A stretch of 40,403 nucleotides of DNA, taken from Acidobacteriota bacterium. GTDB taxonomy: Bacteria; Acidobacteriota; G020349885. Of the stretch, positions 1 through 40,403 are shown piece by piece. Position numbers and translations under genes: made by a program. The stretch covers positions 1,869,836-1,910,238 of the forward strand of contig CP070701.1 in assembly GCA_020349885.1 (NCBI GenBank), written 5' to 3'. Positions within the stretch are counted from its first letter, which is position 1. Every line of letters starts with the position of its first letter. Under the pieces are notes generated by a model that saw nothing but the letters and a program-made list of their open reading frames with translations, was not told the origin of the DNA and searched no databases.

Positions 1-566
1 AAAGGGGGTGGAAGCTCGCACATTCTGATTGTCTCTTTCGATACGTCCAGACCAAGGTTTCTCGCGCCGTCGCGGACTCCTGCATGCAGGAAAACCTCCG
101 AAGGCTCCAGTCTGAGTTTCGCCCCGATGCGAAGCGCCGTATCGTAGACCGCAAGCTCCCCTATTCCGTCTATAGAGCCGATCTTTTTTAAAATCAGTTC
201 ATGCAATTCTTCAAAAGGTCGAGCGCTTCTTATTTCCTGAATCGCCGCACTAAGGCATTGATGGCTTTTCTTGAGTACCGAAACCGGAATTCTCCATTGG
301 TGAAACAGCTTCTCACCATTCGGCCCCCTGGCAAGGGCGGCTAATTCAATTGCTTTTTCCAGCGTGGGTTGGCTGGAAAAATGGCGGAGCTCTTCTTCCG
401 CAGGCTTTTGCCAGCGGCGAATATAATGGTTGACAATACGCGAGAGACTATTCAATTCACCTGGATCACCATTTCCTCCACACCCATCTTTTCTTCTCTT
501 GCGTCTTCCGCATTGCGTGCTTCCGCCGGGCGGGCGGGTTCTTTTCTTTTTTCTGCGGGAGGTCAT
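1..566 (-). CDS. Partial hypothetical protein with helix-hairpin-helix-like region
   Basis: This leftward reading frame stays open to the window edge, so the C-terminus is missing (about 188 residues are visible). The start is an ATG at 566 preceded by GAGGAAG at good spacing, which decided it. The first 35 residues are a Lys/Arg/Gly-rich, probably disordered tail (MTSRRKKKRTRPPGG). A helical region follows, then the segment KIGSIDGIGELAVYDTALRIG, which resembles a helix-hairpin-helix DNA-contact motif, then LHAGVRDGARNLGLDV. I do not recognise a named family. It lies 72 bp downstream of cinA on the same strand, so it is probably the last visible member of the dprA-topA-cinA operon. A nucleic-acid role fits the motif and the neighbours but is inference only. 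Confidence 0.6.
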   Translation of the reverse strand, partial: MTSRRKKKRTRPPGGSTQCGRRKRRKDGCGGNGDPGELNSLSRIVNHYIRRWQKPAEEELRHFSSQPTLEKAIELAALARGPNGEKLFHQWRIPVSVLKKSHQCLSAAIQEIRSARPFEELHELILKKIGSIDGIGELAVYDTALRIGAKLRLEPSEVFLHAGVRDGARNLGLDVSKETIRMCELPPP

Positions 567-638
567 AACTTCCTCATTCTATCCCTCGCCTCCGCCCCGG
601 ACAAGCATTCCCTCTTGCTCAAGACCGTTGTGAAAACA

Positions 639-1907
639 CTACCCTCGGCGGCGCTCCAGGGCGAGGCGGAGGGCGTTCAGGCACAAGGCCGCGGTGCGGC
701 TCCTGACGGCGGCGCGGTCGCCCGGAAAGCGCGACGTCCACGAGCGGACGCCTCCCTTCCAGGCTATCGCCATGCAGACCGTCCCGCGAGGTTTTTTTCG
801 AGTGCCGCCCCCCGGCCCGGCTATGCCCGTCGCCGAGAGCGCGTAGTCGGCGCCGAAGCGCCGCCGCGCCCCCCGCGCCATGGCGCGCGCCGTGGGCTCG
901 CTCACGGAGCCGTGGTCGCGCAGAGTTTTTTTCGCCACGCCAAGGAGGCGTTCCTTCTCCCTCCCCGTGTAGGCCACGACGCCCCCGAGGAAGTACGCGG
1001 AGCTGCCCGCGACGGACGTTATGCGCTCGGAAAGAAGGCCCCCGGTGCAGGACTCGGCCACGGCGAGCGTCACCTTCCGCTTCTTGCAGAGTTTTCCGAC
1101 GATTCCCTCTAGCGTGTCGCCGTCCTCGCCGAAGACGGCGCTCCCGAGCGCCCCGCGGTAGCGCCGCGCCTGGCGGCGCAGGGCCGCCCTGGCCTCGCGC
1201 TCCGTCGCGGCCTCCGCCTCAAGGTGAACGGAGATGGTTCCGCTGTGTGCCGTGTCCCCCACCCTCACCTCCGGCTCGACCGGAATCTTTTCCAGCATCG
1301 CGTCCATGTCCGCCTCGAGCATCCCGGCCACGTGGAGCGTCTTCTCGGGCGCGCGTTTTCCCTTTGGAAAGAGGCGGCGCAGGCGCGGCTCGACCTCGCG
1401 GGTGCAGAGGGCGCGGAACTCGCAGGGGACTCCGGGGAGCAGCACCACCACGACCCTGCCCGCGCGGCCCCAGAGCCCGGGCGCCGTGCCGTAGGGGTTT
1501 CGCAGTACCTCGAACCCCCGTGGCGCGAACGCCTGCTTTCTCAGGTTCGGCGCCCCCCTCCGGGTCTTCACCACCTTCTTCTCGATCCACGCGAGCGCCT
1601 TGCGGCTGAGCACGAGTTTTTTCCTCAAAGCGCGCGCCGCGGCCTCCACCGTCACGTCGTCCCGCGTCGGCCCCAGCCCCCCGCACACGACGAGAAGGCG
1701 CCCGCCGCTTGAGGAAGAGGCGGCGTTCATGCGGCGCACGCTCTCCGCGACGGCCCGCGCGATTGCCTTGCGGTCGTCGCCCACCACGGCCTTGCGCGTG
1801 AGCGAGATACCCAGCCTGCGTAGGCGCCCGGCCAGGAAAAGCGAATTGCTCTCCGTCTTGCGGGGCCCGAGAAGCTCGGACCCGGTGGCGAGAAACTCCG
1901 CGTTCAT
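639..1907 (-). CDS. cinA: CinA-like competence/damage-inducible protein (NMN amidohydrolase type)
   Basis: The 422-aa protein has the two-domain CinA architecture. The N-terminal molybdopterin-binding-like domain (about residues 1-170) contains ATGSELL and GGLGPTRDDVTVEA. The C-terminal PncC-type domain (about 265-420) contains VAESCTGGLLSERITSVAGS, GGVVAYTGREKERLLGV and TGIAGPGGGT. PncC domains deamidate nicotinamide mononucleotide in pyridine nucleotide salvage, and the full-length family is also linked to competence and DNA damage. Length is typical (about 410-430). The ATG at 1907 starts the canonical MNAEFLATGSELL. The Shine-Dalgarno is weak (CAGG). It follows topA by 72 bp on the same strand and is probably co-transcribed with dprA and topA. 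Confidence 0.93.
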   Translation of the reverse strand: MNAEFLATGSELLGPRKTESNSLFLAGRLRRLGISLTRKAVVGDDRKAIARAVAESVRRMNAASSSSGGRLLVVCGGLGPTRDDVTVEAAARALRKKLVLSRKALAWIEKKVVKTRRGAPNLRKQAFAPRGFEVLRNPYGTAPGLWGRAGRVVVVLLPGVPCEFRALCTREVEPRLRRLFPKGKRAPEKTLHVAGMLEADMDAMLEKIPVEPEVRVGDTAHSGTISVHLEAEAATEREARAALRRQARRYRGALGSAVFGEDGDTLEGIVGKLCKKRKVTLAVAESCTGGLLSERITSVAGSSAYFLGGVVAYTGREKERLLGVAKKTLRDHGSVSEPTARAMARGARRRFGADYALSATGIAGPGGGTRKKPRGTVCMAIAWKGGVRSWTSRFPGDRAAVRSRTAALCLNALRLALERRRG

Positions 1908-1979
1908 TGCCTGACCATGTTACTACGGGAAGCGGAAAACGTGCGAAGCGGCCCCTGCCCCGCCCTCTCGCGGAGCGGC

Positions 1980-4340
1980 TCACTTCAATTTCTTCTTATA
2001 CTTGCACTTCTTCTCCCCGCAGAACTTCACCTTGCCCTCCTTCTTGGTCTCCTTGGTCAGGAGAAACGGCGCGGAGCACTTGGGACAAACCTCGGGGACG
2101 GGGCGGTAGTTCACGATGAACCTGCACTTCGGGTAGTTCGTGCAGCTGTAGAAGGGGCCGCGCTTCGAGGTGCGCTCGGCGAGCTCCCCGCCGCAGCCCT
2201 CCTCCGGACAGGGGACGCCCACCGTCTTGGGCTTTATGTACTTGCACTTGGGGTAGCCGCTGCACGAGACGAACCCGCCGAAGCGCCCCATGCGCTCGAC
2301 GAGCTTCTTGCCGCACTTCGGGCACGCCTCGTCGAGCTCCTTCGGAGGCGCGGCCGGGCGGCCCGCCCCGGCGAGCGGCACGGTCGTCTTGCATTCCGGA
2401 TAGCCCGTGCAGGCGTAGAATTTCCCATAGCGCCCGCTCCGGAGCTTCATCGCCTTGCCGCAGTTCTGGCAGGTGGGCGTTTCCTCGGAGGCGGGGGCTT
2501 CGTCCTCCCCCTCGGCGCCGGGCAGCTCCTTCGTGTTCTTGCACTCGGGATAGGCGGAGCAGGAGAGGAACTTCCCGAAGCGCCCGAAGCGGATGAGCAT
2601 CTTCGCGCCGCACGTCTCGCACACCTCGTCGGTCTCCTCGACCGCCTTCGTCATGCCCTTCTCGGCCTTGGCGAGGTCGCGGGAGAATTTCTTGTAAAAC
2701 CCCTCGAGCAGCTCCACCCAGTCGAGGTCCCCGTCCTCGATCTTGTCCAGCTCCTCCTCCATGCGGGCCGTGTAGCCGACGTCCATGAGGTCGGTGAACT
2801 GCCCGAGGAGCTTGTCCGTGACGAGGCAGCCGAGCTCCGTCGGCTTGAACTTGCCCTCCTCGCGCCCGACGTAGTCGCGGCCCTGAATCGTCGTGATAAT
2901 GGCGGCGTACGTCGAGGGGCGGCCGATGCCGTTTGCTTCGAGCGCCTTGACGAGGGTCGCCTCGGTGTAGCGCGGCGGAGGCTGGGTGAAGTGCTGCTTC
3001 GGCGTAATATCCTTGAGCGCAAGCGTCTGCCCCCGCTCGAGCGGCGGCAGGACGAAGTCGTCCTTTTCCTTCACGGGCGGATGGACCTTCATGAAACCGT
3101 CGAAGCGGAGGACGGAGCCCTCGGCGCGCAGCAGGTAGTCGCCCGCGGAGATGGACGCCTTCGTCGCGTCGTAGCGCGCCGCGGCCATCTGCGAGGCGAC
3201 GAACCGTTCCCAGACGAGGCGGTAGAGGCGGTAGTCATCCGCCTTGAGGTGCGCCTTGAGGCTCTGCGGCGTGCGGCGGACGTCGGTCGGGCGAATGGCC
3301 TCGTGCCCTTCCTGCGCCGCGCGGCGCGCCTTGTAACGGCGCGGCGCCCGGGAGACGTACTGCTTTCCGTACCGCTCCTCGATGAAGGAGCGCACGCCCT
3401 GGAGCGCCCCTTCCGAGACCCGCGGCGAGTCGGTGCGCATGTAGGTGATGAGGCCGACGCCGCCCTCGTCCGGAAGCTCGACGCCCTCGTAGAGGCGCTG
3501 GGCGACGCTCATCGTCCTTCGCACGGGAAGGCGGAGGCGCTTCGCGGCTTCCTGCTGCAGCGTGCTCGTGATGAACGGCGGCGACGGGACGGTGCGGCGC
3601 TCGCGCGATTTGACCTCCTCGACCCGTATGGTTTCCCTGCGAATCGCCGCCGCCGCGTCCCGAGCCTGCGCCTCATTTGCAATCTTGAGTTTTTCGCCGC
3701 GGAAGCGGTGCGCCTGCGCCTCGAACGTCTCGCCGGGCTTGGCTTCGAGCGCGGCGTGGATGGTCCAGTACTCCTCGACCTTGAAGGCCTCTATCTCGCG
3801 CTCGCGCTCCACTATCATCCGGAGCGCGACGCTCTGGACGCGGCCGGCGCTCAGGCCGCGCCGCACTTTTCTCCAAAGAAGCGGGCTTATCTTGTACCCG
3901 ACGAGGCGGTCGAGAATGCGGCGCGCCTGCTGCGCTTCGATCTTGTGGTGGTCGAGCTTCTGGGGGTGTTTGAAGGCATGAGTTACGGCGTTTCGCGTGA
4001 TTTCCTGAAACGACACGCGGTAGAATTTTTTTCCGTTTTTGAGCACCTCGGCCACGTGCCAGCCGATGGCCTCGCCCTCGCGGTCGGGGTCGGTCGCGAG
4101 GTAGACGGCGTCGGCGTTCGCGGCGGCCTTCTTCAGCTGGGCGATGACGTCCTTGCGGTCCTTGATGAGAACGTAACTGGGCTTGAACCCCTTCTCGACG
4201 TCCACCCCGAGCTCGCGCTTGGGCAGGTCGCGCACGTGGCCCATCGAGGCTTTTACCACGAAGCCCTTGCCGAGGTAGCGGTTGATCGTGCGCGCCTTGG
4301 CGGGCGATTCGACCACGACGAGGGATTTTTTCGGGGCCAT
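1980..4340 (-). CDS. topA: DNA topoisomerase I (type IA) with five C-terminal zinc ribbons
   Basis: The 786-aa enzyme relaxes negative supercoils through a transient 5'-phosphotyrosine link. The Toprim domain begins VVVESPAKARTINRYLG and carries the acidic ATDPDREGEAIGWH segment near residue 85. The active-site tyrosine is in GLITYMRTDSPRVS at about residue 300. The catalytic core runs to about residue 570. After it come five cysteine clusters: CETC..CSAYPEC, CQNC..CTGYPEC, CPKC..CSGYPKC, CPEEGC..CTNYPKC and a degenerate CPKC..CGEKKC. Many homologues have three or four. The lysine-rich end (KYKKKLK) is usual for DNA binding. The start lies only 6 bp after the dprA stop, so the two are almost certainly co-transcribed. 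No missing catalytic residue was noticed. Confidence 0.97.
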   Translation of the reverse strand: MAPKKSLVVVESPAKARTINRYLGKGFVVKASMGHVRDLPKRELGVDVEKGFKPSYVLIKDRKDVIAQLKKAAANADAVYLATDPDREGEAIGWHVAEVLKNGKKFYRVSFQEITRNAVTHAFKHPQKLDHHKIEAQQARRILDRLVGYKISPLLWRKVRRGLSAGRVQSVALRMIVEREREIEAFKVEEYWTIHAALEAKPGETFEAQAHRFRGEKLKIANEAQARDAAAAIRRETIRVEEVKSRERRTVPSPPFITSTLQQEAAKRLRLPVRRTMSVAQRLYEGVELPDEGGVGLITYMRTDSPRVSEGALQGVRSFIEERYGKQYVSRAPRRYKARRAAQEGHEAIRPTDVRRTPQSLKAHLKADDYRLYRLVWERFVASQMAAARYDATKASISAGDYLLRAEGSVLRFDGFMKVHPPVKEKDDFVLPPLERGQTLALKDITPKQHFTQPPPRYTEATLVKALEANGIGRPSTYAAIITTIQGRDYVGREEGKFKPTELGCLVTDKLLGQFTDLMDVGYTARMEEELDKIEDGDLDWVELLEGFYKKFSRDLAKAEKGMTKAVEETDEVCETCGAKMLIRFGRFGKFLSCSAYPECKNTKELPGAEGEDEAPASEETPTCQNCGKAMKLRSGRYGKFYACTGYPECKTTVPLAGAGRPAAPPKELDEACPKCGKKLVERMGRFGGFVSCSGYPKCKYIKPKTVGVPCPEEGCGGELAERTSKRGPFYSCTNYPKCRFIVNYRPVPEVCPKCSAPFLLTKETKKEGKVKFCGEKKCKYKKKLK

Positions 4341-4346
4341 CTTCTT

Positions 4347-5462
4347 TTAGGCCTTCCTCAGAAACAGCTTCCCCGGAAGCTGCTCCACGACGTCGCGTAT
4401 CTCCATCGAGAGAAGGTGCGTCAGGAGGGTGCTGATGCTGAAGCCGGTCTTGAGGGCGAGGCTGTCGATGTGCACGGGGTCGGCGGGAGAAAGGTATTCG
4501 TAGATGGCTTCTTCCTCGGAGACCGTGAACTCGACCTTGGGCGCCGCCCCGTCTTTTCTTTCCTCGCCCGCCTCGAGTCCGAGCACCGGCAGATCGGCGG
4601 CGATGTCCTCCCACGTCTCTACCAGGACGGCTCCCTTTTTAAGAAGGAGGTTGCAGCCCTGGCTCGCCGGGGACGTGGCGGGGCCCGGAACGGCGAAAAC
4701 GGAGCGGTTGTACTCCTCGGCCCACTTGGCCGTAATCAGGGCGCCGCTGCGCCTGGGCGCCTCGACGACGAGCACGCCCTGCCCGAGGCCCGCGATGATG
4801 CGGTTGCGCTTGGGAAAATGTGTCGACTCCGGGGGCGCGCCCGGGGGAAATTCCGTAACCACGGCGCCGCGCTTCGTAATCTCCGTCATCAGGTCCCGGT
4901 TCTCGGGAGGGTACGCCCGGTCGATGCCGCAGCCCAGGACGGCGACGGTCGTGCCGCCCTCCGCCTCCAGCGCCGCCCGGTGCGCCGCCGAGTCGACGCC
5001 GCGCGCGAGGCCGCTCACGATAGAGACGCCGCGCCGCGCGAGCTCGAATGCGACGTCGTGCGCCATCTTCTTGCCGTAGCTCGTCGCCCGGCGCGTTCCC
5101 ACGACGGCCATGGCGCGCTCCTGCGCGAGCACATCGGCGTCTCCGCGCACGTAGAGGAAACTGGGAAAATCGTCCATTTCCTTCAAGAGGCGGGGATAGC
5201 TCTCTTCATGCCACGCGAGGATCCGCGCCCCGGCTTTCTTGGCCGCGGCCACGCGGCGCTCGGCCTCGCGCTCGGCTTCGCCGCGCCCGCTTCGGACGGC
5301 CCGGGCGGTCTTCTCCGGCAGGCGCTCCACGCGAAGAAGTTCCTTTACCGAGGCGCGGAACACGGCCTTCGGGGTCTCGAACTCGTCGAGAAGCCGCCGA
5401 AGGAACGTGTCGCCCACGCCCTCGACCGAGTGAAGCGCCATTAGGGAAGCAAGATCGTCCAT
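4347..5462 (-). CDS. dprA: DNA processing protein DprA (Smf)
   Basis: DprA loads RecA on incoming single-stranded DNA during natural transformation. The frame shows an N-terminal helix-hairpin-helix/SAM-like segment (LHSVEGVGDTFLRRLLDEF), then the DprA Rossmann-type core with VVGTRRATSYGKKMA, SGLARGVDSAAHRAAL, VLGCGIDRAYPPENRDL and ITAKWAEEYNRSVFAVPG. A C-terminal winged-helix-like part (DSLALKTGFSISTLLTHLL) follows. The frame is open to an upstream ATG at 5528, but those 22 residues do not match the family, and homologues begin like MDDLASLMALHSVEG, so I chose the ATG at 5462 (371 aa). Neither start has a strong ribosome binding site. It is the first gene of the leftward dprA-topA-cinA set. 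Confidence 0.93.
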   Translation of the reverse strand: MDDLASLMALHSVEGVGDTFLRRLLDEFETPKAVFRASVKELLRVERLPEKTARAVRSGRGEAEREAERRVAAAKKAGARILAWHEESYPRLLKEMDDFPSFLYVRGDADVLAQERAMAVVGTRRATSYGKKMAHDVAFELARRGVSIVSGLARGVDSAAHRAALEAEGGTTVAVLGCGIDRAYPPENRDLMTEITKRGAVVTEFPPGAPPESTHFPKRNRIIAGLGQGVLVVEAPRRSGALITAKWAEEYNRSVFAVPGPATSPASQGCNLLLKKGAVLVETWEDIAADLPVLGLEAGEERKDGAAPKVEFTVSEEEAIYEYLSPADPVHIDSLALKTGFSISTLLTHLLSMEIRDVVEQLPGKLFLRKA

Positions 5463-5641
5463 GCGTTTTCCGTTCCGCTCCGCCCCGTTTGACAGGGCGG
5501 GGGTTTGAAACGCCATGATACAAAGCATGGGCGGCGAGTCAACAAACGCCGCGCCATGCCTCCCCGGGGCCGGAGCCGGATTCCTTGATTCCGGCGCTTC
5601 TCATGGGCTACACTTTCCCCCTGTTCCGGCAGGGCTTTCTT

Positions 5642-6280
5642 ATGGCAGACACCACGCAGTCCGTAGACTTCGGCAGAGCGTTCTCCTTCGCCTTCGAGGA
5701 CAAGGAGTGGGTCAAGAAAATTCTCATCGGGGGCGCCTTCTCTCTGCTCGCGCTCATCGTCCTCGGGTTGTTCGTCATTCTGGGCTACTGCAAGAAAGTC
5801 TTCCAGCTCCATGCCGAGAACGAGAAAGCCGGCCTGCCCGACTGGGAGCCCGGGGAAAACTTCATCGACGGGATCATCGTGTTCATCATAATCTTCCTTT
5901 ACAACCTGCCGTGGGCGCTCGTGCTGGCCGTTCCCGGGATTGGATGCTGCCTGGCCCCGATGCTCCTTTTCCTGACCGTTTTTCTCCTGCCGGCGGGGCT
6001 CGCGCATTACTTCGATAGCGAGCAGTTCGGCGACGCCTTCGATTTCAAAAAAATTCTCCCCTTCATCCGCGAAAACCTGGGCAACTACATTCTCTACTAC
6101 GTTATCGCGATCGTGGCCAGCCTGGCGAGCAACCTGGGCTTCCTCCTGCTCGTCGTCGGCATCATCTTCACGTCGTTTTGGTCCATGTTGGTCATGTGCC
6201 AGGCACTGGGGCAGGTCTGGCGGATTCACAAGGCCAGCCAGCCCCGGCGGGGCATGGAGCCTCAGCCCACGGCGACGTAG
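5642..6280 (+). CDS. DUF4013 family integral membrane protein
   Basis: The 212-aa protein begins MADTTQSVDFGRAFSFAFED, followed by DKEWVKKILIGG, the opening typical of DUF4013 proteins. Hydrophobic stretches around FSLLALIVLGLFVILGY, IIVFIIIFLYNLPWALVL, GIGCCLAPMLLFLTVFLL, YILYYVIAIVASLASNLGF and LLLVVGIIFTSFWSMLV suggest five or six membrane helices. The family is widespread and has no established function. The ATG at 5642 matches the family N-terminus; an in-frame ATG 57 bp upstream would add 19 residues that look non-family. It is a lone rightward gene, divergent from dprA and convergent with dgt. Confidence 0.8.
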   Translation: MADTTQSVDFGRAFSFAFEDKEWVKKILIGGAFSLLALIVLGLFVILGYCKKVFQLHAENEKAGLPDWEPGENFIDGIIVFIIIFLYNLPWALVLAVPGIGCCLAPMLLFLTVFLLPAGLAHYFDSEQFGDAFDFKKILPFIRENLGNYILYYVIAIVASLASNLGFLLLVVGIIFTSFWSMLVMCQALGQVWRIHKASQPRRGMEPQPTAT

Positions 6281-6361
6281 CTCGAAACTTGTCCTGCGGG
6301 ACGCCGCACAGGGGCTCTGTCCTCGCGGGGCGAACCAGCCAGGGCTGCCTTTATTTTCCGC

Positions 6362-7408
6362 TCACAGCTTCCAGCCGCGCGGCATGAAGAGCTCTTCGTA
6401 AAGGTGTAGGGCGTAGCGGTCGGTCATGCCGGCCACGAAATCGAGCGTGCGGCGCGCCGCGGAATCACCTCGGGGGTAGGGCGCCGTGTACTTTTTGGGA
6501 TTCTTGAGGGCATGCTCGTAAAGCGCCTCCAGGATGTGCTCCGTCTTCTCGAAATCCCGCGCCAGGCGGGGGTGCTCGTAGACGCGCTCGAAGAGAAAGG
6601 CCCGCATTCCCGTGACGGCCTCCAGCGTTTCGTCGCGCATCCGGATGCTCGCAAGATCGGCGGCGTGCGATTCGCGAACGATGTCGGTGACGACGTTCCG
6701 CAGGCGCGCGGAGACCGTGTCGCCGAGGAGCTTGCGGTATTTTTTGGGGATGTCGCCGGGGCGCAGAAAGCCCGCGCGGACGGCGTCGTCGGTGTCGTGG
6801 TTGACGTAGGCGATGATGTCGGCGGCGCGCACGATCTCGGCCTCGAGCGTCATGGCGCGCTCCTTCAGGATCTTCCCGCTCTTGCCCTTCGAGTGCTTGA
6901 CGATGCCGTTCTTGACCTCGAGCGTCAGGTTCAGGCCACGCCCCTCGTTTTCCAGGCGTTCGACCACGCGCAGGCTTTGGACATCATGGCGGAAGCCCTT
7001 CCGCATATCCGCGGTGTCGGGGGAGTACGTTTTGACAAGGCGGTTGAGCACCTTTTCGCCGGCGTGGCCGAAGGGCGGGTGCCCGAGGTCATGGGCAAGG
7101 GCGACGGCTTCGGCCAAGTCCTCGTTGAGGCGCAGGGCGCGCGCGATGGTGCGGGCGATCTGGGCCACTTCGAGCGTGTGGGTCATGCGCGTGCGGTAAT
7201 GGTCGCCCTCGGGGGAGAGGAACACCTGCGTTTTGTGCATGAGGCGGCGGAAGGCCTTCGTGTGGAGGATCCGGTCGCGGTCGCGCTGGAAGGCCGTCCG
7301 AATGGAGCAGGAGGCTTCGCGGCGGGCGCGGCGGGCCGAGGCGCTGCGCGCCGCGCGCGGATGGAGCGTCCGCTCCTCGACGGCCTCAAGCGTTCTGCGG
7401 ATGGTCAT
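6362..7408 (-). CDS. dgt: Deoxyguanosinetriphosphate triphosphohydrolase-like HD-domain protein
   Basis: The 348-aa protein belongs to the dGTPase family, which hydrolyses dNTPs to the nucleoside and triphosphate. Family signatures are FQRDRDRILHTKAFRRLMHKTQVF near residue 40, HYRTRMTHTLEVAQIARTIA (first metal-binding His) and ALAHDLGHPPFGHAGE (HD motif). Later come KHSKGKSGK, EAEIVRAADIIAYVNHDTDD and YPRGDSAARRTLDFVAGMTDRYAL. Length fits the shorter, hexameric-type dGTPase-like group. No clear Shine-Dalgarno precedes the ATG; instead the start lies 5 bp after a heptamer-repeat hairpin (7414-7470). It follows the DUF4388 gene on the same strand with a 65-bp gap occupied by that hairpin. Confidence 0.94.
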   Translation of the reverse strand: MTIRRTLEAVEERTLHPRAARSASARRARREASCSIRTAFQRDRDRILHTKAFRRLMHKTQVFLSPEGDHYRTRMTHTLEVAQIARTIARALRLNEDLAEAVALAHDLGHPPFGHAGEKVLNRLVKTYSPDTADMRKGFRHDVQSLRVVERLENEGRGLNLTLEVKNGIVKHSKGKSGKILKERAMTLEAEIVRAADIIAYVNHDTDDAVRAGFLRPGDIPKKYRKLLGDTVSARLRNVVTDIVRESHAADLASIRMRDETLEAVTGMRAFLFERVYEHPRLARDFEKTEHILEALYEHALKNPKKYTAPYPRGDSAARRTLDFVAGMTDRYALHLYEELFMPRGWKL

Positions 7409-7413
7409 GGAAC

Positions 7414-7470
7414 GGTCGACAGTCGACGGTCAACGGTCGAGGGTCAAAAAAGGACCATCGACTATCGACC
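7414..7470 (-). repeat. Heptamer repeat array forming an 18-bp stem-loop before dgt
   Basis: On the + strand the left arm and spacer read as five consecutive 7-bp units: GGTCGAC, AGTCGAC, GGTCAAC, GGTCGAG, GGTCAAA. The arm 7414-7431 pairs with 7453-7470 across a 21-nt loop. Only two positions deviate. They would be C-A mismatches in a rightward transcript but G-U wobbles in a leftward one, so the structure fits RNA made in the direction of the DUF4388-dgt genes. It fills the gap between the upstream stop and the dgt ATG, and could act as an attenuator, a processing site or a dispersed REP-like element. Confidence 0.7.
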
Positions 7471-7473
7471 TTT

Positions 7474-8898
7474 TTATCCTTCTTCCTTCTCTTCGATGCG
7501 CTTCAGCCCCCGCTGGACGACCATCATGCGTGCCGGGTTTTTAAAGACTTTTTTGGCCGCCTCCAGCTCGGCCGCGACCAGGGCCTCGAGCCCATCCTTG
7601 TAGCCCCGGAGGGAGTGGCTCTTGATGTTCTGGACCAGAACGTCTTTGGGAAAAGCGCCGGAGTCGTCCGGGCGGGCGCTCTCGAAAAGGGGATGGTGCT
7701 CCCGGCCGAGCTGCCCGAGCGAATCGTCCAAGAATTGGGCGACGCCGTCTCCCAGCTCGGACTTCAGGACGGAGTGAAGAAACGCGTGTTTTTCGTTGAA
7801 GCGCTCGACGGCCTTCTCGAGGGCGCCCGTGGGAAAATCGGGCTCGGCCGCAGGCTTGGCGTCAATGCTTGCCTCTATGGCGTCGAGGTCCACCGCATCG
7901 GAATCCTGGTCAGGCTCCGCGGGCTCTCCCACGCTCTTCAGGAGCTCGTCCCGAATCTTTTTGGGATCGTCCACAAGTTCAATTTTGTCCGGGACTTCCT
8001 CGTCCTCCTCCATCGCTACTTCTACTTCTACTTCTTCTTCAGAGGCTGCCTCTTCAGAGACTGCTTCTTCAGGGGCCGTTTCCTCCTCGTCATCCAGCTT
8101 GGTGGGGATAGCTACCGTCAGGTCCTCCGTCTCTTTGGGCTCCGCGAGGGCCTCGCCCAGGAGCTCGCTCACCTCCGCCTCCATGGCGTCGCGGTGGTTG
8201 ACGAGGCCCATAATTTGGTAGGACCAGAGGAGTCTGCAAGCTTCGAAATCGGAGAATTTCGTGTTTTCCAGGATTTTCCCCAGCATACGGCACGACTTGA
8301 CCGACTCGAGGAGCTGGAGCTCGCCCTTCGTGAGCGCGACGCCCTTGAGGCGCTCCTCACAGCCGGGGGCGAGCTCGTAGACCGAGTCCAGCTTGCCGAC
8401 GGCCTCTGTTATGCGGCTCCATCGGGTGATGCGCTTGATGCCTTCGAGAATCAAGTCGGGGGTGCCGATGTTGAGCGTGATGACCTCCTTCGAGGGCAGC
8501 GTCCCGATCTCGAAACGGTACTTTCCCTCCGTCCAGGTGAAGAGCTTGAAAATAATTTCCTTGACCTGCTCGATGACGTAGTGGTAGAGGTCCTGGGCGT
8601 TGAGGTAGCCGAGCTCCACGATGACGGTGCCAAGGCGCTTGCCGGGGCGAATGTGGCTGGCGGCCTTTTCGGACTGCGCGTAGGTGAGCTTGCCGTGTTG
8701 GAGAAGAAGCTCGCCCAAGCGGTCGTCGACGTCGTTCGACGAAGCGAACGTCACCTGGCCCTTCGAGATGTAGATGGAGGCGGTGACCTTGCCGCGCGTA
8801 AGGTAAAGCGTGCCCGTCTCGCCCGTGCGGCAGATGGAGTACATGAGTTTGGCGAGGTTCGATTCCTCGAGATTGCCCTCCAGACGAAGTTCGGCCAT
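7474..8898 (-). CDS. DUF4388 (PATAN-type) domain protein with acidic linker
   Basis: The 474-aa protein starts MAELRLEGNLEESNLAKLMY and continues with GETGTLYLTRGKVTASIYIS, the DUF4388/PATAN pattern found in gliding and signalling proteins. Residues about 60-210 contain further helical blocks (LGTVIVELGYLNAQDLYHYV, KEIIFKLFTWTEGKYRFEIG) also seen in that family. A strongly acidic, Glu/Val-rich linker (about residues 255-340, VSEEAASEEEVEVEVAMEED) joins a helical C-terminal domain ending in KRIEEKEEG. No enzymatic motif is visible. A regulatory or scaffolding role is inferred. It is divergent from rpsA, sharing the 8899-9054 intergenic region, and upstream of dgt. Confidence 0.8.
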   Translation of the reverse strand: MAELRLEGNLEESNLAKLMYSICRTGETGTLYLTRGKVTASIYISKGQVTFASSNDVDDRLGELLLQHGKLTYAQSEKAASHIRPGKRLGTVIVELGYLNAQDLYHYVIEQVKEIIFKLFTWTEGKYRFEIGTLPSKEVITLNIGTPDLILEGIKRITRWSRITEAVGKLDSVYELAPGCEERLKGVALTKGELQLLESVKSCRMLGKILENTKFSDFEACRLLWSYQIMGLVNHRDAMEAEVSELLGEALAEPKETEDLTVAIPTKLDDEEETAPEEAVSEEAASEEEVEVEVAMEEDEEVPDKIELVDDPKKIRDELLKSVGEPAEPDQDSDAVDLDAIEASIDAKPAAEPDFPTGALEKAVERFNEKHAFLHSVLKSELGDGVAQFLDDSLGQLGREHHPLFESARPDDSGAFPKDVLVQNIKSHSLRGYKDGLEALVAAELEAAKKVFKNPARMMVVQRGLKRIEEKEEG

Positions 8899-8976
8899 GT
8901 TGGGTGCCTCTTATGCAGTCGATGGTAACGGAAGGCGCAGGGCGTGTCAAGAGCACGGAAAACGACGCGCCCGCGT

Positions 8977-9005
8977 TTGACATGACCCGGAGAGCCGTGT
9001 AAGAT
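8977..9005 (+). promoter_or_regulatory. Promoter of the rpsA operon
   Basis: A perfect TTGACA (8977-8982) is separated by 17 bp from TAAGAT (9000-9005). This places the start site near 9012, about 43 nt before the rpsA ATG. It is one of the best sigma70-type matches in the window, fitting a ribosomal protein gene. Confidence 0.8.
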
Positions 9006-9006
9006 A

Positions 9007-9033
9007 GATATCTTCCCTCCTAGGGAAAATATC
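9007..9033 (+). promoter_or_regulatory. Inverted repeat over the rpsA transcription start
   Basis: GATATCTTCCCT (9007-9018) is followed after 3 nt by AGGGAAAATATC (9022-9033), a 12-bp inverted repeat with one mismatch. It begins just after the -10 box and spans the predicted start site, so only part of it would be in the RNA. This favours a DNA operator over an RNA hairpin, though the function is unproven. Confidence 0.5.
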
Positions 9034-9054
9034 GACATCCAAAGGAATTGCTGA

Positions 9055-10857
9055 ATGGATTTAACGGAGAACAAGGAACAAGACAAAGAAACACAAACCA
9101 AGGAAAAACCCGACCCCGCTTCGGCGGGGCGAGCGAGCGAGACCTCTCTGGACTTCGCGGAGATGCTCGAACGCTACGCGAGTGACGCCAGCCACTTTAA
9201 CATAGGAGCACTTTGCAAGGGGCGCGTGGTGGCGATTCGAAGTCAGGATGCGCTCGTTGATATCGGCTACAAATCCGAAGGCGTGGTGCCTCTTGAGGAG
9301 TTCCAAGATCTAAGCGGACAGGTAACCATCAAGGAGGGCGACGAAGTCGACGTCATCATCGAGGTTCTGGCCGATGCGGAAACGGGGGCCTCGATCCGAC
9401 TTTCCCATCGCAAAGCCTACCAGGCCAAGGTATGGGAGGAGATCGAGGAAGCATGGAAGGAGGGCAAGACGGTGCGGGGACGCATCGTGGAGAACATCCG
9501 TGGAGGTTTTTTGGTCGACCTGGGGGTGCGCGGATTCTTGCCCGGCTCGCTGGTGGACATCAAAAAGGCGGCGGACATGAACGAGTACATCGACCAGGAG
9601 GTGGAGCTCAAGGTCATTAAAGTGAGTCGCCGCCGCGACAACGTCGTCGTGTCCCGCCGCGCCGTCCTGGAGGCGGAGGAGGAGCGCATACACCGCGAGC
9701 TCTTCGAGCGGCTCGAGATCGGAAAAATCGTCAAGGGCACGATCAAGAACCTCGTCGATTACGGCGCCTTCGTGGACCTCGGAGGCGTGGACGGCCTCCT
9801 CCACATCAGCGACATGGCCTGGAAGCACGTCGTGCACCCGAGCGAGTTTTTCACCCAGGGACAGGAGGTGGAGGTCATGGTGTTGAATTTGGACGAGAAT
9901 ACGGGAAAAATCTCCTTGGGATACAAGCAGAAGACGCGCGATCCCTGGGAGACCGTCGAGGAAAAATACCCCAAAGGGAGCCGCGTTTCCGGCAAGGTCG
10001 TAAGCCTCAAGGACTTCGGCGCGTTCGTGGAGCTCGAAAACGGTATCGAGGGACTCATCCACATTTCCGAGATGTCGTGGACGAAGCGCATCCGCCATCC
10101 GAACCAGCTTCTCAAGCAGAACGAAAAGGTGGAGGTTCAGATTCTGGACTACGATCCCGAGAAGCGGCGCCTCTCTCTGGGCCTGCGCCAGCTCGAGCCC
10201 AATCCCTGGCAGGAATTTGAGCGCAAGCACCAGCCCGGGGAGCGCGTGAAGGGCCGGGTTAAAAGCCTGGTCGAGTTCGGGGCTTTCGTCGAGCTCGAGG
10301 AAGGGGTCGACGGGTTGGTCCACGTCTCGGACATTTCCTGGACCGAGAACGTTCGCCACCCGTCGCAGGCGCTCAAAAAGGGCCAGGAGGTCGAGGCCGT
10401 GGTTCTGGGCATGGACGCGGCCAACGGACGCATCTCCCTGGGCATCAAGCAGCTTGAGCCCAACGCGTGGGACAAATTCTTTGAATCCCACAAGGTGGGC
10501 GACATGGTCACGGGCCGGGTCACGCGCCTCGCCGAGTTCGGCGCGTTCGTGGAGCTTGCGGAAGGGGTGGAAGGTTTGGCGCACATCTCGGAGCTTGCCG
10601 ATTACCACATCAACAAGCCGTCCGAAGTCGTGCGGGTGGGAGACGAGATCGATGTGCGAATCCTCCGCATGAGCCGCGAGGAGCGGAAGATCGGCTTAAG
10701 CTACAAGAAGCTTGAAGCGGCGCCTCCGGAAGCGGAAAAGGAAGGGCGGAAGAAAAAAGAGACGCCGGAGGAGGCCGAAGCGGCCGCGGAAGGCCGCTTT
10801 CGGCTGGGCGACCTGTTTGGCAAGGCGCTGGGGCGTTTCACCAAGCGCGGAAGCTGA
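9055..10857 (+). CDS. rpsA: 30S ribosomal protein S1 with six S1 domains
   Basis: The 600-aa protein binds mRNA on the small subunit and helps initiate translation on structured or weak leaders. Six S1 repeats are visible. The first (from [20 protein letters not shown], about 46-118) and the second ([20 protein letters not shown], about 133-205) are divergent, as usual for the ribosome-binding half. Four canonical RNA-binding repeats follow from about residues 219, 304, 391 and 478, each with a YGAFVDL/FGAFVEL core and a HISDM/HISEM/HVSDI/HISEL block. The tail is charged ([20 protein letters not shown]). AAGGA lies 8 nt before the ATG. It is followed 12 bp later by an IHF/HU gene, the rpsA-ihfB order known from proteobacteria. 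Confidence 0.97.
9114..9129 (+). repeat. UUCG-capped perfect hairpin inside the rpsA 5' coding region
   Basis: CCCCGC-TTCG-GCGGGG is a perfect 6-bp stem closed by a C(UUCG)G tetraloop, about 60 nt into the coding sequence. It encodes the Asp-Pro-Ala-Ser-Ala-Gly part of the variable N-terminus. It resembles the core of the palindromic insert at 39072-39113. Confidence 0.55.
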
Positions 10858-10869
10858 GGAAGGACTCCA

Positions 10870-11178
10870 ATGACCAAGTCCGACTTAATCGAAGCGATTG
10901 TGGGCAACTCCACGCTCTCGGTGCGCCATGCCAAGATTATCGTGGACACGTTCCTGGAAACGCTGGCGAAGGCCCTCTCCCAGGAGAAGCACGTCGAGCT
11001 CCGCGGCTTCGGCACGTTCGGCACCCGACGGCGCCGTCCCCGCCTGGGACGCAACCCCCGCACCGGGATGCGCGTTTCCGTTCCCGCGAAGCGAATTCCC
11101 TATTTCAAGCCGGGGCGCATCCTGAAGGCGCGCCTCAATTCTCCCACCCAGGGGAGTGGCGAAAAGAAAAAGGACTAG
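10870..11178 (+). CDS. ihfB: HU/IHF-family DNA-bending protein, IHF-beta-like
   Basis: The 102-aa protein has the complete HU/IHF fold pattern: helical N-terminus MTKSDLIEAIVGNSTLSVRH, dimer core VELRGFGTFGTRRRR, and the DNA-intercalating arm with GRNPRTGMRVSVPAKR and PYFKPGRILKARL. The arm sequence and the position after rpsA favour the IHF-beta branch, but HU cannot be excluded and I did not see an IHF-alpha partner. GAGGAAGGA lies just upstream of the ATG. The acidic/basic tail GSGEKKKD overlaps the start of the next gene, implying translational coupling. Confidence 0.88.
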   Translation: MTKSDLIEAIVGNSTLSVRHAKIIVDTFLETLAKALSQEKHVELRGFGTFGTRRRRPRLGRNPRTGMRVSVPAKRIPYFKPGRILKARLNSPTQGSGEKKKD

Positions 11179-12043
11179 CGCCCCCGGCAGCGCCCGCCCG
11201 GCCTTCGCGCCACGGGGGCGCACGTTCGGTTCCGCCGTCACGCTCCTGCGCAAAAAACTCGCCCGCCGCCGGGGAGCGACCGCGCCTCGCGCGGCCGTTC
11301 TCCTGGGCTCGGGAATGAGCGGCGCGCTTTCCCGCCTCGATGGGGCGTTCTCCGTTCCATACGAAAAGCTTGCGGGATTTCCCGCAGCCCGTGTCGAGGG
11401 ACACGCGGGCCGCCTTGACTGCGGCGACGCCAACGGCGTGCCGGTCGTCGTTTTCCGCGGCCGCTTCCACCTCTACGAGGGCCGCACGCCGGCGGAGGTG
11501 GCCGCGCCCGTCCGGCTGGCCAAGGCTCTGGGCGCGAGCGTCTTCATCCAGGCGAGCGCCGCGGGAGGCATCGGAAAGGGTTTCCTACCGGGCTCGCTTG
11601 CGCTGGTGCGCGACCATATCAACTTCACGGGGAGCGACCCGCTCGCAAGCGTTCCTATGGAAAAGCGCCGGCCGCCTTTTCTCGACATGAGCGAGGCTTA
11701 CGCCCCCGCGCTCCGCGCCCGCGCGAAGGAGGCGGCGCGAAGCGTGAAGATTCCCCTCAAGGAAGGCGTGCTCGCCGTCACTCACGGCCCCACGTACGAG
11801 ACGCCCGCCGAGGTCCGGCGCCTCGGGCGCGCGGGCGCCCACGCCGTGTGCATGTCGGGGCTGTGCGAGAGCGTCTTCGCCCGCGCCCTGGGACTTCCGA
11901 CGCTCTTTTTCCTCGTCATCACGAACCGCGCAGCAGGGCTCTCAAGAAAGAAGCTCGCGCACGAGGACGTGCTCCGGCGGGCCGAGGCCGCACAGGGCAG
12001 GCTCTCGCGGCTGCTCGAGGCGCTATTGCCGCTTTTTCAGTAG
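11156..12043 (+). CDS. Purine nucleoside phosphorylase (PNP/MTAP family)
   Basis: The 295-aa protein matches the trimeric PNP family, which splits purine nucleosides with phosphate. Visible motifs are VLLGSGMSG (phosphate loop), GFPAARVEGHAGRL, VVVFRGRFHLYEG, IQASAAGGIGKGFLPGSL, THGPTYETPAEVRRL (purine-binding Glu) and FFLVITNRAAGLS (base-contacting Asn). The Glu/Asn pair suggests 6-oxopurines. MSGLCE replaces the more usual Met-Ser-Thr segment. The start is taken as the GTG at 11156, overlapping ihfB by 23 bp. No other start codon occurs before the phosphate loop, although the Arg-rich first 25 residues look non-family. It probably belongs to the rpsA operon. Confidence 0.88.
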   Translation: MAKRKRTSAPGSARPAFAPRGRTFGSAVTLLRKKLARRRGATAPRAAVLLGSGMSGALSRLDGAFSVPYEKLAGFPAARVEGHAGRLDCGDANGVPVVVFRGRFHLYEGRTPAEVAAPVRLAKALGASVFIQASAAGGIGKGFLPGSLALVRDHINFTGSDPLASVPMEKRRPPFLDMSEAYAPALRARAKEAARSVKIPLKEGVLAVTHGPTYETPAEVRRLGRAGAHAVCMSGLCESVFARALGLPTLFFLVITNRAAGLSRKKLAHEDVLRRAEAAQGRLSRLLEALLPLFQ

Positions 12044-12092
12044 CCCGGCCGGATGCCCGGTTTTGATTCCGCGAAAAACCTCCTCTATTCTT

Positions 12093-12338
12093 ATGCGTAT
12101 GACGTCGGAGAAGCCGGACGCCACGCTCGACACGCTGGGGTTTCTGTGCCCCGTGCCCATCATCAAGGCGGCCAAGCGGATGAAAGCGATGCAGGTGGGA
12201 CAGATACTGGAAATTCTTTCGGACGACGCCGGAATCGAGGAGGACATGCCCGCCTGGTGCCGCTCCCACGGGCAGGGCTACCTGGGGCTTGAGAAGGAGG
12301 AAACCATGTACCGCGTCCTCGTGAAAAAGCTGAAGTGA
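12093..12338 (+). CDS. TusA/SirA-like sulfur-carrier family protein
   Basis: The small protein (81 aa from this start) carries the TusA signature: [20 protein letters not shown], with the reactive Cys in the Cys-Pro-x-Pro motif, then [20 protein letters not shown] and [11 protein letters not shown]. TusA-like proteins pass persulfide sulfur for tRNA thiolation or other sulfur transfer. The partner enzyme is not in the window. The frame is open from 12063, but the ATG at 12093 (or 12099) gives the family length. The last base of its TGA stop at 12336-12338 is the first base of the rlpA ATG, so translation is coupled. Confidence 0.85.
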
Positions 12339-13018
12339 TGAAGACGAGCGCCTTTTCTTTCCTTTTCGCGCTCCTCCTGCCGGTCGTGGGCGGCGCGGGG
12401 TGCGTCTGGCGCGTCAGCCAGCCGCCGCCTAGGAAGGCTCCTCCCTCTCCCGCTCCCGTCTCCGAGGGCTGGCGGGAAGAAGGCATCGCCTCGTGGTACG
12501 GCAAGCCGTTCCACGGGCGCAGGACCGCGAGCGGGGAAATTTACGACATGCACAAGATGACCGCTGCCCATCGGACGCTTCCTTTCCAGACCATGGTGCG
12601 CGTGACGAACCGCACGAACGGGCGCTCGACCACGGTGCGAATCACCGACCGCGGCCCGTTCATAAAGGGGCGCATCATCGATCTTTCGCGCGCAGCGGCG
12701 AAGGAGCTCGACATGATCGTCTCGGGCACGGCGCCCGTCGTCGTGCAGGTCATTTCGGGCCGAACGCCCGCGCCGTCTCCTTCTTCCCCGAGCGCCCGGA
12801 GCGGATACACCGTGCAGGCGGGGGCTTTCTCGCTGCGCGAGAACGCCGAGCGTTTTCGCCGGGAGCTGGAGGCGCATTTTCGAAATGTTTACGTCACGGC
12901 GTTCGAGGACGTGTGGCGCGTGCGCGTGGGCCCCTACTCAAGCGAGGACGAGGCTTACCGCGCCCAGGCGCGCCTCCTCGCCATGGGACACGATGCGTTC
13001 GTGACCGTGGAAGACTGA
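12338..13018 (+). CDS. rlpA: RlpA-like septal lytic transglycosylase with SPOR domain
   Basis: The 226-aa protein has a hydrophobic N-terminal signal ([17 protein letters not shown]) ending in a weak lipobox, so a lipoprotein is likely but not certain. The double-psi beta-barrel domain has [35 protein letters not shown] and [16 protein letters not shown], the RlpA catalytic pattern. RlpA cleaves denuded glycan strands at the division septum. A C-terminal SPOR domain ([17 protein letters not shown] to [17 protein letters not shown]) binds such glycans. A GTG at 12335 is an alternative start. The stop overlaps the next gene by one base. Confidence 0.93.
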
Positions 13019-13941
13019 TGGCCGCCTACGTCGCGCGCCGTCTGCTTCTCGCAGTCCCCACGGCCTGGGGCGCGGCGACGGCCGTCTTTTTTCTGCTCCA
13101 TCTCATTCCGGGCAATCCCGCCGCCCTGATGCTCGGCGAGGGCGCGCGCGGCGAGGACGTCGCCGCGCTCGAGGCCCGGCTGGGCCTCGACGAGCCGCTT
13201 GCGGCGCAGTACGGGAAATTCCTCCTGCGCACGCTCCGCGGCGACTTCGGGGTCTCGTTCCGGTACGAGGCGCCGGTCGCGGCGCTCATCTGGGAGAAAT
13301 TTCCGGCGACGGCGGAGCTCGCGGGCGCGAGCTTTCTTTTCGCCGTGGCGCTCGCGTTCGCGATGGGAGTCTTCTCGGCGGCCCGGCGCGGCGGCCCGGC
13401 CGACTACACGACGCTCGGCTTTTCTCTCGCATGCATTTCCTTCCCCACGTTCGGGCTGGGCCCGCTCCTCCTCTACGCGTTCTCCCTCCGCCTCGACCTC
13501 TTCCCGGTCTCGGGCCGGGGGACGCTCCTTCATCTCGTGCTTCCCGCCGTGACGCTTGGGCTCGCGTTCGCGGCGGTGCTCGGCCGTCTGCTTCGCGCCT
13601 CGCTCCTCGAAGCGCTGTCCGACGACTACATCCGCACGGCGCGCGCGAAGGGCCTTCCCCATGCGGCGGTGTTCCTCCGCCACGCGCTCCGGAACGCGCT
13701 CCTTCCGGCCGTGACCCTGATGGGCCTTCAGCTCGGGCACCTCTTCACGGGCGCCATCATAACGGAAACCATCTTCTCGTGGCCGGGCGTCGGAAGGCTC
13801 CTCTTCCAGAGCATCCAGTTCCGCGACTATCCGGCCGTGCAGGGCATCGTGCTCTTCATGGCCCTGGTCTATATCTGCGTAAACCTGGCGACGGACCTGA
13901 CGTACGCCGTGCTCGACCCGCGGCTGCGCAAGGTCTCTTGA
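13018..13941 (+). CDS. ABC transporter permease, DppB/OppB type
   Basis: The 307-aa membrane protein starts [20 protein letters not shown] and has FFLLHLIPGNPAALMLGEGA, the usual DppB opening with a first helix and periplasmic loop. About six membrane helices are visible. The inner-membrane ATPase-coupling loop reads LSDDYIRTARAKGLPHAAVF, the EAA motif of this group, and the C-terminal helix is preceded by VLDPRLRKVS. It forms the first half of a dipeptide/oligopeptide/nickel-type transporter with the next gene. It overlaps the rlpA stop by one base. Confidence 0.92.
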   Translation: MAAYVARRLLLAVPTAWGAATAVFFLLHLIPGNPAALMLGEGARGEDVAALEARLGLDEPLAAQYGKFLLRTLRGDFGVSFRYEAPVAALIWEKFPATAELAGASFLFAVALAFAMGVFSAARRGGPADYTTLGFSLACISFPTFGLGPLLLYAFSLRLDLFPVSGRGTLLHLVLPAVTLGLAFAAVLGRLLRASLLEALSDDYIRTARAKGLPHAAVFLRHALRNALLPAVTLMGLQLGHLFTGAIITETIFSWPGVGRLLFQSIQFRDYPAVQGIVLFMALVYICVNLATDLTYAVLDPRLRKVS

Positions 13942-13951
13942 GGGAGGCGGC

Positions 13952-14785
13952 GTGCTTCGAAGAATCTTCAAACGTCCTTTCGCCGCCGCGGGCGCGCTGC
14001 TCGGCGCGGTCGTGGTGGCGGGGGCGATTCTCGCGCCCTGGATTGCGGCCCATTCTCCCTACGAGGTTCGCATCGAGGAGCGCCTTGCGGGGCCGAGCAT
14101 GGAGCATCCCTTCGGCACCGACGAGTCGGGTCGCGACGTACTTGCCCGGGTGCTCTTCGGCGCGCGCACGTCGCTCACGGTGGGCGTGGCCGTGGTGCTC
14201 CTTGCCTCCATCGGGGGGGCGGTGGCCGGAGGCCTGGCGGCCTTCCTCGGGGGCGCCGCGGACGAGGCGCTCCAGCGCCTCGTGGACATGCTGATGGCGT
14301 TTCCCGGGATCCTGCTGGTCATCGCGCTCGCCTCGGTGCTGGGCCCGGGCGTCCACCACACCGTGTTCGCGCTCGCCGCGACGGGCTGGGTGGGGTTTGC
14401 GCGCCTCATGCGGGCCCAGGTGCTGCGGCTCAAGACGCTTGAGTTTTGCGAGGCGGCGCGGGCGCTCGGCGCCTCGCGGAAAAGAATCCTTTTCCTTCAC
14501 ATCTTCCCCGGCGCCCTCGCGCCCATCCTGGTGCAGGCGTCGCTCGCCATGGCGGCCGTCATCATGGCCGAGTCGTCGCTTTCCTTCCTGGGCCTGGGCG
14601 TCGCGCCGCCCGAGCCTTCCTGGGGAGAGATGCTCGCCTCGGCCCGCGACCACATGGCGGGAGCGCCGCATCTGATGGTCTTCCCCACGCTCGCCATCAT
14701 GCTGAGCGTCGCCGCCTTCTACGCCCTCGGCGAGGGCCTGCGCGAGGCGCTCGACCCCAAGGACGAGCTTGCCTACCGGGCGTAG
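13952..14785 (+). CDS. ABC transporter permease, DppC/OppC type
   Basis: The 277-aa protein is the second permease half. The start is a GTG at 13952 with GGAGG 5 nt before it. HPFGTDESGRDVLARVLFGA is the highly conserved DppC periplasmic motif. It has DMLMAFPGILLVIALASVLG, the EAA coupling loop EAARALGASRKRILFLHIFP and ESSLSFLGLGVAPPEPSWGE near the end. The substrate-binding protein and both ATPases (DppA, DppD, DppF) are absent from the window, so they must be encoded elsewhere. Substrate cannot be deduced. It ends the rpsA-led run; dnaJ has its own promoter. Confidence 0.92.
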   Translation: MLRRIFKRPFAAAGALLGAVVVAGAILAPWIAAHSPYEVRIEERLAGPSMEHPFGTDESGRDVLARVLFGARTSLTVGVAVVLLASIGGAVAGGLAAFLGGAADEALQRLVDMLMAFPGILLVIALASVLGPGVHHTVFALAATGWVGFARLMRAQVLRLKTLEFCEAARALGASRKRILFLHIFPGALAPILVQASLAMAAVIMAESSLSFLGLGVAPPEPSWGEMLASARDHMAGAPHLMVFPTLAIMLSVAAFYALGEGLREALDPKDELAYRA

Positions 14786-14815
14786 CCCCACGCTGAGGGC
14801 GCCCGCCTCGCCGCT

Positions 14816-14843
14816 TTGCAATCCCCTCCCCGCGTGCTATGCT
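14816..14843 (+). promoter_or_regulatory. Promoter of dnaJ
   Basis: TTGCAA (14816-14821), a 16-bp spacer and TATGCT (14838-14843) lie about 25 bp before the dnaJ ATG. No CIRCE element or sigma32-type box was recognised. Confidence 0.55.
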
Positions 14844-14867
14844 TTTTCTTGAGAAGCGAACAATCCT

Positions 14868-15980
14868 ATGCCACGTGACTACTACGAAACCCTAGGCATC
14901 TCCCGGAGCGCGTCGCTGCAGGACATCCGGCGCGCCTACAAGAAGCTCGCGCGCAAGTTTCATCCCGACCTCAACCCCGGCGACAAGGCCGCCGAGGCGC
15001 GCTTCAAGGAAATTTCCGAGGCCTACGCCGTGCTCGGCGATTCGAAGAAGCGCCGCGAGTACGACCGCTTCGGCCGCGTCGCACAGGGCCAGGCCGGCCC
15101 TGACGTGCACTTCGAGGGGTTCGACTTCGACCCGTTCGGCGGGTTCGGGCGCGGCGGCGGTCTGGGCGACCTCTTCGGCGACATGTTCGGGCGCATGGGA
15201 GGCCCACGCCCTCGCCGCGAGGCTGGCCCGCGGGACGGGGAGGACCTGACGGCGACCGTGCGGCTCAGCTTCGAGGAGGCGGTCCGCGGCGCGGAGCGCG
15301 AGGTGCGCGTCGATAGCCTGGCGTCGTGCGGGCGGTGCGGCGGCCACGGGCGCGTGGGCCGCTCGCGCGAGTCCACCTGCCCATCGTGCGGCGGCTCGGG
15401 GCGCGCGGTCGTAAGCCACGGCCACCTGAGCTTCTCGCAAACGTGCGTCGACTGCAGCGGCACGGGGCGCGTCGCGGGCGAGGCGTGCGGCGAGTGCGGC
15501 GCCGTGGGGCGCGTGCCCCGCACTGAGACGCTGCGCGTCAAGATTCCCGCGGGCGTGGGCACGGGCGCGCGCGTTCGCGTGGCCGGCAAGGGAAACGGCG
15601 GCCTGCGCGGCGGGCGCGCGGGCGACCTCTACGTCGTCGTCTCCGTCGAGGAGCATCCTTTCTTTAAACGCGTCGGCCATCACCTCGAGTGCGAGGTTCC
15701 CCTCACCGTGACGGAGGCGGCGCTCGGGGCGAAGATCGAGGTGCCCACCCCCCACGGCGTTACGCGAATGAAAGTGCCTCCCGGCACGCAGAGCGGCCAG
15801 GTGTTCCGCCTGCGCGAGAAGGGCCTTCCCGCGCTCGGCGGCTCCCGGCGCGGCGACCTCCTGGTAAAGGCCAGCATTGTGGTGCCGCGCCTCCGCGACG
15901 AGCGCTCGAAAGAGATTCTCAAGGAGCTGGAAGAGCTCAACCCCGAGGACCCGAGGGAGGGGCTGAAGAAGTATTTCTAG
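14868..15980 (+). CDS. dnaJ: Chaperone protein DnaJ
   Basis: The 370-aa type I J-protein stimulates the DnaK ATPase and delivers unfolded clients. The J domain (1-70) has YYETLGISRSASLQDIRRAY and the HPD triad in KFHPDLNPG. A Gly/Phe-rich stretch follows (GFDFDPFGGFGRGGGLGD). Four zinc-binding repeats between about residues 152 and 218 are CGRCGGHG, CPSCGGSG, CVDCSGTG and CGECGAVG; the last is slightly degenerate, with Ala-Val instead of Gly-x before Gly. The client-binding C-terminal domains include AGDLYVVVSVEEHPFFKRVG. dnaK and grpE are not adjacent. Confidence 0.95.
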   Translation: MPRDYYETLGISRSASLQDIRRAYKKLARKFHPDLNPGDKAAEARFKEISEAYAVLGDSKKRREYDRFGRVAQGQAGPDVHFEGFDFDPFGGFGRGGGLGDLFGDMFGRMGGPRPRREAGPRDGEDLTATVRLSFEEAVRGAEREVRVDSLASCGRCGGHGRVGRSRESTCPSCGGSGRAVVSHGHLSFSQTCVDCSGTGRVAGEACGECGAVGRVPRTETLRVKIPAGVGTGARVRVAGKGNGGLRGGRAGDLYVVVSVEEHPFFKRVGHHLECEVPLTVTEAALGAKIEVPTPHGVTRMKVPPGTQSGQVFRLREKGLPALGGSRRGDLLVKASIVVPRLRDERSKEILKELEELNPEDPREGLKKYF

Positions 15981-16035
15981 AGGCGGCGGGTTGGAGGAGG
16001 GAATCGGCTTTCACAAAGCCGTACTAAAGGCGTTC

Positions 16036-16064
16036 TTCGACCGCACGAATTCTTGTGCTATACT
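16036..16064 (+). promoter_or_regulatory. Putative tRNA-Asn promoter
   Basis: A good -10 box TATACT (16059-16064) lies 14 bp before the tRNA, with a weak -35 TTCGAC (16036-16041) at 17-bp spacing. Confidence 0.5.
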
Positions 16065-16077
16065 TACTTGGAGGAAT

Positions 16078-16330
<253 letters not shown>

Positions 16331-16381
16331 GCATACTATCCACTACACCCGGAAGTGGTTGACAGGGGCGGTGAAACACTT

Positions 16382-16696
16382 CTAATCAGGTCCAAACGTA
16401 ATAGATTTAAACTTAATAAATGGACAGTCCGAATATGACGTGTCTGTAATCTCTTCATCCCCTCCAGTCGGCACTACAGTGAATGATTTTCGGCAAGTGT
16501 GAACCTCACCATCTTTGGTCCATGTATCTATCCAAGTTAAAACCCTGGATCCATTGCCGAGCGTTTCGATTGTGTCGGGGGATCCCATTTCCCAATACAA
16601 TTCACTGACTGTGCGTCCTTCCCACGACCTCATATCCTTGAACGTAGTCGTGCAACCTGCAATAAAAACCAAGAACAACACCGATAACTTCTTCAC
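16382..16696 (-). CDS. Small lipoprotein, SmpA/OmlA-like pattern
   Basis: The 104-aa protein starts at a GTG (16696) with GGAGG directly upstream at 4-5 nt, which decided the start; an ATG 15 bp earlier lies before that site. The signal sequence KKLSVLFLVFIAGC has a good lipobox. The mature part has WEGRTVSELYWEMGSPDTIE and GNGSRVLTWIDTW, similar in pattern to small SmpA/OmlA-type outer-membrane lipoproteins. Two later Cys residues could form a disulfide. The DNA is far more AT-rich than the neighbouring operons, suggesting transfer. Confidence 0.72.
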   Translation of the reverse strand: MKKLSVLFLVFIAGCTTTFKDMRSWEGRTVSELYWEMGSPDTIETLGNGSRVLTWIDTWTKDGEVHTCRKSFTVVPTGGDEEITDTSYSDCPFIKFKSITFGPD

Positions 16697-16790
16697 AAGT
16701 CCTCCGTACATTTTTTGCTTTTAGTTAGCCATGCCCAACTTGTTTCTCCGTGCGCAACAATAAAAAGCCCCCAACGAACGAAATTTCCAA

Positions 16791-16813
16791 GCGGGCCTTC
16801 TGCCCGCGTTTTT
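16791..16813 (+). terminator. Rho-independent terminator reading rightward
   Basis: GCGGGC-CTTCT-GCCCGC (16791-16807) is followed by GTTTTT on the + strand. The opposite strand lacks a T-run. Both flanking genes are leftward, so no annotated gene uses it. Confidence 0.65.
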
Positions 16814-16814
16814 C

Positions 16815-17003
16815 CTATTTACGCTTTAATTCCTTATAAAAATAAATTCTAAAGCCTTCCTCTTGTACGAAGCCATTGGGCTCCCATCCTTTGCTCAGGA
16901 TCGTATCTGTAATCATCGCCATATTAATTCCTGCTGGATCTTGTAATTTATCAGACACCTTGAGTTTGAAATCATTTGCATTCCCTGTAAATGCATCAAT
17001 CAT
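16815..17003 (-). CDS. Small hypothetical protein (62 aa)
   Basis: The frame begins MIDAFTGNANDFKLKVSDKL and ends EEGFRIYFYKELKRK. A GAGG sequence lies 8 nt before the ATG. Composition is AT-rich like the lipoprotein gene next to it, and the codon pattern looks coding (mixed hydrophobic and charged, no GC shadow). No family is recognised. It could be a single-domain protein or the end of a decayed gene. Confidence 0.45.
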   Translation of the reverse strand: MIDAFTGNANDFKLKVSDKLQDPAGINMAMITDTILSKGWEPNGFVQEEGFRIYFYKELKRK

Positions 17004-17393
17004 GGCGTTTGCCTCTTCTATACTTTCAACAACTTAATGCGTCATACGACTGACCTGCCTCCATGTATTGTACCATCCTCACGGCAGCCGGCTCCATATC
17101 CACTTCGCTACCGGAAGCCAAATTTCTTCGAGCCGCGGAATACCAACTCGGCAAGAGCCGTAAACCGCGCTCCCTACCCTTTTTTCCTCTCCGCCAGGCG
17201 GCGCGAGTCGCCGCGGCGCTCGGTGATGCTCGAGCGGTCGAGGTGCTCCAGAAGGGGGATGGCATGCTTGCGGCTCAGGCCGGTCTTCCGGTTGCCAGCT
17301 TGAATGTCCGATAAGGGCGGGAACGAATTTAAAGGTGGTCGAAAATAGGGCCACCGTTTCCCTTAAAAGGTCGATAGGACTTTACTGCCACAA
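17004..17393. other. Gap before katG 3' end: selB fragment plus unassigned DNA
   Basis: 17004-17152 holds no convincing gene. The sequence just left of the selB-like repeat (GAGCCGCGGAATA near 17130) resembles that left of the second repeat (GAGTTGCGGGATA near 20001), so the homology seems to extend in diverged form. 17286-17393 is a spacer after the katG stop with no recognised hairpin or gene. Confidence 0.5.
17153..17285 (-). pseudogene. selB 3'-end fragment, left copy of a direct repeat
   Basis: The segment matches 20028-20161 with four substitutions and one single-base deletion. Read leftward it encodes the last part of SelB's final winged-helix domain, LSRKHAIPLLEHLDRSSITE and then ERRGDSRRLAERKKG, with the same stop codon (17174-17176). 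The intact gene has Gly-Val where this copy has Ser-Ile. No upstream selB sequence is attached, so it cannot make SelB. With the right copy it brackets katG. Confidence 0.85.
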
Positions 17394-19634
<2,241 letters not shown>

Positions 19635-19645
19635 CTAAATAAAAA

Positions 19646-19673
19646 AGTACATTAAAAATTGAACTCCTGTCAA
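19646..19673 (-). promoter_or_regulatory. Putative katG promoter
   Basis: Leftward TTGACA (19673-19668), a 16-bp AT-rich spacer and TGTACT (19651-19646) end 65 bp before the katG ATG. No clear OxyR or PerR/Fur box was recognised in the leader. Confidence 0.5.
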
Positions 19674-20027
19674 CATTAGACTGAAATTATGCGGCAACCT
19701 GCCCTCATTTAGTTAGTTTTCCACTTGCTCAATCTATTGATCTCCCTACCTTCCCTGCAAGACTACGCTTTAAATTGACCCACGACCGAGGCGGATCGGC
19801 GGGACAGCAGTAACATTAGAATTGTGAGATTTGAAATGTGGGCCTAATTTATCCCAGATTGTTTGGTCAAGTGCCTATTGGTTATCAGTAAGCTGCTGGA
19901 ATGCTGTCAGTTGTTCCTTATGATTTTCGATTATGGTGATATGCCTGAACGCCCGTTCAGTAACCGGGGACATTAGTCGAGCCAACTTATCCTCTTTTTC
20001 GAGTTGCGGGATAATACCCGGCCCAGT
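19674..20027. other. AT-rich region between katG and selB with a possible gene remnant
   Basis: No complete gene is evident. A leftward open stretch ends at a stop near 19875. Below the selB stop it is in another frame and reads GIIPQLEKEDKLARLMSPVT and then ITIIENHKEQLTAFQQLTDNQ. This looks like the C-terminus of a real protein rather than a GC shadow. It may be a decayed gene end; a loose resemblance to restriction specificity subunit tails is only an impression. Confidence 0.35.
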
Positions 20028-20161
20028 AAGAACCGTAAACCGCGCTCCCCTACCCTTTTTTCCTCTCCGCCAGGCGGCGCGAGTCGCCGCGGCGCTCGGT
20101 GACACCCGAGCGGTCGAGGTGCTCCAGAAGGGGGATGGCATGCTTGCGGCTCAGGCCGGTC
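20028..20161. repeat. Right copy of the 134-bp direct repeat (selB 3' end)
   Basis: This copy includes the native last 37 codons of selB and about 22 bp after its stop. It matches 17153-17285 at about 96 percent. The copies lie 2,875 bp apart in the same orientation with katG between them. Confidence 0.88.
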
Positions 20162-21999
20162 AGCGTCTTGAAGTCCGCCACGCTGAAGAGCGGCTTTCGC
20201 CCCGCGAGGTCGCGCAGCTTCTTGCTTAGGTCTTCGAGCGAGTCGCGGTGCGCGGCGTAGCCTTCCTGGATGCGCACGAGCACGCCGCTCCGCAGAAGGT
20301 AATGAAAAATTTCCCTGCCCTCCTTGCCGTAAGGCTCGTAGAGCGCCTCGGGAGCGGGCGGGGCGAGGCCGGCTTTCAGGAAAGCCGCTTCGAGCTTGGC
20401 GGCCGTGCCCTGCTGCTCCTTCGAGAAACCCGCGGAGAACGACGAAAGCCGCACCCCCTCGGGGGAAAGGGCGAGCAGGCCTTCCTTTTCCCATTGCCCC
20501 AAAAGCGCCTCGAAGGCTTCCTGAGACACGGCGCGGGCGACCCGGCGGCGGAGCGCCTCCCGCGGCATCCCGCCCCGCAGGGGGTTACCCTCGTGGAACG
20601 AGCGAAGAATTTTCTCGGCGGCCCCGCGGAGTTCTTCCAAGACTTCCGCGGCGAACGCGCGCCTTCCGACGAGCGCCGTCTCCGAGCGCGTCGCGCGTCG
20701 GAGCAAGCCCTGCACTTCCTCCTCTTTCAGCCCCAGGCGGGAGGCAAGCTCCCCGAGCGCGAGGCCGCGCGCCTTCGCCCGGCGGACGAACAACGAGGCG
20801 AGCGACTCGCGCGGCGGAGCGGGCGCCGCTCCAGAGGAGGGTGATTCCGTTTTTCCCTCCGGGAGCGCGCGTAAATAATTTTTCGTCTCCACGCGGCGCT
20901 CGCGCGCGGGGGGGCGGTTGTCCAGGATCACGCCGCCCCCCACGGTGAGCATGGGCGAATGGCGGCGAAGGACGAAGCGCTCGCCCGCGAAAAAAACCCG
21001 CTCGCGCTCGAGGCGGATGCGGGCGAGGAAAGGGCGCCCCGAAACGACTTCCTCCTCCGGCTCTTCCTCCGTCAAAGACCAGAGGCGCCCTATCGTCTCG
21101 CTCGACGCGTGATGGAAGCGAACGGTCATTCCCCGGCGGGGAATTTTTTTCTGTTCCGTCCCGGCGAGAAAGACCACGCGCGCGTCCAGGCTGCGCGAGG
21201 GCGCGGCCTGCGCCCCTTCCACGAGCATATCGCCGCGGGCGAGAGCGTCCGCGGCGACGCCGTGAAGGTTTAGGGCCGCGCGCTGGCCGGCCCGGGCGCA
21301 CGGGACTTTTCGGCCGTGCACCTCGACGCTACGCACGCGCGTCTCGACACCCTGCGGCAGGACCCGGAGCGTCGCGCCCTCGCGCACCTCGCCGGCCATG
21401 ACCGTGCCCGTGACCACGGTACCGAAGCCCTTGATGCTGAAGACACGGTCCGCGGGAAGGCGGAAGAATCCCTCCGGCGCGCGCTCGGGAATTTTTTGCG
21501 ACACGTCCAGGAGCGCGCGGCGCAAGTTCTCCACGCCCTGCCCGGAGAGCGAGTCCACCGGGACGACGGGCGATTTTTCCAGAAACGTTCCGCGCACGAG
21601 GTCCCGGACTTCCTCCCGCGCGAGGGCCAGGATGTCCTCGTCGACGAGGCCGGCCTTCGTGATCGCGACGGCGCCGTGGCGAACGCCCGCGAGCGACGCG
21701 ATGTGGAAATGCTCGCGCGTCTGCGGCTTGACGGACTCGTCGGCGGCCACGACCAGAAGGACCGCGTCCACGCCGCCCACGCCGGCGAGCATGTTTTTTA
21801 TGAAATCCTCGTGGCCCGGCACGTCCACGAAGGAAAGCGACGTTTCGTCCGCCTCGAGGTGGGCGAAGCCCAGGTCGATGGTAATGCCGCGCGCTTTCTC
21901 CTCGGGCAGACGGTCGGCGTCGATTCCCGTGAGCGCCTTGAGGAGCGCCGTCTTTCCATGGTCGATGTGGCCGGACGTGGCCCAGAGGACGTAGCGCAT
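20050..21999 (-). CDS. selB: Selenocysteine-specific elongation factor SelB
   Basis: The 649-aa GTPase delivers selenocysteyl-tRNA to UGA codons marked by a SECIS hairpin. G1 is SGHIDHGKTALLKALTG, G2 lies in EEKARGITIDLGFAHLE and G3 in SFVDVPGHEDFIKNMLAGVG. G4 reads AITKAGLVDED: the Asp that normally ends Thr-Lys-x-Asp is Gly. Beta-barrel domains follow (FSIKGFGTVVTGTVMAGEVR). The C-terminal half holds winged-helix repeats that bind SECIS RNA, the last ending RRLAERKKG. Length is normal. The ATG at 21999 gives the usual N-terminus. selA, selD and tRNA-Sec are not in the window. Confidence 0.95.
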   Translation of the reverse strand: MRYVLWATSGHIDHGKTALLKALTGIDADRLPEEKARGITIDLGFAHLEADETSLSFVDVPGHEDFIKNMLAGVGGVDAVLLVVAADESVKPQTREHFHIASLAGVRHGAVAITKAGLVDEDILALAREEVRDLVRGTFLEKSPVVPVDSLSGQGVENLRRALLDVSQKIPERAPEGFFRLPADRVFSIKGFGTVVTGTVMAGEVREGATLRVLPQGVETRVRSVEVHGRKVPCARAGQRAALNLHGVAADALARGDMLVEGAQAAPSRSLDARVVFLAGTEQKKIPRRGMTVRFHHASSETIGRLWSLTEEEPEEEVVSGRPFLARIRLERERVFFAGERFVLRRHSPMLTVGGGVILDNRPPARERRVETKNYLRALPEGKTESPSSGAAPAPPRESLASLFVRRAKARGLALGELASRLGLKEEEVQGLLRRATRSETALVGRRAFAAEVLEELRGAAEKILRSFHEGNPLRGGMPREALRRRVARAVSQEAFEALLGQWEKEGLLALSPEGVRLSSFSAGFSKEQQGTAAKLEAAFLKAGLAPPAPEALYEPYGKEGREIFHYLLRSGVLVRIQEGYAAHRDSLEDLSKKLRDLAGRKPLFSVADFKTLTGLSRKHAIPLLEHLDRSGVTERRGDSRRLAERKKG

Positions 22000-22049
22000 G
22001 GGCTACATAAGGAAGCGCGGAGCGAGAGGCTGTTGCTTCGGGTTTCCCG

Positions 22050-22721
22050 TCACATTCTTCCGAACGGCGTGCCGGACTTCTCCACCATAAAGACTAAGGT
22101 CGTGTGGCCCAACCGGATGCGGTCGCCGTGTTCCATGGTAGCCTTGTCGATGCGCGTTCCATTAATGAACGTACCGTTCGTGCTGCCGAGGTCGAAGGCG
22201 CGGAACCCGCTCTGGCGGTGCTCCACGCGGCAGTGCGTGCCCGAGATCCCGGCGTCGGCGATGACGATGTCGTTCCGCTCGGAGCGGCCGATGTTGGTGT
22301 TGTCCAGAAGCTTCAGGGGGTAATGGATGCTTTTGCCGCCCTGGTCGAGAACGAGAAAGGCGTGGCGGATCGGGGTCGTCGTGTCGGACGGCGAGGCGCT
22401 TGCCTCGAGGGCCCGTTGGATGCTGCGGCGGCCTATGTGCTCCGTGGACTGGAATCCGCAGTAGGGACAGGCGGCAAACCACGCCCTGAACCGCCGGTGG
22501 CAGCTGCGGCATCGGCGCGTCGTCAACCTCCACGTGGCGTAGTACCCTCCGGCGAAGAGAGCGGCGAAGACCAGGAGGGTCAGCGCGCAGTAGAGAATCC
22601 ATGAACCCGGCAAGCTCGGAGCAGCCGCTGCCCCTTCCTCGTGTTCCTGGGCGAGGGCCGCGCACGCCGCCCCCAGGAGCGAAGCAAGTAAAAACCGCCG
22701 CCAAGATGGTTTTCGAGCCAT
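22050..22721 (-). CDS. Membrane-anchored zinc-ribbon/FHA domain protein
   Basis: The 223-aa protein begins with a signal-like hydrophobic segment (FLLASLLGAACAALA) and has a second hydrophobic helix (ILYCALTLLVFAALFAGGYY). A four-cysteine zinc ribbon follows (CRSCHRRFRAWFAACPYC). The C-terminal FHA domain (about 125-215) carries NTNIGRSERNDIVIADAGIS, GTHCRVEH and DLGSTNGTFINGTRI, the conserved phosphothreonine-binding residues. It probably reads a Ser/Thr kinase signal at the membrane. The ATG at 22721 is preferred over an in-frame TTG at 22739. It lies 50 bp upstream of selB on the same strand. Confidence 0.85.
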   Translation of the reverse strand: MARKPSWRRFLLASLLGAACAALAQEHEEGAAAAPSLPGSWILYCALTLLVFAALFAGGYYATWRLTTRRCRSCHRRFRAWFAACPYCGFQSTEHIGRRSIQRALEASASPSDTTTPIRHAFLVLDQGGKSIHYPLKLLDNTNIGRSERNDIVIADAGISGTHCRVEHRQSGFRAFDLGSTNGTFINGTRIDKATMEHGDRIRLGHTTLVFMVEKSGTPFGRM

Positions 22722-22808
22722 GGCTCTCACGTTCCGCAAGAATTATAGAACGCTTTCACGTTCTACGCCACTTTCATGATTTGACCGGCGCGAAAAGCGC
22801 GGCGAAGT

Positions 22809-23795
22809 TCAGGAATTTCCGCTGCGGCCCTTGTTCTTCAGGCTGCCGACCACCCTTTCGATGAACTTGTACATCCTGGGATTTTCCTCTTCCTCAAGGG
22901 CCTTCCACAGCGCATCCATCGCCTTGTCTCCCCCGATTTCTCCCAGGGCCGTCACCGCACTTTTTCGAACAATCACTTTCTTGTCACCGAGGGCCTTCGC
23001 TAAGGATGGAACGACAGAAGCGTCTCCAATTCTTCCCAGGGCCTCCGCGGCTTTTTCTCGAACACCCTCTCTCTCGTCCCGAAGGGCTTCTATCAAGGAT
23101 GGAACAGTCGAGGTGTCTCCAATTTTCCCCAGGGCTTCCGCGGCGAACCGGCGAACGTTATCCTCCTCATCCTTAATGCTCTCGAGCGCAAGCTTAAGTC
23201 CCACCGGCTCCCCAAGCTGCCCAAGCGCCCCGGCCGCCACAAGCTGCAGCCTCGGCTGCTCATGATCAAGGGCCTCCATGAGAGGAACCACCGCTTTGGA
23301 ATCTCCAATTTCTCCGAGCGACCTCGCCGCCATTACGCGCGTGTCTCCGCGCTCACCCTCATCCCTCAGGATTTCAACCAGAAGGGGCACAGCCGAGGAA
23401 GCTTTCATTTTCCCCAAGGCCCTCACCGCCATCAAGCGCTTGCCTCTCCCTTTGCTGTCCTCAAGAACCTCGATGAACACCGGCACACAGTCAGGGTGGG
23501 CTATATTTTCCAACGCCTGAAGCACCTCTCCTTGCACAGCGCGTGACTTATCCTCGGTGAGTTTGCTCAGGGCGGGAATGGCCGAAATTTCCCTCATTTG
23601 TCCGAGGCCGCGTGCCGCCTTCCTGCGCGTTTCCGCATCTTCACTCTTGAGCATGCCAAGATACCTTTGCACCTGGGAACCCGTCTCGCCGGAGCTCGGC
23701 TCGCTCTTGGGCTTGTCCTCCTGCGAAAACGCGGAAAGCGCGGGCCAGAGCAGCGCTGCGACACAAACAAGACAAAACAACTTTCGGCTTGCCAT
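22809..23795 (-). CDS. Secreted HEAT-repeat (PBS-lyase-like) protein
   Basis: The 328-aa protein has an N-terminal signal peptide (LFCLVCVAALLWPALSAFSQ). The rest is a series of about eight alpha-helical repeats of roughly 32 residues with the pattern VRxxAAxALGxIGDxxxVPxLxxAL, for example RRFAAEALGKIGDTSTVPSL and REKAAEALGRIGDASVVPSL. Such HEAT arrays are protein-interaction scaffolds. No catalytic motif is visible. An export to the periplasm is inferred from the signal. Confidence 0.85.
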   Translation of the reverse strand: MASRKLFCLVCVAALLWPALSAFSQEDKPKSEPSSGETGSQVQRYLGMLKSEDAETRRKAARGLGQMREISAIPALSKLTEDKSRAVQGEVLQALENIAHPDCVPVFIEVLEDSKGRGKRLMAVRALGKMKASSAVPLLVEILRDEGERGDTRVMAARSLGEIGDSKAVVPLMEALDHEQPRLQLVAAGALGQLGEPVGLKLALESIKDEEDNVRRFAAEALGKIGDTSTVPSLIEALRDEREGVREKAAEALGRIGDASVVPSLAKALGDKKVIVRKSAVTALGEIGGDKAMDALWKALEEEENPRMYKFIERVVGSLKNKGRSGNS

Positions 23796-23815
23796 GGTTA
23801 TGTATTCATGTTGCC

Positions 23816-24574
23816 TTACTTGGAACTGGAGCGCAACAGTCTTTCCTTAAGCCGCCGAAACCCTATTTCGAGTTTTGGATCTTCGAAGGTGCCGCGGGCG
23901 CACAGGGCGATGGCCCGATCAAGCTCGAAGAAGTGAAGCGAGGCCCCCTCCTCGCCCCGCTCGGCGGCCGGCGCCCGGACGATGCGCGGCTGCGGCGGAA
24001 TTTCCGCACAGAAGAGGTGAATTTTTTCCGTGCTCTGGCCGTGGGAGGGAAAGAACCCGGCGCCCAGACGCTTGAGGGCGGAGGGAGAAACCGTGAGCCC
24101 GGTTTCTTCTCGAATTTCCCGGCTCATCCGCCGCCTGAGGCCCTGCCAGCCGCGGTCGCCCGGCTCGACGCTCCCGGCCACGGCTTCATACACCCCGGCG
24201 CGCGGCCGCTCGGCTGCGGCAAGCGGGCGAAAGCGCCTCGAAACGAGGCTTGCGCGAAACGCCCGGCGCACCCCGACGAAGATGCTCTTCGCCCCCGCTC
24301 GTGCGGGCAACTCGGGCTTGCGGAAGTAAAGAACGCAGGCCACGCTGTCGGTGCCCGGGCGGTGCACGACCTCGACGGTGTAGGGCTTCGAGGAAAAACC
24401 CTCGCGGTAGCGGTTGCGCGCCGTGATTCGCTCAAGGCTCAGGAAGCGCGTGCCCGAAAGAGCGCGGCGCCGGAGAATTTCAACGTCCGAAACGCGCCCC
24501 GCCCCGGTGCATGCGCCGGAACGAAGGCGCCCGACTCTGCGGCGGGGTCGGGATTTCGCCCGCCTATCCCTCAT
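23816..24574 (-). CDS. Nudix hydrolase family protein
   Basis: The 252-aa protein has an Arg-rich first 25 residues, then a beta-rich region (RYREGFSSKPYTVEVVHRPG) like ADP-sugar pyrophosphatase N-termini. Its Nudix box is GDRGWQGLRRRMSREIREET followed by GL. The core REIREETGL is intact, but the upstream conserved Glu position appears to be Gln, so the assignment rests on the core. Likely substrate is a nucleoside diphosphate-linked compound. Its start overlaps the fxsA-like stop by 11 bp, so the pair is coupled. Confidence 0.75.
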   Translation of the reverse strand: MRDRRAKSRPRRRVGRLRSGACTGAGRVSDVEILRRRALSGTRFLSLERITARNRYREGFSSKPYTVEVVHRPGTDSVACVLYFRKPELPARAGAKSIFVGVRRAFRASLVSRRFRPLAAAERPRAGVYEAVAGSVEPGDRGWQGLRRRMSREIREETGLTVSPSALKRLGAGFFPSHGQSTEKIHLFCAEIPPQPRIVRAPAAERGEEGASLHFFELDRAIALCARGTFEDPKLEIGFRRLKERLLRSSSK

Positions 24575-24971
24575 CGTCCACCTCCCATGTCCAGGCGGTC
24601 GGATGAACGACCATGCGGGACAGAAAGCGGCGCTTGAGGTATTTTCGAATCGCGTCGCGCACGGACGGAAGAAGAAGCGCCAAGCCCGCGCCGTCGGTCA
24701 GGACGCCCGGCGTGATGAGGAGAAGTCCTGCGGCGAAGATGAGCGCCGCGTCGAACAGACGGGCGACGGGCGGAACGCCGCGCACCAAATCGTCGCGGAG
24801 CTTTTGGAGCGTATGCAGTCCAGTGAGCCGCGCCAGATAAGCCCCTAGGGCTCCCGTAAGCACCACAAGACCGAGCGTCGGCCAGGCTCCCAGCCGTTGG
24901 CCGATCTCCAGAAGAAGCGCAAGCTCGGCCAAGGGAACGAGCGTAAAGAGCAGAAAGAGGCGGAACAGCAT
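24564..24971 (-). CDS. fxsA: FxsA-family membrane protein
   Basis: The 135-aa protein begins MLFRLFLLFTLVPLAELALL, followed by LEIGQRLGAWPTLGLVVLTG and AALIFAAGLLLITPGVLTDG. This is the FxsA pattern of about four membrane segments and a cytoplasmic tail (RKYLKRRFLSRM). In E. coli FxsA overproduction relieves exclusion of phage T7 by the F plasmid; the normal role is unknown. It is immediately upstream of the Nudix gene on the same strand. Confidence 0.9.
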   Translation of the reverse strand: MLFRLFLLFTLVPLAELALLLEIGQRLGAWPTLGLVVLTGALGAYLARLTGLHTLQKLRDDLVRGVPPVARLFDAALIFAAGLLLITPGVLTDGAGLALLLPSVRDAIRKYLKRRFLSRMVVHPTAWTWEVDDEG

Positions 24972-25010
24972 CGCGGATTTAGCAGTGCGAATTCAGCGCT
25001 ATGCAAAACG

Positions 25011-25078
25011 GGATTGCTTCGTCGCAGAGCCCCGACGCCCTTGCGTCGGGGATGGGCTCCTCACAATTACGACCCGCG
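25011..25078. repeat. REP-like palindromic element between FHA and fxsA genes
   Basis: The core CCCCGACGC-CCTT-GCGTCGGGG (25030-25051) is a perfect 9-bp stem. Wider flanks continue the symmetry (GAGCCC/GGGCTC, ATTG/CAAT), and GGATTGCTTCGTCG on the left resembles motifs of dispersed palindromic repeats in other genomes. It overlaps the end of the second FHA gene and may also end its transcript. Confidence 0.6.
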
Positions 25079-25609
25079 CCGCTCGATGTCGAGGCGTATC
25101 GCCGTGTAGCCGAGTCGAAGCGTGTCTCCATGCTCGACCTTGGCCTGGGAGACAAGCATGTCGTTCACAAAGGTGCCGTTCGTGGAAGCCAGGTCCCGCA
25201 GAAGGAGGTAGCGGTCGCCGTAGACTTCGAGCACGGCGTGCTTGCGCGAAATCTGGAGGTCCCGAAGATCGATGTCCCCCGCCCCGCGGCCGAGCGTGAT
25301 GCGGCTCTTCGTAACTTCCAGCGTCTCGCCCTGCCGGGTGCCGTTCAGCACATGAAGCGTGATTCGCAGATGGGCGGGGAGCTCGAGAACGCCCAGGAGG
25401 TTTTCCTCTCCCGTTTCGGCGGGGACCGTGTCCTCCCCCGCCAGGGTGCTTTCGCCCTGGGGAAGATCCTCGCGGGGAATGCTTACGGTGGAGCCCGGCA
25501 GCGGGTGGAACGAGAACGAGAACGTGCAGAACGGGCACGCGATCCGCTTGCCGTCGTCGATGCCGCGCACGCGCCAGGACGCGTCGCACTGGGGACACTT
25601 GGCGAGCAT
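25067..25609 (-). CDS. Zinc-ribbon/FHA domain protein (cytoplasmic)
   Basis: The 180-aa protein starts with a zinc-ribbon-like motif, MLAKCPQCDASWRVRGIDDG and ACPFCTFSF. A Ser/Glu-rich linker and a C-terminal FHA domain follow, with ITLGRGAGDIDLRDLQISRK, HAVLEVYG and DLASTNGTFVND. Unlike the protein at 22050-22721 it has no membrane helix. The ATG at 25609 is 2 bp after the upstream stop; a GTG at 25615 overlaps that stop. Either implies coupling with the 100-aa gene before it. Confidence 0.85.
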   Translation of the reverse strand: MLAKCPQCDASWRVRGIDDGKRIACPFCTFSFSFHPLPGSTVSIPREDLPQGESTLAGEDTVPAETGEENLLGVLELPAHLRITLHVLNGTRQGETLEVTKSRITLGRGAGDIDLRDLQISRKHAVLEVYGDRYLLLRDLASTNGTFVNDMLVSQAKVEHGDTLRLGYTAIRLDIERRGS

Positions 25610-25611
25610 AG

Positions 25612-25914
25612 TCACAGAGAGAGAAACTCCTTCACGGACGAGCCCACAATCTGCTCGAATGTCTGCTGCATGGAACGGCCGCCGCCGCTCGCTTCGTCAA
25701 GAATAATCTTTTCGATTCTCAGTATCGGAAAAAACACGGTGGTCAGACCGATAGCCGCCTCGGCGCGCGCCGCGACCTGCCGGCACCAATCGTCAAACGA
25801 GGCAATGTCCAGGCCGCGCAGGGTTGTCCCCGCAGGCGTGATATCCTGCAGCGCACCCCAATAACGCTCCTTGGGATTCACCAGATACACCACAACGAAG
25901 GATCCGGGTTTCAT
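25612..25914 (-). CDS. Small conserved-looking hypothetical protein (100 aa)
   Basis: The protein reads MKPGSFVVVYLVNPKERYWG, then LDIASFDDWCRQVAARAEAA and ends SMQQTFEQIVGSSVKEFLSL. GAGGAAAG precedes the ATG at 25914. A YWGxL and a DDWC segment look like conserved features, and the fold seems a small beta-barrel followed by helices. I do not recognise the family. The frame is open far upstream in the antisense of smc, but that extension is a GC shadow. Coupling to the FHA gene suggests a shared signalling job. Confidence 0.7.
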   Translation of the reverse strand: MKPGSFVVVYLVNPKERYWGALQDITPAGTTLRGLDIASFDDWCRQVAARAEAAIGLTTVFFPILRIEKIILDEASGGGRSMQQTFEQIVGSSVKEFLSL

Positions 25915-26055
25915 CTTTCCTCTACCGAGTTTGTAAGATATAAAGTATAGCTCCATCCCAACTCTCAAGCAACCCGAAGGGGCTCCGAAGGCCCGCCCGG
26001 CGGTTGCGGCATGGGAGATGTTGTGCAATAATAGCGCCTCGCAGCACAGGGCAAA

Positions 26056-29000
26056 ATGCTTAAACTGACCAAGCTCAGCCTCAGCGGCTTCAAGTCCTTT
26101 CCCGAGGTGATACAGTTCCGGTTCGACGCCGGCGTGACCGCGATCGTCGGCCCGAACGGGTGTGGAAAGTCGAACGTCGTGGACGCCATCGCATGGGTCC
26201 TGGGCAAGCAGAGCGCCAAGAGCCTGCGGAGCGCCCGCATGAGCGACATTATTTTCGGAGGCACGGAACGCCGCCCGCCGCTTGGCATGGCCGAGGCGGT
26301 CCTGACGCTGGAGCGCCTGTCGGCGAGCGGCGGCGCGCGCGAGGAGGTGGGAATCGCACGCCGGGTCTTTCGCGACGGCGAGGCCGAGTATACCCTGGGC
26401 GGCCGCCGCACGCGTCTTCAGGATATCCGCGATTTCCTCGCCTCGGAAGGCGTGAGCGAGGAGGCCTACTCCATCATCGAGCAGGGGCGCGTTGACGAGA
26501 TTCTTTCCGCGAAGCCCGAGGAGCGGCGCGCCGTGCTCGAGCAGGCCGCCCGCATCGGCCAGTTCAAGCTCAAGCGCCACCAAACGGAGCTCAAGCTCCA
26601 GGCCGCCCGCGACAACCTCGCCCGCGTGGAGGACATTCGGCAGGAGATGGAAAAGCGCATGACCACCCTGAAGATTCAGGCCGGTCGCGCCCGCCGCCAC
26701 CAGGAGCTGAGCGCGAGCGTCCTCGCCCTCAAGCGCGTTCTCTACGTCCGGAAGCGCGCCGTGATCGAGACCCAGTACGGGGAAGCCGACGCCGCGTGGG
26801 AGGCGCTGAAGCAGAAAGACGCCGAAACCCTGCGGCGCATTACGGCGCTCGAGGCCGACCTCGAGGCCCGGCGCGCGGCCCTTGCGAAGGAGCAAGAGGA
26901 GGTGCGGGCGCTCCGCGATGCGGCGGAGCGCGTCGCGCTCGACATCGAGCGCACGGACCTGGGCATCCGCCACAACGAGGCACGCCTCGAAGAGTTTTCC
27001 AAGCGGCGCGAGGAAGCCGGGGCGGAGCAGGCGGTTTTTGAAAAGCGGGTCGCCGAGGCGCGGGCGGCCTCCGAGGCGGAAGCGAAGCAGCTCGGGGAGT
27101 TTCGAGAAATTTTCGACCGCGCCCAGAGCGCCGCCGACTCGGCCCACGCGCGGGTGGAGGCCGCGCGCCGCGAAGCGCAGGAGACCGCCGCCGCGATCGA
27201 AGAGGCGGAGGCCAAGCGCCTCGCGCTCCTCGACCGCGTCACGTCGCTCAGAAACGAGACGGCGCGCCTCGACGAGGACGAGCGCCGCGTAGCGCATGTG
27301 CTCGCGCGGTTGAGCCGCGAGACCGGGGAAGCACTCGCGGAGCGCGACCGCATGCGCGAATCCCACGGCGCCCTCGCGGCCGAGCGGGACCGGACGGAGA
27401 AGGAGCACCGAAAATGGAAGGAGGAGGTGGAAAAATTTCAAGAGGCGCTTGACTCGCTCCGCCGGGAGCGCGAGGACATGCACGAGCGCCTTCGTGCTTT
27501 GCGCGAGTCACTTCAAGAGATTTCCATCCGCCGCGCCTACGTGGAAGAGGAGGAAGCCCGCGTCCTCGAACCCCTGAAGCCTCTGTTGGAGCGCGCCGCG
27601 GGCAAGCTTGCCGACGTTTTAACCATCCCCGAAGACCTCGAGCGGGCGGCCGAGGCGTTTTGGGGCGGGCGTCTGGAAGGCCTCGTCCTCGCGGACGAGA
27701 AAAAATTTCAAGAGTCCGTCGAGCAGGCGCGCGCCCTCGGCGCCGCAGCCATCCTCGTAACCCCCGCGGCCTCCGCCCCGCTCCCCCCGGTGCCCGAAGG
27801 CTTGTCCTCCCTGCGCGGCCGAGTGTCGGCCAAGAAGAGGCGGTGGAGGCCGCTCGTCGAGGCGCTTCCAGACGCGGCCCTCGTCGAGACGCTCGAGGAG
27901 GCCAGAGCGCTCCGCGCCTCGCACCCGAGCGTGCCGTTCGTGACCGCCGCGGGCGAAGTGCTCGACGCCGGGGGATTCGTCCGCGTCGGGCGCGGCGGCA
28001 GAGGAATCCTCTCGCGCCAGAGAGAGCTCGAGGAACTCCGGGGACGCGAGGAGGGCGCGCGCGGGGACGCGGAGCAGCTTGAGCGGTCCCTGGCCGAGCT
28101 GGAGAAACGCATCGACGAAGCGCAGAGCCGGCGTACCGCGTGCGAAGGCGAGGCGCAACGCCTTGCGCAGGATGTGAAAACCCTCGAAGGGCGCGCCGGG
28201 GCCGTGGGGGAGAGCCTGGCCGCATGGGAGCGCAAGTGCGAGGCGCTCGAGCAGGAAAAGCGCCGCCTGGAAGAGGAGGCCGCCGCGTGCGGCCGACGAC
28301 GCGAGGAGGTGGCCGGCGGGCTCTCGGAAGCCGAAAAGGAAGAAGAGGCGCTTCGCCTCGAAAGCGAGCGCCTGTCCGAGCGCGAGCGCGAGCTCGAAGG
28401 GAGGCAGGAGGACGTTTTTGAGGAGCACACGCGGACGCGCGAAGCGCTTGCACGGGAGCGCGAGCGCCTTCACACGCTCGAGGTGTCCGCGAAAGCCGCG
28501 CACGACGCCCTCGAGGAGCTCGAACGCCAGCGCCGGAAATTGGAACAGGAGCTTCAAACGCTCGCGGAGCGCAAAACACAGACGGAAGAAGAAACGGAAG
28601 AGATGCGGCGGCGCCTCGAGGGCCTGCTTCGCGAGAAGGACAAGACCGCGGGCGACTACCGCGGCCGCATGGAGAAGCGGACCCGGGAAGAAGGCTCGCT
28701 TGCCGACATCGAAAAAAACCTCAACTCCGAGCACCATGCGTACGAAGCGTTCAAGGACACCCTGACGAAGGCCGAGGTGCGCCGCGCGGAGCTCCGGCGC
28801 AGCCTGGAGCATCTTAGCGAGCGCGCGGCGGAGGATTTCCCCGACGAGAGCAGAGAGGCCCTGGACTCGTCACTCGGCGACGAAGAGCGCGCCAGGCCGC
28901 TCGAGGAAGTAGAGGAAACGCTCGAAGCCGATGAGGGGAAGCTGCGGCGACTGGGCGCCGTCAATCTTCTCGCCATCGAGGAATTCAAGGAAGTCGAGGA

Positions 29001-29580
29001 GCGCTGGACGTTCCTGACCGCACAGCGGGACGACATCCTCAAATCCGTGGCCTCTCTGGAGGAGACGATTCGCGACCTGGACGCCACCTCGAGCCGGCGC
29101 TTCAAAGAAGCCTTCGAGGCCGTTCGCGGAAACTTCCAGCGCGTCTTCGCGCGCCTCTTCGAGGGCGGCATGGGAGACCTGCGCCTCGTCCCCGAGGACG
29201 ATTTCCTTAACGGCGGCCTCGAGATCATCGCCCAGCCGCCGGGCAAGAAGCTGCAGAGCATCGAGCTTCTCTCGGGCGGCGAGAAGGCGCTTTCGGCCAT
29301 CGCGTTTCTTTTCGCGGCCTTCGAGTACAAGCCCTCGCCCTTCTGCATCCTCGACGAGGTGGACGCGGCGCTGGACGACGCGAACATCGAGCGCTTCGGA
29401 AAACTCCTGCGCGACAACGCCGGCCAGGTCCAGTTCGTCTGCATCACGCACAACAAGCGCACGATGGCCGTCGCCGACACCCTCTACGGCGTCACGATGG
29501 AGGAGCCGGGCGTCTCGAACGTGCTTAGCGTGCGCCTCGACGAGGCACCCCGCTACGCCGCCCCCGCCGCCGCGTCCTAG
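26056..29580 (+). CDS. smc: Chromosome segregation ATPase SMC
   Basis: The 1174-aa protein has the full SMC layout. The N-terminal head has Walker A GPNGCGKSNVVDAIAWVLGK (about residues 33-52). A long Arg/Glu/Ala-rich coiled coil runs to about 500. The hinge (about 505-655) includes WGGRLEGLVLADEKKF and DAGGFVRVGRGGRGILSRQ. A second coiled coil runs to about 1010. The C-terminal head has the signature LLSGGEKALSAIAFLFAAFE and Walker B ILDEVDAALDDANI. SMC with ScpAB compacts and individualises chromosomes. scpA and scpB are not adjacent. No Shine-Dalgarno is obvious, but MLKLTKLSLSGFKSF is the canonical start. Confidence 0.97.
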   Translation: MLKLTKLSLSGFKSFPEVIQFRFDAGVTAIVGPNGCGKSNVVDAIAWVLGKQSAKSLRSARMSDIIFGGTERRPPLGMAEAVLTLERLSASGGAREEVGIARRVFRDGEAEYTLGGRRTRLQDIRDFLASEGVSEEAYSIIEQGRVDEILSAKPEERRAVLEQAARIGQFKLKRHQTELKLQAARDNLARVEDIRQEMEKRMTTLKIQAGRARRHQELSASVLALKRVLYVRKRAVIETQYGEADAAWEALKQKDAETLRRITALEADLEARRAALAKEQEEVRALRDAAERVALDIERTDLGIRHNEARLEEFSKRREEAGAEQAVFEKRVAEARAASEAEAKQLGEFREIFDRAQSAADSAHARVEAARREAQETAAAIEEAEAKRLALLDRVTSLRNETARLDEDERRVAHVLARLSRETGEALAERDRMRESHGALAAERDRTEKEHRKWKEEVEKFQEALDSLRREREDMHERLRALRESLQEISIRRAYVEEEEARVLEPLKPLLERAAGKLADVLTIPEDLERAAEAFWGGRLEGLVLADEKKFQESVEQARALGAAAILVTPAASAPLPPVPEGLSSLRGRVSAKKRRWRPLVEALPDAALVETLEEARALRASHPSVPFVTAAGEVLDAGGFVRVGRGGRGILSRQRELEELRGREEGARGDAEQLERSLAELEKRIDEAQSRRTACEGEAQRLAQDVKTLEGRAGAVGESLAAWERKCEALEQEKRRLEEEAAACGRRREEVAGGLSEAEKEEEALRLESERLSERERELEGRQEDVFEEHTRTREALARERERLHTLEVSAKAAHDALEELERQRRKLEQELQTLAERKTQTEEETEEMRRRLEGLLREKDKTAGDYRGRMEKRTREEGSLADIEKNLNSEHHAYEAFKDTLTKAEVRRAELRRSLEHLSERAAEDFPDESREALDSSLGDEERARPLEEVEETLEADEGKLRRLGAVNLLAIEEFKEVEERWTFLTAQRDDILKSVASLEETIRDLDATSSRRFKEAFEAVRGNFQRVFARLFEGGMGDLRLVPEDDFLNGGLEIIAQPPGKKLQSIELLSGGEKALSAIAFLFAAFEYKPSPFCILDEVDAALDDANIERFGKLLRDNAGQVQFVCITHNKRTMAVADTLYGVTMEEPGVSNVLSVRLDEAPRYAAPAAAS

Positions 29581-29593
29581 GCCTAAAGGGGAA

Positions 29594-29634
29594 AAACCGC
29601 CGCCGGCCATCCGGCCCAAGGGGGTTTGCTTTTT
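29594..29634 (+). terminator. Possible smc terminator
   Basis: GCCGG-CCAT-CCGGC (29602-29615), with outer AAACC/GGTTT pairing, is followed by TTTGCTTTTT. The stem is interrupted, so this is a moderate candidate. Confidence 0.4.
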
Positions 29635-29741
29635 CGGAAAATTCTCACAAAACTCTTGACATTACTGAAAATTAAGGAATACACTGGTAGTCTACCGGAG
29701 GCATTGCCGTGACGCATCGGGACTAGACTTTTCGGAAAATT
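29631..29741. promoter_or_regulatory. Paired 13-bp repeats flanking a promoter
   Basis: TTTTCGGAAAATT occurs at 29631-29643 and again at 29729-29741, exactly 98 bp apart. Each copy contains the short inverted repeat TTTTC-G-GAAAA. The promoter at 29656-29685 lies between them. The layout resembles paired operators controlling the secreted protein gene. Confidence 0.5.
29656..29685 (+). promoter_or_regulatory. Promoter of the secreted protein gene
   Basis: Perfect TTGACA (29656-29661), 18-bp spacer and TACACT (29680-29685). The predicted leader is about 80 nt and contains the second TTTTCGGAAAATT copy. Confidence 0.65.
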
Positions 29742-29772
29742 AAGAGACATTCCGACAGGAGGAAACAACATC

Positions 29773-31299
29773 ATGAAAAGTCACAAGAAAAGGCTCTCTC
29801 TTTACGGCTTGTTCCTTATCGTGGCGGCGGCATGGAGCTTGTCAAGCACGGCCGCCTTGTGCGCGCCCTCCTTGGATTACGACAGCGACGTTATCATCGA
29901 CTGCGGAAACGCGGACGGTGTTTCGGACCCAGGCGAGACGACTGAGCTGAACGTTACGGCGCAGAACACGGGTGACGCGGACGCCCTCAATATCCAGGGA
30001 GTGCTTTCGACCACAACCCCGGGCATCACGGTTACGACGAGCACGGTCGCGTTCCCGGACATTTCCGTAGGGCTCACGGGAACGTCGCTCACGACATTCC
30101 AATTTCTCGTGGATTCGAGCGTGCCCTGCGGAACGGCGATCGATTTCACTCTGGATTTTACCTACGCAGACGGCCTCGGAAATCTCCTCTCCAATTCCAC
30201 CTCTCCGCCTTCTCCGGTGCAGGTCGGCCAGTTCACGCAGTTCCTCCTGACGACCTTCGATGACTGCGCGGACCCGCCAACGTCGAATCTGGGGAACTGG
30301 CTGGTCATCAACGGCGGCAGCAAGATCGGCTGGACGCGCGCCGGCTCGGGCTGCCCGGCGGATTGCGTGAGGGGGCTCTTCCCGACGAACTACTACATAT
30401 GCGACAGCGACTGCCCGGGCGGGGCGACGACCCACAACGAGGAGCTCATCTCGCCGGTGATCGATACGTCGGCTGCGACGACGGTCACGCTCCAATTCGA
30501 CAGCGACTACTACAACTACGCGGAGCCCACGTCCTCGGACGTGAACGTGCGGAGCTCGCTCACGGGCGGCGCCTGGGTCACGCTGCGTGATTTCTCCGAG
30601 GGCTGCTCCTTAGAGGGCGATTGCGCAGCGGCGGGGACGGGAACCTTCGTGCTCGACGCCACCGCCCAGTGCGCGGGTGCCGCGGATTGCCAGTTTGAAT
30701 TCCACCAGGTGGCAACCTACTACACCTCCTGGTGGTGGGCCGTGGACAATGTTATGGTGACAGAGCCGCTTGTATGCAACCCGGCGGCGTGCCCTCCTTC
30801 CCTTCTCGCCCTTACCCCCCCGATGGGGCCCTCCTCGGGAGGAAACGAAGTCCGCATTTATGGAAACAGCTTCGATCCGGCCTGCACGGTGACGTTTGGC
30901 GGCGCCCCGCAGCCCTTCACCCATGACAGCTCGAGCATCATCCGGGTAATCGCTCCTCCGGACGTCCAGCAAAGCGTTGAAGTGCGGGTCACGAATCCGG
31001 ACTCGCAGTTCGCTGTGGCGGACTACGTTTATTGCGACACGCTGACTGGTTCGGAGGCCGAGGTCCCGAACTTAATGCTCTCGCTGAACGCTTCCAATGA
31101 AGTAGTGCTCGATTGGGATCCGGTGGTGAACGCCGACGAGTATGCAGTGTTGCGGTCGCCCAATCCGGGTCTGGCGCAATCGCAGGAGATTGGAACGGTA
31201 CTCCCCGGGGTGACGACGTTCACTGACGCGGAAGCTGGCAGGGTTTCAAGGTATTATCAGGTCCTGGCGCGAGTTCTCGGCGTATCGAATTGTCCATGA
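29773..31299 (+). CDS. Secreted multidomain protein with Ig-like, IPT/TIG and Fn3-like regions
   Basis: The 508-aa protein begins with a signal peptide (LYGLFLIVAAAWSLSSTAAL, cut near ALCAP). Residues about 35-130 look like an Ig-like adhesion repeat (GVSDPGETTELNVTAQNTGD). A Cys-rich beta-sandwich of MAM/jelly-roll type follows (DNVMVTEP at its end). An IPT/TIG domain (about 335-415) has LTPPMGPSSGGNEVRIYGNS. The last 90 residues resemble Fn3 (NEVVLDWDPVVNADEYAVLR). At least 16 cysteines suggest disulfides. AGGAGG lies 10 nt before the ATG. A surface or matrix adhesin role is inferred. Confidence 0.8.
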   Translation: MKSHKKRLSLYGLFLIVAAAWSLSSTAALCAPSLDYDSDVIIDCGNADGVSDPGETTELNVTAQNTGDADALNIQGVLSTTTPGITVTTSTVAFPDISVGLTGTSLTTFQFLVDSSVPCGTAIDFTLDFTYADGLGNLLSNSTSPPSPVQVGQFTQFLLTTFDDCADPPTSNLGNWLVINGGSKIGWTRAGSGCPADCVRGLFPTNYYICDSDCPGGATTHNEELISPVIDTSAATTVTLQFDSDYYNYAEPTSSDVNVRSSLTGGAWVTLRDFSEGCSLEGDCAAAGTGTFVLDATAQCAGAADCQFEFHQVATYYTSWWWAVDNVMVTEPLVCNPAACPPSLLALTPPMGPSSGGNEVRIYGNSFDPACTVTFGGAPQPFTHDSSSIIRVIAPPDVQQSVEVRVTNPDSQFAVADYVYCDTLTGSEAEVPNLMLSLNASNEVVLDWDPVVNADEYAVLRSPNPGLAQSQEIGTVLPGVTTFTDAEAGRVSRYYQVLARVLGVSNCP

Positions 31300-31411
31300 C
31301 GGTCCGGGGCGGCGTGGATTTTTCACCGACCGACTGCAAGGACGAGGGGATAAACCGCCTCTAAAGCAGCCGCCGGGGCCCCATCCCCCCGCCGCGTCCT
31401 AGGCGGAGCCG

Positions 31412-31558
31412 CTACCGAGCGACTCGGGCGGTATCCGCAGACGCTTCCCCTTCCCCTCGAAAAACCCGCTCGCCTCGCGACAGGGAGGCGAATATCGGGA
31501 AACGGCTGATACGCTGCACCTCCGAGTCGTCGAACGGAGAAAGCTGCGCCGCCGTCAT
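31412..31558 (-). pseudogene. Possible truncated Crp/Fnr-like N-terminal fragment (48 aa)
   Basis: Just after the cysE stop, a leftward frame starts ATG at 31558 and reads DDSEVQRISRFPIFASLSRG before ending at 31412. The FPIFASLS segment recalls the first helix of cyclic-nucleotide-binding regulators, but no binding domain follows. It may be a broken gene or chance. The rest of 31300-31564 shows no other gene. Confidence 0.3.
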
Positions 31559-31564
31559 GGCGGC

Positions 31565-32557
31565 CTATATTCCGGCCCCGCCCTTGAAGCTTTCCTCCTG
31601 CGCCTGGGCCTGGGTCACGCGGCTCCCGGGCGGAACGCTGCGCGTCAGCCAGACGTTTCCTCCGATGATCGAGCCGCGGCCGATGACCACCCGCCCCAGA
31701 ATCGTCGCCTCGGCGTAAATGATAACGTCGTCCTCGACCACCGGGTGCCTCGGAATTCCCTTGACGAGTCTCCCCTTCTCGTCCTTGGGAAAGCTCTTGG
31801 CCCCCAGGGTTACCCCCTGGTAGATTCGCACGCGGTTTCCGATGACGCTGGTTTCTCCGATGACCACGCCGGTGCCGTGGTCGATAAAGAAGCTCTCTCC
31901 GATCGCGGCCCCGGGATGGATGTCGATGCCCGTGATGCTGTGGGCATGCTCGCCGATGATCCGGGAAAGAAGCGGCACTTCGAGAAGGTAGAGCTCGTGC
32001 GCGATGCGGTGGTGGGTAATCGCCACGATGCCCGGGTAGCAGAAGATGGCCTCGTCCGGGCTGGTCGCCGCCGGGTCGCCCTCGTAGGCCGCCTGCACGT
32101 CCGTGGCCAGGACCCGCCGCACTTCCGGAAGCCTGGAAAGGAAAGCCTTGCTGAGGGACGAGGCGCGCTCATCGTAGTCGGACGCACGCTTTTTCCCGGG
32201 CGCGCCCTTCCTGCTGTCCACGAAGCGCAAGGCGCGGCCGATTTGCTCTTTCAGGTCGCGCCGAACCCTGTCCAGGACGGCGCCCACGTGGAAGCGCAGG
32301 CCCTCTTTCAGCTCCGAGTCGAGGCGCTCCGGCGCGGCCTGGAAGTAGCCGGGGAAAAAAACCGAGCGGAGGTTTTCGACGATTCGAATGACGACGTCGC
32401 GCGACGGAAGCAGCACGTCCGCCGATCCCGCACCGCCTTCCGTGCCGCAGAGGGCGTCCACGACCGAGGCGAACGCATTTTCCTCCGCCGCGCTCGAGGG
32501 GGAAGCGCTCTTCGAGGAACGGGCGGTTTTTGTCTTTGACGGAGCGCGCTTGGCCAT
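31565..32557 (-). CDS. cysE: Serine O-acetyltransferase, EpsC type
   Basis: The 330-aa enzyme acetylates serine for cysteine synthesis. The N-terminus is a Lys/Ser/Ala-rich tail (about 30 residues) followed by a helical domain. The left-handed beta-helix (about 200-310) has HSITGIDIHPGAAIGESFFI, DHGTGVVIGETSVIGNRVRI and YQGVTLGAKSF, the CysE active-site and acetyl-CoA regions, then RHPVVEDDVIIYAEATILG. The long N-terminal part matches the EpsC-like group rather than the shorter E. coli form. It is 27 bp downstream of cysK on the same strand, so the two enzymes of the last cysteine steps are co-transcribed. Confidence 0.94.
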   Translation of the reverse strand: MAKRAPSKTKTARSSKSASPSSAAEENAFASVVDALCGTEGGAGSADVLLPSRDVVIRIVENLRSVFFPGYFQAAPERLDSELKEGLRFHVGAVLDRVRRDLKEQIGRALRFVDSRKGAPGKKRASDYDERASSLSKAFLSRLPEVRRVLATDVQAAYEGDPAATSPDEAIFCYPGIVAITHHRIAHELYLLEVPLLSRIIGEHAHSITGIDIHPGAAIGESFFIDHGTGVVIGETSVIGNRVRIYQGVTLGAKSFPKDEKGRLVKGIPRHPVVEDDVIIYAEATILGRVVIGRGSIIGGNVWLTRSVPPGSRVTQAQAQEESFKGGAGI

Positions 32558-32584
32558 CGAGGGCTTTCCCTGCGGTAACGTACG

Positions 32585-33538
<954 letters not shown>

Positions 33539-33568
33539 TGCTTGCTTACCTCCCAAGTGTTGCTCGCG

Positions 33569-33584
33569 GCTGCATGCATGCAGC
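33569..33584. promoter_or_regulatory. 16-bp perfect palindrome in the cysK leader
   Basis: GCTGCATGCATGCAGC is a perfect palindrome within the predicted 5' leader, about 30 bp upstream of the cysK start codon. It could be an operator downstream of the start site or a small RNA hairpin. Confidence 0.45.
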
Positions 33585-33618
33585 TTGTAAATTAACCGCG
33601 CCTCATTGTTAAGCCGAC

Positions 33619-33648
33619 ACTATATTTTACCCCAGAGTGGCATGTCAA
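33619..33648 (-). promoter_or_regulatory. Promoter of cysK-cysE
   Basis: Leftward TTGACA (33648-33643), 18-bp spacer and TATAGT (33624-33619), a near-consensus promoter giving a leader of roughly 75 nt. Confidence 0.7.
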
Positions 33649-33673
33649 GCGAGGCGGCTCCGGCGATTCCCCG

Positions 33674-33760
33674 ATTGTGTGCGAGGACACAGAGAAACTC
33701 GGCTTTAATGTTCCTGAAGATTTGCGGAAACGCCTCGAAGCCGCCACGGAGAATCCGTGA
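33674..33760 (+). pseudogene. C-terminal remnant of a fourth TMTC-like paralog
   Basis: The + strand frame reads IVCEDTEKLGFNVPEDLRKR, then LEAATENP and a stop at 33758. The second gene of the array ends FQEMKKRGFNLPEDLRKHLD and then AAMKSP. The match continues into the spacer and promoter that follow each copy. Only the tail survives; upstream lies the cysK promoter. Confidence 0.75.
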
Positions 33761-33881
33761 AGGCGTCCGCCGGGGAGGCGTGGCGACCTCGCGTGCAGCA
33801 CACAGGGAAGCGCCTGATCTCTTGACACGGCGCCCCCGTTGCGATTATCATCCTGCTTTTGCAATTTGGCAGCGCGTTTCT
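33751..33881 (+). repeat. Repeated leader of array gene 1 (copy 1 of 3)
   Basis: From the remnant's last codons to the ATG, this spacer recurs at 36231-36356 and 38543-38669. Shared landmarks are GGCGTCCGCCGGGGA, ACCTCGCGT, a TTGAC box and CGTTTCTATGGGAAAGA at the start codon. The copies show that gene plus leader duplicated as a unit. Confidence 0.85.
33822..33850 (+). promoter_or_regulatory. Promoter of TMTC-like gene 1
   Basis: TTGACA (33822-33827), 17-bp spacer and TTATCA (33845-33850); shifting one base gives TATCAT at 18 bp. The equivalent position is kept before the other two genes. Confidence 0.55.
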
Positions 33882-36158
33882 ATGGGAAAGAGAAGCACGA
33901 AAAAGCTTGCGCGGGCCGCCCGCCCGGGCGCTCCGGCCAAGGCACCCAAGCCCGGACGGGTCCGGACACCGTCGGGAGAAGCACCGCCGAAAGAGAGACT
34001 CGGGCGGTGGGCTCCCCTCGTTCTTGTGTTACTGCCTCTCCTCATCTACGCCAATTCCTTACCCAACGCTTTCCACTATGACGACATCCACAGCCTTGTG
34101 GACAATCCCCACATCCGGAAGCTCGAAGACATCCCCTCTTTCTTCACCAGCGTCCAAACCACCAGCCTCCGCACCGACAAGGGCCACTACCGCCCCGTCC
34201 TCTTTTCGACCTACGCGTTAAGCTATGCCCTGGGAGAATACGACCCCAGGATGTTCCGGTTGTTCAACCTTGTCTTTCACGTCCTGAACGGCCTGTTGGT
34301 CTTTGCCGTGTTCCGGCGTCTTTTCGGAAACACGGCGGCGGCGTTTTTCGGGGCGCTTTTGTTTGCCGTTCATCCTCTGAACACCGAGAGCATCAACTAC
34401 ATCAGCTGCCGCTCGAACGTGCTGGCGACGACGTTTTACCTAGCGAGCGTGTGGTTGTTCCTGGGATACTCGGGAAGCGGCACGGAACGGCGGCGGACGG
34501 CTCTCTACGCGTGCTCGCTTGGCTGCTTTGTGCTGGGGCTTTTGACCAAAGAAATCGTGATTGCCCTTCCCGCCATCCTGATGCTTTTGGATATGTTGAT
34601 TCTTGTTCCCGACGCGAAGCCCTTTGCTTATAAGGCTCTGTTTCGCCGTCACGCGGCGTACTGGATGATTGCGGGGCTTCATCTTTTTCTGATTTTCGCG
34701 GTCGACCTCAAGCCCGTGTACGAAAGACGCGACGTCCTTTCCAACCTCATCATCCAGACCAAGGCGATGGTGTTTTACCTGCGGCTTTTGGTGTTTCCAC
34801 GGGGGCTGAGCATCTCCCACGGCTTTGATATGGAGGGGGTGATGAGCGCGGCGTTTTGGGCTTCGCTGTTTGTCATCGGCGGCATCCTGTTCCTGGCCTG
34901 GAAGCTGCGCGGGCGCTGGGGCCTCCTGAGCTTCGCCATCCTGTGGTACTTCGTCACGCTGCTTCCGACCTCCAGCATCCTTCCTTTGACCATCCCGGTG
35001 AACGAGCACCGGACCTATCTTCCGGCGGTGGGGTTCGTGGTGACCGTAGCGTTCCTGCTCGGACTCATCACGACGAAGTCGGAAGAGGCGCACACCCGTC
35101 TCCAGCCGGCTCCGGCCAGCCCACGACACATCGGGGCAAGCAGCGGGCAGGCCCCAACGCTTGGGCGCCGCTGGCAAGCTCTTTCGAAGTTCGTCGTGCC
35201 GTTCTTTGCGGTCGTCGTGGGAATTTTTTCCGTCGCGGTCTTCGCGCGGAATCAAGCCTGGAAGACGCCCATCACCATATGGAAGGACGCCGTGAAGAAG
35301 TATCCGTCCAATGCCCACGCGTACGAGGCCCTGGGCGTTGTATACGGCAATCTGGGACGTTGGACCGAATCGATTGAAGCCTGCAAACAGGCGATACGGC
35401 TCAGACCAGGTTACGCCGAGGCGCACCTCAACCTGGGCTTCGCCTACGGTAAGTTAGGCCGCTACGCCGAAGAGGTCGAAGCCTACAAGCAGGCGATACG
35501 TTTGAAACCAGACTTGGCCGAGGCGCACTACAACCTGGGCAGTGCCTACGGCAACCTGGGACGTTGGGCCGAAGTGATCGAAGCCTGCAAACAGGCGCTA
35601 CGGCTCAGACCTGGCTATGCCGAGGCGCACCTCAACCTGGGCTTCGCCTACGGCAAGATAGACCGTTACGCCGAAGAGGTCGAAGCCTACAAGCAGGCGA
35701 CACGGTTGAAACCAGACCTGGCCGAGGCGCACTACAACCTGGGTAACGCTTACGTCAAGTTAGGCCGTCACGCCGAAGCGATCGAGGCTTTCAAGCAGAC
35801 GGTACGGTTGAAACCAGACCTGGCCGAGGCGTACTACAACCTGGGCAGTGCCTACGGCAACCTTGGACGTTGGGCCGAAATGATCGAAGCCTGCAAACAG
35901 GCGCTACGGCTCAGACCAGGTTACGCCGAGGCGCACCTCAACCTGGGCTTCGCCTACGGCAAGTTAGGCCGTTACGCCGAAGAGGTTGAAGCCTACAAGC
36001 AGGCGATACGGCTCAGACCAGGTTATGCCGAAGCGCACTACAACCTGGGTATCGCTTACTCGAAATTAAATCGTCGCGATGACGCCCTCGAAGAATACAA
36101 GATTTTGAAGGAGCTGGACGAGGAAAGAGCCGACAAATTGTTTGATTTGATTTACTAA
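33882..36158 (+). CDS. TMTC/DUF1736-like GT-C membrane protein with eight TPRs (array gene 1)
   Basis: The 758-aa protein has a basic N-terminal tail, about 12 membrane segments (residues about 45-465) and a C-terminal TPR domain. Family-typical motifs are NAFHYDDIHSLVDNPHIRKL (acidic pair in the first loop, as in GT-C glycosyltransferases), HYRPVLFSTYALSYALG, HPLNTESINYISCRSN, LLTKEI and NEHRTYLPAVG. The eukaryotic TMTC relatives are protein O-mannosyltransferases; bacterial roles are unproven. The TPRs (about 471-745) are near-identical units such as AEAHLNLGFAYGKLGRYAEE. The ATG at 33882 matches the two paralogs; the open frame upstream is only leader DNA. No strong ribosome binding site is present. 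Confidence 0.82.
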   Translation: MGKRSTKKLARAARPGAPAKAPKPGRVRTPSGEAPPKERLGRWAPLVLVLLPLLIYANSLPNAFHYDDIHSLVDNPHIRKLEDIPSFFTSVQTTSLRTDKGHYRPVLFSTYALSYALGEYDPRMFRLFNLVFHVLNGLLVFAVFRRLFGNTAAAFFGALLFAVHPLNTESINYISCRSNVLATTFYLASVWLFLGYSGSGTERRRTALYACSLGCFVLGLLTKEIVIALPAILMLLDMLILVPDAKPFAYKALFRRHAAYWMIAGLHLFLIFAVDLKPVYERRDVLSNLIIQTKAMVFYLRLLVFPRGLSISHGFDMEGVMSAAFWASLFVIGGILFLAWKLRGRWGLLSFAILWYFVTLLPTSSILPLTIPVNEHRTYLPAVGFVVTVAFLLGLITTKSEEAHTRLQPAPASPRHIGASSGQAPTLGRRWQALSKFVVPFFAVVVGIFSVAVFARNQAWKTPITIWKDAVKKYPSNAHAYEALGVVYGNLGRWTESIEACKQAIRLRPGYAEAHLNLGFAYGKLGRYAEEVEAYKQAIRLKPDLAEAHYNLGSAYGNLGRWAEVIEACKQALRLRPGYAEAHLNLGFAYGKIDRYAEEVEAYKQATRLKPDLAEAHYNLGNAYVKLGRHAEAIEAFKQTVRLKPDLAEAYYNLGSAYGNLGRWAEMIEACKQALRLRPGYAEAHLNLGFAYGKLGRYAEEVEAYKQAIRLRPGYAEAHYNLGIAYSKLNRRDDALEEYKILKELDEERADKLFDLIY
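35310..36090 (+). repeat. Recently amplified 102/204-bp TPR coding repeats
   Basis: Eight 34-residue units are encoded by nearly identical 102-bp DNA. Units alternate between an EACKQA type (GNLGRW...) and an EAYKQA type (GKLGRY...), giving a 204-bp higher-order period. Two of the 204-bp blocks differ by only a few bases, implying recent duplication or gene conversion. Confidence 0.85.
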
Positions 36159-36204
36159 TAATTTCACTAAAAACACCCTAAAAGAACCAGCAGCCACCCC
36201 CCAT

Positions 36205-36330
36205 TTGACATGCCCCGCCCTCTTCCCCTATTCCGTGAGGGCGTCCGCCGGGGAGGCGCGGCGGACCTCGCGTGCAGCGCGCAAAGAAGCGCCTGATTCG
36301 TTGACGCGGCGCCCCCGTTGCGATTATTCT
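36205..36330 (+). promoter_or_regulatory. Two promoter candidates before TMTC-like gene 2
   Basis: The proximal one, TTGACG (36301-36306), 18 bp, TATTCT (36325-36330), is the homologue of the gene 1 promoter. A second, TTGACA (36205-36210), 18 bp, TATTCC (36229-36234), lies in the non-repeated part. Between them is a 7-bp stem, GTCCGCC/GGCGGAC. Confidence 0.5.
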
Positions 36331-36356
36331 GCTTTCGCGACCGGCAGCACGTTTCT

Positions 36357-38552
36357 ATGGGAAAGAAAAAACGGAAAAAGCTTGCGCGGGCCGACCGTCC
36401 GTCCGGAACGGGCGCTCCGGCCAAGGCGCCCAAGCTCGGGCGGTGGGCCCCCCTCGTTCTTGTGGTCCTGCCTCTCCTCATCTACGCCAATTCCCTGAAT
36501 AACGCTTTCCACTACGACGATTTCCACAGCCTTGTGGACAATCCCCACATCCGGAAGCTCGAAAACATCCCCTCTTTTTTCACCAGCGCCCGAACCACCA
36601 GCATCCACGCCGAGAGGGGCCACTACCGCCCCGTCCTCTTTTCGACCTACGCGCTAAGCTATGCCCTCGGCGGCTACGATTACGATCCCACGGTCTTCCG
36701 CCTTGCGAACCTCATCCTTCACATCCTGAACGGCCTTTTGCTCTTTGCGGTGTTTCGGCGGGTGTCCGGAAACACGGCGGTGGCGTTCTATGCGGCGCTT
36801 TTGTTTGCCGTTCATCCTCTGAACACCGAGAGCGTCAACTACATCAGCTGTCGCTCGAACGTTCTGGCCACGACGTTTTACTTGGCCGGCGTGGGGCTGT
36901 TTGTGGGATACTCGGGAAGCGCCCCGACGCGGCGGCGGACGGCTTTCTATGCGGGTTCGCTTGGCTGCTTTGGGCTGGGGCTTTTGACCAAGGAAATCGT
37001 GATTACCCTTCCCGCCATTTTGATGCTCTTGGATATCTTGATTCTCAGTCCCCGACCCGACGGCGCCGGGGGCGGTGCCAAAATCTCGCTTGCGCCCCAG
37101 ACAAGCTTGTCGGGGCAGGGAGCAAGCTTCGACGTCAAGACTCTATTTCGCCGTCACCTGGCGTTCTGGATGGTTGCGGGATTTTACCTTTTTCTGATTT
37201 TTGCGGTCGGCCTCAAGCCCATGTACGAACGGCACGGCGTCCTTTACAACCTCCTTGTCCAGACCAAGGCGATGGCATTTTACTTGCGGCTTTTGGTGTT
37301 TCCCCGGGGCTTGAGCGTCGCCCACGGCTTTGACATGGAGAGTACGCTGAGCGCGGCATTTTGGATTTCGCTGTTTATCATCGGCGGCAGCCTGTTCCTG
37401 ACCTGGAGGCTGCGCAGGCGCTGCGGCCTCCTCAGCTTCGCCATCCTGTGGTATTTCATCGCGCTGCTTCCGACCTCCAGCGTCATTGCCTTGCACATCC
37501 CCGTGAACGAGCACCGGACCTATCTTCCGGGGGTGGGGTTCGCGGTGGCCGTAGCGTTCTTGTTCGGGCTCATCACGACGAAGTCGAAAGAGACGCGCGC
37601 CCGTCTCCGGCCGGCCCCGACGCTCGGGCGTCTCGGGCAGGCTCTTTCGAAGCTCGCCGTGCCGCTCTTTGCGGTCGTTGTAGGAATCTTTTCCGTCGCG
37701 GTCTTTGCGCGGAATCAAACCTGGAAGACGGCCATTACCCTCTGGAAGGATGCCGCTAAGAAGTATCCCGACAACCCCCACGCGCACGAGACCCTGGGCC
37801 TGGAATACAGCAAGCTCGGAGATTTGGAAAAAGCGGAGCGGGAGTTTCTGCTCGCGGTTCGGCGCGGCGGGGTCAGTAAGGCGCTGGCGAAACCCTACAA
37901 CGAACTGGGCATAATTTACGCGAAGAGGAAAGAGTACGAAAGCGCCATCGAGCACTATACGCTTTCCGCCGAGCTGGATCCGCGCGCCATTGAGCCGCAC
38001 CTCAATCTCGGCATGCTTTACTCCCAACAGGGCCAGCATGAAAAGGCGCTGCCCTATTACGAGAAAGTCATCGCGCTGAACCCGCACCATGCCATTGCGC
38101 ACGCGGCCCTGGGCAACGTATACGGAAAAATCGGCAACCTGCAGCGGGCCGAGGAAGAGCTTCGGCTCGCTGCGCGATATGGAGATAGCAAAACGTTTGC
38201 CGAGTCCCACAACGGGCTGGGCATCATCTTCGCGACGAGGAATGAGTATGAAAACGCCATCAAGCATTTTACTTTGTCCATCAAGGCAGACGCGGATGCC
38301 ATTGGGCCATACCTCAATCTCGGCATGCTTTACTCCGAACTGGGCCAGCATGAAAAGGCGCTGCCCTATTATGAGAAAACCATCGCGCTAAATCCGAATG
38401 TGGAACGACCTTATCACGATCTTGTGCGAATCTATCTCGATCTTCGTGAGGCCGACAAAGCGAGCGGCGTCTTTCAGGAAATGAAAAAGCGCGGCTTTAA
38501 TCTTCCAGAAGATTTGCGGAAACACCTCGATGCCGCCATGAAGAGTCCGTGA
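36357..38552 (+). CDS. TMTC/DUF1736-like GT-C membrane protein with divergent TPR tail (array gene 2)
   Basis: The 731-aa paralog begins MGKKKRKKLARADRPSGTG and has the same membrane domain: NAFHYDDFHSLVDNPHIRKL, HPLNTESVNYISCRSN and NEHRTYLPGVG. It carries an extra palindromic segment at 37049-37127. The tail from about residue 465 is a different set of TPRs, with longer spacers (AEREFLLAVRRGGVSKALAK; ALPYYEKVIALNP), and ends RGFNLPEDLRKHLDAAMKSP. Membrane domain and tail therefore have separate histories. Likely a glycosyltransferase-fold protein of the inner membrane with a protein-binding tail outside; substrate unknown. Confidence 0.82.
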   Translation: MGKKKRKKLARADRPSGTGAPAKAPKLGRWAPLVLVVLPLLIYANSLNNAFHYDDFHSLVDNPHIRKLENIPSFFTSARTTSIHAERGHYRPVLFSTYALSYALGGYDYDPTVFRLANLILHILNGLLLFAVFRRVSGNTAVAFYAALLFAVHPLNTESVNYISCRSNVLATTFYLAGVGLFVGYSGSAPTRRRTAFYAGSLGCFGLGLLTKEIVITLPAILMLLDILILSPRPDGAGGGAKISLAPQTSLSGQGASFDVKTLFRRHLAFWMVAGFYLFLIFAVGLKPMYERHGVLYNLLVQTKAMAFYLRLLVFPRGLSVAHGFDMESTLSAAFWISLFIIGGSLFLTWRLRRRCGLLSFAILWYFIALLPTSSVIALHIPVNEHRTYLPGVGFAVAVAFLFGLITTKSKETRARLRPAPTLGRLGQALSKLAVPLFAVVVGIFSVAVFARNQTWKTAITLWKDAAKKYPDNPHAHETLGLEYSKLGDLEKAEREFLLAVRRGGVSKALAKPYNELGIIYAKRKEYESAIEHYTLSAELDPRAIEPHLNLGMLYSQQGQHEKALPYYEKVIALNPHHAIAHAALGNVYGKIGNLQRAEEELRLAARYGDSKTFAESHNGLGIIFATRNEYENAIKHFTLSIKADADAIGPYLNLGMLYSELGQHEKALPYYEKTIALNPNVERPYHDLVRIYLDLREADKASGVFQEMKKRGFNLPEDLRKHLDAAMKSP
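37049..37127 (+). repeat. Palindromic insertion inside array gene 2
   Basis: Between ILILSPR and the shared LFRRH segment, gene 2 has extra codons absent from genes 1 and 3. They contain the palindrome GCCCCAGACAAG/CTTGTCGGGGC (37094-37116), with outer GCTTGC/GCAAGC arms. The frame stays open across it. It lies in a loop between membrane segments. Confidence 0.7.
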
Positions 38553-38613
38553 GGGCGTCCGCCGGGGACGCGCGGCGACCTCGCGTACAGCGCACAGGTA
38601 AGCGCTTGATTCG

Positions 38614-38643
38614 TTGACGCGGCGCCCCTGCTGCGATTATCCT
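38614..38643 (+). promoter_or_regulatory. Promoter of TMTC-like gene 3
   Basis: TTGACG (38614-38619), 18-bp spacer and TATCCT (38638-38643), homologous to the promoters before genes 1 and 2, in a 117-bp spacer after gene 2. Confidence 0.5.
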
Positions 38644-38669
38644 GCTTTCGCGACCGGCAGCACGTTTCT

Positions 38670-40403
38670 ATGGGAAAGAAAAGACGGAAAAAGCTTGCGC
38701 GGGCCGCCCGTCCGTCCGGGACGGGCGCTCCGGCCAAAGCGCCCAAGCTCGGGCGGTGGGCTCCCCTCGTTCTTGTGCTACTGCCTCTCCTCATCTACGC
38801 CAATTCCCTGAATAACGCCTTCCACTACGACGATTTCCACAGCCTCGTCGACAATCCCCACGTCCGAGAGCTCAAGAACATCCCCTCTTTCTTCGCCAGC
38901 ACCCGAACCACCAGCCTCCGCGCCGAAAAGGGCCACTACCGCCCGGTGCTCTTTTCCACCTACGCGCTCAGCTACGCCCTCGGCGGCTACGACTACGACC
39001 CCAGGATGTTCCGGGTGTTCAACCTTGTCTTTCACATCCTTAACGGCCTGTTGGTCTTTGCCGTGTTCCGGTCCATCCTCCGTAGTCCCGCTTCGAGCGG
39101 GACGGAGGACGGGCGCCTTTTCGGAAACACGGCAGCGGCGTTCTTTGCGGCGCTTTTGTTTGCCGTTCATCCCCTGAACACCGAGAGCGTCAACTACATC
39201 AGCTGCCGCTCGAACGCGATGGCGGCGACGTTTTTCCTGGCCGGCGTGTGGCTGTTTGTGTGGTACTCGGGGAGCGCCCCGGCGCGGCGGCGGACGGCTC
39301 TCTACGCGGGCTCGCTCGGCTGCTTTGTGCTGGGGCTTTTGACCAAAGAAATAGTGATTACCCTTCCCGCCATCTTGGTGCTCTTGGACATCTTGGTTCT
39401 TAATCCCGGCGCGAGACCCTTAGCTTATAAGGCTCTGTTTCGCCGCCACGCGGCGTACTGGATGGTTGCGGCGCTTCATATTTTTCTGGTTTTCGCGGTT
39501 GGCCTCAAGCCCATGTACGAACCGCGCGGCGTCTTTTACAACCTTCTTATCCAGACCAAGGCTATGGCATTTTACTTGCGGCTCTTGGTGTTTCCGCGGG
39601 GCCTGAGCATCTCCCACGGCTTTGACATGGAGATGACGCTGAGCGCGGCGTTTTGGGTTTCGCTCTCTGTCATCGGCGGCATCCTGTTCCTGGCCTGGAA
39701 GCTGCGCGAGCGCTGGGGTCTTCTGAGTTTCGCCATCCTGTGGTATTTCATCACCCTGCTTCCGACCTCCAGCGTCCTTCCTTTGAACATCCCAGTGAAC
39801 GAGCACCGGACCTATCTTCCGGCGGTGGGGTTCGTGGTGGCCGTCGGGTTCTTGCTAGGGCTTATCACGACGAAGTCGCAAGAGGCGAGCGCCCGTCTCC
39901 GGTCGGCTCCGGCCAGCCCACGACACATGGGGGCAAGCGGCGGGCAGGCTCTTTCGAAGCTCGTCGTGCCGCTCTTTGCGGTCGTCATAGGAGTCTTTTC
40001 CGTCACGGCCTTTATGCGGAATCAAACCTGGAAGATGCCCACCACCATATGGGAGGACGCCGTGAAGACGTATCCCTACAACCACCACGCACACTACGGC
40101 CTGGGCAACGCCTACGGTAAGTTAGGCCGCTACGCCGAAGCGGTCGAAGCCTACAAGCAGTCAATACGGTTCGATCCGTATAATGCCGATACGCACTACA
40201 ACCTGGGCTTCGCCTACAGTAAGTTAGGCCGCAACGCCGAAGCGATTGAAGCTTTCAAGCAAGCGATACGGTTAAAACCGGACATGGCCGAGGCGCACAG
40301 CAACCTGGGCTTTGCCTACACTAAGTTAGACCGCCATGCCGAAGCGATTGAAGCCTACAAGCATGCGATACTGCTGAAGCCGGACTTGGCCAAGGCGCAC
40401 CTC
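38670..40403 (+). CDS. TMTC/DUF1736-like GT-C membrane protein, partial (array gene 3)
   Basis: The frame is open from the ATG at 38670 to the window edge (578 codons visible, no stop). It begins MGKKRRKKLARAARPSGTGA and repeats the family motifs NAFHYDDFHSLVDNPHVREL, HPLNTESVNYISCRSN and NEHRTYLPAVG. An in-frame 42-bp palindromic insertion interrupts the second membrane region. The TPR tail starts near residue 470 (HAHYGLGNAYGKLGRYAEAV) and resembles gene 1's type but with its own sequence. As in gene 1, an AlaSerProArgHis-type linker precedes the last membrane segment. Function as for the other copies. Confidence 0.82.
   Translation, partial: MGKKRRKKLARAARPSGTGAPAKAPKLGRWAPLVLVLLPLLIYANSLNNAFHYDDFHSLVDNPHVRELKNIPSFFASTRTTSLRAEKGHYRPVLFSTYALSYALGGYDYDPRMFRVFNLVFHILNGLLVFAVFRSILRSPASSGTEDGRLFGNTAAAFFAALLFAVHPLNTESVNYISCRSNAMAATFFLAGVWLFVWYSGSAPARRRTALYAGSLGCFVLGLLTKEIVITLPAILVLLDILVLNPGARPLAYKALFRRHAAYWMVAALHIFLVFAVGLKPMYEPRGVFYNLLIQTKAMAFYLRLLVFPRGLSISHGFDMEMTLSAAFWVSLSVIGGILFLAWKLRERWGLLSFAILWYFITLLPTSSVLPLNIPVNEHRTYLPAVGFVVAVGFLLGLITTKSQEASARLRSAPASPRHMGASGGQALSKLVVPLFAVVIGVFSVTAFMRNQTWKMPTTIWEDAVKTYPYNHHAHYGLGNAYGKLGRYAEAVEAYKQSIRFDPYNADTHYNLGFAYSKLGRNAEAIEAFKQAIRLKPDMAEAHSNLGFAYTKLDRHAEAIEAYKHAILLKPDLAKAHL
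39072..39113 (+). repeat. 42-bp in-frame palindromic insertion in array gene 3
   Basis: Genes 1 and 2 pass directly from FAVFRR to the GNT segment; gene 3 has 14 extra codons (SILRSPASSGTEDG). The DNA is a palindrome: CCATCCTCCGTAGTCCCGC (39073-39091), loop TTCGA, then GCGGGACGGAGGACGG (39097-39112), with a 3-nt bulge. Length is a multiple of three and no stop is created. Confidence 0.85.

Follow-up and report, generated by a model that had tools for sequence, protein, structure and literature searches.

A nested palindrome carried in frame by a membrane protein gene, and the low-copy dispersed family to which it probably belongs

The last of three adjacent paralogous genes in an Acidobacteriota genome carries within its reading frame a palindromic segment that its two neighbors lack, which raises the question of whether a repeat element has entered a protein or a variable stretch of the gene has simply grown. 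We analyzed the surrounding window, a 40,403-nt stretch of DNA (positions 1869836-1910238 of the one contig that makes up the 2.4 Mb genome), and followed the segment through the genome and beyond.

The segment in gene A3 and its paralogs

The three genes (A1, A2 and A3) encode paralogous multi-pass membrane proteins of the PMT/GT-C type with TPR tails, an annotation based on matches to TPR families and, in paralog P0003, to PMT_2. Codon alignment of A3 with A1 and A2 leaves a clean 42-nt gap with a boundary that slides by 2 bases (GG), in agreement with the initial annotation, which had described the segment as palindromic, stop-free, a multiple of three in length and absent from the first two genes (Table 1). 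The full sequence of 39072-39113 is TCCATCCTCCGTAGTCCCGCTTCGAGCGGGACGGAGGACGGG, partitioned as TCCATCCTCC-GTA-GTCCCGC-TTCGA-GCGGGAC-GGAGGACGGG, and in the frame of the gene it yields SILRSPASSGTEDG with no stop codon. Its core is a nested palindrome, with a 9-bp outer stem containing one A/C mismatch, a 3-nt bulge in the left arm, and an interior consisting of a 7-bp stem and the 5-nt loop TTCGA. The predicted fold is strong (-27.1 kcal/mol, z -4.3, equaled by 0 of 200 dinucleotide shuffles), yet many other 42-nt stretches of this GC-rich window fold as strongly, so fold strength alone is unconvincing; what raises the palindrome above chance is its recurrence as a repeated family rather than the strength of the hairpin. 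A target-site duplication, if present, is at most 2 nt (GG).

Table 1. Window coordinates of the host genes and of the parts of the insert
Feature	Position	Strand	Description and evidence
Paralog A1	33882..36158	+	empty site at ~34316/34317
Paralog A2	36357..38552	+	empty site at 36758/36759
Host gene A3	38670..40403	+	PMT/GT-C-like multi-pass membrane protein with TPR tail; runs beyond window end
42-nt insertion in frame within A3	39072..39113	+	encodes SILRSPASSGTEDG; codon alignment with five paralogs
Palindromic core, family member	39073..39112	+	56.1 bits to covariance model R1 (itself an R1 seed); fold z -4.3
Left outer arm CCATCCTCC	39073..39081	+	partner of 39104-39112, the third pair an A/C mismatch; conserved in 14 copies
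Left-side bulge GTA	39082..39084	+	GTA/GCA/TTA/GAA in most other copies (family alignment)
Inner hairpin GTCCCGC-TTCGA-GCGGGAC	39085..39103	+	varies among copies; GTAGC-ACG-GCTAC instead in paralog B2
Right outer arm GGAGGACGG	39104..39112	+	sequence and family alignment

The insertion had been taken as private to A3, a view that did not survive the discovery of a second three-paralog cluster (B1-B3) at contig positions 1080509-1086503, 0.8 Mb from the A cluster. B3 has the 42-base segment at the site of A3, B2 a 36-base version at the identical codon, and B1 none; as the tip of the B2 hairpin differs from that of A3, two tips are found at one site. The short form is seen in every homologous protein covering the site (22 out of 22, encoded in further genomes of the phylum and on two MAG contigs), which indicates that the segment is not ancestral but derived, gained in the source lineage.

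On a DNA tree of the six paralogs, filled (A3, B2, B3) and empty (A1, A2, B1) genes are intermixed and three changes are required. Similarity between the clusters also climbs near the site, with B3 and A2 93% identical over 150 bases downstream and 68% over the next 150; protein conservation may lie behind part of this rise. From the intermixing and the raised similarity together, we infer that the filled site crossed the paralog tree through recombination between the clusters, the alternative being repeated precise loss. In its fullest form, that alternative places the segment in the gene from which all six paralogs descend, with precise losses from A1, A2 and B1 and no gene conversion, a history favored by the presence of the segment in both clusters. 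However, the empty outgroups indicate that the paralog family itself gained the segment, and the tree would still need its three changes, making this a possible but somewhat unlikely course of events; as it concerns only later history, it does not contradict an initial insertion.

Two other palindromes were noted in these genes. A2 has a second in-frame palindromic insertion at 37082-37129 (GCTTGCGCCCCAGACAAGCTTGTCGGGGCAGGGAGCAAGC), paralog-specific, about 21 residues long and in a different loop, which was rejected as a family member when a BLAST search of the genome gave no second copy. In A3, a further imperfect palindrome with 19-nt arms lies in the basic N-terminal linker (38695-38737).

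A dispersed family with conserved outer arms

A hairpin scan was applied to a sample of twenty 20-kb stretches (400 kb) and was combined with whole-genome searches. Near the top of the scan ranked a near-identical palindrome, CCGTCCTCCTTAGTCCCGACGCAAGCGTCGGGACGGAGGATGG, between rho and lon (868892-868934). Searching by pattern added further copies. A covariance model built from seven copies (R1) and run across the whole genome recovered its seeds and produced independent non-seed matches at 52348 (E 8.6e-7), 198367, 863481, 437970 and 1027752, along with weaker ones, whereas a model built from 14 copies (R2) found no strong additional place, which sets this low-copy family at about 15 places in 2.4 Mb, with the general form CCRTCCTCCGYAG-(variable hairpin)-GGAGGAYGG. 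The search for further copies proposed in the initial annotation was therefore successful, although they do not closely match its full motif (CCTCCGT-TCCCGC-loop-GCGGGA-CGGAGG), as the outer arms are conserved and the inner hairpin is variable. The exact inner pattern TCCCGC-N5-GCGGGA is found at three places only in the genome; it would have suggested a unique palindrome, and the family is visible only through the outer arms.

In the alignment of 14 copies, the strongly conserved outer arms enclose an inner part that falls into size classes: GTCCCG..CGGGAC (the A3, B3, rho/lon, RodZ and PilM copies), GNAGC-NNN-GCTNC (B2, 52348 and others), and nearly no inner hairpin (the Ndk and 437970 copies). 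Across the 12 arm pairs, 92% of cells are standard pairs, compared with 43-70% in a slid alignment, and the arm covariation score was matched by 2 of 500 shuffles, a score that kinship among copies can inflate. Core lengths range from 28 to 45 bp, and 12 of the 14 (28, 34, 40 or 43 bp) leave a remainder of one on division by three, so that two added bases, as in A3, give multiples of three; with few copies, common size classes and several intergenic members, this pattern carries little weight and we do not rest on it. Usually, 4-6 of the six reading frames of a copy are open.

About half of the family places are within reading frames of unrelated genes, in three frame/strand combinations, and several of these copies are in frame, as the initial annotation had suggested checking. 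A RodZ-like protein (19356) has its copy in the linker between the HTH and C-terminal domains, while in MutL (1027752) the element encodes SSSASEGG in a loop of the C-terminal domain, exactly at the point where two MutL proteins of solved structure have 7-8 fewer residues. An in-frame copy in the opposite orientation is found at 1420541 in a PilM-like protein, a name that rests on our reading of the sequence since the protein has no Pfam match; the segment of about 40 residues is missing from nearly all of 14 homologs, one of which has an unrelated insert. Directly after this element, at 1420638, is a second, degenerate copy (CACGGAGGACGG) encoding NSTTEDG. At protein ends, the element encodes residues ahead of the conserved start of Ndk (863481) and the C-terminal tail of a bactofilin (2258349; a weak copy, 18.5-23 bits), both probably in frame, while the copy at 2162911 extends across the beginning of a sulfatase-like gene; all three may go untranslated or be no more than marginally genic, as the real starts and ends are uncertain.

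Intergenic copies are located in the rho/lon gap, beside atp genes and before pdxA, with many in short gaps adjoining genes. This placement, together with covarying arms that tolerate GU pairs, could be explained by a functional RNA or DNA hairpin under selection (an mRNA stabilizer, a terminator or a protein-binding site) with the in-gene copies as by-products, but the inner hairpin is not conserved, about half of the copies fall within coding frames of genes unrelated to one another, and no Rfam match was obtained for elements at the loci tested, a result that also led us to reject a known RNA family; we consider such a function quite improbable.

The relatives available for comparison are no closer than phylum level. 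Applied to a further 198 genomes from the phylum, R1 yielded three marginal, chance-like matches, in three genomes, which were judged to be chance on inspection, and R2 gave one stray match among 395, rejected as a single GC-rich stretch. Ordinary loop-length variation, by which a variable loop gained 14 residues and GC-rich DNA became palindromic by chance or hairpin-driven mutation with no mobile family involved, would suit an insert that sits in a loop, in paralogs whose other loops also differ in length and in a region where other 42-nt windows fold equally strongly, but it is largely refuted by the dispersed copies, the arm sequence returning with high model scores at unrelated sites both between and within genes while nearly missing from the 395 related genomes, and we hold it to be highly improbable.

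Other hairpins emerged from the sampled stretches. The strongest, 46 bp at contig position 1468874, is in what reads as coding sequence for the C-terminal region of a MurG-like protein, with no obvious insertion. Those at 750596 and 1827084 share ..TTTTACCCCGATGCGG..GTCGGGGCCGGCAA.. and, with one at 745388, possibly represent another dispersed repeat. A group of intergenic CCCCGA/TCGGGGC hairpins was rejected as a repeat class, with 14 found compared to 8-16 in Markov shuffles.

Probable origin and relation to known palindromic repeats

Recurrence at unrelated places, both between and within genes, and the empty site in outgroup homologs of the host gene make it likely, on sequence comparison, that the segment belongs to a dispersed nested-palindrome repeat of low copy number that behaves as a non-autonomous insertion element of the REP/RPE type. 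Counted against this reading are evidence drawn from paralogs and phylum-level homologs with no strain-level pair of filled and empty sites, the low copy number, and the position of several in-gene copies at protein ends.

The element would enter many places, and its ORF-friendly sequence combined with purifying selection would leave frame-keeping copies in loops, linkers and protein ends. For the six-gene family, a single entry may later have been shared or removed via recombination between the two clusters, which would explain a presence that crosses the paralog tree. More tentatively, the palindrome might be kept or re-made by arm-to-arm copying through template switching in replication, which would explain how A3 and B2 come to carry unlike hairpin tips at the same site; the tip change between A3/B3 and B2 suggests such copying or replacement by another copy. 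A search of the genome for Y1_Tnp (PF01797), covering the Y1 family only, gave no match while five control genomes were positive; the usual mover of REPs is thus missing, and we rejected mobilization by a resident Y1/RAYT enzyme.

The likeness to Rickettsia palindromic elements (RPE) drawn in the initial annotation holds for behavior but not for size. Like RPE and the coding palindromes of Wolbachia, the family is dispersed, between genes and in frame in conserved genes, with no transposase of its own known, and the outgroups are empty; unlike RPE, which are 105-146 bp (Ogata et al. 2000, reviewed in PMC2229807), it is 28-45 bp and low in copy number, and its genome, judged by its relatives, is outside Rickettsiales. 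Comparison with the short classes of RPE (RPE-4/6, of the CGTC type according to PMC3733652) was by description only.

Such behavior had also been thought undescribed outside Rickettsia, but intragenic GTAG/CGTC REPs, palindromes of 20-40 bp in several phyla with some in ORFs including DNA-repair genes (Di Nocera et al. 2013, PMC3733652), mean that in-frame palindromes are already on record elsewhere. The present family resembles them in being short and also found in ORFs, the DNA-repair gene here being MutL. In contrast to GTAG REPs, it has no terminal GTAG outside the stem (the GTAG of some copies is at the bulge or inner arm), no RAYT in the source genome, and only about 15 copies. CGTC REPs are defined by a terminal CGTC, an 8-9 bp stem beginning with AT, and a CCA tail, whereas CGTC in this family lies within the paired arm (CCGTCC/GGAYGG) and there is no AT start.

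Compared with the bacterial MITEs NEMIS, ERIC and RU, which measure about 100-200 bp and in several cases have target duplications (PMC2229807), the family is likewise small, non-autonomous, palindromic and able to fuse in frame to genes, and its 9-bp arms form terminal inverted repeats; it is shorter, at 28-45 bp, and shows no duplication beyond the possible GG. Our verdict is that this small family of coding palindromes is itself new but of a kind already known. As a very small, low-copy family, it joins the few known cases of repeat DNA tolerated inside proteins, and it occurs without the transposase usually blamed for such repeats (Y1/RAYT). Since a single genome has both filled and empty paralogs, and the same site two different tips, it is possible to ask directly how such palindromes originate and move.

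Copies on viral contigs

Near-identical 34-bp copies were found on two IMG/VR contigs. The 47-kb IMGVR_UViG_3300033141_005645 has three, and a 14.5-kb contig has one at 1508-1541, upstream of head and packaging genes; the latter, encoding terminase, portal and head proteins, is clearly a phage. Its copy, CCGTCCTCCGCAGTAGCTCTGCTACGGAGGATGG, differs by one base from the copy at 52348 in the genome, and a blastn search against phages gave no match. From the IMG/VR copies, the family exists beyond the source genome and can ride on phages. A bolder proposal, that the family is common to unrelated uncultured bacteria and phages and that tip-swapping regenerates the palindromes and spreads them through proteins without a dedicated transposase, seems to us doubtful.

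The three copies on IMGVR_UViG_3300033141_005645 share longer flanks (GCCNNCCATAGCTTYAC...AGCGRCGG) that are partly able to pair outside the core, which suggests that the palindrome grew in modules. The genomic copy at 437970 shows similar pairing outside its core.
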